Notes under the pieces: model-generated
Told to the model about the DNA's origin: nothing
The model's input: only the letters and a program-made list of their open reading frames with translations
The model's database searches: none
Shown here: piece by piece, positions 1 to 64,000 of the stretch
How positions within the stretch are numbered: the stretch's first letter is position 1
Layout of the letters: each line of letters opens with the position of its first letter
Program-made: the position numbers and the translations under genes
Source: Lachnospiraceae bacterium
Lineage (GTDB): Bacteria > Bacillota > Clostridia > Lachnospirales > Lachnospiraceae
DNA length: 64,000 nucleotides
Assembly (NCBI GenBank): GCA_910574865.1
Contig: CAJTDN010000016.1
Location: 1 to 64,000 of the forward strand
Direction: 5' to 3'

Positions 1-25
1 ATTCGGGAGTGTAGTTTTGTGACAT
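1..25 (-). CDS. Start of a putative IS3-family transposase OrfA (partial)
   Basis: Only eight codons (MSQNYTPE) lie inside the window, reading off its left edge. The start is supported by AGAGG eight bases upstream of the ATG. From memory of the family, this N-terminus resembles the helix-turn-helix OrfA proteins of IS3-type elements in Clostridia. Eight residues cannot prove the assignment; the sequence left of the window should continue into a ~100-residue HTH protein followed by a DDE integrase frame. Confidence 0.45.
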
Positions 26-96
26 AATGTGTACCTCTTTCTTTGTATTTTTGATTATATCCCATTAGCCACTCCCGTTACAACTTTAGTATAGCA
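1..96 (-). mobile_element. End of an IS3-family-like insertion sequence (continues beyond the left edge)
   Basis: On the minus strand the lipoprotein reading frame (97-561) stops making sense at about position 96, where a new sequence begins with TGCTATACTAAAG. About 70 nt further on there is a Shine-Dalgarno AGAGG and an ATG that opens a frame beginning MSQNYTPE. IS3-type elements usually start with TG and carry OrfA close to that end. The exact boundary and target duplication cannot be set from one end. Confidence 0.55.
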
Positions 97-561
97 CTTT
101 AAGAGGACTCCGGCCGCGTTGGCCACGTAAGGCACGCCGTAGGTTCCTTCGGTCGGCACGAACTCCAGTCCCTCCAGGATGTCCAGATATGCCGGTTTCA
201 CCTTGTCAAGACCCGGATAGTCGGAAATGTCGGAGAGGATTTCGGCATCCACGAAATAGGAATAGTTGATATCGCCGCCGATACCGATAATGTCCGGATA
301 ATCTTCGCGGACGAAGCGCGTTTTTATGATTGTCATCGCGTCATTCGGCGAGTCAATCTTTAAGTAGATGTCGTCATGGGTCGCGTTGAACTCGTCTTGT
401 AACGCGTTAAAAATCTCGACCGCCTCGGGTTTGTACTGTACCATCTCGATTACGATTTTTCCTTCGGCATCAGGATTGCCCTGGCAGCCGGGTAAAAGTA
501 ACGTGCCGAGCAGCAATGCGACCGACATGCCAAGACATAGCCATCTTTTTTTGTTTTTCAT
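97..561 (-). pseudogene. Sugar ABC transporter substrate-binding lipoprotein, interrupted by the insertion sequence
   Basis: The protein starts with a lipoprotein signal peptide (MKNKKRWLCLGMSVALLLG, lipobox LLPGC, Cys about residue 26), followed by the N-terminal lobe of a family 1 extracellular solute-binding protein (motifs IIKTRFVREDYPDII, TYGVPYVANAAG). Family members are usually 420-450 residues; here the homologous part ends near residue 155, at the AAGVL segment, and the frame then reads IS sequence to a stop at 55. The start has a good ribosome site (AAAGGGG upstream of ATG). The exported N-terminal stub is unlikely to bind sugar. The rest of the gene, and probably its permeases, should lie left of the IS. 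Confidence 0.8.
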
Positions 562-585
562 AAAGTATAGCCCCTTTCTTAATAT

Positions 586-700
586 TGTTCACGGGGCTGT
601 GCGCTTTGCCGCACGGCCGCCGTCCAAGAAAGCGATGGATGCCATTGCTTTCTTGCTGGGTATGGACGCCTGGCATTCGTGGCACGAATGTCGGGCGTGA
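586..700. repeat. Cluster of three hairpin-forming inverted repeats
   Basis: Three adjacent dyads occupy the region upstream of the interrupted lipoprotein gene: GTGCG/CGCAC with flanking GC-rich pairs near 599-616, GAAAGCGATGG/CCATTGCTTTC near 629-653, and ACGCCTGGCATTCGT/ACGAATGTCGGGCGT at 666-680 and 684-698 (two G:T pairs, 3-nt loop). They could be leader structure of the minus-strand gene or a REP-like element. No poly-T tract marks an ordinary terminator. Confidence 0.5.
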
Positions 701-885
701 TAAAAAGATTTCGAAATCTGTTTGTGGAAAAATTATAACATAGCAAAATGCTCGTTAAAATAACCTAATTTTACTTGTTTTATACCATTATGCAATATTT
801 TTTGCATATAGAAAAAGTCGTGTAGCATTTGGGTATATTTTGGTGTATACTAAGTATATTCATGTAAAAACGGAGGGGCCGGGTC

Positions 886-908
886 GGCCATGCCAAAGCT
901 TCATGGCC
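886..908. promoter_or_regulatory. Inverted repeat upstream of the AraC gene
   Basis: GGCCATG (886-892) and CATGGCC (902-908) form a perfect 7-bp dyad 50 bp before the likely start codon at 958. It could be an operator or a leader hairpin. The rest of 701-957 is AT-rich, promoter-like sequence with several TATAC/TATAT stretches, in which I cannot choose one promoter. Confidence 0.35.
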
Positions 909-957
909 AAATGGGTCGCGCGGCCATGTGAGAATATACGAGAGGGCGGGCAAAATT

Positions 958-1809
958 ATGAATAATCATCTATTTTCCGTATTTCCGAGTGAAAATTTCG
1001 TGGATTTGGGCTTATACCAGTTTGGGTGGGAGCAATGTGCGCCGTCCCATTCTTACGGGCCGGCGGCCCGTAACCATTATCTGTTCCATTACGTTTTGGC
1101 GGGGACGGGAACCCTTTTCGCGACCGGGAACGGCGGGGTGACGAGGGAAATCCAGATTAAGAGCGGGCAGGGGTTCTTGCTCTATCCGGGACAGATTGCC
1201 ACGTATATCGCGGACAAGGAATTTCCTTGGGAGTACACATGGGTCGAGTTTGACGGCTTGCGGGTGAAGGAGGCGATGGACTCGGCCGGATTTTCCGTGG
1301 ACGCGCCGGTCTATCACGCGCAGTACAAGGATTTGCGGGAAATCATGAAAGACGAGATGCTCTATATCGCGAACCATGGGAATCAGACGGCGTTCCATTT
1401 GATTGGGCATTTGTACTTGTTCCTTGACGCGATGGTGCGTTCGTTGGGAAACATGTCCGTGGACAAGGGAAACAAGCTGCAGGATTTTTATATCAAGGAG
1501 GCGTTGTCCTACATCGAGCAGAATTTCCAGAACGATATTTCAGTGGAGGGCATTGCCGGGGTGTGCGGCATCAACCGTAGTTATTTCGGCAAGATATTCA
1601 AGCAGCGGTTGGGGAAGTCCCCGCAGGAATTTCTGCTGAATTACCGGATGATAAAGGCGACGGAACTTTTGAAGCTGACGACGCTCTCCGTCGGGGATGT
1701 CAGCAAGGCGGTCGGGTATGAGAACCAGCTGCATTTTTCCCGGGCGTTCAAAAAGATATATGGGGTGTCGCCGAGGGAGTGGCGCAACCAGAACGTGGTG
1801 CGGCGGTAG
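958..1809 (+). CDS. AraC-family transcriptional regulator
   Basis: A cytoplasmic transcription factor of 283 residues, the usual length of one-domain-sensor AraC proteins. Residues 1-150 read as a cupin-like ligand pocket (NHYLFHYVLAGTGTLFATG, GQGFLLYPGQIATYIAD), and the last 100 residues carry both helix-turn-helix motifs (GIAGVCGINRSYFGKIFKQR and VSKAVGYENQLHFSRAFKK, then YGVSPREWR). The ATG at 958 is preferred over the GTG at 928 because AGAGGGCGGG lies seven bases upstream. It is divergent from the IS-interrupted sugar-binding gene, so it may have controlled that transporter. The ligand is unknown. Confidence 0.88.
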   Translation: MNNHLFSVFPSENFVDLGLYQFGWEQCAPSHSYGPAARNHYLFHYVLAGTGTLFATGNGGVTREIQIKSGQGFLLYPGQIATYIADKEFPWEYTWVEFDGLRVKEAMDSAGFSVDAPVYHAQYKDLREIMKDEMLYIANHGNQTAFHLIGHLYLFLDAMVRSLGNMSVDKGNKLQDFYIKEALSYIEQNFQNDISVEGIAGVCGINRSYFGKIFKQRLGKSPQEFLLNYRMIKATELLKLTTLSVGDVSKAVGYENQLHFSRAFKKIYGVSPREWRNQNVVRR

Positions 1810-1911
1810 GGGGCGGCAAGTTTTCCTTAAAAAATCAAGGAATTTTAATATTAATATTTCAGATGAATGAGCCAAGGAGCTGGACATTTCTCCGTATCTG
1901 GTACGAAAATA

Positions 1912-3585
1912 TCATCCAAAAGAGCGGAGGACGGACACGAACAAGCGGTTGTTAAGAAGGGACAAATCTGCCAGAAGCGCGTATTTTTTCTCTTCAATCT
2001 GTCGCAATGCCGCTGCCACGGTGTCCTCCAAGGTTTCTTCGTCTGCTTTGTCGCACACCTTGAATTCCAGGATGAGGCCGTCGTCCTCGTCTTTGTTCCT
2101 TGGTTCCAGCATCACGTCGTAACGGCCGAAGCCGCTTTCCCGGTTCGAGGTGACGATGTAGCGGCCTCGTAAATCAACCAATAATCCGAGAACGAAACCG
2201 TGGTAAAACCTTTCGGGGGTGCGGCGGGACGGTTTTTTTCCCGAATCAAAGTAGCTGAAAAGTTCCGCTGCCATGTCATTCATGAAAACGTTCATGGCAT
2301 TGAGGTCTCCCAAAAGCATTGCTTCCACGAAGTCGTTGTAATCTTCATCCGCACGGTTGAACCATCCTTGCACCATGGCGTTAAACATCCGCAACACCTC
2401 GTAATTGGTAAGGGTCAGTTCATACATTGTTTTCTTGTCAAATTCCGACCGTTCCGGGTGTTCGTAGCCCAGCACTTTCAAATAGCCGCCGGCCAGGAGC
2501 AGGCTCCAGATTGCGGATTCCTCACCATCAAGCTGGTTGTAGACGACTTGTTCGTCAATCGGTGTCTTGATGGTTCCTCCTTGTAACAATGTCTCAAATT
2601 TTCCTTTGATTTGACGGCTGCCCTCACGTAACAATTTCCCTACCAGGCTGTTGGAGCTTGTGTTGGCCCAATAGGTGTCATATTTGCCCGTATCCAAGAA
2701 ATTCACGATGGACCATGGGTTATAAATGTCAGAATGCGTTCCAAAAATAAAGCCGTCGTACCACCGTTTTACTTCTTCTTTTTCCGAAGCCATGTCGTTT
2801 TCCTCAAGCGCGGCAAACACCTCTTCCTCCGTAAAACCGAATGAGGTCGCGTAACTGTCCGAGGTGGTCGTCACCACCTTGAGGTTATTCAGACCGGAAA
2901 AGATGGACTCCTTGCTGACCCGCGTGATGCCGGTCATGATGGCGCGCTCCAGCCACGGGTTGGTCTTGAAGGCGGCGTTGAACATGCTTTTGGTAAATGC
3001 CGCCAGTTCCTGCCAGTAACCGTTCACGTAGGCCTCCTGCATGGGCGTGTCATACTCATCCAAAAGGATGATGACTTTCCTGCCATAGTAACGGTATAAA
3101 TAGTTGGAAAGATAATGGAGGGCCATCGTCGCGTCCGTATCGTCCATGTTTACCGTTATGCGTTTGAAAAAGTCAAGATCTTCTTTTTCCATGGAATCGT
3201 CTTTTAAAAGGAACGTGTATTTCGTGTATAATTTGGCAATCATCTGACAAATCTTTTTACGTGTATTGGCGTAATTTGTTTCTTTTATGTTGGCAAAGGA
3301 TAGGCTGATGACCGGGTACGTCCCTTGCAATTTTTGGTAATCCTCGTCCTCCCAGATGGCGAGCCCCTGGAACAAGTCGCCCCGTTTTGCATAATCCATG
3401 GAGAAAAACTGTTCCACCATGCTCATGGTCAAGGTCTTGCCGAAACGGCGCGGGCGCGTAATCAGCGTGACGGTATCGCCGTTGTCCCACCATTCTTTAA
3501 TAAAGGACGTTTTGTCAATATAAAAATAATTTCTTTCTATTAAGGTGCTAAAATCCTGCACTCCAATCGCGACTGTTTTTCCCAT
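1912..3585 (-). CDS. AAA-ATPase_like / PD-(D/E)XK nuclease-like protein (DUF1703 family), copy 1, altered C-terminus
   Basis: 557 residues. The N-terminal half is an AAA-ATPase_like domain with a P-loop-like RPRRFGKTLTMSM (about 44-56) and Walker B VIILLDEYDTPM. The C-terminal part is PD-(D/E)XK nuclease-like (GFGRYDVMLEPRNKDEDDG, then LILEFKV). The family's function is unsettled. It is almost identical to copy 2 at 15452-17155 except at the end: copy 2 finishes with a conserved RCYGFAFEGNKVLIG-type tail, while this copy switches after EEKKYA to about 20 unrelated residues and stops. The tail was lost through a rearrangement near 1965-1975. The ATG has AAGGAGG upstream. Confidence 0.88.
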   Translation of the reverse strand: MGKTVAIGVQDFSTLIERNYFYIDKTSFIKEWWDNGDTVTLITRPRRFGKTLTMSMVEQFFSMDYAKRGDLFQGLAIWEDEDYQKLQGTYPVISLSFANIKETNYANTRKKICQMIAKLYTKYTFLLKDDSMEKEDLDFFKRITVNMDDTDATMALHYLSNYLYRYYGRKVIILLDEYDTPMQEAYVNGYWQELAAFTKSMFNAAFKTNPWLERAIMTGITRVSKESIFSGLNNLKVVTTTSDSYATSFGFTEEEVFAALEENDMASEKEEVKRWYDGFIFGTHSDIYNPWSIVNFLDTGKYDTYWANTSSNSLVGKLLREGSRQIKGKFETLLQGGTIKTPIDEQVVYNQLDGEESAIWSLLLAGGYLKVLGYEHPERSEFDKKTMYELTLTNYEVLRMFNAMVQGWFNRADEDYNDFVEAMLLGDLNAMNVFMNDMAAELFSYFDSGKKPSRRTPERFYHGFVLGLLVDLRGRYIVTSNRESGFGRYDVMLEPRNKDEDDGLILEFKVCDKADEETLEDTVAAALRQIEEKKYALLADLSLLNNRLFVSVLRSFG

Positions 3586-3743
3586 AGTGTCCTCCTTGTA
3601 GGGATGGATTGTTTATTTCCGCGAGCAACGAGCCAAAGTCATGCCCCAGGGCACATTCTCTTGCCGCAAGCGGCAATTCACCTTGTGCTTGCATGACCTT
3701 GGCGACTGCTGCGGGGTATTCCACTGCGGCTTTTCTGACTTAC

Positions 3744-3772
3744 AGTATATCAAGAAACAAGAAGTTTGACAA
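3744..3772 (-). promoter_or_regulatory. Sigma-A-type promoter of DUF1703 copy 1
   Basis: On the minus strand TTGTCA (-35), a 17-bp spacer and TATACT (-10) lie about 160 bp before the start codon. The same promoter and about 60 bp around it precede copy 2 (17257-17285), so the duplication includes the promoter. The untranslated leaders between promoter and start codon differ. Confidence 0.7.
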
Positions 3773-3928
3773 TGTTTTTCATGCGGGAATCGGCAGCCGG
3801 GTGATGCATCGGCCAGGCTTATGTGCATCCTCCGTGCTAATCACCATGTTGATTGGCACGGGGCTGAACAGTAACGTATGGTAAAATATTTCCATAGGAA
3901 GAAATTTTTTACCAAGGAGGAAGCGATT

Positions 3929-4549
3929 ATGGAAAAAAGACAAGTGTATGGCTATGTCCGTGTGTCGGGGCGCGATCAGAACGAGGCGCGCCAGATGGCG
4001 GCGTTGTCAGAATACGAGATCCCGACGGATCGGATTTTTACGGACAAGCAGAGCGGGAAAAATTTTGAACGTCCGGCGTATCAGGAATTGATTAAAAAAC
4101 TGAGGTCGGGGGATTTGATGGTCGTGCATAGCATTGACCGGCTGGGGCGAAATTATGAGGAAATCCTGCAGCAGTGGCGGATTATCACGAAAGAAATTCA
4201 TGCCGACATCCGGGTTTTAGACATGCCGTTACTGGACACGAGCGTCCGCCATGACCTGACGGGTACGCTGATTGCGGACATCGTGCTCCAGCTTTTGTCC
4301 TATGTGGCGGAAAATGAGCGGGAGAATATCAGGAAACGGCAGGAGGAAGGAATCCGGGAGGCAAAGGCACGGGGAGTTAAGTTCGGGCGCAGGCCAATGG
4401 AGTGGACGGAGGCATTTGAAAGGCAGGCGGAAATGTGGAGGAAAGGGGAAATTTCAGGAAGGGGCGCGGCCAGGAACCTGGGAATTTCCCATCAGACATT
4501 CATGCGGAAAATGAAAACCATGTCCGTTTACCAAGCGGAGGGAATGTAG
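3929..4549 (+). CDS. Small serine recombinase (resolvase/DNA-invertase type)
   Basis: 206 residues, the size of Hin/Gin-type invertases and Tn3-type resolvases rather than large serine integrases. The N-terminal catalytic domain begins VYGYVRVSGRDQNEARQ, with the nucleophile Ser in YVRVS, and continues with DKQSGKNFERPAYQEL and VVHSIDRLGRN, in the expected order. The C-terminus has a helix-turn-helix (SGRGAARNLGISHQTFMRKM). The start at 3929 is chosen for its AAGGAGG ribosome site; the frame extends 17 codons further without support. Two 26-bp palindromes with crossover-site geometry lie 90-240 bp downstream, making a site-specific DNA switch upstream of csrA-flagellin a real possibility. A house-keeping resolvase remains the alternative. 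Confidence 0.9.
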   Translation: MEKRQVYGYVRVSGRDQNEARQMAALSEYEIPTDRIFTDKQSGKNFERPAYQELIKKLRSGDLMVVHSIDRLGRNYEEILQQWRIITKEIHADIRVLDMPLLDTSVRHDLTGTLIADIVLQLLSYVAENERENIRKRQEEGIREAKARGVKFGRRPMEWTEAFERQAEMWRKGEISGRGAARNLGISHQTFMRKMKTMSVYQAEGM

Positions 4550-4638
4550 TACTAGAGGGGCGATACGCAAGCCTCATGGGGAAAATGAATGCCGGGAATA
4601 CGGCGCACAAAGCGCACGAGATGAATGAAATAAAAAAC

Positions 4639-4664
4639 GGTCCAAAAAGTATACTTTTTGAACC
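4639..4664. promoter_or_regulatory. Candidate serine-recombinase crossover site, left
   Basis: A 26-bp near-perfect palindrome made of half-sites GGTCCAAAAAGT and, on the other strand, GGTTCAAAAAGT around a central AT. The 12+2+12 arrangement matches hix/gix-type sites. All four half-sites of this and the partner site at 4764 fit GGTYCNNAAAGT. A repressor operator, or a terminator stem for the recombinase gene, are alternatives. Confidence 0.5.
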
Positions 4665-4711
4665 GCGCCAATCATTTCCATTTTTTAATGTTTTCTAGCT
4701 TACAAATCATA

Positions 4712-4738
4712 TTATCGGCAAAAATCCTTTGAAATTAA
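4712..4738 (-). promoter_or_regulatory. Sigma-D (sigma-28)-like promoter pointing away from csrA
   Basis: On the minus strand TTAATTTC is followed by exactly 11 bases and GCCGATAA. The -10 matches the flagellar sigma-28 consensus at every base, and the spacing equals the E. coli TAAAGTTT-N11-GCCGATAA arrangement. As it lies, it fires leftward, antisense to the recombinase 3' end, where I see no gene for it to drive. It sits between the two palindromes at 4639 and 4764. Confidence 0.5.
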
Positions 4739-4763
4739 GTCGTTATTGCAAAAAAAATTTACT

Positions 4764-4789
4764 GGTTCTTAAAGTATACTTTGCGGACC
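4764..4789. promoter_or_regulatory. Candidate serine-recombinase crossover site, right
   Basis: A second 26-bp palindrome: half-sites GGTTCTTAAAGT and, on the other strand, GGTCCGCAAAGT around a central AT, centred 125 bp from the left site. The outer GGTYC and inner AAAGT are constant while positions 6-7 vary, as expected for a protein contacting both ends of each half-site. By the C/T position the two sites are in inverted relative orientation. Confidence 0.5.
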
Positions 4790-4829
4790 ATTGACAAGCA
4801 AAATATGAGGAAATAGGGAGGTTTCTAAT

Positions 4830-5324
4830 ATGCTTTCATTACAGATGAAGTCAGGGGATTATGTCACCATAGGGAATCAGGTGATTGTACAAGTGTTTAA
4901 GGAGTCGGGGCCGCAGTTTCGTGTTTCCATCAAAGCGCCGAAGGAGGTTCCCATTGTGCGTGGAAAGGTACTGGAGCGGGATGGCGAGCAGCGGCCGGAG
5001 GGGTTGTTGGATCAGAAACCGAAACGTTCCCCATCGGATAAGAAGCATTATGCGCAGTACCTGCAAAAGGTGGAAAAGAGGCAGGAAACTTACCGAAGCG
5101 GGCAGGAGATTTGCGCGGGGATTTTGCATCAGTTGGGCGAGATACTGGATAACCCGGAGCACAAATTGAAGCGGCTGGAACTGGAACTTATGCGGACGCA
5201 GATGCGGGAACTGGCCGATATCTGGGAAAGCCTGAACGAAGGAATCATGAATAACGGGATTGTGAGTGGCAAAGTCGTGAATGGCGGAGCCGGTGAAAGA
5301 GCCGCGCAGAGAAAGAACGCGTAA
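4830..5324 (+). CDS. csrA: CsrA-family RNA-binding translational regulator with a long C-terminal extension
   Basis: Residues 1-60 match CsrA throughout: MLSLQMKSGDYVTIG, then VIVQVFKESGPQFRVSIKAP and KEVPIVRGKVLER correspond to the MLxLxRKxGExIxIG, VRLGIxAPxxVxVxRxE pattern. CsrA binds GGA motifs in mRNA leaders and, in Bacillus, represses flagellin (hag) translation until FliW removes it. Normal CsrA is 60-80 residues; this protein is 164, with a charged, helical, coiled-coil-like tail (KKHYAQYLQKVEKRQETYR, later KLKRLELELMRTQMRELAD) of unknown role. It lies just upstream of flagellin, which supports the assignment. The ribosome site is GGGAGG. No fliW is seen in the window. Confidence 0.88.
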   Translation: MLSLQMKSGDYVTIGNQVIVQVFKESGPQFRVSIKAPKEVPIVRGKVLERDGEQRPEGLLDQKPKRSPSDKKHYAQYLQKVEKRQETYRSGQEICAGILHQLGEILDNPEHKLKRLELELMRTQMRELADIWESLNEGIMNNGIVSGKVVNGGAGERAAQRKNA

Positions 5325-5325
5325 C

Positions 5326-5430
5326 ATGCAAATGGAGCGGAGAGCGGCTAAAAGGACATGGAGGTTTCAGACGGAAAGGGGCAATAAGGGCACGATATGG
5401 AAGGTGCCGGCATTAAAGGAAGATACTTAA
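5326..5430 (+). CDS. Possible 34-residue basic peptide between csrA and flagellin
   Basis: An ATG lies one base after the csrA stop codon and opens a 34-codon frame (MQMERRAAKRTWRF then QTERGNKGTIWKVPALKEDT). It has no ribosome site of its own, so it would depend on coupling to csrA. Its stop codon overlaps the possible flagellin promoter. I recognise no family; it may be chance. Confidence 0.2.
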   Translation: MQMERRAAKRTWRFQTERGNKGTIWKVPALKEDT

Positions 5431-5453
5431 AGTATGTGGGTTTCACCCGGTAT
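5428..5453 (+). promoter_or_regulatory. Sigma-D-like promoter of the flagellin gene
   Basis: TAAAGTAT, a 10-base gap and CCCGGTAT resemble the flagellar consensus TAAA-N15-GCCGATAT, with two -10 mismatches and a spacer one base short. It lies about 140 bp before the flagellin start, so transcription from it would give a leader of about 130 nt. Confidence 0.4.
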
Positions 5454-5590
5454 CGCGAGCCGGTTGAAATAAATTTGCGTCAGATGGTTAGGACATGAAG
5501 TGCCATGGCGGTCAAAACCAGGGGCGTGGGAAACAAAGTGCCAAGCAGGAAGCGGAAGCACTCTAAACACAAATTCAAGGAGGTAGAATC
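5454..5590 (+). promoter_or_regulatory. Flagellin mRNA leader with GGA motifs, candidate CsrA target
   Basis: The leader carries several GGA or AGGA motifs (TTAGGACA near 5489, CAGGAAGCGGAAGC near 5549-5562) and a strong ribosome site AAGGAGG just before the flagellin ATG. In Bacillus CsrA blocks hag translation by binding one GGA motif at the ribosome site and one upstream. The encoded CsrA neighbour makes the same arrangement likely here. Confidence 0.45.
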
Positions 5591-7273
5591 ATGAGAATTC
5601 AACACAATATTGCGGCATTAAACTCTTATAGGAACTTATCAAACAATAACAGCGCGGTTTCCAAGAACCTGGAGAAACTGTCCTCCGGTTACAGAATCAA
5701 TCGTGCGGGCGATGACGCTGCCGGATTGGCCATTTCTGAGAAAATGCGTGCGCAGATTACCGGTTTGAAGACGGCTCAGAAGAACGCAAACGACGGTATT
5801 TCTCTCGTGCAGACGGCAGAAGGCGCGTTGACGGAAGTTCACTCCATGCTGAATCGTATGGTGGAATTGGCTGACCAGTCCGCAAATGGAACCTATCAGG
5901 ACGAAGTGGACCGTGAGAACCTGCAGAAAGAAGTGAAGTCTCTGCAGGAGGAAATTAACCGTATCGCGGACAGCACGAACTTCAACGGAATCAACCTGTT
6001 GGACGGTTCCTTGTCTTCCACGGGCGGAGCGACCAAGGTGACGATTAATGGCGTGCCGAGCAACAAGTCGGAAGGCGCAAAAGGCGTGTTTAAAAATCAA
6101 ACGCCATTGAATGCAAATAATGAGGTGTTTGAAGAGGGCGACAAATTGGATTTCACAGTTGCCTTAAAGGACGGAACATCGCATACAATTACCTTGAAAG
6201 CGGTGAAAGATGCGGATAACAAGGTTTGGTTGGAAGGAAACAGTGGACAGAGGTATAAGATTGCTAACGCCACGACTGGAGCAACTATAAAGGAAATTGA
6301 TAATGCAATCTTGACGGAGCTGACTAAGACGAATGTGGCGAAAGAGTATAATATCACGTCCGATGATGCTGGAACATTCACATTCACGGCTATTGACGAG
6401 GGAACGATGACACCGGAGATTAAAGCGGTGGATGCGGATTGGACGATTGGAGCGACAAGAAGTAATGTACAGATGGGTGTTACCATTACGACCGCGCCGA
6501 TGGACACTGGTCGTGAAATCAAAGCCGATGATTTGACGTTGTACAATGGTGAAAACTATGAAGACGCTGTGTTTACCATCAACGGGCATAAATTTGTGGT
6601 TGCGACCGGTGGTTTGGCTGGCGTTGGCTTGGGCGCCAGCGGCACGGATATGAATGCGGCTGCAGGACTGGGGTCAGATGTTACGATTTTGGTTGCCGAC
6701 AAAGATGGAAACAAGGGCTTGACATCAGCCGATGCGAACTTTAAGCAAAATATTGCCAAGATAGCCGAGATTACCGGGCTGAAGGTAACGGATGCGATTA
6801 CGGAAGCAGGAGGAAACAAGGGACCGTCTGCGGGACAAGGTATCCGTATCAGCAGGAATCCAGACAACAACGGCGGTGGTCTGGAATTACAGATTGGCGA
6901 CACGTCCGATTCGTTCAACAAGATGCGCGTGTCCGTAAGCGACATGCACACGAAGGCGATGGGAATCAGTGATGTCGACATCAGTACCCAGCAGGGAGCG
7001 TCTGACGCGGTTGCCAGAATCAAGGATGCCATCAACTATGTATCCTCCGCCCGTGGTGATTTGGGAGCACTTCAGAACCGTCTGGAGCACACGATTAACA
7101 ACCTGAGCGTGACGGCGGAGAACATGACCGCTGCCGAGAGCCGGATTCGTGACGTGGATATGGCCGAGGAAATGATGGCTTACACGAAGAACAACATCCT
7201 TGTGCAGGCGGCTCAGGCCATGCTGGCACAGGCAAATCAGATTCCTCAGGGCGTATTGCAGCTTCTTCAGTAA
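5591..7273 (+). CDS. hag: Flagellin, filament subunit with a large variable central domain
   Basis: 560 residues. The conserved N-terminal D0/D1 region ([36 protein letters not shown], about 1-165) and C-terminal D1/D0 region (about 455-560, ending [17 protein letters not shown] and VLQLLQ) form the coiled core of the filament and include the TLR5-type segment. The middle, about 170-450, is rich in Thr, Asn and Asp, variable in this family and exposed on the filament surface. The following glycosyltransferase and aminotransferase genes suggest it carries glycans. The protein is exported by the flagellar apparatus and has no signal peptide. A strong terminator follows. Confidence 0.97.
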
Positions 7274-7294
7274 GTGAATGCTACGTTCTGGTCA

Positions 7295-7362
7295 CATGGA
7301 AATATGCCGCTTTGCGGCTGTGGCTGGCGCAATACTCACGGCAGATAAAATCTGTCGTGAGT
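7295..7362 (+). repeat. Copy of the leader sequence found upstream of DUF1703 copy 3
   Basis: GGAAATATGCCGCTTTGCGG and the following GGCTGGCGC, ATACTCACGGCAGAT and CGTGAGTATA occur both here and at about 20312-20385. The second half forms a hairpin (ATACTCACGGCAGAT with ATCTGTCGTGAGTAT). No DUF1703 coding sequence follows here, so this is either a relic or a dispersed repeat. Confidence 0.6.
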
Positions 7363-7420
7363 ATAAACATAAACAAAAGCCGAGACAGATATGTCCGCCT
7401 CGGCTTTTGTTTATGCTTAT
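7363..7420 (+). terminator. Flagellin transcription terminator
   Basis: A 22-bp stem with one mismatch (7363-7384 with 7399-7420; core AACAAAAGCCGAG / CTCGGCTTTTGTT) and a 14-nt loop. Its descending arm carries the run TTTTGTTT. It is located 90 bp after the flagellin stop. Confidence 0.75.
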
Positions 7421-7469
7421 GCTTAAGCGCAAGGATGGAATATCGTTGGGAAAGGCGGATGTATGTGGT

Positions 7470-9710
7470 ATGGCAAAAAAGAAATTGGTTCGGCCGTTGT
7501 TGTCGATAGGGATTATCTTTAAAAATGAGATTCGGTGTTTGGAGCGTTGCCTTGCCTCGCTTGCTCCTTTGCGGGAAAAAGTTCCTTGTGAGTTAATCAT
7601 GGCGGATACCGGTTCAGATGACGGAAGCCGGGAGGTTGCCGCCCGTTATGCGGATGTTTTATTTGATTTCCCATGGATGAATGATTTTGCGGCGGCAAGG
7701 AACGCAGTGCTGGAAAAGGCAATAGGAAAATGGTATTTAAGCATAGACGCGGACGAGTGGCTGGATAAGGACGTGTCGGAATTGGCCGGTTTCTTTTATA
7801 CATCTTATGCGGAAAGCGCGGAAATCTGTTCGCTGACCGTTCGTAATTATTACCTTTCGGATTCGGATTCGGAGTATGCGGACATCCAGGGGCTTCGGCT
7901 GGTACGGCGCATGCCCTGGACACGTTTTGAGGGAAGTATTCATGAAAGGTTGGAATTGCCAGAGGGACGTGGATGGCACATTACGGTTCTCAGTAAAACA
8001 GTGCTGCACCATGACGGATACGTGTGCATGAATGAAGGACGCGGGGAAGATAAGGTAGAACGAAACCTGACGCTTTTGAGAAACGAATTGGAGAAAAAAC
8101 CGAAGGATTTGACGCTCTTGCTCCAATACATAGAGAGTGGCAAGAGCGCGCCGGATTATCAGGATATGTTGGAGAAAGCGGTAAGACTGGTAAAACAAAA
8201 GAACCGCCAGTGGAATTACGAAGGCCCGGTGATTTTTCGCCATGCCGTGATGGACGCATACAATCATAATCTTTCCAAATTGGACGAGAGGATTGCGTGC
8301 TCGCGCGAGTGGTTTCCAGATTCGTTTTTTACGCGTATTGACGTGGAATACCTTGCCTTTGGAGACAGTTGGCAGAAAAGCGATTATGTGGAATGCATAG
8401 TGAGGGGAGAACGTTACCTCCAGGCAATCGAGGATTATCGCGGCAATCGGGGAGAGAGGGTTACGCTGATGAGCAGCGCCTTGATGTTTTCGTCCGTCCA
8501 TGACGAGCAGCAGGTGCGGGTTTACATGTCGCAGGCCTTGGCCGAAGAAGGCGAACATTTAAAAGCGTTGAAAGTCCTGGAAGGCATTGGGGGACAATTA
8601 ACGGATCAGACGCATGTGGGACATTTGCGTTTCGCGTTGTCACGGATACAGTCGGAGGGCGGGTGCGATACCTCGCCTGTAGTAAGACAGGTTTTTGAAA
8701 GTTGTAATTCGGACAAGACGTCGACATCGAGGGCGGGTTCTTCGCCAGGGGTGGTTACGGATTCTGGTTCTGAACAAGAAAGTATGGGTGAAAAAAGCCG
8801 GGGCGAACAATTTTGGAATGCATTCGAGCGGGAAAGTATTCAGATGTTTACAAAAAAATATCGCGAAAAAGAGCGGGAATCAGAAAAGTATTGCCGACCG
8901 GCGTATACCTTGTTCCTTCCGCTTGCGGACGCGTGTGACCTGGGACGTGCCGCCGCGTTACTTGAAACGAAAGATTTGGGCGAAATAGAGAGGCTCACTT
9001 CCAAGATAAAGGATTGGGCAAGGTTTCCGGCGGATGTCTTGTTCCATGCGCTGACATGTGGATTGGGATTTCCGGTTGAGGATTTGTCTTTGAATTCGGA
9101 GAAAATGGACAAGATGGTTGAAACGCTCATTGCCGGGCATGACAACATGGAACTGGCCAAACTTGCGAAAGGAGTGCTGCAAGGAAACCAATCGGGTATT
9201 TCAAGGAAGTATCAGCAGATTGTGTGGGGGCAGCGGTTTGCCTTTGCCATATTGAACGCGTTTGACTGGAAGGGAGATGGCGACGGCCTGGCGGTCGTGC
9301 GTTATTTTGCACGGGCGGAAAAAGAATTTCTGGAAACAGTATATAGCGTGGAGGCAATGAAAGAAGAAAATTTCATGCTTTTACAAAGCGAACATCGTTT
9401 TGGCCGCCGTTGCGCGGATGCGTTTGAAACGTTGGACGCGGGTGATTTTACGGGATATGTAAAAAAACTTCGACAAGCCCTCGGCGACAGCCCGGAAACG
9501 AGGTACGTGGCGGAATATTTGTTGAACCATACCCCGCAGCTTCAAGAAGTTCAAAGACGGCGGCGAGAAAACGCATCGCCGGAACTTCTGGCGCTTGCCC
9601 GGCAGGTAAAGGCGGTTTTGGAGAATTACGCGCCAGACGACCCGGCGGTGGCGGCGTTGAAAGAAAGCGGGGCGTATCAAAAGGTGGCGTGGCTAATGGA
9701 AGAGGACTAG
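7470..9710 (+). CDS. Family 2 glycosyltransferase with long C-terminal helical region, probable flagellin glycosyltransferase
   Basis: 746 residues from the ATG at 7470. A GT2 (GT-A fold) domain fills the first 250 residues: LSIGIIFKNEIRCLERCL, ELIMADTGSDDGSREVA, and the metal-binding DxD-like SIDADEWLD. The remaining 500 residues are helical and repeat-like (possibly TPR), containing a low-complexity Ser/Gly linker near residue 440. The frame is open 64 codons further upstream, but that part lies in the terminator and repeat, so it is not used. It follows flagellin directly and overlaps the style of Clostridial flagellin glycosylation loci. Acceptor and sugar are unknown. Confidence 0.85.
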   Translation: MAKKKLVRPLLSIGIIFKNEIRCLERCLASLAPLREKVPCELIMADTGSDDGSREVAARYADVLFDFPWMNDFAAARNAVLEKAIGKWYLSIDADEWLDKDVSELAGFFYTSYAESAEICSLTVRNYYLSDSDSEYADIQGLRLVRRMPWTRFEGSIHERLELPEGRGWHITVLSKTVLHHDGYVCMNEGRGEDKVERNLTLLRNELEKKPKDLTLLLQYIESGKSAPDYQDMLEKAVRLVKQKNRQWNYEGPVIFRHAVMDAYNHNLSKLDERIACSREWFPDSFFTRIDVEYLAFGDSWQKSDYVECIVRGERYLQAIEDYRGNRGERVTLMSSALMFSSVHDEQQVRVYMSQALAEEGEHLKALKVLEGIGGQLTDQTHVGHLRFALSRIQSEGGCDTSPVVRQVFESCNSDKTSTSRAGSSPGVVTDSGSEQESMGEKSRGEQFWNAFERESIQMFTKKYREKERESEKYCRPAYTLFLPLADACDLGRAAALLETKDLGEIERLTSKIKDWARFPADVLFHALTCGLGFPVEDLSLNSEKMDKMVETLIAGHDNMELAKLAKGVLQGNQSGISRKYQQIVWGQRFAFAILNAFDWKGDGDGLAVVRYFARAEKEFLETVYSVEAMKEENFMLLQSEHRFGRRCADAFETLDAGDFTGYVKKLRQALGDSPETRYVAEYLLNHTPQLQEVQRRRRENASPELLALARQVKAVLENYAPDDPAVAALKESGAYQKVAWLMEED

Positions 9711-9726
9711 AAAGAGAAGGTGAAAG

Positions 9727-11298
9727 ATGCCGAAGATAACACTTTATACGCAGGTTCATAATGCGGGAGAATATTTAGAACCTTGTATTTCCAGCGTCCT
9801 TGCACAAACATTTTCCGATTTTGAGTACATTATTGTGGATAATGCATCCACGGATGGGTCACGGGAACTTTTGGAACATTTCGCGGCAGTGGATTCCCGT
9901 ATCAGACTCATTAAAAACTCGGAAAATCAGATGAGAATCAGAGTCGGAATATTGAAAGAATATGCAAAAGGGGATTTTTACGCGGTGCTTGACCATGATG
10001 ATTGGCTAGAACCGAAATTTTTTGAGCGGCTGCTTGCCTTTGCGGAAGAAAATAATTTGGACATTGGATGTGCCGGGACTTGCATGCATGACATGACGAC
10101 CGGGGGAGTGGGATATCGAAGTACGCCGCGCCCCTTTGTATTGCCCAGAACAAAGTTTGCGGAAGGTTATCCTTATTACCACACTTTTTTGCGCACAAAT
10201 TGGGGGAAAGTAATCCGTACCAGATTACTTTTTGACATGGACGGATCAAAAATTCCACCCCTTTCTTATGGGGGGGATACGCTTCAACTGTTCCATATAC
10301 TTAGAAAGGCGGAGCGTATTGGCGTGGATAGTGCGGTGCTGCATCATTATCGCATCCATCCTGAATCACAATCCTACCAATATTCACCAAAGCGTTTTGA
10401 CGCGGACGTTTGTCTTTATGAGGACGCGGTGGACTTCCTTGCGGGATTTGGTTCGGTTAGTTGTGAGAACCTTCTGTTTATACGGCGTGTCTATGCGAAT
10501 GCGTTGGTGGACACTTCCGGGGTGATTGAGAAATCTTCTCTTGAACCAGAGGGAAAACTGCGGGAATATAGAAGGATTTTGGAACATCCCATTACGCGAA
10601 GCGCCTATGCGCAGCCGCATGAGGAAATACGAAACAGTGGTCGAATACTTTTAAACCGGGTCGTGCGGGCGGGGCGGCAGCTTGAAAATGGTAATGCGGA
10701 ATTAGCTGTCATTATACGGAACATGGCACCGAATTGCTGCAGTGGAATGACGGAGGAAGATATCGCCTTTTTGGCAAGGGAGCCGAGAATGTCGGAGGCA
10801 TTATGGAATGATGACCGAACGGCGTTGGCAGACATGCTGCTCGTGCTTGTGAAAGAAAGAGTATATGACACTCGGCCTGACTTGTGCAAGATTTTGCATG
10901 ACATTTTGCCCGAAGATTCTCTTTTGCATATGGTAAAAGACATACATTTCTTAAAAAGACATTCAGAACTTTGTCGGCAGATTCTGTGGGGAAAGCGGGC
11001 AGAAGCGTTGGATGAGATGACGGGCCGCCTTTTATATGGGCGGAAACGGCACATGGAAGAATTGTATCTTCAATTGTACCTTTCCCTGGCGGCGCTGGAA
11101 GGGCAGGAGACGGCGTTTGTCTTTGGGAAGATACGTCTGGCAGAGTGGAATCTGCGCGCGGGACGTTTGGATGATTGCCGGGAATTGCTGGACGAGTTGG
11201 AAGAAATGGGGGTCGGGGAGCATGGGGAAGTTATAGGTTTGCGTGAAAAGCTGAAAGCGAAGGAGGTTCGGCAGAAGTGCGGGAAAAAATATTTGTAA
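9727..11298 (+). CDS. Family 2 glycosyltransferase, second of the flagellin locus
   Basis: 523 residues. The N-terminal GT2 domain shows ITLYTQVHNAGEYLEPCI, YIIVDNASTDGSRELL and the DxD-type motif VLDHDDWLEP near residue 95. From about residue 270 to the end it is helical and without a recognised domain, so, like its upstream neighbour 16 bp away, it is a GT-A enzyme with an extra module that could bind the flagellin acceptor. Its 3' end overlaps the aminotransferase start by 22 bp, indicating one operon. Ribosome site GAGAAGG. Confidence 0.85.
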   Translation: MPKITLYTQVHNAGEYLEPCISSVLAQTFSDFEYIIVDNASTDGSRELLEHFAAVDSRIRLIKNSENQMRIRVGILKEYAKGDFYAVLDHDDWLEPKFFERLLAFAEENNLDIGCAGTCMHDMTTGGVGYRSTPRPFVLPRTKFAEGYPYYHTFLRTNWGKVIRTRLLFDMDGSKIPPLSYGGDTLQLFHILRKAERIGVDSAVLHHYRIHPESQSYQYSPKRFDADVCLYEDAVDFLAGFGSVSCENLLFIRRVYANALVDTSGVIEKSSLEPEGKLREYRRILEHPITRSAYAQPHEEIRNSGRILLNRVVRAGRQLENGNAELAVIIRNMAPNCCSGMTEEDIAFLAREPRMSEALWNDDRTALADMLLVLVKERVYDTRPDLCKILHDILPEDSLLHMVKDIHFLKRHSELCRQILWGKRAEALDEMTGRLLYGRKRHMEELYLQLYLSLAALEGQETAFVFGKIRLAEWNLRAGRLDDCRELLDELEEMGVGEHGEVIGLREKLKAKEVRQKCGKKYL

Positions 11299-12398
11299 CG
11301 CGCCCCTCCATGCCGGCGTTTGAAGAATATATCGAGGCCATCAAGCCTTTGTGGGACACGCGCTGGCTTACGAACATGGGCGTCTGTCACGGGCAGTTGG
11401 AGGCGCGGCTTAAGGAATACCTTGGAACGCCCGAAGTTTCCTTGATGGTAAATGGGCACATGGCTCTGGAACTGGCAATCCAGATGATGGGGTTTCCGGC
11501 GGGGGCGGAAATCATTACCACGCCGTTTACGTTTATTTCTACGACGCACGCCATCGTCCGCAATCTGCTTTCGCCGGTATTTTGTGACGTGAAGCCGGAG
11601 AACGGGACGATAGACGAGAAAAAAATTGAAGAACTTATTACAAAAAAGACGGTGGCAATCCTGCCGGTACATATTTATGGAAATGTTTGTCAGGTCGAGG
11701 AAATACAGAGGATTGCGGACGAGCATGGCTTGAAAGTGATTTACGACGCGGCGCATGCCTTTGGCGTTCGCTACAAAGGGAAAGGAATCGCAAGCTATGG
11801 CGACGCGTCCATGTTCAGCTTTCACGCCACGAAGGTCTTCAATACAATAGAGGGCGGCGCGGTGGCGTTTTCAAACCCGGAATACGCGCAGAAGCTTTAC
11901 AATCTCAAAAATTTCGGGATTCGGGGCGAGGAAATTGTGACAGAGGTGGGCGCGAACGCGAAAATGAACGAGTTTTGCGCCGTGATGGGGCTGTGTAATT
12001 TGAACCATATAGAGGAGGCCATAAAGAATCGAAAAGAAAGATATGAATTTTATAGGCGTGAACTTTCGAAGGTAAAGGGAATCCGTTTGTTTAAAGAAAA
12101 TGAGGACACGGAAAGGAATTATGGGTATTTCCCGATACTGGTGGAAGACGGGTACGGGAAAACGAGGGATGAATTGTATTGTCAGCTTAGGGAGAGAAAC
12201 ATTTATGCCAGAAAATATTTTTATCCGCTGACTGCGGACCAGGCGTGTTTCGGGAAAAGCTATGCCGACGTGGAACTTATGCACGCAAGGGATTTGGCAG
12301 GGCGAGTTTTGACACTTCCGCTATACGAGGGGCTTTACATGGAGAAGGCGGAGGAGATTGTTACGCTGATAAGTGAGTTTCCTCAAAAGGATAAATAA
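11277..12398 (+). CDS. PLP-dependent sugar aminotransferase, DegT/DnrJ/EryC1/StrS family
   Basis: 373 residues, normal for the family. It transfers an amino group to a keto-sugar nucleotide. Visible landmarks: NMGVCHGQLEARLKEYL, TTPFTFISTTHAI, the PLP phosphate-binding region VIYDAAHAFGVRYKG, and the Schiff-base lysine in SFHATKVFNTIEGG (about residue 190). Its N-terminus resembles VioA/FdtB-type enzymes making amino-dideoxy sugars, so an amino sugar on flagellin is likely. The start is GTG with AAGGAGG ten bases upstream. No nucleotidyltransferase or dehydratase gene lies nearby, so the precursor must come from elsewhere. Confidence 0.9.
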   Translation: MREKIFVTRPSMPAFEEYIEAIKPLWDTRWLTNMGVCHGQLEARLKEYLGTPEVSLMVNGHMALELAIQMMGFPAGAEIITTPFTFISTTHAIVRNLLSPVFCDVKPENGTIDEKKIEELITKKTVAILPVHIYGNVCQVEEIQRIADEHGLKVIYDAAHAFGVRYKGKGIASYGDASMFSFHATKVFNTIEGGAVAFSNPEYAQKLYNLKNFGIRGEEIVTEVGANAKMNEFCAVMGLCNLNHIEEAIKNRKERYEFYRRELSKVKGIRLFKENEDTERNYGYFPILVEDGYGKTRDELYCQLRERNIYARKYFYPLTADQACFGKSYADVELMHARDLAGRVLTLPLYEGLYMEKAEEIVTLISEFPQKDK

Positions 12399-12418
12399 GG
12401 GAGAAAGATAATTTAAAC

Positions 12419-13525
12419 ATGGAGAAACGAAGGAAAATATTGGTTTTTTCAGGATATAATCAAAGAGCAATTATTGCATTTTTAAGAACTTTGGAATGTA
12501 ATCATATTTCAAGTTATTTGATTGTCGCCTTATCTGAAAAAGATGATATTTTAAAAACGAAATATGCAGGCAAAGTGGCGTTTATTAGAAAATCGTTAAA
12601 ATTAGATATCAAAATATTCGAGGAAATAATAATGAGTATTCGAAATGAAAACGAATATTTTTTTGTGATTCCAAGCAGTGAATATTTTAATAGATTTTTA
12701 TTACGTGAAAGAAAAAATATAGAAAATCTGGGCTGTGAAATCCCCTTGGTGAATAAAGATACATATGAAGCTGTTTCAGATAAAGAGTCTTTCAATAAAC
12801 TTTGTGAGAATCATGGCATTCGTGTTCCGGATAAATTTATGTTTCCTGAAAAATTTTCAGCGCCGTTTGTGGCAAAACCAAAGAGATATTTTTCAATGGA
12901 TGGAAAAATTTACTCGCCTATTCTTGTTAGAAATGAAAATGATTATAAAAAATTAAAAACAGAGTATCCGCTGAATAATTTTTTCTATGAGAAATTTGTA
13001 AGCGGACAAAATTTTTATTTGCTCTACTATTTTGGGAAAAAGGGAAGCGTGTATACGTTTTCACAAGAAAATCTTGCTCAGCAGGCATATGGTAAATCAA
13101 TGGTTGCGGCAAGGACGTCAGATATTCATAAAACTGATGTCGGGAAAAAGTTTGAAATATTGTTTCGAGAGTTGGATTTTTACGGCCTTGTAATGGTGGA
13201 ATTACGGAAAGATAAGGAATGTTATTATGTGATAGAGGCAAATCCAAGATTGTGGGGACCTTCTCAGCTTTTTGTAGATGCTGGATGTAATTTTTTTGAG
13301 GCTTTTTTGGCAGATTACGGTTTGTTGGAAAAGCATGTAGGATTTTGTGAAAATGAAGCCTTTTATTTTTGGAATGGCGGGGTTTATGAAACATGGGGAA
13401 ATGACGAACAAATTCAATATTTTAATCATGGAAAAGAAAGTTTATTTGAAAAGTATGACGAATGGGTCAGACATGATATATATCGGCGAACTGATACAAG
13501 GGAACTGTTCATGGCAGGGAAATAA
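12419..13525 (+). CDS. ATP-grasp family protein, first of a pair
   Basis: 368 residues. ATP-grasp enzymes activate a carboxylate as acyl-phosphate and join it to an amine or thiol. The fold is suggested by an N-terminal NAD-like lobe (KILVFSGYNQRAIIAFLR), the central ATP-binding lobe (APFVAKPKRYFSMDGK, FFYEKFVSGQNF) and the metal-binding end YYVIEANPRLWGPSQLF. The gene is strikingly richer in A+T than the genes before it, as are the next two, pointing to separate acquisition of the three. It follows the aminotransferase by 20 bp with GGGAG upstream. Possible job: attaching an acyl or amino-acid group to a flagellin sugar. Confidence 0.8.
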   Translation: MEKRRKILVFSGYNQRAIIAFLRTLECNHISSYLIVALSEKDDILKTKYAGKVAFIRKSLKLDIKIFEEIIMSIRNENEYFFVIPSSEYFNRFLLRERKNIENLGCEIPLVNKDTYEAVSDKESFNKLCENHGIRVPDKFMFPEKFSAPFVAKPKRYFSMDGKIYSPILVRNENDYKKLKTEYPLNNFFYEKFVSGQNFYLLYYFGKKGSVYTFSQENLAQQAYGKSMVAARTSDIHKTDVGKKFEILFRELDFYGLVMVELRKDKECYYVIEANPRLWGPSQLFVDAGCNFFEAFLADYGLLEKHVGFCENEAFYFWNGGVYETWGNDEQIQYFNHGKESLFEKYDEWVRHDIYRRTDTRELFMAGK

Positions 13526-13559
13526 TTATTGTACAAAACAAAAAAGTGAGGGCAATGAT

Positions 13560-14735
13560 ATGGAAAAGAATAAAGGAGTCGTTGTCTCGGTAGGGGCGGG
13601 GACTTTACAATATGATTTTATTGAACGATTGAAAAATCGTGGATATGTGGTGGCGGCGTTTGGAAAAGGTAAAAACTCAAAAGAAGCAATTAGACTGTGT
13701 GATTTTTTTAAAGAGATTGATACGGCGGATGCTGACGGGGCAATCAACTGGCTGGATGGTTTAAATATGTCGATAACCGCAATTGGGTCTTATGCGGGAG
13801 GCGTTGCCATAAGAACACTGCAGATTCTTGCAAATTACTATAATTTGATTACGGCAATTCCCGAACAATTGATTATAGGGATGAATAAAGCAGAACAGCA
13901 GAGGATGTATGTAAAATACGGTCTGTCTGACATATTGACATATTCATGCGATGAAATAACGCGGGATTCGAATTTGCTGCATGCAGAGGAAAACTATATA
14001 ATAAAGCCGGCAATTGGGAGGGGGAGTAATGGCGTTGAGATTGTAACTGGAAAAGAAATTATAAAAAAATTAGGGGATAAGCAATTAGGGTCGGGAGACA
14101 TTATACAGACCATGATGTGTGGTACGGAATATAGAATGCTGCTAATGGTACAAGGCGGAAAAATAAAATTACTCGCGCCGGTTCGTCGAACCTCGTTTAA
14201 GAAAACTTTTTTCCTGGGACGTCTGGAAGTGTCTTTTTCAGATTATGACAGGCTCAGAGAACATGCGCAAAAACTCATAGAGAAACTTCAAATAAGAAAT
14301 ACAATTATAAAGTATGATGTTATAGTAGATGATGAGACAATAAATCTTATAGAAATGGATATTGGCGTTGGCGGCGGTGTGTATTTTAAGAAATATATTT
14401 CCAAGGTTTTAAATACGGATTTAATGGAGAAATATATTGATTTAATATGTGATAGAGAAATCCCGGAAATGAAGTTTGAAAAAAAGAATCTGGTAATGGA
14501 TTATGTGTATAATGAAAGTTGCTTTCCAGTAGAATATGATTTGTTGAATTGTAAAAAGAAAATTGAAAAAATATGTGGGAAATCCGTATTGATTCCAAAC
14601 GAGTTGCACCCGGAAAAAAAGGGAGGGTTTTATTCTAATGCGGACTTTATTTTTACAGTTATTTATGATAGAAACGGGAGTGAACCAGATAAGTTGAACG
14701 ATTATGTGAATTATAATTTGCTAAGAAAGTGTTAA
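13560..14735 (+). CDS. ATP-grasp family protein, second of a pair
   Basis: 391 residues from the ATG at 13560, which has GTGAGGG at a good distance; the longer frame from 13347 overlaps the preceding gene and is not used. It shows NYIIKPAIGRGSNGVEIV (ATP-binding loop), LGSGDIIQTMMCGTEYRML and the metal-binding INLIEMDIGVGGGVYF. The family couples ATP hydrolysis to amide, ester or similar bond formation. It is AT-rich like its neighbours and only distantly like the first ATP-grasp protein, so the pair may act in successive steps rather than being a simple duplication. Substrates are unknown. Confidence 0.78.
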   Translation: MEKNKGVVVSVGAGTLQYDFIERLKNRGYVVAAFGKGKNSKEAIRLCDFFKEIDTADADGAINWLDGLNMSITAIGSYAGGVAIRTLQILANYYNLITAIPEQLIIGMNKAEQQRMYVKYGLSDILTYSCDEITRDSNLLHAEENYIIKPAIGRGSNGVEIVTGKEIIKKLGDKQLGSGDIIQTMMCGTEYRMLLMVQGGKIKLLAPVRRTSFKKTFFLGRLEVSFSDYDRLREHAQKLIEKLQIRNTIIKYDVIVDDETINLIEMDIGVGGGVYFKKYISKVLNTDLMEKYIDLICDREIPEMKFEKKNLVMDYVYNESCFPVEYDLLNCKKKIEKICGKSVLIPNELHPEKKGGFYSNADFIFTVIYDRNGSEPDKLNDYVNYNLLRKC

Positions 14736-14762
14736 TGTACAAAAAGTGGAAAGGAAACGGAC

Positions 14763-15290
14763 ATGAAAAAAACTCAACTGATAGAAAAGGAACGGAAGTA
14801 TTTACTAAAATCAGTTACAAAGAAAGAAAACTGGGAAAAGGAATTTATTATTTATCAATGGTTTGAAAAAGTGAACGGACTAGAAAGTACTAAATTAAAA
14901 CTTATTTTTGATTTGATAAATCTTAAGCAAAGCATTGTCAGGGTAACAAAAACAAGAATAGATGATATTACTTGTCATAAAGAAGTGGAATATTTAAATA
15001 TAAAAGATATAGATTTTGAACAATGTATGGGCGTCGGGTTTGTTGCAAAGAGAAGAGCGATTTTAAACAAAGTATTTTTAGATCGTTTTTATAGGTCTAA
15101 TAAAACATGTGAATATTTATTAGAAATAGAGGATGACGTTGAAATTGCAAACTTAAGAAAACTAGGAGTGGAAATCGATAAGGAGGTTTCAAAGAAGCCA
15201 GAGTACCTAAATGCAAATATGTGTACCCCTTTTCAAAATGAAGATTATCGAATTCTTTGCTTCTTACTGCAAACAATATGTAACTTTTAA
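14763..15290 (+). CDS. CYTH-like domain protein
   Basis: 175 residues. The N-terminus IEKERKYLL contains the ExExK signature that defines CYTH enzymes (triphosphate tunnel metalloenzymes such as thiamine triphosphatase and class IV adenylate cyclase). Later segments with alternating charged strands (QSIVRVTKTRIDD, CHKEVEYLN, YLLEIEDDVEIANLRKLG) fit the tunnel barrel, including an acidic pair in EIEDD. It is AT-rich, last in the flagellin modification operon and followed by a strong terminator. CYTH proteins hydrolyse or cyclise triphosphates; why one belongs here is unclear. The similarity is by motif only. Confidence 0.6.
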   Translation: MKKTQLIEKERKYLLKSVTKKENWEKEFIIYQWFEKVNGLESTKLKLIFDLINLKQSIVRVTKTRIDDITCHKEVEYLNIKDIDFEQCMGVGFVAKRRAILNKVFLDRFYRSNKTCEYLLEIEDDVEIANLRKLGVEIDKEVSKKPEYLNANMCTPFQNEDYRILCFLLQTICNF

Positions 15291-15292
15291 AG

Positions 15293-15352
15293 AAATTTTC
15301 TGTTGTACGGTTGTGCCAAAGGGCGTCCAACCGTACAACGGAAAATTTTTTT
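15293..15352 (+). terminator. Rho-independent terminator of the flagellin modification operon
   Basis: A 21-bp stem (15293-15313 with 15328-15348; core GTTGTACGGTTG / CAACCGTACAAC) with one G:T pair and a 14-nt loop, ending in TTTTTTT. It begins two bases after the CYTH gene's stop codon and also lies downstream of the convergent DUF1703 copy 2. Confidence 0.85.
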
Positions 15353-15451
15353 GATTAAGCATAAATCTATAAGTGGCGAAGCGGGTTGGGGTTTGTCAAG
15401 TAAAGTGTGTAAATTTTTTTGATTTTTTTAGGGTTGCGAATATCCGCTGTA

Positions 15452-17155
15452 TTATGCCTTGCCGCCTATCAATACCTTGTTTCCCTCGAATGCAAATCCG
15501 TAGCAGCGGATGCGCTCTTCGGGGACTCCCCGTTTCATCAATTCTGCCGCGTATCTTTTCTCTTCAATCTGTTGCAATGCCGCCGCCACGGTGTTTTCCA
15601 ACGTTTCTTCCTTCGTCTTGTCGTGCACCTTGAATTCCAGGATGAGGCCGTCGTCTTCGTCTTTGTTCCTTGGTTCCAGCATCACGTCGTAACGTCCGAA
15701 GCCGCTTTCCCGGTTCGAGGTGACGATGTAGCGGCTTCGTAAATCAACCAATAATCCGAGGACGAAACCATGATAAAAACGTTCCGGGGTGCGGCGGGAC
15801 GGTTTCTTTCCCGAGTCAAAGTAGCTGAAGAGTTCCGATGCCATGTCATTCATGAAAACGTTCATGGCATCGAGGTCACCTTGTAACATCGCCTCCACGA
15901 AGTCGTTGTAATCTTCGTCCGCGCGGTTGAACCATCCTTGCACCATGGCGTTAAACATCCGCAGCACCTCGTAATTGGTAAGGGTCAGTTCGTACATCGT
16001 CTTTTGGTCAAATTCCAACCGCTCCGGGCGTTCATAGCTTAACACTTTCAAATAGCCGCTGGCCAGAAGCAGGCTCCAAATCGCGGACTCGTTGTCATCA
16101 AGCTGGTTATAAATGATTTGTTCGTCAATCGGTGTCCTGATAATTCCGCCTTGCAGCAACATCTCAAATTTCTCTTTGATTTTGCGGTTTCCTTCACGCA
16201 GCAATTTTCCTACCAGAGCGTTGGCGCTGGTGTTGGCCCAATAAGTGCCGTATTTTCCTTTTTTCAAAAAATTCAGGATGGACCACGGGTTGTAAATGTC
16301 AGAATGCGTTCCAAAAATAAAGCCGTCGTACCACTGTTTTACTTCTTCTTTTTCCGAAGCCATGCCATTTTCCTCAAGCGCGGCAAACACCTCTTCCTCC
16401 GTGAAGCCGAAGGCGGTGGCGTAACTGTCCGAGGTGGTTGTCACCACTTCGAGGTTGTTTAAATCGGAAAAGATGGACTCCCTGCTGACCCGCGTGATGC
16501 CGGTCATGATGGCGCGCTCCAGCCATGGGTTAGTCTTGAAGGCGGAGTTGAACATGCTCCTGGTAAATGCCACCAGCTCCTGCCAGTAACCGTTCACGTA
16601 GGCCTCCTGCATGGGCGTGTCATACTCGTCCAAAAGGATGATGACTTTCTTGCCATAGTAACGGTATAAATAGTTGGAAAGATAATGGAGGGCCATCGTC
16701 GCGTCCGTATCGTCCATGTTTACCGTTACGCGTTTGAAAAAGTCAAGATCTTCTTTTTCCATGGAATCGTCTTTTAAAAGGAACGTGTATTTCGTGTATA
16801 ATTTGGCAATCATCTGACAAATCTTTTTACGTGTATTGGCGTAATTCGTTTCTTTTATGTTGGCAAAAGACAGGCTGATGACCGGGTACGTCCCTTGCAA
16901 TTTTTGGTAATCCTCGTCCTCCCAGATGGCGAGCCCTTGGAACAAGTCGTCCCGTCTTGCGTAGTCCACGGAGAAAAATTGCTCCACCATGCTCATGGTC
17001 AGGGTCTTGCCGAAACGGCGCGGGCGGGTAATCAGCGTGACGGTATCGCCGTTGTCCCACCATTCTTTAATAAAGGACGTTTTGTCAATATAAAAATAAT
17101 TTCGTTCTATTAAGGTGCTAAAATCCTGCACTCCAATCGCGATTGTTTTTTTCAT
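15452..17155 (-). CDS. AAA-ATPase_like / PD-(D/E)XK nuclease-like protein (DUF1703 family), copy 2, full length
   Basis: 567 residues from the ATG at 17155 (GGAGG six bases upstream). It has the same domain order as copy 1: P-loop-like RPRRFGKTLTMSM, Walker B VIILLDEYDTPM, then the nuclease-like core YDVMLEPRNKDEDDG and LILEFKVHDK, and the complete conserved tail (ERIRCYGFAFEGNKVLIG). By eye it differs from copy 1 at few residues. Both lie on the minus strand in direct orientation, flanking the csrA-flagellin-glycosylation region. The longer frame up to 17266 runs into the promoter and is not used. The family's function is unsettled; abundance and duplication suggest a mobile or defence-related role, which is inference. 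Confidence 0.9.
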   Translation of the reverse strand: MKKTIAIGVQDFSTLIERNYFYIDKTSFIKEWWDNGDTVTLITRPRRFGKTLTMSMVEQFFSVDYARRDDLFQGLAIWEDEDYQKLQGTYPVISLSFANIKETNYANTRKKICQMIAKLYTKYTFLLKDDSMEKEDLDFFKRVTVNMDDTDATMALHYLSNYLYRYYGKKVIILLDEYDTPMQEAYVNGYWQELVAFTRSMFNSAFKTNPWLERAIMTGITRVSRESIFSDLNNLEVVTTTSDSYATAFGFTEEEVFAALEENGMASEKEEVKQWYDGFIFGTHSDIYNPWSILNFLKKGKYGTYWANTSANALVGKLLREGNRKIKEKFEMLLQGGIIRTPIDEQIIYNQLDDNESAIWSLLLASGYLKVLSYERPERLEFDQKTMYELTLTNYEVLRMFNAMVQGWFNRADEDYNDFVEAMLQGDLDAMNVFMNDMASELFSYFDSGKKPSRRTPERFYHGFVLGLLVDLRSRYIVTSNRESGFGRYDVMLEPRNKDEDDGLILEFKVHDKTKEETLENTVAAALQQIEEKRYAAELMKRGVPEERIRCYGFAFEGNKVLIGGKA

Positions 17156-17256
17156 GATGACCTCCGTGGCGGTATTGTCCATGGGAACCCCACATGAACA
17201 TATTCCATGCCGTTCTGGCTTATAACAGATGTGGAATGACTCTCCCCGACATCCAT

Positions 17257-17285
17257 AGTATATCAAGAAACAAGAAGTTTGACAA
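17257..17285 (-). promoter_or_regulatory. Sigma-A-type promoter of DUF1703 copy 2
   Basis: TTGTCA, 17-bp spacer, TATACT on the minus strand, identical to the copy 1 promoter, about 100 bp upstream of the start codon. Confidence 0.7.
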
Positions 17286-17404
17286 TGCTTTTCATACGGG
17301 AATTGGCAGCCGGGTGTATGGTAGGTTACAATTCACGGCCTAACCGCACAGCCCCGTGAACAGTAACTATGGTAGTCCAACATCAAAGAATATTACAAAG
17401 GGGG

Positions 17405-17432
17405 TTGAAAAAAATAGTCAATGCGGTATGAT
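17405..17432 (+). promoter_or_regulatory. Promoter of the TetR-ABC exporter operon
   Basis: TTGAAA (17405-17410), 16-bp spacer, TATGAT (17427-17432). The expected start of transcription, about 17440, falls just before the palindrome at 17444-17460. Confidence 0.6.
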
Positions 17433-17443
17433 AGAGGCAAGAA

Positions 17444-17460
17444 TTGACCGACCCGGTCAA
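17444..17460. promoter_or_regulatory. Palindromic operator, probably for the TetR regulator
   Basis: TTGACCG-ACC-CGGTCAA is a perfect 7-bp dyad just downstream of the promoter and 20 bp before the TetR start codon, the usual position for self-repression. Confidence 0.65.
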
Positions 17461-17480
17461 TGAATGCGGGAGGCATGGGA

Positions 17481-18122
17481 ATGGGAGAAAAATTTGAAGG
17501 GTTATCAAAGGAGAAGCGGCAGAGGATTATCAACGCGGGATTCGAGGTGTTTTCACAGAACGACTACCGGCGTGCCTCGACCGACGTAATCGCGGCCAGG
17601 GCGGGGATTTCCAAAGGGCTTTTGTTTTACTATTTTCGCAATAAGAAATCTTTGTACCTGTATCTTTTTGACTATTTAAAAAAAATGTTGATTAAGCTGG
17701 TGGTTGACAAGAAGTTCATGGAGATTACGGATTTTTTCGAACTTTTGGAATATTCCACCCAAAAGAAAATGGAAATCTGGCAAAAGCACCCGTATTTGCT
17801 GGATTTCGCGATGCGGACATATTTTTCGGAAAAAGAGGAGGTGTCCCCCTTTTTAAAGAAAACGTACAAGGAGCTGGAAGAGGTGTTGTACCGGCAGTGC
17901 TTTTCCCATGTGGACACGTACAAGTTCCGGGAAGGATGCGACCCGTTCCATGTACTGAAGCTGCTCGTGTGGATGTCGGACGGGTATCTGCGCGAGGTGA
18001 ACATGTGGGGAAACGGGTGGGACATGGAAGAGATAAAGAAAGAATATGACGGCTGGATTCGCATGCTGCGGCGGGAGGCATACAAGGAATTATATTGGAG
18101 GGAGGAAGACAAATGGGTGTGA
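17481..18122 (+). CDS. TetR/AcrR-family transcriptional regulator
   Basis: 213 residues from the ATG at 17481 (GGGAGG upstream; ATG codons at 17460 and 17475 are less well placed). The N-terminal helix-turn-helix reads RIINAGFEVFSQNDYRRAS, then TDVIAARAGISKGLLFYYFR and NKKSLYLYLFDYL, typical TetR. The C-terminal ligand domain is variable and rich in aromatic residues. It overlaps the next gene by 10 bp, so it is co-transcribed with, and presumably controls, the ABC exporter in response to an exported compound. Confidence 0.92.
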   Translation: MGEKFEGLSKEKRQRIINAGFEVFSQNDYRRASTDVIAARAGISKGLLFYYFRNKKSLYLYLFDYLKKMLIKLVVDKKFMEITDFFELLEYSTQKKMEIWQKHPYLLDFAMRTYFSEKEEVSPFLKKTYKELEEVLYRQCFSHVDTYKFREGCDPFHVLKLLVWMSDGYLREVNMWGNGWDMEEIKKEYDGWIRMLRREAYKELYWREEDKWV

Positions 18123-19309
18123 TGGAAGTAACGGGCGTGACGAAGGATTATGGCCTGGGACGGGGCGTGTTTGACTTGAGTTTTAGCGTGGACGAGGGAG
18201 AAGTCCTTGGCTTTCTGGGGCCGAACGGGGCGGGCAAGACGACGACCATCCGGCAGTTGATGGGGTTTATCCGTCCGGACAAGGGAAGCTTACAAATCCG
18301 GGGGAAGGACTGTTTCAGGGAGCGGGATGAAATCCAGCGGTCGCTGGGGTACCTTCCCGGCGAAATCGCGTTTATCAATTCCATGAAGGGGATGGAGTTT
18401 ATCCGGTTTGTGGCGCGGATGAAAGAGATGGAAGGCCTGGGACGGGCGAAGGAGCTGATGGAGCGTCTGGAGCTTCGCGCGGACGGGAAAATCAGCCGCA
18501 TGTCCAAGGGCATGAAGCAGAAAATCGGAATCGTCTGTGCCTTTATGAATGATCCGGAAATCCTCATTTTGGACGAGCCGACCAGCGGGCTGGACCCGTT
18601 GATGCAAAACCGTTTCACGGAGCTGGTTCTGGAGGAACGAAAGAGGGGGAAAACCATCCTCATGTCTTCGCACATGTTCGAGGAAGTCGAGCGAACCTGC
18701 AAACGGGCGGTCATCATCAAGGCGGGCAAACTCGTGGCGGTGGAGGACGTGGAACGGTTAAGGGACGGCAGGGGAAAGAAAATCGAGGTGCGCTTTGCCG
18801 ACGAGGCGCAGGCGGAAAGCTTCGCGGAAAAAATGAAAGCAGACAAGGCAAAAACGTCCGCCGTGCGCGTCGTGCCGAACGGGGGGAAGATATCCATCGT
18901 GCATGGTGCGACAAAAGGGGAGGATTTGGAAAAGGGCGGGCGGCCGCATGCGGGGCAAAGCGCCGTTGGGACGATATGGCGCAAGGGAGCGGTTGTCGGC
19001 CTGCAGGTGCATGGCAGCATGGACGCGTTTTTGAAGATGGTCAGCAAATATCATGTGCTGGACTTGCAGACGCAGAGCCAGAGCCTGGAGGAATTGTTCC
19101 TGCATTTTTATGGGGAAGATAAAGCCGGGAAGGGCGGCGGGAGCGTGGCAGCAGCCGTAGAGAACGGCGTAGAGAGCGTGGCAGCAGCCGGAAAGGACGG
19201 CGTAGAGAGCGTGGCAGCAACCGAAAAGAATGGTGTAGAGAGCGTGGCGAAAGTAGAAAATGGCGGTGCCGGGGACGCGCCGGTGGATGGAGAGGAGGAA
19301 GCGCGATGA
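18113..19309 (+). CDS. ABC-2 type exporter ATP-binding protein
   Basis: 398 residues from the ATG at 18113 (GGAGG upstream). Walker A GPNGAGKTTT, the signature in ISRMSKGMKQKIGIV (SKGMKQ rather than LSGGQ, common in this subgroup), Walker B EILILDEPTSGLDP and the switch His in LMSSHMF are all present, resembling BcrA/CcmA-type multidrug or peptide exporters. The nucleotide-binding domain ends near residue 220; a regulatory-type domain follows to about 340. The last 55 residues are an 11-residue tandem repeat (GVESVAA...) plus an acidic tail. It overlaps the permease gene by 4 bp. Confidence 0.92.
   Translation: MGVMEVTGVTKDYGLGRGVFDLSFSVDEGEVLGFLGPNGAGKTTTIRQLMGFIRPDKGSLQIRGKDCFRERDEIQRSLGYLPGEIAFINSMKGMEFIRFVARMKEMEGLGRAKELMERLELRADGKISRMSKGMKQKIGIVCAFMNDPEILILDEPTSGLDPLMQNRFTELVLEERKRGKTILMSSHMFEEVERTCKRAVIIKAGKLVAVEDVERLRDGRGKKIEVRFADEAQAESFAEKMKADKAKTSAVRVVPNGGKISIVHGATKGEDLEKGGRPHAGQSAVGTIWRKGAVVGLQVHGSMDAFLKMVSKYHVLDLQTQSQSLEELFLHFYGEDKAGKGGGSVAAAVENGVESVAAAGKDGVESVAATEKNGVESVAKVENGGAGDAPVDGEEEAR
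19142..19262 (+). repeat. 33-bp tandem repeat inside the exporter ATPase gene
   Basis: AGCGTGGCAGCAGCC-type units start at 19142, 19175, 19208 and 19241, an exact 33-bp period. It keeps the reading frame and encodes variants of GVESVAAAxKx. The number of units could vary between strains. Confidence 0.85.
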
Positions 19310-20103
19310 GCGGGGTACTTTTCAAGAAAGAAATGAAATCGAATTTTTTGCTGTTCGTGATTTTTGTCGGCGTGCTTTTGATGTACGCGGCGACGATTAT
19401 TTATATGTTTGACCCCGAGATGGCGGACAGCCTGCGGCAGATGACGGAGAGCATGCCGGAATTGTTCGCGGCGTTTGGCATGGCGACGGTGGGGGAAAAT
19501 TTGTTGGAATTTGTGGCGAACTACCTTTACGGCATGATTTTTCTGGCGTTTCCCGCCGTGCACCTGGTCATTTTAGGAAAGCGGCTGGTTGCCGGGTACG
19601 TGGACGACGGTTCCATGGCCTATCTTCTGGCCACGCCGAAAAAGCGCGCCCGGATTGCGTGGACGCAAGGTGTGGTGATGCTTGTCACATGTGTGTTGAC
19701 CGTGGTCGTGGTCGCGGCGGCGATGGCATTTTTGGCAGAAGGGCTGTTTCCAGGGGAACTTGACATGGAAGGATTTTTGCGGGTGAACGTGTGCTGGCTT
19801 GGCGTATTGGTGTTTTTTGGCGGAATTTGTTTCTTGTGTTCCTGCATATTTAACCAGTCGCGCCACGCGGTCGGCTGTTCGGCGGCCGTGGTCGTGTACG
19901 CGATTTTATTGCAAATGCTTTCGCAAGTGGGGGAGAGCCTGGAAAAACTGCGCTACTTGACGCCGCTGACCTTGTTTGACATCGACGGTCTTGTGGCGGG
20001 GACGGCAGCCGCCTGGTTCGGATGCGTGATATTTTATGCGGCGGGGGCTGCATGTATGGCGGCAGGAGTGGTATGCTTTAACCGCAAAAACTTACCATTG
20101 TGA
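19306..20103 (+). CDS. ABC-2 type exporter permease
   Basis: 265 residues. Six hydrophobic segments can be picked out, starting with FLLFVIFVGVLLMYAATII and including VVMLVTCVLTVVVVAAAMAF and LGVLVFFGGICFLCSCIF. This is the fold of ABC-2 membrane subunits, two of which would pair with the ATPase encoded just upstream (ATGA overlap). There is no signal peptide and no large extracellular loop. It is probably a drug or antimicrobial efflux pump; the substrate is unknown. Confidence 0.88.
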   Translation: MSGVLFKKEMKSNFLLFVIFVGVLLMYAATIIYMFDPEMADSLRQMTESMPELFAAFGMATVGENLLEFVANYLYGMIFLAFPAVHLVILGKRLVAGYVDDGSMAYLLATPKKRARIAWTQGVVMLVTCVLTVVVVAAAMAFLAEGLFPGELDMEGFLRVNVCWLGVLVFFGGICFLCSCIFNQSRHAVGCSAAVVVYAILLQMLSQVGESLEKLRYLTPLTLFDIDGLVAGTAAAWFGCVIFYAAGAACMAAGVVCFNRKNLPL

Positions 20104-20202
20104 AAATAGCGGGAGACATCGGAAAGGCAAGGTTGACTTTGGGGTTCAACTGCTTTAAAATATAGAAAATGGTAGTGGCGTGAATGAGGTTTGAATGGCG
20201 AG

Positions 20203-20225
20203 ACTTGTTTTGAACCCAACATCAT
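20203..20225 (+). repeat. 23-bp repeat shared with 27143-27165
   Basis: ACTTGTTTTG and CCAACATCAT with three bases between them occur here and at 27143-27165 (21 of 23 bases equal). Here the GAACCC can pair with GGGTTC near 20142, giving a long-range stem after the exporter operon. Confidence 0.45.
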
Positions 20226-20260
20226 ACAATGGAAGCGTCGGTTTACAGAGGGCGTGTTGT

Positions 20261-20296
20261 TATACTGAGGAGCAAAAACATTTGCTCCTCAGTATA
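20261..20296 (+). terminator. Perfect 16-bp hairpin in the leader of DUF1703 copy 3
   Basis: TATACTGAGGAGCAAA (20261-20276) pairs perfectly with 20281-20296 around an AACA loop. No T-run follows, so it may be a leader structure or attenuator rather than a terminator. It starts a 140-bp structured leader that continues with the shared repeat at 20312. Confidence 0.5.
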
Positions 20297-20311
20297 CGAG
20301 GATGCGCACAG

Positions 20312-20402
20312 CCGCATAAGGAAATATGCCGCTTTGCGGCTGCGGCTGGCGCGATACTCACGGCAGATTTCATCGACCGTGAGTATATCTGTACACCGAC
20401 GC
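20312..20402 (+). repeat. Leader repeat of DUF1703 copy 3, shared with 7295 and in part with 53601
   Basis: The first part (GGAAATATGCCGCTTTGCGG, ATACTCACGGCAGAT, CCGTGAGTAT) matches 7295-7362. The last part (GTATATCTGTACACCGACGC) matches 53602-53621 with one extra base there. ATACTCACGG/CCGTGAGTAT forms a hairpin. This appears to be the native upstream region of this DUF1703 subtype. Confidence 0.6.
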
Positions 20403-20446
20403 TGATATATATGGTTGATAAGAATGGTGAGGAAGAGGTGAAAATC

Positions 20447-22171
20447 ATGGCGAGAACGGTCGGAATTGGCCAACAGGATTTCGAAGAAGTGATTACGGAA
20501 GATATTTTTTACGTGGATAAGACGGGATTTATCAAGGAATGGTGGGAGAACAAGGACGAGGTGACCCTGATTACGCGCCCCCGGCGGTTTGGAAAGACGC
20601 TGAACTTAAGCATGATGGAGAAGTTTTTCTCCGTCAAGTATGCGGGCCGGGCTGACTTGTTTGAGAACCTGTCCATTTGGCGGGAGGAAAAATACCGGGA
20701 CTTGCAGGGGACGTACCCGGTGATATTCCTAAGCTTCGCGGGCGTGAAGGATACGTGTTTTTCTGACACGCGGGAGACGATAAACCGAATTATCACGGAC
20801 GTGTACAACCAGCATGATTTTTTGCTTGAGGGGAACTTGTTGAACGGAAAGGAAAAGGCCGATTACCAGAAGGTTTCCGCGGACATGGGCATTTCCTTGG
20901 CGGCAAGCTCCCTGAAAGCATTGGCTGGTTATCTGGCGCGTTATTATGGAAAAAAGGTGATTATTTTGCTGGACGAGTATGACACGCCCATGCAGGAGGC
21001 TTACGTGGGCGGGTATTGGGACGAAATGGTTTCTTTTATGAGAAAGCTGTTCAATGCCACGTTCAAGACAAACCCGTATCTGAAAAAGGCATTGATGACG
21101 GGAATCACGAGGGTCAGCAAGGAATCCATCTTTTCAGATTTTAACAATCCGGAAGTGGTAACCACGACTTCGGAAAAGTACGAGGATGCCTTTGGTTTTA
21201 CGCAGGAGGAAGTCTGGGAAGCCTTGAAGGAATATGGGCTTTATGATGAGCGGGAGAAGGTAAGGGCGTGGTATGACGGGTTCACTTTCGGCAGGAAACG
21301 GGACATTTATAACCCATGGTCCATCATTAATTATTTAGACAAGCACGAGTTTACCTCATATTGGGCGAACACGAGCAGCAACAGCCTGGTGGGAAAGCTG
21401 GTCCGGGAGGGAAAACCGCGGTTGAAGGTTATCATGGAAGATTTGATGAAGGGCGGGACGCTTCGCACGAAGATTGACGAGCAGCTCGTGTACGGGCAAC
21501 TGGATCAGGACGATGACGCCATCTGGAGCCTGCTTCTGGCAAGCGGTTATCTGCGTGTGGAGTCGCATGAGATAGACGAGAAGGGGAAGTGGGAATATGA
21601 ACTGAAGCTCACCAACAAGGAAGTCGCCATCATGTTTGAGGACATGGTGAGCGGGTGGTTTAAAGCATCCGCGGAGGAGTATAATGCCTTTATCGCGGCC
21701 TTGCTTTCAGGGGAAGTGCAAGGGATGAACGAATATATGAATGAAATCGCCCGGAGAACGTTTAGCTTTTTTGATACCGGGAAAGGTGCTTTGAAAGAAG
21801 AGGAAGAAACGCAGGATGCAAAATCAGTACAGAAGCCAAAATCGGAACCAGAAAGATTTTACCATGGTTTCGTGCTGGGGCTGATGGTTGATTTATCGAA
21901 ACGGTATCGAATCACCTCCAACCGGGAGAGCGGTTACGGTCGGTATGATGTGATGCTCGTGCCGTTGAAGGAGGAAGACGATGCCATCATTATCGAGTTC
22001 AAGGTCTGCAAGGCGGCGAGGAAACAGACACTTGAGGAAGCCGTGGCCGAAGCACTGAAGCAGATTGAGGAGAAGAAGTACGCGGCGGAGCTGGAAGAGA
22101 TGGGGATAGGGCAGGAGCGGATTCGGAAATATGGGTTCGCGTTCGAGGGGAAGAAAGTGCTGATAGGGTAA
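20447..22171 (+). CDS. AAA-ATPase_like / PD-(D/E)XK nuclease-like protein (DUF1703 family), copy 3
   Basis: 574 residues from the ATG at 20447 (MARTVGIGQQDFEEVI), chosen by comparison with copies 1 and 2 and a GAGG upstream; the frame is open 84 codons further through the structured leader. P-loop-like RPRRFGKTLNLSM, Walker B VIILLDEYDTPM, nuclease core YDVMLVPLKEEDDAIIIEFK and conserved tail ERIRKYGFAFEGKKVLIG are all present. It is a more distant paralogue than copies 1 and 2 are to each other, and carries an extra charged insert near 440-460. The stop codon is only five bases before the YesM-type kinase gene, but a functional link is not implied. Function unsettled. Confidence 0.9.
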   Translation: MARTVGIGQQDFEEVITEDIFYVDKTGFIKEWWENKDEVTLITRPRRFGKTLNLSMMEKFFSVKYAGRADLFENLSIWREEKYRDLQGTYPVIFLSFAGVKDTCFSDTRETINRIITDVYNQHDFLLEGNLLNGKEKADYQKVSADMGISLAASSLKALAGYLARYYGKKVIILLDEYDTPMQEAYVGGYWDEMVSFMRKLFNATFKTNPYLKKALMTGITRVSKESIFSDFNNPEVVTTTSEKYEDAFGFTQEEVWEALKEYGLYDEREKVRAWYDGFTFGRKRDIYNPWSIINYLDKHEFTSYWANTSSNSLVGKLVREGKPRLKVIMEDLMKGGTLRTKIDEQLVYGQLDQDDDAIWSLLLASGYLRVESHEIDEKGKWEYELKLTNKEVAIMFEDMVSGWFKASAEEYNAFIAALLSGEVQGMNEYMNEIARRTFSFFDTGKGALKEEEETQDAKSVQKPKSEPERFYHGFVLGLMVDLSKRYRITSNRESGYGRYDVMLVPLKEEDDAIIIEFKVCKAARKQTLEEAVAEALKQIEEKKYAAELEEMGIGQERIRKYGFAFEGKKVLIG

Positions 22172-22176
22172 ATATT

Positions 22177-23988
22177 ATGAAGAAACGGTTTTTGGATTTA
22201 TCCTTATCGAAGAAAATGTTATGGATGAGCGGACTGATTATCATCATGCCGCTCTTTTTGGCGGGAATTGGTATCAGCCTTTATTTCTCTTCATTTTCCC
22301 TGGAAAAGTCTTACCAAAGCACCTGGCAGGTGCTTGACCGCGCGTTGGAGGAAGTGGAGTCGTGCTGGACGAAGACGGCGGCGATACGGGACGCATGCAT
22401 TGTCAACCAGCCCTTGCAAAGGATGGGAAACGGGGAAGCCAAACGCAAGGATTACGTCGATGTCAAGGAGTTTTTGACGGGGTTCGTCGAAGGGGACGAT
22501 ATTTATGAAAATGTCTGCGTGGTGGCGGACGGTCGTATTCTGGCACAAGGCGGGGCGTTTGCCGAGCACATGGAAGAGGGGCTTTGTCAGGAGGTGGAAG
22601 CATATTTCGCGGACAATCCCCAGGCGTACGAGGGGTGGTTTTTGTCTGACGCAATCCAGAGGTCGCCTTTTGTCAAATATGCATATGAAGGAGACGTGCT
22701 GACGTACTGCGGTCTGGTGGACAATTATTTTTCCCAAGGGTTTTCCGGGACGATAGGAATTTTGTACGTGAGCGTCAGGGAGGAGGAATTGTGCCAGGTG
22801 TACGGGGACTTCCTGTCGGAGAGGACGCAGGACGTTTTTTTGATGGATTCGCAGGGGAATATATTGTCCGCGAAGGATAAAGAGAAGGTGGGAACTTGTG
22901 CCGCACAGGTGCAAATGTTTTCGGACAACCTGAAAAAAAACGGGGAGGGGAGTTTCTGGCAGGACGGGTGCCTTTATATATACAAATACAGCCCGGTGGT
23001 TGACGGCTATCTGGTCAGCGTGTATTCTTATGTGACCTATTTTTCCGGCATTTTTCTGGTTTGCACGGTGATTGGCGGGGCGATTTTGATTTGTATGCTT
23101 TTCGTGCTCGCGTACGTCATCATGCAGAAACGCTATATCGTGCAGCCCATTTACGAGCTGGTGGACAAGTTCGGGCGAATGGAGCAAGGGGAGAGGCCGC
23201 TGATTGCGTACGACGGCCGACGTGACGAGATTGGAATCCTGCAGCAGTCCTACAATAAGATGATTTTCCGGCTGGAGGAAATGATTGAGGAAATCCGCCA
23301 GATTGGTGACCAGAAAAAGGAAGCCCAGCTAAACGCCCTGATTTCCCAGATGAACCCGCATTTTCTCTATAACACGCTGGATTCCATCCACTGGAAGGCG
23401 GTATTAAACCGGGACGGGGATGTGGCGGAGCAGGTGCTTTTGTTGTCGGACGTGTACCGCTATGTTTTGAGCAAGGGGAAGGAGTTTGTCACGTTCCGGG
23501 AGGAATTTGAGTTCCAGGAGAAATATTTATGCCTGATGAAGATGCGTTTCGGTGACAGGCTCGCGTATGAGCGGGAGCTGGATAAAGATCTGGAAGAAGT
23601 GTATTTTCCCAAGCTGATTATTCAGCCGCTTTTGGAAAACGCCATGATTCACGGGATAGAGCCGAAAGTGGAGGGCGGGAAAATCAGCATTCGTGTTTGC
23701 CGGGACAAAGAGGACGTGTATGTCCGTGTCGAGGATACGGGAGTCGGATTTGCGGAAGACATTGACCTGGAAAACGAAGCGGTAGAAACGCTTCCGGGGA
23801 GTCTGGCCATAAAAAACGTGTTTACGCGTTTGCGCCTATACTATAAAGAGCATGTGCGTTTTTCTATCCATAGTAGGAAAAACCAGGGATGCAAGGTGGA
23901 AATCAGGGCAGCGGAGGAAGCGGTTTTGCAGATTGCGCCCGTGTCTTTGGGCGACGGGGGCGTGGGAGACGAGACGCGGGGGAAATGA
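22177..23988 (+). CDS. Sensor histidine kinase, YesM type
   Basis: 603 residues. A membrane segment near 14-33 and another near 285-308 (GIFLVCTVIGGAILICMLF) frame a large extracellular sensor domain. HAMP-like sequence follows (YIVQPIYELVDKFGRM), then the LytS/YesM kinase core with the phosphorylated His in QMNPHFLYNTLDSIHWKAV and an ATPase domain (LIIQPLLENAMIHGIEP, VRVEDTGVGFA). It partners the AraC-type response regulator 36 bp downstream. Such pairs sense oligosaccharides or their binding proteins and switch on nearby polysaccharide-use operons, here probably 25782-37839. The ribosome site is poor. Confidence 0.93.
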   Translation: MKKRFLDLSLSKKMLWMSGLIIIMPLFLAGIGISLYFSSFSLEKSYQSTWQVLDRALEEVESCWTKTAAIRDACIVNQPLQRMGNGEAKRKDYVDVKEFLTGFVEGDDIYENVCVVADGRILAQGGAFAEHMEEGLCQEVEAYFADNPQAYEGWFLSDAIQRSPFVKYAYEGDVLTYCGLVDNYFSQGFSGTIGILYVSVREEELCQVYGDFLSERTQDVFLMDSQGNILSAKDKEKVGTCAAQVQMFSDNLKKNGEGSFWQDGCLYIYKYSPVVDGYLVSVYSYVTYFSGIFLVCTVIGGAILICMLFVLAYVIMQKRYIVQPIYELVDKFGRMEQGERPLIAYDGRRDEIGILQQSYNKMIFRLEEMIEEIRQIGDQKKEAQLNALISQMNPHFLYNTLDSIHWKAVLNRDGDVAEQVLLLSDVYRYVLSKGKEFVTFREEFEFQEKYLCLMKMRFGDRLAYERELDKDLEEVYFPKLIIQPLLENAMIHGIEPKVEGGKISIRVCRDKEDVYVRVEDTGVGFAEDIDLENEAVETLPGSLAIKNVFTRLRLYYKEHVRFSIHSRKNQGCKVEIRAAEEAVLQIAPVSLGDGGVGDETRGK

Positions 23989-24024
23989 AAATGCGAGAAA
24001 AAGCGATTGAAGGGGAGAAGTGGC

Positions 24025-25578
24025 ATGAGACTGATGGTGGTGGATGACGACGTGCAGATTCGGGAGGGAATCACGTACGGAATCCAGTGGGAAAATTTAG
24101 GGATTGACGAGGCGGTCTGTTTCAAGGACGGGTTTGACGCGTTGGCGGGGATGAAAGCGAAACCGTTTGACCTCGCGCTTTTGGACATCAGCATGCCGGG
24201 CATGACGGGAATCGAGCTTTTGCAGGAATTGAAACGGCTGGACGCGCAGATTGCGGTCATCTTAATCAGTGGTTTCGAAGAATTTGAGTACGCGAGGATG
24301 GGGATGCGCTACGGGGCCATCGACTATATTTCCAAGCCGATTCATTTGGACGAACTGACAAAGACGGTTGCGGAAGTCGCGGAAAAATGCCGGAAGGAGC
24401 AAAAAGACGCGGGCATCGTGGAGGAGACGGGACGCAATGCTTTCATGCAGAAATTGTTCCATGGCGTGCAAATTTCGGAAAAAGAGGTAAAAGAATTCTT
24501 GACAAAAGATTGCGGTTTCCCCCAAACGGGCGTGTTTTTGGGTGTCCTGCTGCGAAGCGACGTGTCGGACGGATTGTTTTTGGACGAGGAATGTGTCAAG
24601 GTGGTGATTCAAAAAATAACGGAAGGCATGGGCGGTTTTTGGCACCGTTATTTTCAAATCGGAAGGGATGAGCTGTATCTTCTGGTTCACACGGCAGATT
24701 CCGCGCTGTATTTGTTCAATTTGCGCGTACAAGTAAGGCGGATGCTGGAGAAGATAAACGAGGGGCTGCCCGGAGGGCGGAGCGTGTCGGCGGCCGTCAC
24801 CGGCCCGCTTGACGTGGCGGGGCTGGCAGGGAGCTACAAGCGGGCGTGTAAATTGCTGGAACGGGTATTTTTCGAGGGGGCGGGGAGCTGTCTGGATGAG
24901 GGGGAAATCCGCGGCGTGGGTGAGAAAAATTCCGTGGAAACAGGCACGGAGGAATTGGCGCGGTTGCATGGCCAATGTGTGGAGCGGTTTCATTTATTTG
25001 ACACGAAGGAACTGGACGGCTGGCTTGATGCCGTGCGAAAGGCGATGCTTCCTTGCACGAAGGACGAGGTGCACAGTTATATAAAGGTAAATACGGCGGA
25101 ATTGCTGCACAAATATGGGGGCGACATTCAGGGAGGCGGATGGGAGTCGCTGTACCGCGCGGCGTATTTTGAGGAAATGTTTTCCATTTGGCGGAAATGC
25201 CTGCTGAAATTGAAGGAGGACGTGGACGGGATTTCGGGTTATTCCAAAGACGTGCAAAAAATCCTGCAGTATGTCGGGGCGCATTATGCCGAGCGGGTGA
25301 GCGTGGAACAGATTGCCGACGAGCTGGAGATGTCCGCCGGACATTTAAGCCGTATGTTCAAGGCGGAGACGGGGACTTCCCTGAAAAAATATATCAACAA
25401 GGTGCGGGTTGACCAGGCCATGTACCTTTTGCAAACTACGAACATGAAGGTGTACGAGGTGGCGGAGCGGGTGGGGATTCCAGATTACCTATATTTTACG
25501 CAGGTGTTTAAAAATGTGATGTCGAAAACGCCCCTGGAAGTGCGCAAGGAGACGATGACAGACGAAAAAAACGGGTGA
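24025..25578 (+). CDS. Response regulator with AraC-type output domain, YesN type
   Basis: 517 residues from the ATG at 24025 (GGGGAG seven bases upstream). The receiver domain shows MVVDDDVQIREGI, the phosphoacceptor Asp in LALLDISMPGMTGIEL and the conserved Lys in YISKPIHLDEL. A long middle region follows, then two helix-turn-helix motifs at the C-terminus (QIADELEMSAGHLSRMFKAE and VAERVGIPDYLYFTQVFK). It is the partner of the kinase upstream and the likely activator of the sugar importer and hydrolase genes that follow the terminator. Confidence 0.93.
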   Translation: MRLMVVDDDVQIREGITYGIQWENLGIDEAVCFKDGFDALAGMKAKPFDLALLDISMPGMTGIELLQELKRLDAQIAVILISGFEEFEYARMGMRYGAIDYISKPIHLDELTKTVAEVAEKCRKEQKDAGIVEETGRNAFMQKLFHGVQISEKEVKEFLTKDCGFPQTGVFLGVLLRSDVSDGLFLDEECVKVVIQKITEGMGGFWHRYFQIGRDELYLLVHTADSALYLFNLRVQVRRMLEKINEGLPGGRSVSAAVTGPLDVAGLAGSYKRACKLLERVFFEGAGSCLDEGEIRGVGEKNSVETGTEELARLHGQCVERFHLFDTKELDGWLDAVRKAMLPCTKDEVHSYIKVNTAELLHKYGGDIQGGGWESLYRAAYFEEMFSIWRKCLLKLKEDVDGISGYSKDVQKILQYVGAHYAERVSVEQIADELEMSAGHLSRMFKAETGTSLKKYINKVRVDQAMYLLQTTNMKVYEVAERVGIPDYLYFTQVFKNVMSKTPLEVRKETMTDEKNG

Positions 25579-25642
25579 CATCCGCCATAGGTTACAGTTT
25601 GCGCGCGTAATGGCAAATAAAGGCAGTGGGGTGAGGCATCAC

Positions 25643-25700
25643 GGCCGGATATTGGAAAAAACTAATAAAATATCAGTTTTTTCCAATACCCGGCCTTTTT
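25643..25700 (+). terminator. Rho-independent terminator after the YesM/YesN pair
   Basis: A 21-bp stem (25643-25663 with 25675-25695; core ATTGGAAAAAACT / AGTTTTTTCCAAT, one G:T pair), 11-nt loop and TTTTTG after it. Confidence 0.85.
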
Positions 25701-25781
25701 GTTTTCTTATAAAATAAGTTTAACAGATTTGAAGGCGACGACGAATACTGTAAAAATCATATTCCAGAAGGGAGAAAGAAG

Positions 25782-27074
25782 ATGTTTAAGAAAAAGCTAC
25801 AGAAGATGTTGGGCGTGGTGTTGGCGGTCACGATGATGGGAACTCTGGCACTGACGGGATGCGGAAATTCGGATGGCGACGGGGAGAAAAATGACGGCTC
25901 CGGCGCGGACGCGGGAAAGGACGCGGATAAGCCGACGGTCACGTTGATGATTGACATCACGGGATTCCCGCCGTTGAATTCGGCGACGCAGATGACGCTC
26001 GACAAGTTCCCGGAGTACAATATCGTGTCGAAGCAGTGGCCGGGAGAGGATATTACAAAGACGATTAAGACGACTTTCGCGTCAGGCGGAAATGAGAGTA
26101 TTGATATTGCCTTTATAGCTTGCAGGCAATTGCAGCTATATAAGGATGCCGACATGTTATTGGATTTGACCCCGTATCTGGAGGAGGATCCGGAGTGGAA
26201 AGCTTCGGTATTTGATAGCATGTGGGAGGCGGCCACAATCGACGGGAAGATTTATGCGATACCGTGGCAGGCGGCCTATCCGGTCATGATTTGTAACAAT
26301 GATATTTTAAAAGAAGCGGGAGTGACGATGACGGATGACATGTCTTATGACGAATTGATGGCGGCAGCCAAGAAGATAAAGGATAAAGGGTATGCGCCGT
26401 TTGGTATCGAGGGAGGCACGGCACCCTGGGTTTTAAGGCAGGCGTATTTGAACGGGTTTGACACGGAGGAAGACGTGGTGGCGTTTTGCAATGGCGAAAT
26501 CCCGTTCACGGATCCGCGGGTGAAAGCGGCATTTGACAAGGCTGCGGAAGTTTTTACAGAGAATTATTTCTATTTGGATGAAGGCGCTTTGGCGGCAACG
26601 ACTGATGAGATTACTTCCGGTTTTGCAAACGGGAAGATTGCATGTATGTTTTCAACCAACAGTGCGGCAAAGAACGTGTTGGATACGACCGGGATTGAAA
26701 ACTATAGCATCGTGGGCATGCCGTCGTTCAGTAACACGGGGCTGCATAACGTGCTTGGCGCTCCGGATGTCTATTTCGTACCGGCAAACGTGCAGAACGA
26801 GAAGGAGACAGTAGAAGTGCTGAAGTATTTGACGAGCACCGAAGTGATGCAGGCGATGGTGGACGGCGGCGCCGTGGTTGCCAATGCGAACGTGGATACC
26901 TCCGATGAGTTTTATGCTATGGTGTCAAAGGATTTGGACAGGGTACATGTGCTTGACCCGGTACATCTGTCAGATGAAATCGCTGACTATTTGAATGTTT
27001 CAGCACATTCGGAGTATATTTACAACGGAGAGGCTGTTTTGGAGAAATTAGAGGGCATGCGGCAGAAACTGTAG
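25782..27074 (+). CDS. Sugar ABC transporter substrate-binding lipoprotein
   Basis: 430 residues, full family 1 length. Lipoprotein signal (FKKKLQKMLGVVLAVTMMGT, lipobox LALTGCG, Cys about 27), then a Gly/Asp linker and the two-lobed binding domain (TIKTTFASGGNESIDIAFIA, YAIPWQAAYPVMICNND, PFGIEGGTAPWVLRQAYL). It captures oligosaccharides outside the membrane for the two permeases downstream. The importer ATPase is not in this cluster; a shared MsmX/UgpC-type ATPase encoded elsewhere is usual in Firmicutes. The neighbouring GH43 and esterase genes suggest a xylo- or arabino-oligosaccharide. Confidence 0.93.
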   Translation: MFKKKLQKMLGVVLAVTMMGTLALTGCGNSDGDGEKNDGSGADAGKDADKPTVTLMIDITGFPPLNSATQMTLDKFPEYNIVSKQWPGEDITKTIKTTFASGGNESIDIAFIACRQLQLYKDADMLLDLTPYLEEDPEWKASVFDSMWEAATIDGKIYAIPWQAAYPVMICNNDILKEAGVTMTDDMSYDELMAAAKKIKDKGYAPFGIEGGTAPWVLRQAYLNGFDTEEDVVAFCNGEIPFTDPRVKAAFDKAAEVFTENYFYLDEGALAATTDEITSGFANGKIACMFSTNSAAKNVLDTTGIENYSIVGMPSFSNTGLHNVLGAPDVYFVPANVQNEKETVEVLKYLTSTEVMQAMVDGGAVVANANVDTSDEFYAMVSKDLDRVHVLDPVHLSDEIADYLNVSAHSEYIYNGEAVLEKLEGMRQKL

Positions 27075-27133
27075 TAACTGGAAAAAATATTTGCTGTTTC
27101 TCATAAAGCAAAAAGTAAACTAAAAAGAATGCA

Positions 27134-27157
27134 GGGGGCAAAACTTGTTTTGCCCCC
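27134..27157 (+). terminator. Hairpin between binding protein and permease genes
   Basis: GGGGGCAAAAC pairs with GTTTTGCCCCC around a 2-nt loop, 60 bp after the binding-protein stop. With no T-run, it probably acts as a partial terminator or 3'-end stabiliser that raises the binding protein's mRNA over the permeases'. Its right half is the 23-bp repeat also seen at 20203. Confidence 0.55.
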
Positions 27158-27189
27158 AACATCATTTGAAGATAGAGAAGGGATTGGTT

Positions 27190-28080
27190 ATGAAACAGAA
27201 AAAAGTACGAGGATATCAAAGATTGACGGGGTATTTGTTTATGGCTCCGGCGGCAATCATGATTATCGTGTTCATGATTGTGCCGTTGCTTTGGAACGTG
27301 GCTCTTTCCTTCTGCTCCTGGAATGGGAATTCCAGCGCGGAATTTGTAGGAATTGCGAATTATCTTTCTGTTTTTTCAGAGGCCACTACATTAGTGACCT
27401 TAAAACGTTCGGTTATTTTGGCGCTCACCGCGACGGCAGTTTCCATGTTACTGGGTATGTTGTACGCGTTTTTACTATATCGGTTGCGGGAGCGGGAGCA
27501 GCAGATTTTCCGTTTCGTGTTTTTCAGCCCGGCGATGCTTCCCATGACGGTGACGGGACTCTTATTCGTGTTCGTGTTGTCGTCTAATGGATTGTTGAAC
27601 GCGCTTTTGTCGATTCTGGGGCTGGAGAGTTTGCAGCACGCATGGTTGGCGGATCCCAATATTGCCTTGTGGGTATTGGGAATTGTACAAGGGTGGAAGG
27701 GCTGCGGCGTGACGATGATGCTGTGCACGACGGCGATTCTTGCCTTGCCGGACAGCTTGTATGAATGCGCGAGGCTGGAAGGAGCCAATTACTGGCAGCA
27801 GGTGCGCATTATCATGCTGCCACTTATCAAGCCGACGTTGAAATTATTGTTGTCCATGACGGTGATGTCATCTTTCAAGTCCTATGACATCATATACGCG
27901 ATGACGAAGGGCGGCCCGGGTGAATTTACCTATACGACTCCGATGAAGATTATCCAGCTTGGCTTTACGTTTAATGAATATGGCACGGCCGCTGCGTTGG
28001 GAACGGTATTGGTTCTTTTGGCCTCATTTTTCGTACTCGTGGCAAGATTCGCATTAAGGGGGGAAACTTATGAATACTAA
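27190..28080 (+). CDS. Sugar ABC transporter permease, MalF/LacF type
   Basis: 296 residues from the ATG at 27190 (AGAAGGGA upstream). Six hydrophobic segments from LTGYLFMAPAAIMIIVFMIV to the last, VLVLLASFFVLVARFAL; the cytoplasmic coupling motif appears as YECARLEGANYWQQVRIIMLPLI, written here in pieces EGANYWQQ and IMLPL (EAA loop). It forms the membrane channel with the next gene's product. The first of two permeases after the binding protein, the standard order. Confidence 0.93.
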   Translation: MKQKKVRGYQRLTGYLFMAPAAIMIIVFMIVPLLWNVALSFCSWNGNSSAEFVGIANYLSVFSEATTLVTLKRSVILALTATAVSMLLGMLYAFLLYRLREREQQIFRFVFFSPAMLPMTVTGLLFVFVLSSNGLLNALLSILGLESLQHAWLADPNIALWVLGIVQGWKGCGVTMMLCTTAILALPDSLYECARLEGANYWQQVRIIMLPLIKPTLKLLLSMTVMSSFKSYDIIYAMTKGGPGEFTYTTPMKIIQLGFTFNEYGTAAALGTVLVLLASFFVLVARFALRGETYEY

Positions 28081-28089
28081 AAAAGTAGT

Positions 28090-28908
28090 GTGTCCGTATG
28101 GGTCATCCGTGTTTTTTTGATTATCATGGCGGTAATCAGCATTTTTCCGTTGGTATTCGCTATTTTGACATCTTTTAAGAATAATCAGGAATTCTATGCC
28201 AATATATGGGCGTTACCGGAAAAATTGCGCGTGGAAAATTATGCGAATGCGTTTGTCGCCGGAAAAGTGGGAGAGTACGCATTGAACAGTATTTTTATCG
28301 CGGTCGTGTCCTTGTCAGTTACCATCGTGTTCGCGGTGCTGGCGGCGTATGCGCTTGCCCGGCTGAAAATCAAGGGGGCGGAACTGATTTTGGTGATGCT
28401 GATTTTAATCCAGGTGTTGCCGACGGAGTCGCTCATTATTCCGGAGTACATGATTGTGTCCCGGCTGGGGCTTTTGAACGTGAAATATGCCGCGATGATT
28501 CTGCCTTATATTGGCTGGATGCTGCCGGGGACGATTATCATTTTGTCAAATTTCTTTAAGACGATTCCGATGGAATTGATTGAGAGCGCGCGAATCGACG
28601 GGGCGACGGAGATGACGACCATGCGGAAGATTATCGTGCCGCTGATGAAGGCACCGGTAGCGACTTGTCTGGTATTTGACTTTTGCTTTGTGTGGGGCGA
28701 GCTGATGTGGGCGCAGTTGACCACGTTGTCGAGGACGGACGGGCTGCCGCTTTCGATTGGCTTGCTGAATTTCAAGGGGATGTATTCCACGGAGTGGGGA
28801 CAGATGACGGCGGCCATCTGCATGGTCATCGTTCCAATGTACATATTGTTTATCTTTACGCAGAAATATTTTATCGCGGGTCTGACGGCCGGTGGCGTGA
28901 AAGGCTGA
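28090..28908 (+). CDS. Sugar ABC transporter permease, MalG type, with a disturbed start
   Basis: 272 residues from the GTG at 28090. Six membrane segments and the EAA loop (ESARIDGATEMTTMRKII, then VPLMKAP) are intact. The GTG has no ribosome site. A well-placed ATG at 28070, with GGGGGG before it, opens MNTKKVV but is out of frame by one base. One more A in the run of six at 28078-28083, or two bases fewer in the TGTG that follows, would join the two. This could be slippage-based variation, a mutation or a sequencing error. The rest of the protein looks functional. Confidence 0.85.
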   Translation: MSVWVIRVFLIIMAVISIFPLVFAILTSFKNNQEFYANIWALPEKLRVENYANAFVAGKVGEYALNSIFIAVVSLSVTIVFAVLAAYALARLKIKGAELILVMLILIQVLPTESLIIPEYMIVSRLGLLNVKYAAMILPYIGWMLPGTIIILSNFFKTIPMELIESARIDGATEMTTMRKIIVPLMKAPVATCLVFDFCFVWGELMWAQLTTLSRTDGLPLSIGLLNFKGMYSTEWGQMTAAICMVIVPMYILFIFTQKYFIAGLTAGGVKG

Positions 28909-28926
28909 TGAAGGAGAAGGAACCGG

Positions 28927-30276
28927 ATGAACAAAAAATATGAATTTCCAGACGATTTTTTGTGGGGAACGGCGACAGCGGCGACCCAGGTGGAGGGCGC
29001 GGCCTTTGAGGACGGGCGCGGGCCGTCCATCTGGGACGTGTTCAGCCATATCCCGGGGAAGATAGCGAACGGGGACGTGCCGGATGTGGCGTGCGACCAG
29101 TACCATTTGTTTGAAAAAGATATTGAAATTATGAAAAACATGGGCGTCAAGAGCTATCGTTTTTCGTTTTCCTGGTCGCGGATTTTGCCGGAGGGAACCG
29201 GCGAGGTGAACCCGGCGGGAATCGCGTATTACAAGCGGATGATTGTCTGCTTGAAGAAAAACGGGATTGTACCAAACGCAACGATGTATCATTGGGATTT
29301 ACCGTACACCCTGCAGATACAGGGCGGGTTCGGCAACCGCGAAATCGTACGATGGTTTACCGATTATGCGAACATTTTGTTGGATAATTTTGGCGAGGAC
29401 GTGGAGATGTGGGCGACGTTTAACGAACCAATCGCGGTTTATGTGGGGCATGCCTATGGATTTTTCGCGCCGGGCTTGAAGGATGAGAAATATGCCAGGC
29501 AATGTTTGCACAATCTCCTGGTGTGTCATGGGGAGACGGTGAAGTTGTTTCGCAAGAAGAATTTGCAGCATGCCAAAATCGGGATTGTCGTGGACGTCTG
29601 GCCGCATTACCCGGCCAGGCCGGGATGTGCGGCGGACGAGGAAATTGCTTTGTACAACAATGAAATTGCCGGATACGGGATATTTTTGCATCCACTGTTT
29701 TTGCATGGCTATTCCGAGGAATTGCTTCGCTATATGAAAGAAAAGGACATGACCCCGCAGATTTGCGAGGGGGATTTCGACACGATAAACCAGCGTCTTG
29801 ATTTTTATGGACTGAATTTTTACAATGGCATTTATGACAATGCGGATGAGATAAAGCGCAAGGAGGAAGTGGAGAAGGCGGGCGGTAATTACCAGGACAA
29901 GCCGGAAGCGCACCCGGAGGCGCTCTATCAGGTGCTCCACATGCTGGTGGAAAAATACAAGGTGGACGTCCCGATTTATATCACGGAAAACGGATTGCCG
30001 CAGGACGATTCGAACGACGTGGGGAGATTGCTGGACGATGGGGAACGGATTGAATATCTGGAACAGATTTTAACGTGGCTTCACAAGGCGATGGCGGACG
30101 GCATATCGGTCAAGGGATATTATGTGTGGTCGCTTTTGGACAATTTCGAGTGGTCTGGCGGGTACACGTTCCGTTTCGGTCTGCACTATACGGATTTTCA
30201 GACACTGGAGCGGATTCCCAAGAAAAGCGCGGGGTGGTACAAGGAAGTGATAAAAAATCACGGGTTTACGCGGTAG
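28927..30276 (+). CDS. Beta-glucosidase / 6-phospho-beta-glucosidase-like, glycoside hydrolase family 1
   Basis: 449 residues, typical GH1 length. N-terminal signature FLWGTATAATQVEGA, acid/base Glu in ATFNEPIAVYVGHA (about residue 165) and nucleophile Glu in IYITENGLPQDD (about 355). No signal peptide, so it acts in the cytoplasm on imported oligosaccharides. I do not see the phosphate-binding residues clearly, so plain beta-glucosidase is preferred. It follows the second permease by 19 bp with AGGAGAAGG, in the same operon. Confidence 0.93.
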   Translation: MNKKYEFPDDFLWGTATAATQVEGAAFEDGRGPSIWDVFSHIPGKIANGDVPDVACDQYHLFEKDIEIMKNMGVKSYRFSFSWSRILPEGTGEVNPAGIAYYKRMIVCLKKNGIVPNATMYHWDLPYTLQIQGGFGNREIVRWFTDYANILLDNFGEDVEMWATFNEPIAVYVGHAYGFFAPGLKDEKYARQCLHNLLVCHGETVKLFRKKNLQHAKIGIVVDVWPHYPARPGCAADEEIALYNNEIAGYGIFLHPLFLHGYSEELLRYMKEKDMTPQICEGDFDTINQRLDFYGLNFYNGIYDNADEIKRKEEVEKAGGNYQDKPEAHPEALYQVLHMLVEKYKVDVPIYITENGLPQDDSNDVGRLLDDGERIEYLEQILTWLHKAMADGISVKGYYVWSLLDNFEWSGGYTFRFGLHYTDFQTLERIPKKSAGWYKEVIKNHGFTR

Positions 30277-30384
30277 CCGTTATTCGAAATGATTTGGTCG
30301 GATTTTTGGCAAAACGGGTCGCTTTTGTGGGAGGAAAATCAAGGGAAAAAGGTTATGATGATACCAAGGGAAGGAAAAAAGTCT

Positions 30385-32778
30385 ATGATTACGACAGATT
30401 TGACGCTACAAGAGATTATAAAGGTTCCGGAGTTAAAAGGAAGAGAATATATGGTGGATCCGGGGGTGGATTTCTTGTTAAAGACTACGATGGGTGAGGA
30501 TTATGATACGTTTTTTAGAGGAAAAACGTTCATGGAACTTAAGTTAAAAGAAATACCGACCGTGTTGTCCGATTGGAACATGCCATCATTGGCGGACGGA
30601 CTGGATTACCTTTTGCGAAGGACGAAAGAGGGACATGTTTTTTACGATATCTGGGACGAAAAAGATAAGGAAGAAGAACCTTCGAGAAAGCGGACGGGGC
30701 TTTCCGCGTTCATCGTGCCGGGAAAGAAAAAATTCGTGTTGGTTTGTCCGGGTGGTGCTTATGCGTCCGTATGTACGATTGCGGAAGGATATGGAATCGC
30801 GAAAGAATTAAATGAAATGGGCTATTCCGCCTTCATTTTGCAATACCGGGTTGGCACGGACATCCGGCAGCCGAAGCAACTGGAGGATCTTGCCCGCGCG
30901 CTACAATTCATACTCACCCATGCGGAGGAGTTTGACGTGGACGTGGATGATTACGCGCTCATGGGGTTCTCAGCCGGGGCGCATTTGGCGGGCTGCTTTG
31001 GAACGGAAGCGCTTGGTTATGTGAGGTATGGACTGCCGAAGCCGGGGGTCATCATGTTAGGCTACCCGGTGATAACGATGGGTGAGAAATGCCATGAGGG
31101 AAGCAGGGAATTTTTGCTAGGAGCGGAAAATGTCAAGGACGAGGAACTGAGGAGACTTTTTTCAATTGAAAAGCAGGTCACGGACAAGTATCCGCCCGTT
31201 TATGTCTGGCAATGCGAGGGGGATGCGAGCGTGCCAGTCGAAAATTCGCGGATGCTGGTGGAGGCGCTCCGGCAGAAAGACATTTCTTGTGTGTATGAAA
31301 CATTTCCAGGTAACGCGCATGGCTGGGGACTTGGAATTCAAACGGCGGCCGAGGGATGGCTTGACAGGGCAGCCGGGTTCTGGAAATCCGTGGCGCGTTC
31401 CGGGAAAGGAAGGTTTACGATGAGAGAGCATGAAAATTCCAGAAACCCAATTTTACCGCTTGATATTCACATTCCGGACAGCGAGGCACATGTGATGCCG
31501 GACGGGAAATTGTATCTATATGGCAGTTATGACGACTATGGAAATATGTATTGCAGTGAGAAATATGCCGTGGTGTCGACGGCAGATATGAGGCATTGGA
31601 ACATTTATGAAAACATGTTTTCGGGGCATCAGGTTCCGTGGTTTCCCGATTCGAAGAATCCGTCGTATCAAACCGAAGAGGAGGAAATGACGGAATTTGC
31701 CAGGAAGATGTTTGAAGTGGATGAGAAAGACGATGTCGATTCCGTGTTAAGCCAGGACGTAAGCAAGTTGCCGCCGCTTCTGTTCGCGCCGGATTGTATT
31801 GAGAAGGACGGAACGTATTATTTGTATTTTTGCATGGCGGACGCAAGCGAGGGGGTGGCGGTTTCCGACAAGCCAGAAGGGCCGTTTGCCGACCCGGTGC
31901 GGCTTCCTTGCAGCGGAATCGACCCGGCGATATTCGTGGATGACGACGGGCAGGCATATTATTACTGGGGGCAGTTTCGTTCCCATGCGGTAAAGCTTAA
32001 GAATGACATGGTTTCTTTTGAAACGGAACAAATCAGAAACCGCGTTCTTACGGAGGAGGAACATTTCTTTCACGAGGGGTCATCCGTGAGGAAAATCGGG
32101 AACCTTTACTATAGCGTGTTTGCCGACGTTGAGCGGGGAAGGCCGACGGCGCTGGGGTATGCGACGGGGACGTCCCCGTTGGGACCGTTTACATATCGGG
32201 GAATTATCATTGACAATGCGGGATGCGACCCGTCTACTTGGAACAACCACGGTTCTATCGAATGCTTTCAAGGGCGGTGGTACGTGTTTTATCACCGAAG
32301 CAGCCGCAATTCAAAACTATATCGCCGGTTGTGTGCGGAGCCGATTACGATTTTGGAGGACGGCACGATACCGGAAGTGAAGATGACGTCCCAAGGGGCA
32401 GGAGAAGCATTTTCACAAGGGGAAGTTATCATGGGATACCAGGCGTGCGGACTGAAGGGAAGCGTCTATATCGACGCGGTATCGGGAAATGGCGGCGAAG
32501 CGCGGGAGGCGTTGGTCAACATTAAGCCCGGGGACGAAGTGGTTTTCCGCTACGTGAAGGACGCGCGCAAGTTTGAGTCGCTCACGGTCAAGGCGGAGGG
32601 GAGCGGCTGCATGGAAGTGTGGATGGATGAGGAAAAGGCCGGGGAAATCGTGGTAGAAAACGGCCGGCAACTGAATGAGAACATTGCCGCGAAGGCCGGG
32701 GAATACGAATTGAAGCTGCGGTTTGTGGAGGCCGACGGCATGCGGCTGGACTGGATAGTGTTAGGAAACGGGCGATAG
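30385..32778 (+). CDS. Fusion of an acetyl-esterase-like alpha/beta hydrolase and a GH43-type glycosidase with a C-terminal carbohydrate-binding domain
   Basis: 797 residues from the ATG at 30385 (AAGGGAAGG upstream). Residues about 80-340: alpha/beta hydrolase with oxyanion motif LVCPGGAY, nucleophile elbow LMGFSAGAHLAG and His in GNAHGWGLG. Residues about 350-660: five-bladed GH43-type domain (DIHIPDSEAHVMPDGKLYLY, then FAPDCIEKDGTYYLYFCM, GIDPAIFVDDDGQAYYYW). The last 130 residues resemble a CBM6-like sandwich. An internal ATG at 31420 with GGAAAGGAAGG just upstream marks where the GH43 gene would normally start, so a separate GH43 protein may also be made. Likely task: removing acetyl groups and side chains from imported xylo-oligosaccharides. 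Confidence 0.85.
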   Translation: MITTDLTLQEIIKVPELKGREYMVDPGVDFLLKTTMGEDYDTFFRGKTFMELKLKEIPTVLSDWNMPSLADGLDYLLRRTKEGHVFYDIWDEKDKEEEPSRKRTGLSAFIVPGKKKFVLVCPGGAYASVCTIAEGYGIAKELNEMGYSAFILQYRVGTDIRQPKQLEDLARALQFILTHAEEFDVDVDDYALMGFSAGAHLAGCFGTEALGYVRYGLPKPGVIMLGYPVITMGEKCHEGSREFLLGAENVKDEELRRLFSIEKQVTDKYPPVYVWQCEGDASVPVENSRMLVEALRQKDISCVYETFPGNAHGWGLGIQTAAEGWLDRAAGFWKSVARSGKGRFTMREHENSRNPILPLDIHIPDSEAHVMPDGKLYLYGSYDDYGNMYCSEKYAVVSTADMRHWNIYENMFSGHQVPWFPDSKNPSYQTEEEEMTEFARKMFEVDEKDDVDSVLSQDVSKLPPLLFAPDCIEKDGTYYLYFCMADASEGVAVSDKPEGPFADPVRLPCSGIDPAIFVDDDGQAYYYWGQFRSHAVKLKNDMVSFETEQIRNRVLTEEEHFFHEGSSVRKIGNLYYSVFADVERGRPTALGYATGTSPLGPFTYRGIIIDNAGCDPSTWNNHGSIECFQGRWYVFYHRSSRNSKLYRRLCAEPITILEDGTIPEVKMTSQGAGEAFSQGEVIMGYQACGLKGSVYIDAVSGNGGEAREALVNIKPGDEVVFRYVKDARKFESLTVKAEGSGCMEVWMDEEKAGEIVVENGRQLNENIAAKAGEYELKLRFVEADGMRLDWIVLGNGR

Positions 32779-32846
32779 GATTGTGGATGCAAAATGGATG
32801 TTGATCCCGGCTTGCCCGGGTAAGAACCGAAGGGAGATTGGCAAAG

Positions 32847-35285
32847 ATGTGGAAAGAAGCGGTGTGGCTGGGAGGCCCGGAGAAAGGCAAGGGGCGTGAG
32901 TTAGACCTGACGGGGCGGTTTGCTTATTATCTTTGTGAAGTGAACCTGGAAAAGAAGGGAAGATTGGAACTGGACATTACGGCGAACTCTCGTTATCGTT
33001 TGTGGGTGAATGAAAGGCCGGTGTTGTCCGGACCCTGTAAGGGAGACGTGCATCGCTGTTATTATGAGACGGCGGATGTGACGGATTATCTGAAAATCGG
33101 GAAAAATGTGTTCGCGGTGCAGGTTTTGTATAACGATCCGAATTTGGCTGTGACGCAGTGGGAGGAGCGCGCGGCCATTTTTGGCGTATACACGCCCGGC
33201 GGCGGCCATCGCCTGGCCGTGGAAGGGGACGTGCAAAGCACGGACGGGAGCGTGCTGGCGACCTTGACGACAGGCAGGGCCGACTGGCGGGTCTATCTGG
33301 ACGAAAGCTTTTATTTGAAGTCGAACAAGGTTACGGAAAATCTGGGAGCGGTATGCGAGGAGATTGACTTCCGAAAGACCCCGGGCGGTTGGAAAAAGGG
33401 AGGCGGACGGCAGGCGGAATGGGTTGTGCCGAGATTGTTAGAATCCGTGGTGGTGTGTGAACTTCACGAAATGGTCGGGCTTTTGCCGCGTTTTCGTGTG
33501 CAGGAGCGGGAGATTCCGCTGTTATATGAGACGGAAGATAGCTTTGTGAAGGAATTGTGCAAACGGGAAATGAAGCCGAGCGGAATCTTGGAAGAAAAGA
33601 AACTTGTGGTGCCAAAAAACGAAGGGCTGGACATTGTTTTGGATGCGGGCGTGATAAAAAATGCCTATCCGCGCTATGTGTTCAAAGGAGGCGCGGGCGG
33701 CAAGGTGTCGTTTACCTATTTTGAAAAATTTGTAAATGAAAAGGCGAAGGAAGAAGGACGGCCGATTCATAGGGATGACGTGGAAAATGGGGAAATCGTC
33801 GGTTTGACGGACACTATCGTGTTGAACGGGGAGGAATTGGCTTACGAGCCGTTCTGGTATCGGACGTTTCGATTCTTGCGGATTCATGTGGAAACCGCCG
33901 AGGAGGCCTTGGAAATGGAAGCGCCGACATTTCGCAAGACCGGCTACCCCTTGCAGACGAAGTCGTGGGTGAAATCCTCAAAGCCGTGGGTGCGCGAAGT
34001 GTGGGACATGAGCGTGCGCACGCTGGAAAACTGCATGATGGAGACGTACATGGATTGTCCGTATTATGAGCAGATGCAGTTTATAATGGATACCAGACTG
34101 CAGGCGATGTTTACCTATGTGGCGGGCAGTGATGTGCGGATGGCGAAAAAAGCTTTGAAGGACTTTCATTATTCCATGCTCCCGGACGGTCTGATTCACG
34201 GGAAATACCCGTCGGCATATTGCCAGGTGATTTCGACGTTTTCCCTGCACTATATTTATATGATGTGGGAGTATTATGAGCAGACGAAAGATTTGGAAAC
34301 GGTTCGCCGTTATTTGCCGGACATGGATATCATTCTGGGATATTATGATAGAAAAATTGGCGAGGACGGCCTATTGGGGCGGATTGGCTTTTGGGAGTTT
34401 GTCGACTGGCAGGAGGCGTGGAAGGAAACGGGCGGCATGCCGGCGGCATTGCAAAAGGGGCCGTCCACGATTATCAACCTGATGTACGCTTATGCGCTGG
34501 AATGCGGCGCGCGGCTGAACGAGGAGGCGGCGCGTCCCGGCATGGCCGAGGAGTACCGCGCGCGGCAAAAGAAGATTGTGGATATCGTGGACGGTTCATG
34601 CTGGGACGAGGAACGGGGGATGTATCGGGAAGGCCCGGCATTTTCACAATACAGCCAGCACGCGCAAGCCTGGGCGGTGCTAAACGGTCTGGGCGACAAG
34701 GAGAAGCAACGGAGGGCGTTAAAAAATGCCTTGCAGGAAAAGGACGTGCTGCAGTGTTCTTTTTCTACGGCATATGAGTGGTTCCGAGCCTTGGAAAAGG
34801 CCGGGATGTACGAGGAGACGGAAGAGAACATCATGCGTTGGGCCGCCCTGCCGGGGCAGGGATGCACCACTTGTCCGGAGGAACCGACAAATGGGCGAAG
34901 CGAATGCCATGCGTGGAGCGCGTTGCCGTTATATGAATTTATTCGTGTGTTTGCAGGCGTGCGCCCGGCAGACGGGACCTGGAACACGGTGCGAATCGCG
35001 CCGCATCTGGAATATTTGCCGGATTTGGAAGGCGTGGCATCGACTCCGAAGGGCGAGATTACGTTTGTTTATGAGAAAGTGGAAGAAGGACAAAATGACG
35101 GAAATCTTGCAGGCGGGAAGCTGTCGGACAAAAGTCGGTCGAAGGAAAGATGGCCGGACGATGAGGCAACGCGGCAGGTAAATATATTGCGCGGCAAGGT
35201 GACGATTCCCGAAGGAATGGGAGGCACGTTCGTGTATCCGAACGGACGGGAAGTTGAGTTGCATGGCGGGGAAAATCTGTTGTAA
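32847..35285 (+). CDS. GH78-like (alpha-L-rhamnosidase superfamily) glycosidase
   Basis: 812 residues from the ATG at 32847 (GGGAG ten bases upstream; a TTG three codons earlier is too close to it). N-terminal beta domains (YRLWVNERPVLSGP, VTDYLKIGKNVFAVQVLY) precede an (alpha/alpha)6 barrel. The GH78 region is recognisable but divergent: MDCPYYEQMQFIMDTRLQ replaces the usual DCPQREKxGWTGD seen in the enzyme at 45892. The general-acid Glu of DCPxxE is kept. The last hundred residues contain a variable linker and a small beta domain. No signal peptide, so cytoplasmic. The actual sugar cleaved may not be rhamnose. Confidence 0.8.
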   Translation: MWKEAVWLGGPEKGKGRELDLTGRFAYYLCEVNLEKKGRLELDITANSRYRLWVNERPVLSGPCKGDVHRCYYETADVTDYLKIGKNVFAVQVLYNDPNLAVTQWEERAAIFGVYTPGGGHRLAVEGDVQSTDGSVLATLTTGRADWRVYLDESFYLKSNKVTENLGAVCEEIDFRKTPGGWKKGGGRQAEWVVPRLLESVVVCELHEMVGLLPRFRVQEREIPLLYETEDSFVKELCKREMKPSGILEEKKLVVPKNEGLDIVLDAGVIKNAYPRYVFKGGAGGKVSFTYFEKFVNEKAKEEGRPIHRDDVENGEIVGLTDTIVLNGEELAYEPFWYRTFRFLRIHVETAEEALEMEAPTFRKTGYPLQTKSWVKSSKPWVREVWDMSVRTLENCMMETYMDCPYYEQMQFIMDTRLQAMFTYVAGSDVRMAKKALKDFHYSMLPDGLIHGKYPSAYCQVISTFSLHYIYMMWEYYEQTKDLETVRRYLPDMDIILGYYDRKIGEDGLLGRIGFWEFVDWQEAWKETGGMPAALQKGPSTIINLMYAYALECGARLNEEAARPGMAEEYRARQKKIVDIVDGSCWDEERGMYREGPAFSQYSQHAQAWAVLNGLGDKEKQRRALKNALQEKDVLQCSFSTAYEWFRALEKAGMYEETEENIMRWAALPGQGCTTCPEEPTNGRSECHAWSALPLYEFIRVFAGVRPADGTWNTVRIAPHLEYLPDLEGVASTPKGEITFVYEKVEEGQNDGNLAGGKLSDKSRSKERWPDDEATRQVNILRGKVTIPEGMGGTFVYPNGREVELHGGENLL

Positions 35286-35325
35286 GGAGCGTACTGTGAG
35301 CAGGTGAAGAGAGAGGAGAATGAAG

Positions 35326-36888
35326 ATGAAATATTATAACCCGATTATTACGGGATGCAATCCCGATCCTTCGATTTGCAGGGCGGGAGAGGATTATTAT
35401 GTGGTGACTTCCACGTTTGAGTATTTTCCGGGGATTCCGATTTACCATAGCAGGAATCTGGTGAACTGGGAACTGCGGGGATATTGCCTGGAGGACGCGT
35501 CCGCGTTGGCGCTGGACGGGTGCGCGGCCTCGGGCGGCGTGTACGCGCCGACAATCCGCTATCATGAAGGAACGTTTTTTGTGACTTCGACGAATGTCAC
35601 GGATAAGGGAAACTTTATCATCCACACGAAGGACCTGGAAAAGGGATGGTCAAAGCCGGTATGGGTGAAGCAGGGCGGGATTGACCCGTCGCTGTTTTTT
35701 GACGATGACGGGAAGGTGTATTATACGACATCGCTTTGCCCGGACGGGGAAAACGTGGAGATATGGGTCAGCGAGGTGAATCCTTATACGGGGGAAATGC
35801 TAAGCGAGGCGCGGCTTTTGAGCAAGGGGTGCGGCGGGAAAAATCCGGAGGCCCCTCACTTGTACAAGATAGACGGAACATATTATCTGATGCTGGCGGA
35901 AGGGGGGACGGAGTACTGCCATTCGGAAACCATCCAGCGGGCAAAGCAGGTGTATGGGCCGTATGAGCCGTGCCCGCACAATCCGATTGTCACGCATCGT
36001 GACCAGACGAGGGACAACATTCATTGCATCGGGCATGGCGATCTGGTGGAGGATCAGAACGGGAACTGGTGGATGGTCTGTCTCGGCATCCGCACTTGTT
36101 CCAAGTTCCAGCTGGATTTGCTGCTGCACAATTTGGGCAGGGAGACGTTTCTCGCGCCGGTGCGGTGGGAGGACGGCTGGCCGGTCGTGGGAAAGGAAGG
36201 GCATGTGGAAACGTTGACGGAAGCCGTTCTGCCGGGATGCGTGCAGGCGGAAGAGGGGACGGCTGACATTGCCCAGGCGGATGGCAATGATTTTTATGAC
36301 GATTTTTCAAGCGAAATCATGAGCCTTCATTATAATTACATCCGCAATCCGAAAAACGGCCGCTACATAAGGGACGTGAAAAACAAGCGGCTGGTGCTGC
36401 ACGGGTCGGACGTGACGCTGAACGAGACGGCCTCCCCGGTCTGGATTGGTGTCCGCCAGAAGGCGTTCGAGATGGAAGCGGACGTGACGGTCGGTTTATC
36501 GGAGGCGGCCGAAGGGGCGCGAGCGGGGCTGACGGCATATTATAATGAGAATTATCATTATGAGATTTACCTTACTGAAAAGGCCGGCAGGATGTTCGTG
36601 GCACTGGCCAAAAAGGTGCATGACATCTTCGTGGAGACGGACGCGGTCGAAATCGGGGACGCGTCCGCGGTGACGCTGCGGATACGGACGGGGCGCGATA
36701 CGTACACGTTTTCTTATAGTACGGACGGCGAAAACTATCATGTGCTTGGAAGTGGCGCGACGGCGGGTCTTTGTACGGAGGGAACGATGACGATGACTTT
36801 TACCGGCGTGTACCTGGCGATGTTCGCGGAGAGAGGGACGGCGTATTTTGAGAATCTGCAAATTACGGAAAAGAAGGGAGAGAAGTAA
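35326..36888 (+). CDS. GH43 beta-xylosidase / alpha-L-arabinofuranosidase
   Basis: 520 residues. Start with NPIITGCNPDPSICRAGED, containing the catalytic base Asp (NPDPS); the pKa-modulating Asp is in GGIDPSLFFDDDGK and the acid Glu in KNPEAPHLYKI. The C-terminal half is the beta-sandwich of XynB-type GH43 enzymes (SEIMSLHYNYIRNPKNGRY). It acts in the cytoplasm on xylo- or arabino-oligosaccharides. The ATG at 35326 is preferred over 35320 because AGAGGAG is better spaced. It lies 40 bp after the GH78-like gene. Confidence 0.93.
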   Translation: MKYYNPIITGCNPDPSICRAGEDYYVVTSTFEYFPGIPIYHSRNLVNWELRGYCLEDASALALDGCAASGGVYAPTIRYHEGTFFVTSTNVTDKGNFIIHTKDLEKGWSKPVWVKQGGIDPSLFFDDDGKVYYTTSLCPDGENVEIWVSEVNPYTGEMLSEARLLSKGCGGKNPEAPHLYKIDGTYYLMLAEGGTEYCHSETIQRAKQVYGPYEPCPHNPIVTHRDQTRDNIHCIGHGDLVEDQNGNWWMVCLGIRTCSKFQLDLLLHNLGRETFLAPVRWEDGWPVVGKEGHVETLTEAVLPGCVQAEEGTADIAQADGNDFYDDFSSEIMSLHYNYIRNPKNGRYIRDVKNKRLVLHGSDVTLNETASPVWIGVRQKAFEMEADVTVGLSEAAEGARAGLTAYYNENYHYEIYLTEKAGRMFVALAKKVHDIFVETDAVEIGDASAVTLRIRTGRDTYTFSYSTDGENYHVLGSGATAGLCTEGTMTMTFTGVYLAMFAERGTAYFENLQITEKKGEK

Positions 36889-36891
36889 AAC

Positions 36892-37839
36892 ATGCATTAC
36901 GAAGAAGTGGCATTGTACGAGGGCAGGGAGGACGTGAGGCTGTCGTCCTATATTCTTGATGATTCCGTGGAAATGTTAAATGGCGGGAAGAAGGGCGCGG
37001 TTTTAGTCTGTCCGGGCGGCGCGTACCTTTACTGCTCCGACCGGGAAGGCGAGCCCGTGGCGATGGCGTTCGCGGCGATGGGATACCACGCGTTCGTCCT
37101 GCGCTATTCCGTGTACAATGAAAACAAAGGAATCAACACGTTCGACCACATTTTGCCGGACTTGTCAGAAACTTGGGCGGACAAGCCGGACGGGGTGTTC
37201 CCGGGGCCGGTGCGGGATGTTGGCAAGGCGATGTTTTATATTAAGGAGCACGCCGAGGAGTGGCACGTCGACATGGAAAAAGTGGCCTTGTGCGGGTTTT
37301 CGGCGGGCGCGCACAACAGCGCGATGTATTCGGTATATTATAACCGTCCAATCGTCACGGATTTTCTGGGAGTCGGGGCGGAAGGAATCCGTCCGGCCGC
37401 GGTGATTCTGGGCTACACGGTGAGCGACTATTCGGCGGCGATGACGAAAGAAGCCATGGAGGCGCCTTTGTCAAGGGCGATGAACCACGCGCTGACGGGA
37501 AAGGACGAGATTATTGACGAAGAGTATGCAAAGAAACTGAGCCCGTGCCGCCTGGTGAACGAGGGCACGCCGCCGATGTTTATCTGGGCGACGGCGAAGG
37601 ACCAGCTTGTGAACCCGGAGCAGTCCATGCGGATGGCGCTGGCGTTGAACGAACATAAGATTCCGTACGAACTGCACATTTTCGAGGAAGGGCAGCACGG
37701 CATGGTGCTGGGCACGTACGCGACGGCGGCGCAGGAAGAACACCTCGACACGAACATCGAGCGGTGGATCCATATGGCGGACAAATGGCTTCAAAAGAGG
37801 ATGGCGCCGGAATTCGCGGGGGAATACAAGGGGTTTTGA
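36892..37839 (+). CDS. Alpha/beta hydrolase, probable acetyl-xylan esterase type
   Basis: 315 residues. Motifs: oxyanion loop VLVCPGGAYLYCS, nucleophile Ser in ALCGFSAGAHNSAM (about residue 140), Asp in WATAKDQLVNPEQS and His in EEGQHGMVLG, a complete triad. It resembles the esterase half of the fused protein at 30385. It is cytoplasmic and would deacetylate imported oligosaccharides before xylosidase action. It starts three bases after the GH43 stop, so it is coupled; a terminator closes the operon. Confidence 0.9.
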   Translation: MHYEEVALYEGREDVRLSSYILDDSVEMLNGGKKGAVLVCPGGAYLYCSDREGEPVAMAFAAMGYHAFVLRYSVYNENKGINTFDHILPDLSETWADKPDGVFPGPVRDVGKAMFYIKEHAEEWHVDMEKVALCGFSAGAHNSAMYSVYYNRPIVTDFLGVGAEGIRPAAVILGYTVSDYSAAMTKEAMEAPLSRAMNHALTGKDEIIDEEYAKKLSPCRLVNEGTPPMFIWATAKDQLVNPEQSMRMALALNEHKIPYELHIFEEGQHGMVLGTYATAAQEEHLDTNIERWIHMADKWLQKRMAPEFAGEYKGF

Positions 37840-37869
37840 GGTTTTGAGAATTTTAAAGGAATTTCACTG

Positions 37870-37898
37870 GAAAGGGCTTGATAGGCCCTTTCTTTTTA
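37870..37898 (+). terminator. Terminator of the hemicellulose operon
   Basis: GAAAGGGC / GCCCTTTC stem with a 7-nt loop, followed by TTTTT. Confidence 0.8.
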
Positions 37899-37911
37899 GG
37901 ATAAAATAAAG

Positions 37912-37940
37912 TTGACTTTAGATTTTCCTTAAAATGTAAT
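37912..37940 (+). promoter_or_regulatory. Promoter of the AraC regulator gene
   Basis: TTGACT, 17-bp spacer, TGTAAT. It immediately precedes the degenerate repeats at 37938-38040. Confidence 0.5.
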
Positions 37941-38040
37941 ATGTCGGAGTGAAAAGGAAAATTATATTGGAGTAATTAGACAAAATATATCGGGATGAAA
38001 AGAGAAAATGTATTGGATTGTAGTTGCGAAATCTGTCGGG
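37938..38040 (+). repeat. Three degenerate 46-bp repeats upstream of the AraC gene
   Basis: AATATGTCGGAGTGAAAAGG, AAATATATCGGGATGAAAAG and AAATCTGTCGGGGTGTAG place the TCGG core at 37944, 37990 and 38036, an exact 46-bp period. The first two also share ATTGGA about 20 bp later. They lie downstream of the promoter, where a regulator could bind to control its own gene. Confidence 0.55.
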
Positions 38041-38134
38041 GTGTAGTATGATGTTGCGGGAAAACATGGACACTGTCATAGCGGGGCGGAACTTTTCAGG
38101 AAAAGGGCTGTCGGGAAAACCGGGGAGGAGAGGG

Positions 38135-39061
38135 ATGGAAAAACGTGATTCGCTTCCGGGCGAAAACGACGTGGATTCTTATCGGGAGTATTTTAAGGAA
38201 CATGGGAAAAATTGGGAAATGGATTTGAGTAAAAGCCATGACTTGCGGCGGGTTCTCCCGGTCACGGGCGAGTTTGCCAGGCAGAACCTGCTCTATCTGG
38301 AGTCCATGACGGTCAATTTGAACACGCCGGACGGGTTTTACATGCGGCGCAAGGATTATGACTCGTTCCAGGTCTGTTATACGACGCAGGGGCATGGCCG
38401 GCTGGTATATGACGGCAAAGAATATGACTTTTACCCCGGCGATTGCTTTTTCATCGACTGCCGGAAGGAGCATTATTATTATACGGTCGGGCCGGGCGAC
38501 TGGGTGCACCACGGGCTGCAGCTTCGCGGGCACCAGTTGGGCGAGCTTTTCGAGTGGTTTTACGACCAGCACTCGGTCAAGGTGTCGCTTGGCGTGTCGG
38601 AGAAGGTTTTCGTGCTGTTCATGGAGATTGCCGAAGCCTGCAACGCGGAACGCGTCAATAACGAGCTGCTTTTAAATTTGCTGTTGTGGGAGCTTTTGAC
38701 GAAGATTATCTCGTGCGACCAGATTGTGTCGCGGGTGCAGCTTCCGAAACGGCTGGCCAATGTCTGCCGTTATATCGAGCGGGAGTTCGCCGGCATCCGG
38801 TCCATTGACGAGATTGCCGAGGCCTGCTACATGAGCAAGTTTTATCTTTGCCGGGAATTTAAAAAGTGCATGGGGCAGACGGTGGTGGAGTATCTGACGG
38901 CGGTTCGGTTAAATCGGGCGAAGCTGCTGCTTTCGGCGTCGGACCTGCCGGTGGAGGAAATCGCTTACGAGGTTGGCTACACGCCGAATTATTTCTTTTC
39001 CATTTTTAAGAAAATGGAAGGCGTCACGCCATTAAAATATCGGAAAAATAATAAAGGATAA
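38135..39061 (+). CDS. AraC-family transcriptional regulator
   Basis: 308 residues from the ATG at 38135 (GGGGAGGAGAGGG upstream); the longer frame from 38024 covers the repeat region. A cupin-like sensor domain (FQVCYTTQGHGRLVYDGKEY, FYPGDCFFIDCRKEHYYY) is followed by two helix-turn-helix motifs (SIDEIAEACYMSKFYLCREF and EIAYEVGYTPNYFFSIFKK, then GVTPLKYR). It lies between the hemicellulose operon and the sulfatase gene and could control either. Confidence 0.9.
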   Translation: MEKRDSLPGENDVDSYREYFKEHGKNWEMDLSKSHDLRRVLPVTGEFARQNLLYLESMTVNLNTPDGFYMRRKDYDSFQVCYTTQGHGRLVYDGKEYDFYPGDCFFIDCRKEHYYYTVGPGDWVHHGLQLRGHQLGELFEWFYDQHSVKVSLGVSEKVFVLFMEIAEACNAERVNNELLLNLLLWELLTKIISCDQIVSRVQLPKRLANVCRYIEREFAGIRSIDEIAEACYMSKFYLCREFKKCMGQTVVEYLTAVRLNRAKLLLSASDLPVEEIAYEVGYTPNYFFSIFKKMEGVTPLKYRKNNKG

Positions 39062-39070
39062 GAATCTGCA

Positions 39071-39114
39071 AAGGGAACGGAAATCCGTGAGGAAGACAGG
39101 CCGTTCTCTTTTTA
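39071..39114 (+). terminator. Terminator after the AraC gene
   Basis: AGGGAACGG pairs with CCGTTCTCT (one G:T pair), followed by TTTTTAT, starting about 10 bp after the stop codon. Confidence 0.65.
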
Positions 39115-39307
39115 TGTTATGGGAAATTTCGCTTCGCGGAGAAATCGTGGCAAGATATCGTAGTTTTTGGGCAAGGCAAGAAATTGAAAAACCATGGCGC
39201 GCATATTAGAATATGATTATGCGCAAGTACTTAAGGGACTATTGCAATGGTTGGCGGTTTTTGGAAAGGAAAAGGACAAGGGAAAGGAGTTGAGTTGAAA
39301 AATCAGG

Positions 39308-40765
39308 ATGAAGGAAAGATTACCGAACATCGTTTTTGTATTTTCAGACCAGCACCGTTTTTGTGACGTGGGGTACGCCGGGAATTCGGAGGTAAGGACG
39401 CCAAACCTGGACCGGCTGGCAAGGCGGGGGGCCGTGTTTCGGACGACGTATTCCAACTGCCCGGTCTGCGTGCCGGCACGGGGGACGCTTCTGACGGGGC
39501 TACATGCCTTGCGCCACGGGGCGGCGGCGAACGACTTGCCCATCCGCCCGCAGTGCGTTTCCATCGCGGACGTGTTAAACAAAGCGGGTTACACCACGGC
39601 GTATATCGGGAAATGGCATCTGGGCGGCGCGCCGCGCGACCAGTTCATCACACATTATAACCGGCTGGGATTTCAGTACTGGAGGGCCAATAATTGTAAC
39701 CATGATTATTTGGCGGGCTATTATGACGATAACAGTAACCGGCGGTTTCCGATTGACGGTTATGCGCCGGAAGGTGAGACGACGTTGGCGTTACAGTTCA
39801 TGGAGCAGGCCGCGGGGCTTGGGGACGGAAAGCCAGATGGCGGGAAACGCCAACCCGGGGATTTACGGGGCGGGGAGTCAGATGGCGGGGTGAAGAGGAA
39901 GCCTTTCGCCGTGTTCCTTGGCTATGGCTCGCCGCACGACCCGTACCTGAAGCTGCCGGAGCCGGAGAGGGAAAGGGCGTTGCATCGGAACGTGACATTC
40001 CGGGAAAACGTGGCGGAGCCGCCGCGGGATGGCGAGATATCCATCGAGCCATATGATTTGCAGAAATTTTATGCGGGATATTATGGGCATATCGAATTGA
40101 TTGACAAGCAGGTTGGGCGGCTGGCAGACTGGTTGGACGGGCATGGCTTGTTTGAGAACACGATTTTCGTGTACACGTCCGACCACGGCGACATGCTGGG
40201 CAGCCATGGATATCTGAACAAACAGATGTATTTTGACGAGGGTAGCAGGGTACCGTTCGTGATAAGCTGGCCGGGGCATATTCCGGCGGGAGAGAGGGAA
40301 CAATTGTTGTCGTTGGTTGACGTCGCGCCGAGTTTGGCAGGGCTGGTCGGGGAACGGTTCGAACGCGAAGTAGACGGCCGTGACTTGAGCGATGTCATGA
40401 AAAATCCGGAGCAACCGGGGCAGGACTATGTGTATCTGTACAGTTATGTGCCGTGCCATCAGGCAAAGTACAGGAAACTGCCGTCGTGGAGGGCGCTGAC
40501 GGACGGCGAGCGGCTGTTGGTGACGGACCAGGCGGGAGAGGCCGTGTGTATGTATGATACGAAGAATGACCCGTTTCAGATGCGCGACGTTGTGGATGAC
40601 CCGGCCTGGCAGGGGCGGCGGGAACAAATGGCGAAGGCGTTGGCCGGCGAGGTACGACTACATGACGGTTACATGCCGTGGCAGGAGTTGCTAAAACGTC
40701 ACCGGCTTGATGATTTGTGGCAGGAGAGCGAGGCGTTTTTTGCCAAATTGTTTACGCATTGTTGA
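39308..40765 (+). CDS. Type I sulfatase (formylglycine-dependent, Cys type)
   Basis: 485 residues, no signal peptide, so cytoplasmic. N-terminal metal site (NIVFVFSDQHRFCDVGYAGN), then the maturation motif CPVCVPARGTLLTG: the Cys of C-V-P-A-R would be oxidised to formylglycine, which in anaerobes needs the radical SAM enzyme anSME, not found in this window. Further metal and substrate residues are in YIGKWHLGG, GYGSPHDPY and YTSDHGDMLGSHG. A Gly/Asp-rich insert near 178-200 looks like a low-complexity expansion. It removes sulfate from a glycan; host mucin or plant/algal sugars are possible. Confidence 0.92.
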   Translation: MKERLPNIVFVFSDQHRFCDVGYAGNSEVRTPNLDRLARRGAVFRTTYSNCPVCVPARGTLLTGLHALRHGAAANDLPIRPQCVSIADVLNKAGYTTAYIGKWHLGGAPRDQFITHYNRLGFQYWRANNCNHDYLAGYYDDNSNRRFPIDGYAPEGETTLALQFMEQAAGLGDGKPDGGKRQPGDLRGGESDGGVKRKPFAVFLGYGSPHDPYLKLPEPERERALHRNVTFRENVAEPPRDGEISIEPYDLQKFYAGYYGHIELIDKQVGRLADWLDGHGLFENTIFVYTSDHGDMLGSHGYLNKQMYFDEGSRVPFVISWPGHIPAGEREQLLSLVDVAPSLAGLVGERFEREVDGRDLSDVMKNPEQPGQDYVYLYSYVPCHQAKYRKLPSWRALTDGERLLVTDQAGEAVCMYDTKNDPFQMRDVVDDPAWQGRREQMAKALAGEVRLHDGYMPWQELLKRHRLDDLWQESEAFFAKLFTHC

Positions 40766-40769
40766 CATG

Positions 40770-40810
40770 GTTGCAATTCGTCCCGCGTTGGCGTGGGCGC
40801 GAATCGCAAC
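40770..40810 (+). terminator. Hairpin after the sulfatase gene
   Basis: GTTGCAATTCG pairs with CGAATCGCAAC (one mismatch), with GC-rich inner pairing, five bases after the stop codon. No T-run, so its strength as a terminator is uncertain. Confidence 0.5.
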
Positions 40811-40873
40811 ATGGATTGCTGACAATATATAAAGGCATATGGATAAATTAGGATAGAAGGGAGGGAACACCCG

Positions 40874-42379
40874 ATGTATGAGGAAAACCTGATTACCGCC
40901 AGGAAGATTTGCAAGTCGTTCGGGCCGACCAGGGCGCTGATTGACGTGGACATTGACATCCGGCGCGGTGAAATCCGGGGGCTGATTGGCGAGAACGGCT
41001 CTGGAAAGTCCACGTTTTCTTCGCTTGCCGCGGGCCTGCAGAAGGCCGACAGCGGGGAAATGTATTTAAAGGGCGAGCCGTATGACCCGAAGGACATGGT
41101 GGACGCGCAGCGGCACGGAATCAGCATGATTGTGCAGGAGATGGGCGCGATACCGGGAATCACGGTGGCATCCAATATTTTTGCGGGGCGGCTGGGCGAG
41201 TTTTCCAGGTTTGGCATCCTGAACTGGAAAAAGATTAACAAGGCGGCGGACGACGTGCTGGCCGATATCGGCGCGCCGGACATCAAGGGGGACATGATGA
41301 CGGCCACGCTGAATTTTGAGGACCGCAAGATTGTGGAAATCGCGCGGGCGATGTCGACGAACCCGGACGTGCTCATTATTGACGAGACGACCACCGCGCT
41401 GGCCCAAAAAGGGCGTACCATCATTTACAACCTGATTCGCAGGATGCACGAGGAAGACAAGGCGGTGTTTTTCATCAGCCATGATTTGGACGAGCTGATG
41501 GAGGTCTGCAACACGATTACCGTTCTGCGGGACGGGGTCATTATCGACACGCTTGACCAGGATGAAATGTCGGTGGAATTGATGCGCAAACTGATGGTCG
41601 GCCGCGAGATTAACGGGGAATATTATCGTGCCGACAAGGATGGCACGCACGGGGACGAGGTGCTTTTGAAGGCGGACCGTATTTCCGTCAGGCCGTGGTT
41701 TGAAAATATTTCGCTGGAGGTGCACGCGGGGGAAATCCTCGGGTTCGGCGGCCTTTCAAACAGCGGCATGCACGAGGTGGGCCGGGCGTTGTTCGGCATT
41801 GACAAGGTGCTGACCGGTTCGGTGACATTGCCGCGGAAGGGGAAAGAAATCACGTCCCCGCAGGCGGCCGTGAAAAACGGGATGGCCTATATTCCGAAGG
41901 ACAGGGACAACGAATCCATTGTTCTGACAGGTTCCATCGCCAACAATATTCTGGTTCCGGTTTGGGACAAGCTGGAAAAAGCGGCCGGCTTTATCCGGCC
42001 GGACGAGGAACGGAAAGTGGTGCAGGAGCAAATTGGCAAGCTGGGCATCAAGTGCCGCAATGGCAAGCAGCTGGTCAAGGAGCTTTCCGGCGGCAACAAG
42101 CAGAAGGTGGCTTTTTCCAAATGGCTGGGAAATGACTGCGACGTGTTCATCATGGACTGCCCGACCCGGGGCATTGACATCGGTGTCAAGGTGGACATGT
42201 ACCGCCTGATGGAGCAGTTGAAGAAGGAGGGCAAGGCCATTATCCTGATTTCGGAAGAACTGCCGGAGCTTTTGGGAATGTCCGACCGGGTGCTGTTGTT
42301 TAAGGACGGTGTGATTTCCAAGGAGTTTGGACGTGAGGAACAGCTTGGGGAGCACGACGTGATTGAATACATTATTTAG
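40874..42379 (+). CDS. Sugar ABC importer ATP-binding protein, RbsA/MglA type
   Basis: 501 residues with two ABC domains in tandem. The first has Walker A GENGSGKSTF, an altered signature region (ATLNFEDRKIVEIARAM) and Walker B VLIIDETTTAL; the second has the degenerate loop (GFGGLSNSGMHEVGRALFG) and signature KELSGGNKQKVAFSKWL. This arrangement defines carbohydrate-uptake family 2 transporters. It energises import through the permeases encoded at 42398 and 44759. Start supported by AAGGGAGGG. Confidence 0.93.
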   Translation: MYEENLITARKICKSFGPTRALIDVDIDIRRGEIRGLIGENGSGKSTFSSLAAGLQKADSGEMYLKGEPYDPKDMVDAQRHGISMIVQEMGAIPGITVASNIFAGRLGEFSRFGILNWKKINKAADDVLADIGAPDIKGDMMTATLNFEDRKIVEIARAMSTNPDVLIIDETTTALAQKGRTIIYNLIRRMHEEDKAVFFISHDLDELMEVCNTITVLRDGVIIDTLDQDEMSVELMRKLMVGREINGEYYRADKDGTHGDEVLLKADRISVRPWFENISLEVHAGEILGFGGLSNSGMHEVGRALFGIDKVLTGSVTLPRKGKEITSPQAAVKNGMAYIPKDRDNESIVLTGSIANNILVPVWDKLEKAAGFIRPDEERKVVQEQIGKLGIKCRNGKQLVKELSGGNKQKVAFSKWLGNDCDVFIMDCPTRGIDIGVKVDMYRLMEQLKKEGKAIILISEELPELLGMSDRVLLFKDGVISKEFGREEQLGEHDVIEYII

Positions 42380-42397
42380 GAAGGAGGGAGAGGACGC

Positions 42398-43411
42398 ATG
42401 GACGGTAAGCAAGTGTCAAGAACGAGCGAGGAGAACGTGCAGATTCAAAAACAGCTCGACAAGAAGGCACGGCAAAAGGAGCGGATCATGAACCTGATTC
42501 CATATGCCGGATTCGTGTTTGTCGTGGTGGCACTGACCATCGCGACGGGCGGAAACTTATTCTCCGCGAACAACCTGGCAAATATCTTGAACCAGTCGTT
42601 TGTCATGATTATTGTCGCGGTGGGCGCGTCGTTCGTATACGCGCACGGCGGGATGGACTTCACGGTGGGAGCGTCGATGGGACTGGCGGAATTTGTCATC
42701 GTGACGATGATTTTGTCCGATAAGGTTCCGCTGGCTGCCGCCTTGCTGACAGGGGTGCTGGTGCCGGTGGCGTCGTCGGTCGGCGTGGCGTGCTGCGCCT
42801 TGTACTTGAAAATTCCGGTGTTTGTCGGGTCTCTCGGGCTCCGGATGGTGCTGATGGGAGTTTTGAACATGGTGATGACCAATTCCGCGAACGGGCAGCT
42901 CAACATTTCGTATAATGACTACCGTTTTATCGACAACGTGGCGGTCAAGCTGCTGGTGTTAGTCGCTGTCATTGTGGCGGGATATTATCTGTTCGAGTAT
43001 ACCGGGATTGGTAAGAAGGCCAAAATTATCGGCGGCAATCGGACGGTGGCGCGCGAATCCGGGGTCAATGTCAGTAAATACGTTATCTGGGGATACGTGT
43101 TTTTGGGCGTCTGCGTGGGGATTGCCGGAATCTTTTCCCTTTTCCGGGCGGCCGGCGTTTCCAATACGAGCGGCTCCGGCACGGAGTTCAACCTGATGAC
43201 GTGCATCGCGCTGGGCGGTTTCCCGCTGAAAGGCGGACAGCGTTCCAGGATTATCAACGCGATTCTGGGCGCGATGACGGTCTGTATCTTGAGCAACGGG
43301 TTGTTGCTGTGCAACTTGGATGCCAATATCATTAACGGTATCAAGGGGCTGTTGTTTATCGTGATTGTCGGCCTGTCGTATGACAGGAGTTCGGGGAAAC
43401 TGGTGTCCTGA
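42398..43411 (+). CDS. Sugar ABC importer permease, RbsC type
   Basis: 337 residues, with 8-10 hydrophobic segments (first PYAGFVFVVVALTIATGG), and family motifs such as GGMDFTVGASMGLAEFV and GGNRTVARESGVNVSKYV. It starts 18 bp after the ATPase gene with AAGGAGG. It probably forms the channel as a heterodimer with the permease at 44759, because the cluster encodes two different permeases. Confidence 0.9.
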   Translation: MDGKQVSRTSEENVQIQKQLDKKARQKERIMNLIPYAGFVFVVVALTIATGGNLFSANNLANILNQSFVMIIVAVGASFVYAHGGMDFTVGASMGLAEFVIVTMILSDKVPLAAALLTGVLVPVASSVGVACCALYLKIPVFVGSLGLRMVLMGVLNMVMTNSANGQLNISYNDYRFIDNVAVKLLVLVAVIVAGYYLFEYTGIGKKAKIIGGNRTVARESGVNVSKYVIWGYVFLGVCVGIAGIFSLFRAAGVSNTSGSGTEFNLMTCIALGGFPLKGGQRSRIINAILGAMTVCILSNGLLLCNLDANIINGIKGLLFIVIVGLSYDRSSGKLVS

Positions 43412-43478
43412 TGAAAAAGGCCGGCGATGGCGTGAGGCGAAAATATGTGAGATGAAAAAATTGAAAAGGAGAAACGTT

Positions 43479-44660
43479 ATGAAAAAGCAATTGAAGAAAT
43501 GGACGGCGTTGTTACTTTGTGTCGCGATGGTGTTCGTGATGGCGGGGTGCGGTAATGCAGGCGACGGAAAGGATGACGGGAAAAAAGACGGGCAAAAGCA
43601 GGAGGATGAGACAAAACTTACGGATACGACGGCGGCAGACGTGGACGAGACGTTGGCCAAGGCTCCTCACTTTAACATTACCGTCATGTTGGGCAGTTTT
43701 ACGGACAGTCAGGGCGTGGAGACGAAGAAGGCACTGGAATATATCGAGGAGCATTTTAATGTGACCTTCAATTATGTGGAGACGTCCAATACGACGGAAA
43801 ACACGATTGCGGCGATTGAGACGGCGGTCGCTTCGGACACGGACGGCATTATCGGGGCCTGCGTCAAGACGGCGGCCTGCGTGCAGGCGGCGGGCGACGT
43901 GCCGATGGTCAACCAGCCGGATATCGGGGAAGCGATGACCAAGGAACTGGCAGGGAAAGAAAATTACCTGGGCAGTGTCTGCGAGGATGACTACGCGCAA
44001 GGATACGCGGCGGGTAAGGCGCTTTATGAGGCCGGATGCCGCAAGGTCTGCATTGCCAGGATGACGGTGGGTATCAGCGAGTCCATTGACAATAGGGGGC
44101 TGGGATTTCTTGATTTCGTGGCAGAGCATGACGACATGGAACTGCTGGCGGACAACCAGAGCCGCGGGCAGTATGCGGATGCCGTGGCGACGTTTGCCTC
44201 GGCGTTCCCGGAAATGGACGGAATCTTTTGTGTCATTGCCAATGACGGCGTGTCTCAGGCGATGGTGACGGAGGGGCTTGTGGGTTCCGTGAAGCTGGCG
44301 ACGGTAGGGTATGCGTCATCAGACAAACAATTGCTGGAAAACGGTACGTTGGTATACTGCACCGGCGGCAAGGCGGCCATTACCATGACGTGTTTCCTTG
44401 CATTGTATAATCATTTGCTGGACGAAAGCGGGATGATTGACGGGGAGACGAAGCTGATTACGCGTAATAGTATGGAAATTAAGTCGGTTGAGGATTTCGA
44501 GGCGATGGAAAAATACGTGGTTGGCGACGTGCCGCCGTATAACGCGGAAGAAATGATGAACATGGTGCATTATTTTAACGAGGAATTTACAGCCGGTGAT
44601 TTTGCGGAAATCTGCAATAACTATACCATTGACGATTTGATGTCCCGCCGTTCAAAGTAG
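43479..44660 (+). CDS. Sugar-binding lipoprotein of the RbsB type
   Basis: 393 residues from the ATG at 43479 (AAGGAG upstream). Lipoprotein signal with lipobox VMAGCGN (Cys about 22), an acidic/Lys-rich linker, then a periplasmic-binding-protein fold of the ribose type (FNITVMLGSFTDSQGVE, AIETAVASDTDGIIGACVK, AVATFASAFPEMDGIFCVIA). It binds the sugar outside and delivers it to the permeases. It is encoded between the two permease genes, an unusual order. Confidence 0.9.
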   Translation: MKKQLKKWTALLLCVAMVFVMAGCGNAGDGKDDGKKDGQKQEDETKLTDTTAADVDETLAKAPHFNITVMLGSFTDSQGVETKKALEYIEEHFNVTFNYVETSNTTENTIAAIETAVASDTDGIIGACVKTAACVQAAGDVPMVNQPDIGEAMTKELAGKENYLGSVCEDDYAQGYAAGKALYEAGCRKVCIARMTVGISESIDNRGLGFLDFVAEHDDMELLADNQSRGQYADAVATFASAFPEMDGIFCVIANDGVSQAMVTEGLVGSVKLATVGYASSDKQLLENGTLVYCTGGKAAITMTCFLALYNHLLDESGMIDGETKLITRNSMEIKSVEDFEAMEKYVVGDVPPYNAEEMMNMVHYFNEEFTAGDFAEICNNYTIDDLMSRRSK

Positions 44661-44671
44661 GAAAAAAGGCT

Positions 44672-44709
44672 GGCGGGGGAGGAGGCGTTTTGCCGGGGAA
44701 TCCCCCGCC
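44672..44709 (+). terminator. Hairpin between binding protein and second permease
   Basis: GGCGGGGGA (44672-44680) pairs with TCCCCCGCC (44701-44709). Placed right after the binding-protein gene, it would let most transcripts end there, giving more binding protein than second permease. Confidence 0.55.
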
Positions 44710-44758
44710 TTACCACTTGGAGCACGGGCTTGTCAAGCCTTATTAAGAGGAGTGCAAT

Positions 44759-45733
44759 ATGAAAAAAGGAATGGTTTATATCAAAAATCTCATGGAAGTC
44801 TTGATTTTGCCCATCGCGCTGCTGGCGGTGTTCGCGGTGGCGACAAATGGGGCATTCATAAACAGCCGGATTTTGATGACGGCGCTTCGGCAGTCGGTGA
44901 TGGGGACAATCGTCTGTCTGGGGCTGACGCTGAACCTGAACATGGGCATGATGAATTTTGCCGGCGGCGCTTCGATGATTTGCGGCGCGGTCATCGGTGG
45001 AAACCTTGCCATGGCCACGGGAAGTGGGGTTCCGGGTCTGATTTTCTTCTGCCTGATAATTGGAGTCGGGCTGATGACGATACAAGGCGGGCTTTACAAT
45101 GCGTTTCGGGTTCCCTGCGTCGTGCTGTCGTTGGGACTGACGATGGTCTATGAGGCGGTGCCGAGGATTTTTTATCCGGAGGGCTGCACGTTACCGATTG
45201 ACATGACGAAACTGGCGTTAAGCCCGTACTGCTTTATTATCATGATTGTGATGTGCGTGGCCTTTTACATTATTACCGAGTACACGGTATTGGGACACAA
45301 TATGAAGGCAATCGGGGAAAATCCTGCCATTGCCATGGGCGCGGGCCTGAATATAGACAAGGTAAAGCTGATGAGTTTCATCTTGACGGGCGTGTTTTTT
45401 TCTATCGGCGCGTTGATGTATGTTTCAAAAGGCAGCGTGGATAACGTGGCGGCGATGGGTTCCATGCCGGTGCAGATGGAATCCTTTACGGGAATGTTTT
45501 TGGGCAAGTTCCTCGGGAAAAATGTCAACAAGGCCATCAGCGTCCCGGTTGGGGTGTTCTCGATGAAACTTTTGGCGTCCGGCCTTACCATCGTGGGACT
45601 GAACTCAAATATGCAGACAATCATCCAGGGAACGATTTTGCTTGTGCTGCTAAGCTATGCGGCCAATACCGGCCTGATTGACAAAATCAAGGCCGACCGG
45701 GAATTTGCAAAAATGGCGCGTGCGCGGGCATAA
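44759..45733 (+). CDS. Second sugar ABC importer permease, RbsC type
   Basis: 324 residues, 8-10 membrane segments (first VLILPIALLAVFAVATN), motifs GLTLNLNMGMMNFAGGASM and VLGHNMKAIGENPAIAMGAG, the latter matching the G-N-P-AA loop of RbsC proteins. It is not closely similar to the permease at 42398, so a heteromeric channel is likely. Ribosome site AAGAGGAG. It closes the operon; a terminator follows. Confidence 0.9.
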   Translation: MKKGMVYIKNLMEVLILPIALLAVFAVATNGAFINSRILMTALRQSVMGTIVCLGLTLNLNMGMMNFAGGASMICGAVIGGNLAMATGSGVPGLIFFCLIIGVGLMTIQGGLYNAFRVPCVVLSLGLTMVYEAVPRIFYPEGCTLPIDMTKLALSPYCFIIMIVMCVAFYIITEYTVLGHNMKAIGENPAIAMGAGLNIDKVKLMSFILTGVFFSIGALMYVSKGSVDNVAAMGSMPVQMESFTGMFLGKFLGKNVNKAISVPVGVFSMKLLASGLTIVGLNSNMQTIIQGTILLVLLSYAANTGLIDKIKADREFAKMARARA

Positions 45734-45794
45734 AAGGCTTTGACATTCATGGCCGTGACCGGGATGATAAATGTGTTTTTATGTGATTTTCAAT

Positions 45795-45830
45795 AATAGG
45801 TTGGATAGTCATCGGATTATCCAACCTATT
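45795..45830. terminator. Terminator between convergent genes
   Basis: AATAGGTTGGATA and TATCCAACCTATT form a perfect 13-bp stem with a 10-nt loop between the importer operon and the oppositely directed rhamnosidase gene. An A/T-rich flank exists on the left side only. Confidence 0.65.
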
Positions 45831-45856
45831 GCCGTATCTGCGGGAAGGAGAATTTT

Positions 45857-45931
45857 ATGAAGAACGTGGTACTAATTATATCAGGTTTGGATTATAGGGT
45901 GAATTTATGGTTGGCGCGGCAAAGGCCATGA
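45857..45931 (+). other. Short frame with a strong ribosome site, possible gene-start relic
   Basis: AAGGAG precedes an ATG that opens MKNVVLIISGLDYRV, a hydrophobic start, but the frame ends after 24 codons inside the opposite-strand rhamnosidase gene. It may be the leftover 5' end of a lost gene or chance. Confidence 0.2.
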
Positions 45932-48357
45932 TGGCGGGAAACACCGATTTCAAGCTTGATTTCCCGCCCTGGCAGAATTAGCCGCGCGGTAACTCCTTTC
46001 GGTATCACGGTTTCAACGTGTAATTGGCCGGATTCGATTTCCCATGCCACCTCTAATGCTCCCCGGGGCGTTTCCACGGCGGCTTTTACATGGGTGAGTC
46101 CGCTGTCGATGCCGGGGCAAATTTGCACTTCCTTGTAACCGGGAGCTTTCGCGGTGATTCCCGCAAGCCTCGTGTAAAGCCATTTCCCGACGCAGCCATA
46201 GGCATAATGGTTGTACGAGTATGTGCCGACGCTTCCGTCTTCCTTGACGCAGTCCCACGTTTCCCAAATTGTGGTCGCGCCATGTTCGACCATATAAAGC
46301 CATCCGGGACATTTTGTTTGAAACAGCAGCTTGTAAGCGGTGTCGGCGTGGCCGGTGTCGGCGAGCACGTCGAGCAACAGGTGCACGCTTAAAAAACCGG
46401 TGTCCAGGCAGTCGCCGTTTTGCGCGATGAGCTCACAGAGCCGCATGGCCGTTTTCGCGCGCAATTCGGGCGGAACCAGGTCGAATTTGAGGGCGACGAC
46501 GTAGGCGCCTTGGAATTCATGGGTCAAGGTGCCGTCGGGACGGACGTATTCTTCCATGAAGGCCGTGCGGATTTTTTCATGCAGGCCGTGGTAGTGGGCG
46601 GCATCCTCTTTTTTTCCCAATACCTCCGCGGTTTTTTCCATGAGCCGGATGGTGTTCGCGTAGTAGGCGGAGGCCATCAGTTCCGCTGTCGCGGCGGCGC
46701 TGTCCGTCGGAACCGCGCCTGGGCGCTTCATGACGCTGGGCAGCAGCCAGTCCCCGAAGCAGAAATCCGTGTTCCAGAGGTATGGCTGGCGCGCTTTACG
46801 CCCGGAATCCATTTGGGAATAATTGGCGGGGATGCCGTTTTGCGCGCGAGACTCGGCGTAGGCCGCCCACGCTTTCATGGCGGCGTAGTTTTCTTCCAGA
46901 ATTTCCGTTTTCCCGCTATGGAAATAAAGGTTCCACGGAATGATGACGATGGCGTCCCCCCACCCTGCCGATGTATGCGAGCCGATTTTCGCGGCGAATT
47001 TTTCATATTGCCGCAAGTACGGCACGACCATGGGAATGCCGCCGTCAGGCCGTTGCTCGGCGCGGCAGTAGGAAAGCCAGCGGCGCAGGAATTCTTCCGC
47101 ATCGGAGATAAGGCACATGGTTTCCGAGTAAATCATGGCGTCGCCGGTCCACCCGGCCTTTTCCCTCTGCGGGCAGTCGGTGGGAATGGAAACGGTGTTG
47201 GCCAGCTGGCTCCACCAGATGTTTTCGTGCAGTTTGTTGAGACGCGCGTCACTGCACTCGAAAAATCCGGTGCGCCTAAGCGGCGTGGAAAGGACGCAGG
47301 CCTGGAACTGCCCGATGTCGGGAACGCCGGGCCAGCCGGTGATTTTTACGTACCGGAAACCGTGGTAGGTGAAGGACGGGTGCCAGCGCTGCCGCCCGTC
47401 GCGGGTGACGTAAATATCCAGTTGTTCCTTGTGGCGGCCCTTGATGCAGCGCAGGAAATGCCCGTTTTCATCGAGCATTTCCGTGTGCTCCAAAGTGATT
47501 TTGTGCCCCGCCCCGGTTTCGAGGCTTATTTCCAGGTATCCGGCAATGTTTTGCCCCACGTCCAACAGCCAGGAGCCGTCTGCCATCCGCGTGATGGAGC
47601 GGGGCGTAAGCCGTTTGACAATTTGCACCCCGGCCCCGGTTTGCGGCACGAGGTTGTCCTTGGGCAGGTCGATTTTTTTAAGCGGCGACCAGCCCGCGTC
47701 GGCGCCGGTTTGCATACTATCATCAAGGCCGCCGCATATACCGTCAATATCGGCGCAGCGCGCCCAATCGGGGGCGGCCGCCGCATCGTAGTATTCCCCG
47801 ACGGACAGGTCGGAATAGCGAATGTGCGAAGTTCTTGATTTGGCTTCGGAGAAATTTTTGATTTCAAAATCGCCGTCCGCGTACTTGATGTGGCATTCCA
47901 GCAGAACCGCCAGCCGGTCGCCGTACTGGCAGTTGTCACCGCTGAGGCCGATATGGCCGCACCACCAGCCGCCGGCGACAATCATCGAGAAAAGGTTGCA
48001 TGTTTCTTCGGCGGGACTGGAAATCTTGAGAAGGGAACTGATATCATAGGCCTGGTACATCAGGCATTTTTGATAAGGGCTAAATCCCGGAGCGAATTCA
48101 TGGTCGCCAACGCGCCGCCCGTTTAAGTATAACGTGTAGATTCCGTGGGCGGTCGCGTAAAGCACGGCCGTTTTAACCGGTTTGGTAATCCCAAGCGGGC
48201 AGCATACGAGTTGCGCGGGGCGCAAGTCCTGGAAAAATTGCTTGTCATAGTCCATCACGTAGGGTTCGAAATACGAGTCGGAAATGTCAGGTTTTTCAGG
48301 GGTCTGTGCTGGTTCCATCCAAGAGGACGTGGAAAAAACAGCGTGTTTTTCATTCAT
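45892..48357 (-). CDS. Alpha-L-rhamnosidase, glycoside hydrolase family 78
   Basis: 821 residues from the ATG at 48357 (AAAGGAG upstream; the open frame extends 112 codons further into non-coding sequence). N-terminal beta domains with the rhamnose-binding type motif AHGIYTLYLNGRRVGDHEFA and FSPYQKCLMYQAYDISSLL, then the (alpha/alpha)6 catalytic domain with the classic IPTDCPQREKAGWTGDAM (general acid Glu in QREK) and further on WGDAIVIIPWNLY. The C-terminal beta domain follows YSYNHYAYGCVGKWLY. No signal peptide: it acts in the cytoplasm on imported rhamnosides. It stands alone on the minus strand, convergent with the importer operon. Confidence 0.92.
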   Translation of the reverse strand: MNEKHAVFSTSSWMEPAQTPEKPDISDSYFEPYVMDYDKQFFQDLRPAQLVCCPLGITKPVKTAVLYATAHGIYTLYLNGRRVGDHEFAPGFSPYQKCLMYQAYDISSLLKISSPAEETCNLFSMIVAGGWWCGHIGLSGDNCQYGDRLAVLLECHIKYADGDFEIKNFSEAKSRTSHIRYSDLSVGEYYDAAAAPDWARCADIDGICGGLDDSMQTGADAGWSPLKKIDLPKDNLVPQTGAGVQIVKRLTPRSITRMADGSWLLDVGQNIAGYLEISLETGAGHKITLEHTEMLDENGHFLRCIKGRHKEQLDIYVTRDGRQRWHPSFTYHGFRYVKITGWPGVPDIGQFQACVLSTPLRRTGFFECSDARLNKLHENIWWSQLANTVSIPTDCPQREKAGWTGDAMIYSETMCLISDAEEFLRRWLSYCRAEQRPDGGIPMVVPYLRQYEKFAAKIGSHTSAGWGDAIVIIPWNLYFHSGKTEILEENYAAMKAWAAYAESRAQNGIPANYSQMDSGRKARQPYLWNTDFCFGDWLLPSVMKRPGAVPTDSAAATAELMASAYYANTIRLMEKTAEVLGKKEDAAHYHGLHEKIRTAFMEEYVRPDGTLTHEFQGAYVVALKFDLVPPELRAKTAMRLCELIAQNGDCLDTGFLSVHLLLDVLADTGHADTAYKLLFQTKCPGWLYMVEHGATTIWETWDCVKEDGSVGTYSYNHYAYGCVGKWLYTRLAGITAKAPGYKEVQICPGIDSGLTHVKAAVETPRGALEVAWEIESGQLHVETVIPKGVTARLILPGREIKLEIGVSRHHGLCRANHKFTL

Positions 48358-48483
48358 GGTGTCTGGCTCCTTTCTGAAATATTCAGTCGTAGTTTCATCA
48401 TAACAGAAGGACGGGGCGGGGACAATGGCGCGCGTTGCGGAAAAAGTCAGAAATATTGCAGGGAATCGGTAATTGAGAAAATG

Positions 48484-48519
48484 AAGACGAATCCGTATCT
48501 GGAGAGGGCTTTGATGACG
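48484..48519 (+). pseudogene. Short relic of a DUF1703 AAA-ATPase gene
   Basis: The plus strand encodes KTNPYLERALMT, the same conserved block found in copies 1-3 (FKTNPWLERAIMT, FKTNPYLKKALMT). On both sides the frame leaves the family at once. The twelve-residue agreement with a nearby repeated family is unlikely to be chance, so it is read as a fossil of a further copy. Confidence 0.45.
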
Positions 48520-48544
48520 GTTTACTTGTTCGCTGACGGCGGCT

Positions 48545-49939
48545 TCATCCGTCCGCCATCGGCAGTGTGAATGTAACGGAAAAGCCGCCGCGGATCCCAT
48601 GGCCGATTGTGACGGTGCCGCCGTGTGCCGCCGCGATTTGCCTGACGAGCAGAAGCCCCAGGCCGTGGCGTTGTTCAGCCGTGGTTTCGTCACAATCCAT
48701 GTAGTGGGGGGCGTTGTTCAGCCGCTTGATTTGTTCGTCGGTGGCTCCCAAGCCGTCATCAATGACGGACACGGTGCATTTGTCCTCGTCCTTTGTTACG
48801 CCGACATGGATGGTGCAGCCTTGTCCGTTGTGGTTGATACAGTTTTGAATCAGGTTGCCCACCGCCCGCTTTAATAGGTTCTCGTCCGCGTTGACCGGGC
48901 AGGCAGTCAGATTTTCGCTTGTTTCCCATTCAATCGGGTGCCGGCCGTCAACGTCTAAATTGAGAAAGTCAACGACCACCTGCCGGACGAGGGCGACCAG
49001 GTTGATGGTTCGGGAACGGATTGGCTGCATGTTATATTCCAACTTGGAAGTCAGGTTCAGGTCATTGATTAAATTTCGCATCCGTTCGCTCTGTTTTACG
49101 ATGACGGCGGCCTTTTGCCGTTGCGCGTCGTTTAAGCCCGCGTCTTCCCTTAGCTGGCCCGCGTATCCCATCACCATTGACAGCGGGGTGCGGATGTCGT
49201 GCGACACCCCGGCAATCCAGTTGGCCCTCGCGTTTTCCTTTTTGCAAAGCTGCCTTTTTTGGTGCTGCAAAATTTCCGAGGTCTTGTTGATGCTCGCCGC
49301 AAGCTCGCACAATAGACCCCGTTCCGGCACGTAAACCGCGTCCTCGCTGGGCAGGGCCTGGATGCCGTTCACGATGGGTTTTACGGACCGCAGCAATTTG
49401 GAATTGGCGACGACGTAAATCAGGAAAACCAGCGTGACGTTGATGACCAGGATGGAAAGGACCGTTTTTGGCAAGTCCGCAATCAGCTTGTAATCCCAAC
49501 TCGGCCACATGTGCTTCCAGAAGCCATCCTTCGGATAGCCGAGCACGACGAGGCCGTTTTCTATTTCCCCGGTAAAGGTCGGATAGCCGTCGATGTAGCC
49601 GCGGGTGAGGCCTGCGATGTCCGATATGGAATAGGACATGGGCACGCTTTCGGGCAAGTCGTTTGTCTGCCAGGCCACCTGCATCGTGTCGTTGTCAATC
49701 AGGATGGCCCACACGTCAAAATCTTCCAGTTCGCGTGTCATTTTTTCGGACAAGTGATATCCGTTTTCGTCTTGCGACAATTGCCCGGCAACCTCCTCGG
49801 CGGTTTTCCAAGGGTAGGAGTTGGGCAGTTGGCTTCTGGTATATAGGAACAGCAAGGTTATGTTCAAGGCGGCGAGCAAAAGAAAAGATAAAAGTAGGAT
49901 GCCGATGAAACGCCGAATGAGCCTGGGTACGCTTTTCAT
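48545..49939 (-). CDS. Sensor histidine kinase of an antimicrobial-peptide-type two-component system
   Basis: 464 residues. Membrane segment about 10-32 (FIGILLLSFLLLAALNITLL) and another near 165-185 (TVLSILVINVTLVFLIYVVA) enclose an extracellular sensor of about 130 residues. Then a HisKA domain with the phosphorylated His in WIAGVSHDIRTPLSMVMGYA and an ATPase domain with QNCINHNGQGC (N box), VIDDGLGATDEQI and RHGLGLLLVRQIAAAHGG. It is encoded six bases after its response regulator and divergent from the ABC exporter genes, the layout of CprK/NisK-like kinases that sense cationic peptides. Confidence 0.92.
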   Translation of the reverse strand: MKSVPRLIRRFIGILLLSFLLLAALNITLLFLYTRSQLPNSYPWKTAEEVAGQLSQDENGYHLSEKMTRELEDFDVWAILIDNDTMQVAWQTNDLPESVPMSYSISDIAGLTRGYIDGYPTFTGEIENGLVVLGYPKDGFWKHMWPSWDYKLIADLPKTVLSILVINVTLVFLIYVVANSKLLRSVKPIVNGIQALPSEDAVYVPERGLLCELAASINKTSEILQHQKRQLCKKENARANWIAGVSHDIRTPLSMVMGYAGQLREDAGLNDAQRQKAAVIVKQSERMRNLINDLNLTSKLEYNMQPIRSRTINLVALVRQVVVDFLNLDVDGRHPIEWETSENLTACPVNADENLLKRAVGNLIQNCINHNGQGCTIHVGVTKDEDKCTVSVIDDGLGATDEQIKRLNNAPHYMDCDETTAEQRHGLGLLLVRQIAAAHGGTVTIGHGIRGGFSVTFTLPMADG

Positions 49940-49945
49940 GATGAT

Positions 49946-50650
49946 TTACCTGCCTTCCACGATAAGTTTATAACCGAGTCCCTTCATCGTAATCAGGGAA
50001 ACGGGGCGGGATGGGTTCGTTTCGATTTTTTCCCGGATGCGGCGCACGTGCGCCATCAACGAATTTTCGTAACCATATGGGTTGTCGCCCCAGGCGGCCT
50101 CGCAGAGCGCGTCAATGGTGACGATTCGTCCCGCGTTCCGATAGAGGCAGGTGAGAATGTCGTGCTCTTTTGCCGTGAGCGGGAGGCGTTCTTCGTTTTT
50201 TATCACTTCCGCGCGTTCAAAGTCGATTTCACAGCCGGACAACCTTACAAGCGGGTTTTCGCCTTTATAGCTCCGGCGGAGGATTGCATTGACACGGAAA
50301 AGGAGTTCTTTGGGCAAGAACGGTTTTACCATGTAGTCGTCCGCGCCGAGGCCGAATCCGCGGAATTTGTCCTCGTCCTCCCCCCGGGCCGTCAAAAACA
50401 GCACGGGATAATCCGAAGTGCGCTTTAACTGTTCCATAAGGTCGAAACCGTTGCCGTCGGGGAGCATGACGTCGAGGATGGCAAGCTCCGGGTGGTAGGC
50501 CGAAGAAAGCGCGACGGCCTCCTTCATCGTCTTCGCGGTGGCAATCTTTTGAAAACCATCCTCGCTTAAAATGGAACATACCATGTCCAAAAGTTCTTGT
50601 TCGTCATCGACAAGTAAAATACGTTTCTGTTTCAAATAATCAAAATCCAT
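49946..50650 (-). CDS. Response regulator, OmpR/PhoB family
   Basis: 234 residues. Receiver: acidic pair in LLVDDEQELLD, phosphoacceptor Asp in LAILDVMLPDGNGFDL, Thr in VLFLTARGEDED and Lys in YMVKPFLPKELL. The winged helix of the OmpR type occupies the last 100 residues (LTAKEHDILTCLYRNAGR, ENSLMAHVRRIREKIE). It probably binds the four phased repeats at 50723-50762 and switches on the divergent exporter operon. An extended -10 promoter lies 30 bp upstream. Confidence 0.93.
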   Translation of the reverse strand: MDFDYLKQKRILLVDDEQELLDMVCSILSEDGFQKIATAKTMKEAVALSSAYHPELAILDVMLPDGNGFDLMEQLKRTSDYPVLFLTARGEDEDKFRGFGLGADDYMVKPFLPKELLFRVNAILRRSYKGENPLVRLSGCEIDFERAEVIKNEERLPLTAKEHDILTCLYRNAGRIVTIDALCEAAWGDNPYGYENSLMAHVRRIREKIETNPSRPVSLITMKGLGYKLIVEGR

Positions 50651-50679
50651 GTGGATACCCCCTTGTATTTGCGCTTTGC

Positions 50680-50688
50680 ATTATAACA
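50680..50688 (-). promoter_or_regulatory. Extended -10 promoter of the two-component operon
   Basis: TGTTATAAT on the minus strand is a perfect TGnTATAAT. No good -35 is present, as tolerated by extended -10 promoters. Confidence 0.55.
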
Positions 50689-50722
50689 TATAATTTCTCT
50701 TTTTTCTAAGCTTTTGGAGAAT

Positions 50723-50762
50723 TGTAAGGGAAATGTAAGGTTGAGAGAAGGTTGGCGCAAGG
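50723..50762 (+). promoter_or_regulatory. Four 11-bp-phased repeats, probable response-regulator binding array
   Basis: TGTAAGG (50723), TGTAAGG (50734), GAGAAGG (50745) and CGCAAGG (50756) recur every 11 bp, about one helix turn. A -10-like TATCAT lies at 50772-50777; for a 17-bp spacer the -35 would be at 50749-50754, inside the last repeats and unlike TTGACA. This suggests a promoter that depends on the regulator. Confidence 0.55.
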
Positions 50763-50871
50763 TCGGCGTGGTATCATGCAAGCATGCGGCAGGGAAGTTC
50801 CCGGGTTTGGCAAGCGTGGAGCGATGAATTTGCCGCAGTTGGAACACTTGATGAGAAAGGAGAAAACGAGG

Positions 50872-51705
50872 ATGGATATCATGGAAACGAAAAACCTGAC
50901 GAAGTCCTATGCGGATTTCGTTGCGGTTTCGGGCTTGAACCTGCACGTTCCCAAGGGGGCGGTCTACGGTTTTTTGGGGCCGAACGGGGCGGGCAAGTCC
51001 ACGACGATGAAAATGTTTTTGGGGTTGACGAAGCCGACAAGCGGGTCGTTTACGATTGACGGGAAGCGCTATCCTGAAAACCGGGTGGAAATTTTGCGAG
51101 AGATTGGATCGTTTATCGAGGCTCCGGCATTTTACGGAAACTTAAGCGGCGAGGAAAACCTTGAAATCATTCGCCGGATATTGGGGCTTCCGAAATCTTC
51201 CGTGCCGGAGGCGCTTGAAACCGTGGGGTTGACGCCATTTAAAAAGCGGCTTGCGAGAAAATATTCGCTCGGCATGAAACAGCGGCTGGGCCTTGCGGGC
51301 GCGTTGATTGGGAGACCGCCGATTTTGATTTTGGACGAACCGACAAACGGGCTCGACCCTGTCGGCATCCACGAAATCCGGACGCTGATTCGCTCCCTGC
51401 CGGAAAAATTTGACTGTACGGTACTGGTGTCGTCTCATTTGTTGTCCGAGATTGAACTGATGGCGGATTATGTCGGCATTTTAAACCATGGGCATCTATT
51501 GTTCGAGGGGACGCTAGAGGAGCTAAAAGAAAACGCGGTCTCAAGGGGATATCCTACCGATAATCTGGAAGAGATGTTCCTCGCCCTCATCGATGCCGAC
51601 AACCGGATGCCGGAGAAACGGATGCCGGAGAAACGGTCATCAAAGAACTGGACATCGGAGAAACGGATGCCGGGAGAACATCGGCGGAAAGGGGGAGCCG
51701 GATGA
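50872..51705 (+). CDS. Antimicrobial-peptide resistance ABC exporter ATP-binding protein (CprA/NisF/BcrA type)
   Basis: 277 residues from the ATG at 50872 (AAGGAG upstream). Walker A GPNGAGKSTT, signature region ARKYSLGMKQRLGLAGAL (SLGMKQ, usual for lantibiotic-immunity ATPases), Walker B ILILDEPTNGLDP and LVSSHLLSEIE. The final 35 residues add a charged repeat (RMPEK, then EKRMPGE) not expected in the family. With two permeases it forms a pump that clears peptides such as lantibiotics from the membrane. It overlaps the next gene by 4 bp. Confidence 0.92.
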   Translation: MDIMETKNLTKSYADFVAVSGLNLHVPKGAVYGFLGPNGAGKSTTMKMFLGLTKPTSGSFTIDGKRYPENRVEILREIGSFIEAPAFYGNLSGEENLEIIRRILGLPKSSVPEALETVGLTPFKKRLARKYSLGMKQRLGLAGALIGRPPILILDEPTNGLDPVGIHEIRTLIRSLPEKFDCTVLVSSHLLSEIELMADYVGILNHGHLLFEGTLEELKENAVSRGYPTDNLEEMFLALIDADNRMPEKRMPEKRSSKNWTSEKRMPGEHRRKGGAG

Positions 51706-52523
51706 TGCGTACTTTTTCAGGACGTAGGAGCGTTTTGCCGAAATGTAATGGTGTTTTGTCAGGATGCAATGGCATTTTGCTGGAAGGGAGGAAAATAAAG
51801 CGGACGGGATTTTTCCCGGCGTTTTTCGGCGGCGGCATCCTGGCGGCGGCCGTTCCCATCGTCAACATGGCGGTTCGCTCGGAAATGTATTTGGGACTGC
51901 AAGGGACTGCCATTCAAATTCTGATGGACGCGAACTGGCAAATGATGGCGATGTTGAACGTTTTGCTGGTCGTGTCGGGTGCTTGTCTTTTATATCATGT
52001 CGAACATGCCGATGGCGGCCTGCAAAAAATGCGGTCGCTTCCCATTCGGGAAGGTTCTGTTTTCTTCGGGAAGGTGGCCGTGATGATGCTCATGTGTGTC
52101 TTGGTGCTGGCAATGGAGGCCGCGTCGGTTTCATTTTGTTCGTGGCATTGGTTCAAAGGCCAAGCGGGTGGCGGTCAATGGAGAGGCGAAGGTGGGAACA
52201 TGTTTGCAATAGAGTTGTGCAAAAGCTTTGGCTACGCGTTTTTGTTGATACTGCCATGTGTCGTCTTGTCGTTTTTGATAGCGGAAGCGTGCAAGAACAT
52301 GTGGGTTTCGCTCGGAATCGGCGTCGTCTGTGTTTTTACCGCGACCATGCTGCCGACAAGTTCGTTCGTCTTGTCGCTCTTTCCGTTCGCGATGCCCTTC
52401 CAGGTGTTTGCCGGGATGGAGGCGGCGTGGGTGACGCGCTTTGCCTGCGCGGCCGTCGTGGAGATTGTCGTGCTGGGTGGGGTGGAGAGACTCGTAGTGA
52501 GGGGGAAGGGGGCATTCGAATGA
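51702..52523 (+). CDS. Peptide-resistance ABC exporter permease 1 (CprB/NisE type)
   Basis: 273 residues. About six hydrophobic segments (AAAVPIVNMAV, MMAMLNVLLVVSGACLLY, VAVMMLMCVLVLAMEAA, FLLILPCVVLSFLIAEA, LGIGVVCVFTATML and AAVVEIVVLGG). The polar first 35 residues look partly like spill-over from repetitive DNA, so the true start may be later. It pairs with the permease encoded at 52520, with which it overlaps by 4 bp. Confidence 0.85.
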   Translation: MMRTFSGRRSVLPKCNGVLSGCNGILLEGRKIKRTGFFPAFFGGGILAAAVPIVNMAVRSEMYLGLQGTAIQILMDANWQMMAMLNVLLVVSGACLLYHVEHADGGLQKMRSLPIREGSVFFGKVAVMMLMCVLVLAMEAASVSFCSWHWFKGQAGGGQWRGEGGNMFAIELCKSFGYAFLLILPCVVLSFLIAEACKNMWVSLGIGVVCVFTATMLPTSSFVLSLFPFAMPFQVFAGMEAAWVTRFACAAVVEIVVLGGVERLVVRGKGAFE

Positions 52524-53290
52524 ATTTTTTACCGCTTCTTGGCGTTGAATTTCAGAAGATACGGCGTTCGGGGATTTTTATCATCTTGTTCGCCTCGACG
52601 GTCATCCTATGGATACCGTCCATCGTCAATTCGGAATCAAATTTTTACATGCAGGCGGAGGGAGTTTCCCCGGAACATAATTTTTTTATCCAGGGCTTCA
52701 TGGCCATGTCCTGGTTCATGTTTCCGGCCAGCATGGTGGTCGGGACGGTTCTTGTCAGCCAGACGGAGAGGATGAACAAGGGAATTTTGAAAATGCTTGC
52801 CCTGCCGGTTGGTACGGTGAGGCTTTGCCTGGCCAAATTCGTCGTATTGCTGGTGCTTTCGGCGGCGCAGGTGCTCATGATGACGGGCATGTATTATATC
52901 GGCGCGGCCATTTGCTCCGTGACGCGGGACTATGATTTTATCCTGCCGCCCCTGTTCGTCATGGGAAAAATCAGCATCCTATTTTTGTCCGCCATACCGA
53001 TGCTTTCGTTTTTCTGGATGTTGTCCGTGTGCATCCAGACCCCGATTTTTTCCATCGGTATCGGTTTGGCATCAATCGTGCCGTCCGTGTTGGTGATTAA
53101 TACCAAGATTTGGTTCGCGTACCCCATGTCGTATTCCTTTTTTGTAATCGTGGCGGAATATGGCAAATTGGCGACGAACCTGGATACGGCGCAAGTAGAA
53201 TTCGTGCCATGGATTCCCGTGGCCGTCGTGATTAGCATGACTTGTTTGTGTGTTTCCTGCCTTTGTTTTGGGCGGGCGGAAAGGAGATAA
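52520..53290 (+). CDS. Peptide-resistance ABC exporter permease 2 (CprC/NisG type)
   Basis: 256 residues from the ATG at 52520, at the usual ATGA overlap; the frame is open far upstream but that is the shadow of permease 1. It begins NFLPLLGVEFQKIRRSGIF, the typical ABC-2 lantibiotic-immunity permease start, and has six membrane segments (FIILFASTVILWIPSIV to VAVVISMTCLCVSCLCF). Weak sequence relatedness of the two permeases suggests a heterodimeric channel. Confidence 0.88.
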   Translation: MNFLPLLGVEFQKIRRSGIFIILFASTVILWIPSIVNSESNFYMQAEGVSPEHNFFIQGFMAMSWFMFPASMVVGTVLVSQTERMNKGILKMLALPVGTVRLCLAKFVVLLVLSAAQVLMMTGMYYIGAAICSVTRDYDFILPPLFVMGKISILFLSAIPMLSFFWMLSVCIQTPIFSIGIGLASIVPSVLVINTKIWFAYPMSYSFFVIVAEYGKLATNLDTAQVEFVPWIPVAVVISMTCLCVSCLCFGRAERR

Positions 53291-53297
53291 TATTGTT

Positions 53298-53576
53298 ATG
53301 AAAGAAAAAATTTTAACCATTGTCAGTACCATATTGCTTTTCGTTCCTTGGACGATTCTTCCATTGAGGTCGTTTGATTGGGCGTTGAAATCCCCCGTTG
53401 CCGAGATTATGATTTCTTGTTACGCGGTGTTCATGATTCTGGGCGGGATGTTCACGGTTTTTTTGTATGTCAGGGCGAAAGTGCAAAATAACTGGATGAA
53501 GGTGTGCCTGGTCATCAATTGCCTATATGCGGTCGGCGGCGCATGCGCGCTGGGGATGATGGTGACGCAGAAATAG
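53298..53576 (+). CDS. Small three-helix membrane protein of the exporter operon
   Basis: 92 residues from the ATG at 53298 (AAAGGAG eleven bases upstream). Three hydrophobic segments: ILTIVSTILLFVPWTIL, IMISCYAVFMILGGMFTVFL and VCLVINCLYAVGGACALGMM. No catalytic motif. It is the last gene of the CprABC-like operon, and small membrane proteins at this place may help the pump or the kinase; this is inference from position. Confidence 0.75.
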   Translation: MKEKILTIVSTILLFVPWTILPLRSFDWALKSPVAEIMISCYAVFMILGGMFTVFLYVRAKVQNNWMKVCLVINCLYAVGGACALGMMVTQK

Positions 53577-53578
53577 TA

Positions 53579-53608
53579 TTGACTTTTGCTATCCGGGGCG
53601 TATATACT
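53579..53608 (+). promoter_or_regulatory. Promoter upstream of the DUF1703 minigene
   Basis: TTGACT (53579-53584) with TATATA 16 bp or TATACT 18 bp later. From the -10 on, GTATATACTGTACACCGACGC repeats the sequence upstream of DUF1703 copy 3 (20381-20401). Confidence 0.5.
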
Positions 53609-53707
53609 GTACACCGACGCTACAAGGATATCTATAAACTTATGGCTCTTATGGCTGCCATGCGTGGCCGAAGTTCGTGAATGGTGACAGATTGTGGGGG
53701 GTGGTTC

Positions 53708-53791
53708 ATGGCAAGAACGGTGGGAATCGCGCCGGAGCGGATTCATAAATATGGGTTCGCGTTCGATGGGAAGAAGGTATTGATCGGATAA
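53708..53791 (+). pseudogene. 27-codon DUF1703 minigene: first and last codons joined, middle deleted
   Basis: The frame reads MARTVGI, then APERIHKYGFAFDGKKVLIG. The first part equals the start of copy 3 (MARTVGIGQQDF), the second equals its last 20 residues (GQERIRKYGFAFEGKKVLIG). Copy 3 has GIGQ at both places, so a deletion between short direct repeats explains the fusion, removing about 1.6 kb and keeping the frame. A promoter and a terminator remain. Whether the 27-residue peptide is made is unknown. Confidence 0.85.
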
Positions 53792-53800
53792 AAATAGTAC

Positions 53801-53842
53801 GGGATGGCGCGCCCTTGTTTCAATCACTGGCGCGGCCATCCC
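53801..53842 (+). terminator. Terminator after the minigene
   Basis: GGGATGGCGCGCC pairs with GGCGCGGCCATCCC, followed by ACTTTTTC. It serves the minigene and probably the exporter operon upstream. Confidence 0.75.
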
Positions 53843-53890
53843 ACTTTTTCTTATGTCATAGGAAACTTCGTTCAATAACGGGTTAAGCCA

Positions 53891-54748
53891 TCAGCTTTCG
53901 GCCAATTCCGTCAGGGAATGGAACGTATATCCCATCTCTTCCCATTTCGCCAGCAATTCATCCAGAATTTCCGCGTTGGTTTTCGACGTGCTGTGCAAAA
54001 GGACGATGGCTCCAGGATGGATGCGCTTTGTCAGTTTTTGCATGGCCTCCTCGTGGGTGGGCTGGTCATTTTCGTACCAGTCCACGTAGGCGAGGCTCCA
54101 GAAGAACGTCGTGTAACCGAGATTCCCGGCCATCTGCAGGTTGCTTTCGCTGTATTTGCCCTGCGGCGGCCGATAATATTTCAGCATCTCGCCGCCGGTG
54201 ATTTCCTGGTAGGCGTTTTCCACGTCTTGTAGTTCCTTTATAAAACTTTCCGTGGTCGAGATTTGCGACATGTCCGGGTGGTGGTATGTATGGTTGCCGA
54301 CGACGTGTCCTTCTTCGGCCATCCGCTTGATTAAGTCCGGGTTTGATTCGATGTAGGTGCCGACCACGAAGAACGCGGCCGGCGCCTCATGTTTTTTCAA
54401 GGCGTCTAAAATGGCCGGGGTGTTTCCGTTTTCGTATCCGGCGTCAAAGGTCAGGTAAATGACTTTTTCGTCGGTCATGTCGGCATAATAGGCGTTGTAT
54501 TTTTTCAAGGACTCGGCTGTCGCGTTGGCGACGGGACGCTCCCCCTCTTTCTGGAAGCTCAGTCCCCAATTTTCCGTCTCGGCAAGCGTGGCCGTGCCGG
54601 AAGCCTCCTGGTGCGGCGGAAGGTATTCCTCCCGGAACCTGGCGGCGAGGCTGCCCGCCAGGAAGGCGAAAGTAAACAGCAGGGTAAACGTGACGGTGCG
54701 CGTTAGAAAATAACGCAACTTTTGAAAAGAATCGGAATGAAGGTTCAT
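53891..54748 (-). CDS. Polysaccharide deacetylase, PdaA-like (muramic acid de-N-acetylase type)
   Basis: 285 residues from the ATG at 54748. An N-terminal membrane anchor (VTFTLLFTFAFLAGSLAA) places the enzyme outside the membrane. NodB fold: VIYLTFDAGYENGNTPAIL (the TFDAG form typical of PdaA, catalytic Asp), metal-binding His pair in VVGNHTYHHPDMSQIS, then YYRPPQGKYSESNLQMA and AIVLLHSTSKTNAE. PdaA removes acetyl groups from muramic acid to make the muramic delta-lactam of spore cortex, so the host is probably a spore former. The weak ribosome site GGTGG precedes the start. Confidence 0.88.
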   Translation of the reverse strand: MNLHSDSFQKLRYFLTRTVTFTLLFTFAFLAGSLAARFREEYLPPHQEASGTATLAETENWGLSFQKEGERPVANATAESLKKYNAYYADMTDEKVIYLTFDAGYENGNTPAILDALKKHEAPAAFFVVGTYIESNPDLIKRMAEEGHVVGNHTYHHPDMSQISTTESFIKELQDVENAYQEITGGEMLKYYRPPQGKYSESNLQMAGNLGYTTFFWSLAYVDWYENDQPTHEEAMQKLTKRIHPGAIVLLHSTSKTNAEILDELLAKWEEMGYTFHSLTELAES

Positions 54749-54995
54749 GTTACCACCGATATTCGTTTTTCTAACAAAATATGCGGGGGAGGGGCAAAAT
54801 ATGACTGGATTTGGTGCGCCCGGGATTGTTGCTTGGGAGATCTTGACGAAGATTCTTTTGATATGTGGTTGCCGAATACAAAAAATCATGGTAAAGTAAT
54901 AATGATAATTTCAGTATGGTTTTACATATCTGACATGGACGTGCCGGCGCATGATAAAAGCCGTGACAATAAGTCGAGCATAAGGAGGGAACCCA

Positions 54996-55781
54996 TTGGA
55001 ATTTATTCGGACGATTTTTCGGAGACGGGCGGACGTTTCAAAACAAGCGGTGGCTTTCGTGGACTATGAGCACTGGTATTATTCTTACCACAACCTATAT
55101 GGGATCAAGCCCGGGATATCCGCCTGGCGCAAAGAACTGGAAACACAATTTGAGCTCCTGGACATCCTGGTATTTGGCGACTTTTCCCAACCCGCCATAA
55201 ACCAGGAACTTTGCAAAATCCGGGAGGCGACCAACACCATCATAGAAACCGCACATCCCGGATTTAAAAAAGACATGACGGATTTTATCATGTTGGACTA
55301 TTTGTACCGGATGGTCTCCGAAAACAAGGACATAGACACTTACATCCTCTTTACCGGCGACGGCCACTTCCAGCCCGTGACAAAATACCTCACGCAAGTA
55401 AAGAAAAAAGGTGTCGTCATCTATGGGGTTCGGGGCGCTTTCAGCAGCCGGCTGAAAGCTTCCGCCTCAAAATGCATCGAGTATCCTTACCAGGAGGAAC
55501 TGGTTCCGGGGTATTATGACATGATCATACGGCATTTCGATTATATTTCCAATAAAAACATCAATCCGACTTTCCTGAAAACCGTGGAGGTCATTGCGGA
55601 GCGCAACCAGGCACCGGTGGACGTGGTGCGGGCGGTTTTCCAGGAAATGCTGGACAAGGGGTATGTTTACCAGGAAGAAACCCCCGTGGCCTTCAACCGC
55701 AAAATAAGGACCGTCCGTGCCAACTGGGAACTGCTGATCAAGGACGGCCTGTGGAATCCGGATGCCGACGTTGAAGCGTAA
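54996..55781 (+). CDS. NYN-domain (LabA-like) protein, putative RNase
   Basis: 261 residues starting at TTG with AAGGAGG eight bases upstream. The NYN/PIN-like domain is clear: AVAFVDYEHWYYSYHNLYG (first Asp), LDILVFGDFSQP, DMTDFIMLDYLYRMV and TYILFTGDGHFQPVTKYL (acidic GDGHF), all metal-binding positions of the fold. The C-terminal 80 residues (FLKTVEVIAERNQAPVDVV) resemble a winged-helix module. Such proteins are predicted nucleases acting on RNA; the target is unknown. It has its own transcription unit between the deacetylase and nagB. Confidence 0.88.
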   Translation: MEFIRTIFRRRADVSKQAVAFVDYEHWYYSYHNLYGIKPGISAWRKELETQFELLDILVFGDFSQPAINQELCKIREATNTIIETAHPGFKKDMTDFIMLDYLYRMVSENKDIDTYILFTGDGHFQPVTKYLTQVKKKGVVIYGVRGAFSSRLKASASKCIEYPYQEELVPGYYDMIIRHFDYISNKNINPTFLKTVEVIAERNQAPVDVVRAVFQEMLDKGYVYQEETPVAFNRKIRTVRANWELLIKDGLWNPDADVEA

Positions 55782-55817
55782 AGGTTATTTGTTGGTGGAG
55801 AAAAAACAATTCCATGC

Positions 55818-55846
55818 TTGCATTCTTGTTATAAAACAAGTATAGT
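55818..55846 (+). promoter_or_regulatory. nagB promoter with a palindromic spacer
   Basis: TTGCAT, 17-bp spacer, TATAGT. The spacer is itself a near-palindrome, CTTGTT-ATAA-AACAAG (55825-55840), well placed for a repressor such as the RpiR protein encoded downstream. Confidence 0.6.
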
Positions 55847-55958
55847 ATTAAGTGTGAGGTTTTTGTGGGAGGAACGGGGCCGTTCGGGTGTGTGCCGCAT
55901 GGGCGGCGGGCGGCATGGCGGGTTCTCCTGACGATAAAAAGACAGCGAGGTAAAAGAG

Positions 55959-56684
55959 ATGCGTATTTACAAGGAAAAGGATTATGAGGCAATGAGCCGC
56001 CGGGCGGCAAGCATCATCGCGGCGCAGGTGATTTTGAAGCCCGATTGCGTGCTGGGGCTGGCGACGGGTTCGACCCCCATCGGGGCGTACAAGAGGCTTG
56101 TGAAGCAGTATAAGAAGGGGAAACTGGATTTTTCCGCCGTGCGTACGGTAAACCTGGACGAGTACAAGGGGCTTGGCGCGGGAGACGAACAGAGTTACAT
56201 AAATTTCATGAATGAAAATTTATTTTCCCACGTCAACATTGCCAAGGAAAACACGAACGTCCCGAACGGTCTGAACAAGGACGCGGCCGCGGAATGTGCG
56301 CGCTACGACAAGGTGATTGCCGACATGGGCGGAATCGACTTGCAGCTTTTGGGAATCGGGAATAACGGGCATATCGGGTTCAACGAACCGGCAAAGAGTT
56401 TCGCCGACGGGACACATATGGTGACGTTGGAAGAGGGGACGAGGGAGGCGAACGCCAGGTTTTTCTCTTCCCTTGACGAAGTGCCGACGGCGGCTTACAC
56501 GATGGGGGTCGGCTCCATCATGCGGGCGAAGATGATTCTCCTGGTTGCTTCCGGCAAGGCCAAGGCGCAGGCGGTGAAGGACACCGTTTCAGGACCTGTC
56601 ACGCCGAAGGTTCCGGCATCGGTGCTGCAGCTCCACCCGAACGTGGTATTGGTCGGGGACGAGGACGCGATGTCGTTATTGTAA
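55959..56684 (+). CDS. nagB: Glucosamine-6-phosphate deaminase
   Basis: 241 residues. Converts glucosamine-6-phosphate to fructose-6-phosphate and ammonia in the cytoplasm. Signature motifs: LGLATGSTPIGAYKRLV (phosphate loop), VNLDEYKGLG (catalytic Asp) and LQLLGIGNNGHIGFNEP (His of the ring-opening triad). It is somewhat shorter than E. coli NagB, without the allosteric C-terminus, as in Firmicutes. It works with nagA and the GH20 enzyme at 58009-60998 in amino-sugar recycling. A 112-nt leader with hairpins separates promoter and start (site AGCGAGG). Confidence 0.95.
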   Translation: MRIYKEKDYEAMSRRAASIIAAQVILKPDCVLGLATGSTPIGAYKRLVKQYKKGKLDFSAVRTVNLDEYKGLGAGDEQSYINFMNENLFSHVNIAKENTNVPNGLNKDAAAECARYDKVIADMGGIDLQLLGIGNNGHIGFNEPAKSFADGTHMVTLEEGTREANARFFSSLDEVPTAAYTMGVGSIMRAKMILLVASGKAKAQAVKDTVSGPVTPKVPASVLQLHPNVVLVGDEDAMSLL

Positions 56685-56750
56685 AGAATGAAGCCATTAT
56701 AAAATGTGGGAGCTGTTGCAAAAATAGAAACCACCATAAAAACAAAGATG

Positions 56751-56774
56751 CACTCCGCGGTTTGCCGCGGGGTG
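56751..56774. terminator. Hairpin between convergent nagB and rpiR-type genes
   Basis: CACTCCGCGG pairs with CCGCGGGGTG (G:T pairs allowed) around TTTG, followed by TTTCATTACC. It probably works for nagB. Confidence 0.65.
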
Positions 56775-56785
56775 TTTCATTACCT

Positions 56786-57667
56786 TTAGCCGCGATATTT
56801 TTTCAATCGTTTCCAAAGCGTGGATCCGTCTTCCACACCGTGCCCGTTCGGCATCTGTTTCATTGCCAGGCAGGACGCGTAAAGTAAATCAAGGCTTAAT
56901 AGGAGTGGGAGCATCGGGGAAACCATGTTCCCATATTCTAGCCCTTTGACGGTGGAGACGGGGAGTGTTTCGTCGAGCTTGCCGAACCAGCCCTTGCCGC
57001 GTCCCGCAGTGACGCAGACGGTTCTGGCGCCTTTCGCGGCGGCGGAAAGGAGCGCGTCGCGGATTTCCATTGTCTGCGCGCTCAAGGTGATGCCGATGAC
57101 CAGGCTTTCTCTTTTCAGGCGGGTTTCGTTGATTACCATTTGATGGTAGTCCGTGACGGCCTTGATGTCGATGCCGGCCTTTAGCATCCGCAGCTCGAAT
57201 TCCGTGGCGGCAAGGCCGGAACTGCCGAGCCCGTAGACGAAGACTTGTCCGGCCTTGCAAATCATGGCGCTGATTTTCCTTAAGCGTTTGTCATCGACGG
57301 TGGCCGCCGCCTTGGACAAGATGTTTCCATAGGTGGAAAATACTTCGTCCGAGGATGTCCGGCCGTTTGGCGCCTGTTTCTTTTCATCTGGAGAGATTCC
57401 GTATGAATGTGGGTCGTTTGCCGACCCGTCCCCCTTCTCCAATGCCGCCTCATAGAGATAGAGAAATTCCCGATAGCCGTGATAACCCATTTTCTGGGCA
57501 AAGCGCGACAAGGAAGCCTCGGAAACGTGCAGCTTCCGGGACATGTTTTTGGCGGTAAAATTTCCCGCATGTTTATTTTTGAGAAAAAAGTCCGCGATCA
57601 GTTTCTCGGTCGGCGTGAAATAGGGGTAATATTTTTCCAGGGAAGCAAAAATGACGGAATCCGGCAT
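56786..57667 (-). CDS. MurR/RpiR-family transcriptional regulator
   Basis: 293 residues. N-terminal HTH_6 domain (YFTPTEKLIADFFLKNKH, MSRKLHVSEASLSRFAQKMG, YHGYREFLYLYE) and a C-terminal SIS sugar-phosphate-binding domain (VFVYGLGSSGLAATEFELRM, SLVIGITLSAQTMEIRDALL, GARTVCVTAG). Family members sense phosphorylated amino sugars or related compounds and repress their catabolic genes. Its position between nagB and nagA-GH20 makes the amino-sugar genes the likely targets. The gene is convergent with nagB and divergent from nagA. Confidence 0.92.
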   Translation of the reverse strand: MPDSVIFASLEKYYPYFTPTEKLIADFFLKNKHAGNFTAKNMSRKLHVSEASLSRFAQKMGYHGYREFLYLYEAALEKGDGSANDPHSYGISPDEKKQAPNGRTSSDEVFSTYGNILSKAAATVDDKRLRKISAMICKAGQVFVYGLGSSGLAATEFELRMLKAGIDIKAVTDYHQMVINETRLKRESLVIGITLSAQTMEIRDALLSAAAKGARTVCVTAGRGKGWFGKLDETLPVSTVKGLEYGNMVSPMLPLLLSLDLLYASCLAMKQMPNGHGVEDGSTLWKRLKKYRG

Positions 57668-57833
57668 GGCAAAAATCCTTTCTTGTCGTTTGTGTGCAAA
57701 CCATAGGGATTGCGCGTAATGTTTATGACCATGATATCATTTTTACGGGAGGATTGAAAGTACTTTCAGGAAATTTTGCGTTTACCCATATTTATTGATA
57801 ATGTGATTGCTCTTCCAGTATTTGTCCAAAGGC

Positions 57834-57862
57834 TTGTATTTTTCACTTGAAGCCGTTATAGT
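57834..57862 (+). promoter_or_regulatory. nagA promoter
   Basis: TTGTAT, 17-bp spacer, TATAGT. Transcription should begin near 57869, just before the structured leader. The rest of 57668-57833 holds only the divergent regulator's upstream sequence. Confidence 0.6.
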
Positions 57863-57870
57863 ATACCCAA

Positions 57871-57931
57871 GGGCATCCCTTGACGCATGCCCCGGTTGGG
57901 TGGCCGGACGCTCTCGCGTCCGGCAAGGGAT
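57871..57931 (+). promoter_or_regulatory. Structured nagA leader with two mutually exclusive pairings
   Basis: GGGCAT (57871-57876) can pair with ATGCCC (57887-57892). Alternatively ATCCCTTG (57875-57882) can pair with CAAGGGAT (57924-57931), enclosing the perfect hairpin CCGGACGC/GCGTCCGG (57904-57923). The two foldings share bases, the arrangement of an attenuator or riboswitch. No known riboswitch class is recognised. Confidence 0.45.
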
Positions 57932-58008
57932 AGAAGAAGGGTGTTGTCGCGGCCGCGGGCCGTGAATGGTGGCGTACTTGGCGCGGCGGGAGAGTGGGAG
58001 TTCGGAAG

Positions 58009-59322
58009 ATGATTATTGAAAATGGAATGGTGTTTGGCGTTGGCGGGAAATTTCACAAGACATCGCTTTACAGTGTGGGCGGGAAGGTCGTAAAAGGGGA
58101 GGACGCGCCTGGAACGGTTTGTAGGACGGCAAGCCGGATCCTGGATGCCGCGGGTTTTTACGTCATCCCGGGCCTGGTTGACGTGCACGCGCATGGGGCC
58201 GTGGGACATGATTTCTGTGACGGGGACATGGAAGGACTGCGTAAAATCGCGGAATACGAATACCGTTCCGGCGTGACGTCCTTTTGCCCGACTTCGATGA
58301 CGTTGCCGGAGGCGAGGCTGGCGGAAATTTATGCCGCCGTACCCATGCTGCTCAGGGAGATGGAAAGCGTGGGCGGGGGAGAACGCGTGTCAAAGGAAAA
58401 GGCCGCGGAAGCGGTGAATTTCTCTCGAATTGTCGGCATCCACATGGAAGGACCTTTTTTGGCGACAAAGAAATGCGGGGCGCAAAATCCGAAGGATATC
58501 GTGCCGGCAGATTACGACATGTTCTGCCGCTTGAACGAGGCGGGTGGCGGTTTGTTGAAAATCGTGACGGTGGCGCCGGAGCAGGCGCGAAACCTGGAGT
58601 TCATCCGCCGCGTGTCGGGAGAGGTCAACGTTTCCTTGGGGCATTCCACGGCGGGATTCGAGGAGGCGGAGGCGGGATTCGCGGCGGGGGCGAACCACGT
58701 GACGCATTTATTCAATGCCATGAACCCATACCATCATAGGAATCCGGGCATTATCGGCGCGGCCACGGGGCAAAAGGACGTTTTCGTGGAATTAATCAGC
58801 GACGGGATGCACGTGCACCCGGCGGCGGTTCGCGACGTGTTCCGGCTCTTTGGCGACGGGCGCGTGGTGTTGATTAGCGATTCCACCGCAAGCTGCGGGA
58901 TGCCGGACGGGGAATACGTGCTTGGAGGGCAGGCCGTTTTGAAGGACGGGCGCAAGGTGACGTTGGCGGCATCGGGCGGGATGAAACGGCTTGGCGTGGC
59001 GGGATTGCCGGATGTGCCAAACGGGAAGGCGGTGCCGGGCGGGGGGAAATTGTCGGGCATGGCAGAAGCGCCGAACCCGTCGGACGAGGTAATCGCCGGT
59101 TCGGCTTCCAATTTGTATGAATGTATGTGTTGCGCGGTGTCATTTGGCGTTCCGTTGGAGTCGGCGGTAAAGGCCGCCACGGTGAACCCGGCGAGGAGCA
59201 TCGGCTTGGAGGGGCAAATTGGCAGCTTTGTCCCGGGGGCGTGGGCAGATTGCCTGCTTATGGATGAAACGCTGCGGCTTCGGGCGGTCATCTCGAACGA
59301 GCACGTGACGTGGTTATCATGA
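58009..59322 (+). CDS. nagA: N-acetylglucosamine-6-phosphate deacetylase
   Basis: 437 residues from the ATG at 58009; a GTG at 57994 is also possible. Amidohydrolase-superfamily enzyme that removes acetate from GlcNAc-6-phosphate. Metal and substrate residues: VIPGLVDVHAHGAVGHD, Glu in GIHMEGPFLATKKCGAQNP, His in SLGHSTAGFEEAE and VTHLFNAMNPYHHRNPG, and Asp in VLISDSTASCGM. It is longer than most NagA proteins because of an insert near 325-350. It overlaps the GH20 reading region closely (21 bp to the next start), so the two are co-translated. Confidence 0.94.
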   Translation: MIIENGMVFGVGGKFHKTSLYSVGGKVVKGEDAPGTVCRTASRILDAAGFYVIPGLVDVHAHGAVGHDFCDGDMEGLRKIAEYEYRSGVTSFCPTSMTLPEARLAEIYAAVPMLLREMESVGGGERVSKEKAAEAVNFSRIVGIHMEGPFLATKKCGAQNPKDIVPADYDMFCRLNEAGGGLLKIVTVAPEQARNLEFIRRVSGEVNVSLGHSTAGFEEAEAGFAAGANHVTHLFNAMNPYHHRNPGIIGAATGQKDVFVELISDGMHVHPAAVRDVFRLFGDGRVVLISDSTASCGMPDGEYVLGGQAVLKDGRKVTLAASGGMKRLGVAGLPDVPNGKAVPGGGKLSGMAEAPNPSDEVIAGSASNLYECMCCAVSFGVPLESAVKAATVNPARSIGLEGQIGSFVPGAWADCLLMDETLRLRAVISNEHVTWLS

Positions 59323-59342
59323 GAAGAAGGGAGAGACGAAAA

Positions 59343-60998
59343 ATGGTTGAGATGATTCCGAAAATAAACGGTGAGGAGAGAAGGGAAGAAGGCAGGTTTG
59401 TCCTGCCAGAGGGCGAGGTGCGTGTCTTTGGCGCGGTGGCCTATGTGACGGTCTTGGAGGACCGTCTGGCCAAGATCGGGCTTCGCCGGAAGTGGAATTA
59501 TGTGGAGTGGAAGGAGCGCGAGACGGCGGCGGTTTGCTTCAACATGCTCCCAAAGGAGAAGCCGGAGGCGGATTTTGCAAAGGTCGAGGGCGCGTACGTG
59601 TTGTATATCACCCCGGAACAAGTCAAAGTGACGTCACATGACCCGGAAGGACTCACGAACGGCCTGACGACGCTTTATTGGATGCTGCGGGAAGGCGGCG
59701 GGGCGTGCGGTTGCGGAACCTTTACGGACGCGCCCGCTTGCGGGTATCGCGGAATCCTGATTGATTCCAGCCGCCATTTTTTCGACGTGGAAACCATAAA
59801 GGGCATGATTGAGCAGTGTTCCCTGCGGAAATTGAACCGTCTGCACTGGCATTTGAGCGACGACCAGGGATATCGCCTGGAAAGTTTGCGGTTTCCAAGG
59901 CTGAACGAGGTCGGCTCCTGGCGCAAGGAGCCGGACGGGAGCACGTATGGCGGATTTTATACGAAGGCCGAGGTACGTGACATCGTGTCGTACGCCGGCG
60001 CGCGGGGGATGCAAATTATCCCCGAGATTGACGTGCCGGGACACGTGGGCGCCATCCTGGCGGCTTATCCGCGTCTGAGCTGCAGCAAGGAGGAGATGGA
60101 AGTCAAGAACATGCCCGGCATTCACGAGCATATCCTTTGCGCGGGAGATGACTTGACGTTGCAGTGCGTGAATATTTTGCTGGACGAGGCGATGGAGCTG
60201 TTCCCCTATCCGTGGTTCCATGTCGGGGGGGATGAGGCGCCGAAGTCCGAGTGGAAGAAATGTCCCGCCTGCCAGGAGCGGATTCGCGCCGAGGGCTTGA
60301 AAGACGAGGAAGAACTGCAGGCGTGGTTTATAAAGAAAGTGGTGGAACATTTGCAGGAGAAGGGCAGGACCGCCATTTGCTGGAACGAGTGCATGAAGTC
60401 CGGCATGCTGGATTCGCGGGCTGTCGTGCAGTACTGGGACGAGGAAGAGGATGCCGGGTATTGCAGGGAATTGGCGGAAGGAGACCGCAAATGCATCTAC
60501 TCCTACACGCCCGCCTTTTATTTTGATTATGAGCCGATGCTGACGCCAATGCGCAGGATGCGGAACTGGAAGCCCGTTTTGCGGGACGGCTCGCAGGTCG
60601 CGGCGAAAAACCTGCTGGGGGTGGAGGCCGCGTTCTGGAGCGAGCGCATCGAGGATCGTGAAAGGCTGGAAAAGCTGGCGTTTCCGCGCCTGTTCGCGGT
60701 GGCGGAGGCGGCCTGGAACGGCCTTGCGGATTATGGGGAATTTGTAGAACGGTGTGCGAAACACATGCGGGCTCTTGACGAGGACGGCGTCCGGCATTAT
60801 TCCATGGACGAGGTCGATTTGGAGGGCGAGGCGCAGAAAGAGGCCATCATCAAGGAGTGGAAGCCGATGGTCGACCAGGCGCGCGCGGCCGGCATGGGAC
60901 ATTTTTTGGACGTGATTGGCAGGCTCGTGAGAAATAAACTGGAAGGCGTCATGGACGAGGCGATGATTGAGGAAATGATAGAAGAGATAAGGTCGTAG
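59343..60998 (+). CDS. Beta-N-acetylhexosaminidase, glycoside hydrolase family 20
   Basis: 551 residues from the ATG at 59343 (GGGAG upstream). An N-terminal alpha/beta domain (about 1-130) leads into the TIM barrel: YRGILIDSSRHFFDVETIKG, LNRLHWHLSDDQGYRLE, MQIIPEIDVPGHVGAILA and the catalytic Asp-Glu pair in WFHVGGDEAPKSEW (about residue 300). No signal peptide, so it hydrolyses imported GlcNAc-containing oligosaccharides, for example from mucin, N-glycans or chitin, and its product feeds NagA and NagB after phosphorylation. Confidence 0.95.
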   Translation: MVEMIPKINGEERREEGRFVLPEGEVRVFGAVAYVTVLEDRLAKIGLRRKWNYVEWKERETAAVCFNMLPKEKPEADFAKVEGAYVLYITPEQVKVTSHDPEGLTNGLTTLYWMLREGGGACGCGTFTDAPACGYRGILIDSSRHFFDVETIKGMIEQCSLRKLNRLHWHLSDDQGYRLESLRFPRLNEVGSWRKEPDGSTYGGFYTKAEVRDIVSYAGARGMQIIPEIDVPGHVGAILAAYPRLSCSKEEMEVKNMPGIHEHILCAGDDLTLQCVNILLDEAMELFPYPWFHVGGDEAPKSEWKKCPACQERIRAEGLKDEEELQAWFIKKVVEHLQEKGRTAICWNECMKSGMLDSRAVVQYWDEEEDAGYCRELAEGDRKCIYSYTPAFYFDYEPMLTPMRRMRNWKPVLRDGSQVAAKNLLGVEAAFWSERIEDRERLEKLAFPRLFAVAEAAWNGLADYGEFVERCAKHMRALDEDGVRHYSMDEVDLEGEAQKEAIIKEWKPMVDQARAAGMGHFLDVIGRLVRNKLEGVMDEAMIEEMIEEIRS

Positions 60999-61018
60999 AA
61001 GGGTCAAGGGTCTGGACG

Positions 61019-61135
61019 AGACGAGGCGATAGTGAAGACGGGGTATAGAAGAGACGAGGCGATAGTGAAGACGGGGTATAGAAGAGACGAGGCGATAGTG
61101 AAGACGGGGTATAGAAGAGACGAAGGCGATAGAAA
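61019..61135. repeat. 33-bp tandem repeat, about 3.5 units
   Basis: The unit (AGACGAGGCGATAGTGAAGA followed by CGGGGTATAGAAG) starts at 61019, 61052 and 61085 with no visible differences; a partial, changed fourth unit follows to 61135. It begins 20 bp after the GH20 stop. No gene spans it with support. Confidence 0.9.
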
Positions 61136-61306
61136 GGGAGAAGGAAAATCATGATACCGGCAATTGTACCAGCAGTGAAAAAATGAATTTGACGGGCGGC
61201 CCCGGGCGGCAACCTTGACATGGACGGCGTCGTGCAGTTGTGGAATGACGGGGGCAAGTGGGCGCGGAGCGATTCGTGCACATATGTGTTCCCAAATCTT
61301 CGCGCC
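61136..61306 (+). other. Degraded coding-like sequence
   Basis: GGAGAAGG precedes an ATG at 61151 that gives only MIPAIVPAVKK before a stop. Another frame then reads LDMDGVVQLWNDGGKWARSD, which looks protein-like but has no start. This fits the remains of a gene; no family is recognised. Confidence 0.25.
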
Positions 61307-61903
61307 TCATGCATTCGCGTCACGTCCTAAAAACTTTGTCGTGATTTCGGGCGTGAGGGCCGGCAGGCAGGAAAAGATGATTTTCGCCAGTTCCCGCGGG
61401 GATTCCGGGCAACCGTCGTCGAGCCATTTTCCGAGGATGGCGACAAAGCCCGTCCTAAAAAATGTAAAATAATAGGCACCTTGGCGTTCCGGCACGTTTA
61501 GCTTTTGATAGAAGGGAGCGACGATTTCCGACTGCAGCAATTTCATGTTATTTGCAAGAATCGTGGAATTGCTGTCGGAAAAAAGCGCATGGTAAAACGT
61601 CTTGTTTTCCTGAATGTGTTCGATGATGATGGAAAGATAATCCGTGGACATAAAATTGTCATTTGGTAAATACACATTTGCGTAGGTTGCCGTTAGTTTG
61701 CCCTCAAGTTCCTGCCCGATGGCTTCCATTACGGCGTACAAGTCCTGAAAATGGGCGTAAAACGTGGAACGGTTGATGGATGCGAGCACGCAAACGTCAC
61801 TGACCGTGATTTTTTTCAAGTCTTTTTGCCCCAATAATGCAAGAAGGCTTTTTTGTATGTTCTGATGGGTTTTCACGTACCCGGAATTTTCCTTTTTGTT
61901 CAT
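61307..61903 (-). CDS. TetR-family transcriptional regulator
   Basis: 198 residues from the ATG at 61903 (AAAGGA seven bases upstream). N-terminal helix-turn-helix: THQNIQKSLLALLGQKDLKK, ITVSDVCVLASINRSTFYAH, FQDLYAVMEAIGQEL. The C-terminal part (YLSIIIEHIQENKTFYHALF, GAYYFTFFRTGFVAILGKWL) resembles the TetR_C_7 type found in DhaS-like regulators of Firmicutes. No exporter or enzyme is directly linked, and its target is unknown. Confidence 0.88.
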   Translation of the reverse strand: MNKKENSGYVKTHQNIQKSLLALLGQKDLKKITVSDVCVLASINRSTFYAHFQDLYAVMEAIGQELEGKLTATYANVYLPNDNFMSTDYLSIIIEHIQENKTFYHALFSDSNSTILANNMKLLQSEIVAPFYQKLNVPERQGAYYFTFFRTGFVAILGKWLDDGCPESPRELAKIIFSCLPALTPEITTKFLGRDANA

Positions 61904-62012
61904 CTTCAAATCCTTTCTTTCATTCACGAAATTTACGTGCATGTTCCGAGCCGTCTGACGCCGCATCGGCGCGGTGTGCGGTTCGTGGGTGGACAATGAC
62001 GAAAAATACAAG

Positions 62013-63242
62013 TCAATGCCGACCGTGGGTTTCCCGGTATTGCTGCGGCGACATGCCGACCTGCCGGTTGAAGGTGTTGCTGAAATGGCTGCGCGAGCAA
62101 AACCCGAGGGCGGAGCCGATGTCCAAGACGCTGTAGTCGGTGGAGGCTAGCTGTACCTTGGCGTATTCAATCTTGGCGGACAAAATGTATTGTTTGACGT
62201 TGGAGCCGGTTTCGTTTTTAAATTTGCGCGACAAGTAGCAATCACTGTAGCCGACCAGCGAGGAGAGCGTGGAAGTGTCGATTTTGTCCGTGATGTGCAT
62301 GGAAATGTAATCGATGCACGTCTGGACGGGGCGGGAAATTTCCGATTGCCGTTTCAGGTCGTGTACTCGTTGGACGAAATCGTGGTAAAAATGGTGGTTG
62401 AGGTTGGCCAGCTCATTTGCCGTTTCGCAGGAATCAATTTGCTCCAAATAGGTGTCGTTGAGCGAGTAGGCGGTGGCGGCGGGCATTCCCCCGCGGATGG
62501 CGGCCCGGCTGGCGAGGGTCAAAAGGGAGGAACTGCTATATTTGAGCCGCTGCAATTGGTCTGGAAGGTCCGCCTTGATGCCGTTGCTGGCATATGCGGC
62601 CCTCGCCTGGGTCTCCTGGTAGTCAAGGCGCCCTTCCTCGACAATCTTCATCAATCGGGTTTCCATCTTGTACACGCCCAAATGGCCGGGATTGGTTTCC
62701 AACATCTTTTTGACCGAAGAGGATTTTACGGCATGCTTTTCGCCGCCTTGTTGCATTTTGATGTCAAAGTCGGTGAAGGTGACTTTTTGCCCGGTCAGGC
62801 AATAGTGGAACATTGCCACATATTGATAAAATATGTTTACCGGCACCATTGGAATCGTGTGCAGCGTCTGGATGAACTGGTACTTTGTATGGATGGAAAG
62901 CTGGTAGTCGTCTAATGCCTTCTCAATCAAGTGGGACGAGTTCTCGTAAATGAAGATTGGACCCATGACATGGAAAATCATGGGTTTTTGGCCTTGGCAT
63001 TCGAAGTCCGCCGCCCAGGTCAGTCCCAGGGAATTGTCAAATAGGACGGGTACGTCAAAACGCTGCATGTTTTTATGTAAGTGCTCCTTGCGCTTGCCCA
63101 TGGAAATGAAGAGGTCGAATAAAAAGTCGGTCTCGTTTTGGGGCGTGAGGGGGTTCAACTCACTGTCATAACTGGTAAAATGTATCGGATAATTGCAGGA
63201 AACCATCTGCTTAAAAAGGTCGAGGTTGTACTGTACGTCCAT
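62013..63242 (-). CDS. AraC-family transcriptional regulator with a large sensor region
   Basis: 409 residues from the ATG at 63242 (GAAGGAG upstream); the frame is open further but that part is the structured repeat. Residues 1-300 contain a sensor region without a recognised domain (an H-T-I-P-M-V-P segment near 130). The C-terminus has two helix-turn-helix motifs (TLSSLVGYSDCYLSRKFKNE and DIGSALGFCSRSHFSNTFNR, then VGMSPQQYRE). Such proteins in Lachnospiraceae usually sit beside GPH-type sugar transporters; the divergent gene at 63811 starts one, so it is the likely target. Confidence 0.9.
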   Translation of the reverse strand: MDVQYNLDLFKQMVSCNYPIHFTSYDSELNPLTPQNETDFLFDLFISMGKRKEHLHKNMQRFDVPVLFDNSLGLTWAADFECQGQKPMIFHVMGPIFIYENSSHLIEKALDDYQLSIHTKYQFIQTLHTIPMVPVNIFYQYVAMFHYCLTGQKVTFTDFDIKMQQGGEKHAVKSSSVKKMLETNPGHLGVYKMETRLMKIVEEGRLDYQETQARAAYASNGIKADLPDQLQRLKYSSSSLLTLASRAAIRGGMPAATAYSLNDTYLEQIDSCETANELANLNHHFYHDFVQRVHDLKRQSEISRPVQTCIDYISMHITDKIDTSTLSSLVGYSDCYLSRKFKNETGSNVKQYILSAKIEYAKVQLASTDYSVLDIGSALGFCSRSHFSNTFNRQVGMSPQQYRETHGRH

Positions 63243-63261
63243 TTCAATCTCCTTCGTGGTA

Positions 63262-63546
63262 TCGTCGGTTTGCGGGCAGAGCACCTCGAAAAACCTTCGG
63301 TTTTCCTCGGTCGCTTCGCTCGCCAAATGTGCGATGACGCACCTGCACGAGCAAGCTCGGCATCTGCATCCCGCCCACTTGGCTCTGCCCTTTGCGGGTG
63401 TTATGGCATGTCGTCGGTTTGCGGGCAGAGCACCTCGAAAAACCTTCGGTTTTCCTCGGTCGCTTCGCTCGCCAAATGTGCGATGATGCACCTGCACGAG
63501 CAAGCTCGGCATCTGCATCCCGCCCACTTGGCTCTGCCCTTTGCGG
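63262..63546. repeat. Tandem duplication of a structured ~136-bp element
   Basis: Two units, 63262-63397 and 63411-63546, are almost identical (period 149 bp). Each begins TCGTCGGTTTGCGGGCAGAG or its equivalent and ends with GGCTCTGCCCTTTGCGG, so GGGCAGAGC and GCTCTGCCC form inverted ends. Inside are small dyads GTGCG/CGCAC and CGCTTCGCTCG. The period is not a multiple of three, so conservation is not due to protein coding. Confidence 0.8.
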
Positions 63547-63810
63547 ATATTATACCATGTCATGTCCTTTGGATGCAATCAAACTTTTGAAGTGGCTTGT
63601 TTTATCTTTATTTTGCTCTCGGGGTCATGATTTTTCGAGAAAAGACAAGAAAATGGTTGATTGGACAAAATCATGGTTCCTATATAGTTTATAAATCCTT
63701 TATAATTCCATTTGGAAACAAGAGGTATTTTAAAACATGGTTCTTTCGTGAACGTGGGTGAACGTAAAGCGGGCGGAGGGACACTGGAGAAACGGAGGAG
63801 TAATGGGATT
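63547..63810. other. Intergenic region upstream of the transporter gene
   Basis: 264 bp, AT-rich in its middle, with possible promoter elements (TATATAG, TTTATAA near 63682-63695) that I cannot fix. It ends in a ribosome site GGAGGAG before 63811. No small gene seen. Confidence 0.3.
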
Positions 63811-64000
63811 ATGAGCGATGTGAAAAAGGGAAGTGCGGCGGTGCAGTACCGCGGCGCAAAAATCTGGGAACTGATTATGGCTCCGGCATGTGCGGGAAAC
63901 AACATTTGCATGTACATGTGCATGGTCTACGCGAGCTACGTGGGCAGTGCGGGGTATGGTATTGCGACCGCGCTGGTGGGCATCATCATCACGGCCACGC
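63811..64000 (+). CDS. GPH-type (MFS superfamily) sugar transporter, N-terminal part
   Basis: 63 codons before the window edge. After MSDVKKGSAAVQYRGAKIWE come the first membrane segment with LIMAPACAGNNICMYMCMVY and then SYVGSAGYGIATALVGIII. This start resembles glycoside-pentoside-hexuronide:cation symporters of Firmicutes, which import glycosides with a cation. The ribosome site is GGAGGAG. The assignment rests on the N-terminus only; the divergent AraC gene supports a sugar transporter. Confidence 0.6.
   Translation, partial: MSDVKKGSAAVQYRGAKIWELIMAPACAGNNICMYMCMVYASYVGSAGYGIATALVGIIITAT

Follow-up and report, generated by a model that had tools for sequence, protein, structure and literature searches.

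In Salmonella, the Hin/fljB-fljA system relies on a serine invertase that flips a promoter toward or away from a flagellin operon with an RNA-level regulator. The hix sites have a 26-bp geometry with a 2-bp core. The regulator of the operon, FljA, is a translational repressor of fliC, the other flagellin (PMC2652032). In the gut bacterium C. difficile, the flg switch is likewise an invertible segment ahead of flagellar genes; it comprises 154 bp upstream of the flgB operon, has 21-bp repeats, is served by the tyrosine recombinase RecV, and is likened in the discussion of that work to another that 'also lacks promoter activity' (PMC5386303). The master DNA invertase Mpi of Bacteroides, a serine recombinase, serves at least 13 switches (PMC5386303), and PhaseFinder-type analyses report further invertible intergenic regions between inverted repeats (PMC11868660). 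Finally, flagellin synthesis may also be controlled at the RNA level, as in Bacillus subtilis, where CsrA occludes the flagellin Shine-Dalgarno sequence (PMC6529632).

The locus described here belongs to a 64,000-nucleotide stretch of DNA from a Lachnospiraceae bacterium (the window), in which an invertible promoter switch had been predicted upstream of csrA and flagellin, with Hin and the C. difficile switch as precedents. The switch is Hin-like in logic and differs from the first of these precedents in how it is laid out, in the class of its promoter, in what the operon contains and in the number of cassettes. In Salmonella, hin lies inside the invertible segment, while the window recombinase is outside a segment of 99 bp; in addition, the window promoter is of the sigma-28 type, the regulator is csrA-like and precedes the flagellin, and the genome holds several cassettes, each with its own recombinase. 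The C. difficile precedent is looser, since it is a tyrosine-recombinase switch for which a lack of promoter activity is discussed (in PMC5386303), whereas the window has a serine recombinase and tyrosine enzymes are found at paralogous operons. The NCBIfam Mpi model also matches the window recombinase (45.7 bits against a cut-off of 272); nevertheless, Mpi acts on many switches, while the window site forms a single pair in its genome. As for the PhaseFinder-type regions, the segment is similarly intergenic and placed between inverted repeats, but those calls come from reads and the present one from the comparison of assemblies. No published flagellin-csrA inverton was found among the matches listed in the open-access literature.

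Sites, promoter and genes of the window locus

The features of the locus, from the recombinase to the flagellin, are the following.

3929-4549, plus strand: small serine recombinase of 206 amino acids, presumed invertase (Pfam Resolvase, PF00239, 99.6 bits, over the cut-off)
4627-4666, minus strand: site L and the T-run outside it, terminator-like for the OFF transcript (13 pairs, tail TTTTTATTTC)
4639-4664, unstranded: putative recombination site L (distal), a 12+2+12 dyad with core AT, GGTCCAAAAAGT-AT-ACTTTTTGAACC, with counterparts in loci L091 and L092
4665-4763, unstranded: putative invertible segment, the 99 bp that separate the sites, with content alignable in L091 and L092
4712-4738, minus strand: sigma-28-type promoter directed away from csrA (OFF), TTAA (4738-4735), N15, GCCGATAA (4719-4712)
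4764-4789, unstranded: putative recombination site R (proximal), a 12+2+12 dyad with core AT, GGTTCTTAAAGT-AT-ACTTTGCGGACC
4830-5324, plus strand: csrA-like gene of 164 amino acids, with a CsrA domain (residues 1-50) and a C-terminal extension (Pfam CsrA 47.1 bits, cut-off 27)
5440-5470, plus strand: hairpin in the csrA-flagellin spacer, from an alignment and from single-sequence folds of 5 of 7 sequences
5591-7273, plus strand: flagellin of 560 amino acids (Pfam Flagellin_N/C)

The two 26-bp dyads of the original prediction are thus present in inverted arrangement around 99 bp, beside a recombinase that is indeed of Hin size. The half-sites of site L pair at 11/12 positions and those of site R, which is less symmetric, at 9/12; the inner halves of the two sites differ at 2 positions and, when taken together as an inverted repeat, the sites are 83% complementary over 29 nt. 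The core of both sites, AT, has no direction of its own. A search of the 5.33-Mb genome with a degenerate version of the site, tolerating up to 3 mismatches, finds sites L and R and no others, while the reversed control pattern has no match in that genome and a scan of viral contigs with the site pattern returned none.

The sigma-28-like promoter, also anticipated to point away from csrA, is found on the minus strand, and a promoter of the same type, strand and place is observed in L091, L092 and L046. The consensus used for this comparison agrees with the one printed in PMC3720852. In-silico inversion of the segment reproduces the expected arrangement, with the -10 element at 4709-4716 facing csrA and a leader of about 107 nt. 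Inside the segment there is also a weak sigma-70-like match (9/12; plus strand, 4729-4758) that faces csrA in the present orientation.

The recombinase has the domain composition of a small serine DNA invertase of the Hin/Gin type, namely, a Resolvase-type catalytic domain and a small C-terminal helix-turn-helix whose Pfam matches (HTH_50 and HTH_8) are weak and below cut-off. The NCBIfam IS607 transposase and other resolvase-type models match the catalytic domain as well, below their cut-offs. The gene named csrA in the original prediction does encode a CsrA domain; nevertheless, its product, a divergent paralogue, continues into a long extension at the C-terminus and falls far below the NCBIfam CsrA equivalog cut-offs (32.7 bits against 73 and 26.5 against 70.1), and a better-scoring csrA (76.7 bits) is located elsewhere in the genome, on contig C11. 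Likewise, the proposal that csrA is the switched gene holds in part, as the unit consists of the csrA-like paralogue plus flagellin. Neither a sigma-28 nor a sigma-70-like site was found on the plus strand of the spacer between the two genes, so the flagellin itself is probably under control of the switch, along with the csrA-like gene. The spacer hairpin is kept in paralogues and, in L046, has a different stem sequence.

Two neighboring regions were also noted. An AAA-ATPase_like/PDDEXK_9 gene (1912-3585) is divergent from the recombinase and, directly 3′ of the flagellin, two large open reading frames (7278-11298) resemble by eye glycosyltransferases, perhaps with a role in flagellin glycosylation.

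Congeners and relatives of the recombinase

The site was searched for in 98 genomes, including that of the window, and 7 of them contain any match. Two sites each are present in three genomes: that of the window, G001 (locus L091) and G002 (locus L092), with start-to-start spacings of 125, 134 and 135 nt, respectively. Each of the other four (G004, G041, G050 and G076) has one match with 3 mismatches and was not taken to hold a switch; the stretch around the G004 match shows no match to the recombinase, the csrA-like gene or flagellin. In both L091 and L092 the order is recombinase, site, promoter, site and csrA-like gene, and the recombinase, which adjoins the same kind of site pair, is 75% identical to that of the window. 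A flagellin follows the csrA-like gene in G002, and the G001 contig ends inside the csrA-like gene. The promoter of both loci is on the same strand as in the window, that is, OFF.

The cores of the two congeners are GT on the left and AC on the right, which is the same dinucleotide read inward. Thus, recombination between these inverted sites would invert the segment and cannot excise it. The AT core of the window had been said to permit deletion as well, and this remains true in principle; nevertheless, the GT/AC cores of the congeners and of L046, which are inverted and non-palindromic, favor inversion. As a separate observation, G001 carries, at 490-2181 of L155 (contig C208), a flagellin nearly identical to that of the window (94% in its middle part), while the cassette flagellin of G002 is at 64%; this window-like copy in G001 hints at exchange between species.

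Recurrence of such site pairs was examined among relatives of the recombinase. A scan of genome contigs yielded 319 relatives, of which the best 80 were kept; 8 of these had less than 300 nt downstream and were dropped, leaving 72. Under a looser dyad test, which demands complementary cores, an inverted dyad pair is found no farther than 700 nt downstream in 29 of the 72, against 0/720 shuffles, 0/77 upstream regions and 0/65 farther regions. A stricter dyad test, with no condition on the core, finds an inverted pair within the same distance in 14 of the 72 (0/360 shuffles, 0/77 upstream and 0/65 farther regions), and the cores are complementary in 14/14. These relatives are partly non-independent, as L033, L035 and L038 have common sites, and so do L040 and L042. 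The gap between sites is 99-113 bp in 20 of the 29 relatives with a pair. The better promoter points toward the recombinase in 23/29 and forward in 6/29 (L030, L036, L039, L055, L064 and L066), as judged by a crude score without control. Among the best 80 of the 319 relatives, only L046 has csrA or flagellin in a flank of up to 4 kb, which suggests that the recombinase-site module serves many genes and that flagellin is one use of it.

These data bear on a different reading, in which the sites would be a res-like resolution or excision site, or the footprints of a mobile element that carries the recombinase. The sub-threshold matches to IS607 transposase and resolvase-type models agree with it, as does the AT core through its tolerance of deletion. 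By contrast, the window sites enclose 99 bp of promoter with the recombinase outside, the inverted cores of the congeners do not allow excision, and the gap is recurrent in the family. We therefore give hardly any credence to a resolution site or mobile element and continue with the invertible promoter.

Other serine recombinases were noted near similar elements. An inverted dyad pair lies just downstream of two of them in the window genome, G000 (L201, contig C13, at 4171 and 4338; L203, contig C34, at 4054 and 4138; coordinates oriented with the recombinase). In four congeners, serine recombinases are located between divergent flagellins: L188 of G010 (3633-5510), L190 of G007 (14174-16304), L191 of G008 (3364-9074) and L189 of G005 (3533-11111). 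The loci of G010, G007 and G008 have a sigma-28-like promoter aimed at one flagellin and site-like dyads recognized by eye, suggesting an either/or flagellin switch. An automated pair search at all four loci returned no convincing recombination-site pair; the pair that it proposed at L190 looks like a flagellin coding repeat and was rejected.

Paralogous cassettes and promoter orientation

The window genome contains two further csrA-like/flagellin operons, on contigs C2 and C11, and a segment lies ahead of each.

L151, 4849-6376: segment ahead of a paralogous csrA-like operon of the window genome
L152, 4469-6072: segment ahead of a paralogous csrA-like operon of the window genome

Both segments are of 1.5-1.6 kb, with 25-26-nt inverted repeats at their ends, a tyrosine recombinase inside (Pfam Phage_integrase) and, near the far end, a sigma-28 promoter that is directed outward. 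Two segments of this kind are found in G001, L153 and L154 (the L154 flagellin is beyond the contig), together with a paralogous cassette with other repeats, L214; similar segments in other genera (L207-L213) have repeats of the types just named or of further ones. Pfam analysis of 16 recombinase candidates, a scan that left out L209 and L213, identified 11 as Phage_integrase (L151-L154, L207, L208, L210, L211, L212, L214 and L290), 4 as Resolvase (L046, L307, L308 and L313) and 1 as neither, the single open reading frame scanned near L296 being DUF218. Unrelated recombination modules thus occupy the same place ahead of the operon.

Promoter orientation was then compared in a census of 40 hand-picked, hence not random, regions from two profile searches (392 and 391 genomes) plus 16 earlier loci. 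One of these 56, L317, was too short and was dropped. For a call, the repeat near csrA had to have 20 or more matches and be at least 85% identical, and a sigma-28 promoter had to lie no more than 120 nt from where the segment ends. Of the 55 remaining loci, a hand-picked set, the script assigned 28 to OFF and 3 to ON (L290, L307 and L313) and made no call for 24, while the control gave 0/275 shuffles. As the script considers only the best-scoring promoter per strand and dilutes repeats that are long and imperfect, the window, L092 and L289, all OFF by other readings, received no call. Another locus, L285, looks OFF by eye and was left out of the count.

Seven of the csrA loci have a serine recombinase. 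Five of them are OFF (the window, L091, L092, L046 and, by eye, L308) and two are ON (L307 and L313). The site cores are complementary in 7/7, two of them being AT/AT, and are inverted in L091, L092, L046, L308 and L313. At L307, the -35 element of the ON promoter is weak and the contig stretch ends before any flagellin, while L313 reads into a flagellin whose start is truncated by the end of the contig. In L307 (G522), two tandem csrA-like genes, at 2109 and 2272, are behind one serine-type switch, which is ON. Within a single genome, G631, the segment of L290, which is ON, matches those of L297 (136/190) and L296 (135/190), both OFF, on the opposite strand, while the stretch on the csrA side, together with the proximal repeat, matches on the same strand (78/102). 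Thus, both orientations of one element family coexist in one genome. It had been proposed to look for both orientations in related genomes, and the same kind of switch is seen OFF and ON, including the two ON loci of the serine type.

At some loci the presence of a switch is less evident. In L292-L295 and L300, csrA has a forward promoter and only short repeats or none, so the operon there may be unswitched or ON. A forward sigma-28-like promoter close to short AATAGTA-type repeats was also noted at the csrA-like genes of L291 (G469), L293 (G642), L294 (G564) and L295 (G576); these could be unswitched or further ON copies, and L293-L295 are uncounted.

The excess of OFF calls (28 against 3) may reflect a bias of the switch, selection or locked copies. 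The last option, applied to the window, would mean a real switch architecture in which this copy is locked OFF, site R having decayed and the operon being a silent relic. The 9/12 pairing of site R is in line with such decay, and so are the OFF state of all three in-genus serine copies and that of most of the called census loci. Against it, the recombinase, csrA-like and flagellin genes all have open frames and close orthologues, and three species retain the promoter motif, for which a relic would have no use. A locked relic is thus improbable, and a switch that can still be flipped is the preferred reading.

Paired dyads near the gene for a DNA-binding protein can also be operators, and the window dyads might accordingly be places where the recombinase, or another regulator, represses without any inversion. 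This general consideration is opposed by the inverted pairs with complementary cores in 14/14 cases of the strict test that lacked a core condition, by the reversed promoter at two serine-type loci, by the unrelated repeats beside tyrosine recombinases at the paralogous operons and by the two orientations found in G631. We thus consider operators to be highly improbable. In effect, the congener block, the recurrence of site pairs with the recombinase family, the two ON serine loci and the tyrosine versions all support the idea of an invertible promoter, and it is very likely that the window carries one that is OFF here and would drive the csrA-like/flagellin operon when flipped.

A further asymmetry concerns the outer repeat. 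Among 34 loci selected for having a segment, at least 6 T in 8 positions follow the distal repeat, read outward, in 22, and follow the proximal repeat, read toward csrA, in none, as is also true of site R; the T-run score is higher at the distal than at the proximal repeat in 30/34 and equal in 4/34. For random 20-mers drawn from the 400 nt around csrA, the background rate is 925/6800. The near-copies L296 and L297 are without a T-run, and the window region as a whole has no excess of terminator-like sites (2 against a shuffle mean of 2.2). This polarity fits a switch in which the outer repeat may end the OFF transcript at once, while the ON transcript reads through the proximal repeat.

The CsrA-like protein, the flagellins and a proposed mechanism

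In an alignment of 14 cassette CsrA-like proteins, R44 is invariant. The cassette protein differs from B. subtilis CsrA in being a divergent, extended paralogue that is encoded inside the switched operon. As in the CsrA-FliW-Hag homeostasis, which also involves a CsrA protein, the resident flagellin leaders have a CsrA-type site at the Shine-Dalgarno sequence. The CsrA-type motif ACANGGANG occurs twice in each of these leaders (two in G000, two in G002 and one in G001), once at -37 or -38 and once at -16. Within 60 nt of the start, CsrA-type sites occur in 5/5 resident leaders against 0/7 cassette leaders of G000-G002, although the resident genes are close relatives and amount to about 3 independent observations at most. 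Farther out, ACANGGANG is also present in cassette leaders (at -235 in the window and at -117 in L091). Two cassette leaders from other genera, L209 and L211, have a CsrA-type site at the start, so the idea of these sites as distinctive targets is not general. The leader comparison suggests that the cassette CsrA-like protein may repress the resident flagellins, in a role like that of FljA.

One resident flagellin in each of G000, G001 and G002 has a sigma-28 promoter that faces the gene directly, and no short repeats flanking the resident promoters were found in L187 or L193. The notion that resident promoters are fixed was nevertheless dropped, as that of L192 lies where a long inverted duplication ends. 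In this locus (G002), a near-perfect inverted repeat (3600-3837 and 9041-9278), common to two divergent resident flagellins, ends within the sigma-28 promoter, which is complete at only one of them; inversion between the repeats would move the promoter.

The cassette and resident flagellins of the window genome are 92-99% identical over the N-terminal 140 residues and 91-96% over the C-terminal 90, while their middle parts are at 30-60%. The middle of flagellin is its exposed part, so switching would change what the filament exposes.

Taken in order, the proposed mechanism would begin with the recombinase (3929-4549) binding both dyads as dimers, pairing them and inverting the 99-bp segment; both its action on these sites and the inversion of the window copy are what we infer from sequence comparisons. 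In the present orientation the promoter, presumably used by sigma-28, would read outward through site L, whose hairpin, along with the outside T-run, would probably terminate the OFF transcript. After inversion, it would read through site R into the csrA-like gene and the flagellin (ON), and the filament would have another variable domain. The probable target of the CsrA-like protein is flagellin mRNA, and our guess would be that it lowers the translation of resident flagellins, whose leaders carry the CsrA-type sites that cassette leaders of the same genomes lack near the start.

A broader picture can be proposed tentatively, with somewhat less than even confidence in all its parts holding jointly. 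The window bacterium and its relatives, probably gut Clostridia, would hold a set of csrA-like/flagellin cassettes, most of them silent and each controlled by a switch of its own. At a fixed place ahead of the operon, the recombination module, either serine or tyrosine with several unrelated repeats, would be exchangeable, while promoter type, polarity and operon would stay constant. In such a set, the outer repeat would be the terminator of the OFF state, and the cassette CsrA-like protein would silence resident flagellins when ON, as an analogue of FljA from another protein family.

Flagellins of gut Clostridia are prominent host antigens. If their genes sit behind flip-switches, the orientation of the DNA decides which flagellin is shown, and the presence of a flagellin gene in metagenomic data would not imply its expression; existing metagenomic reads could be used to score orientation directly. 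In addition, unrelated recombinases at one spot, together with a CsrA-based counterpart of FljA, would clearly exemplify convergent design.
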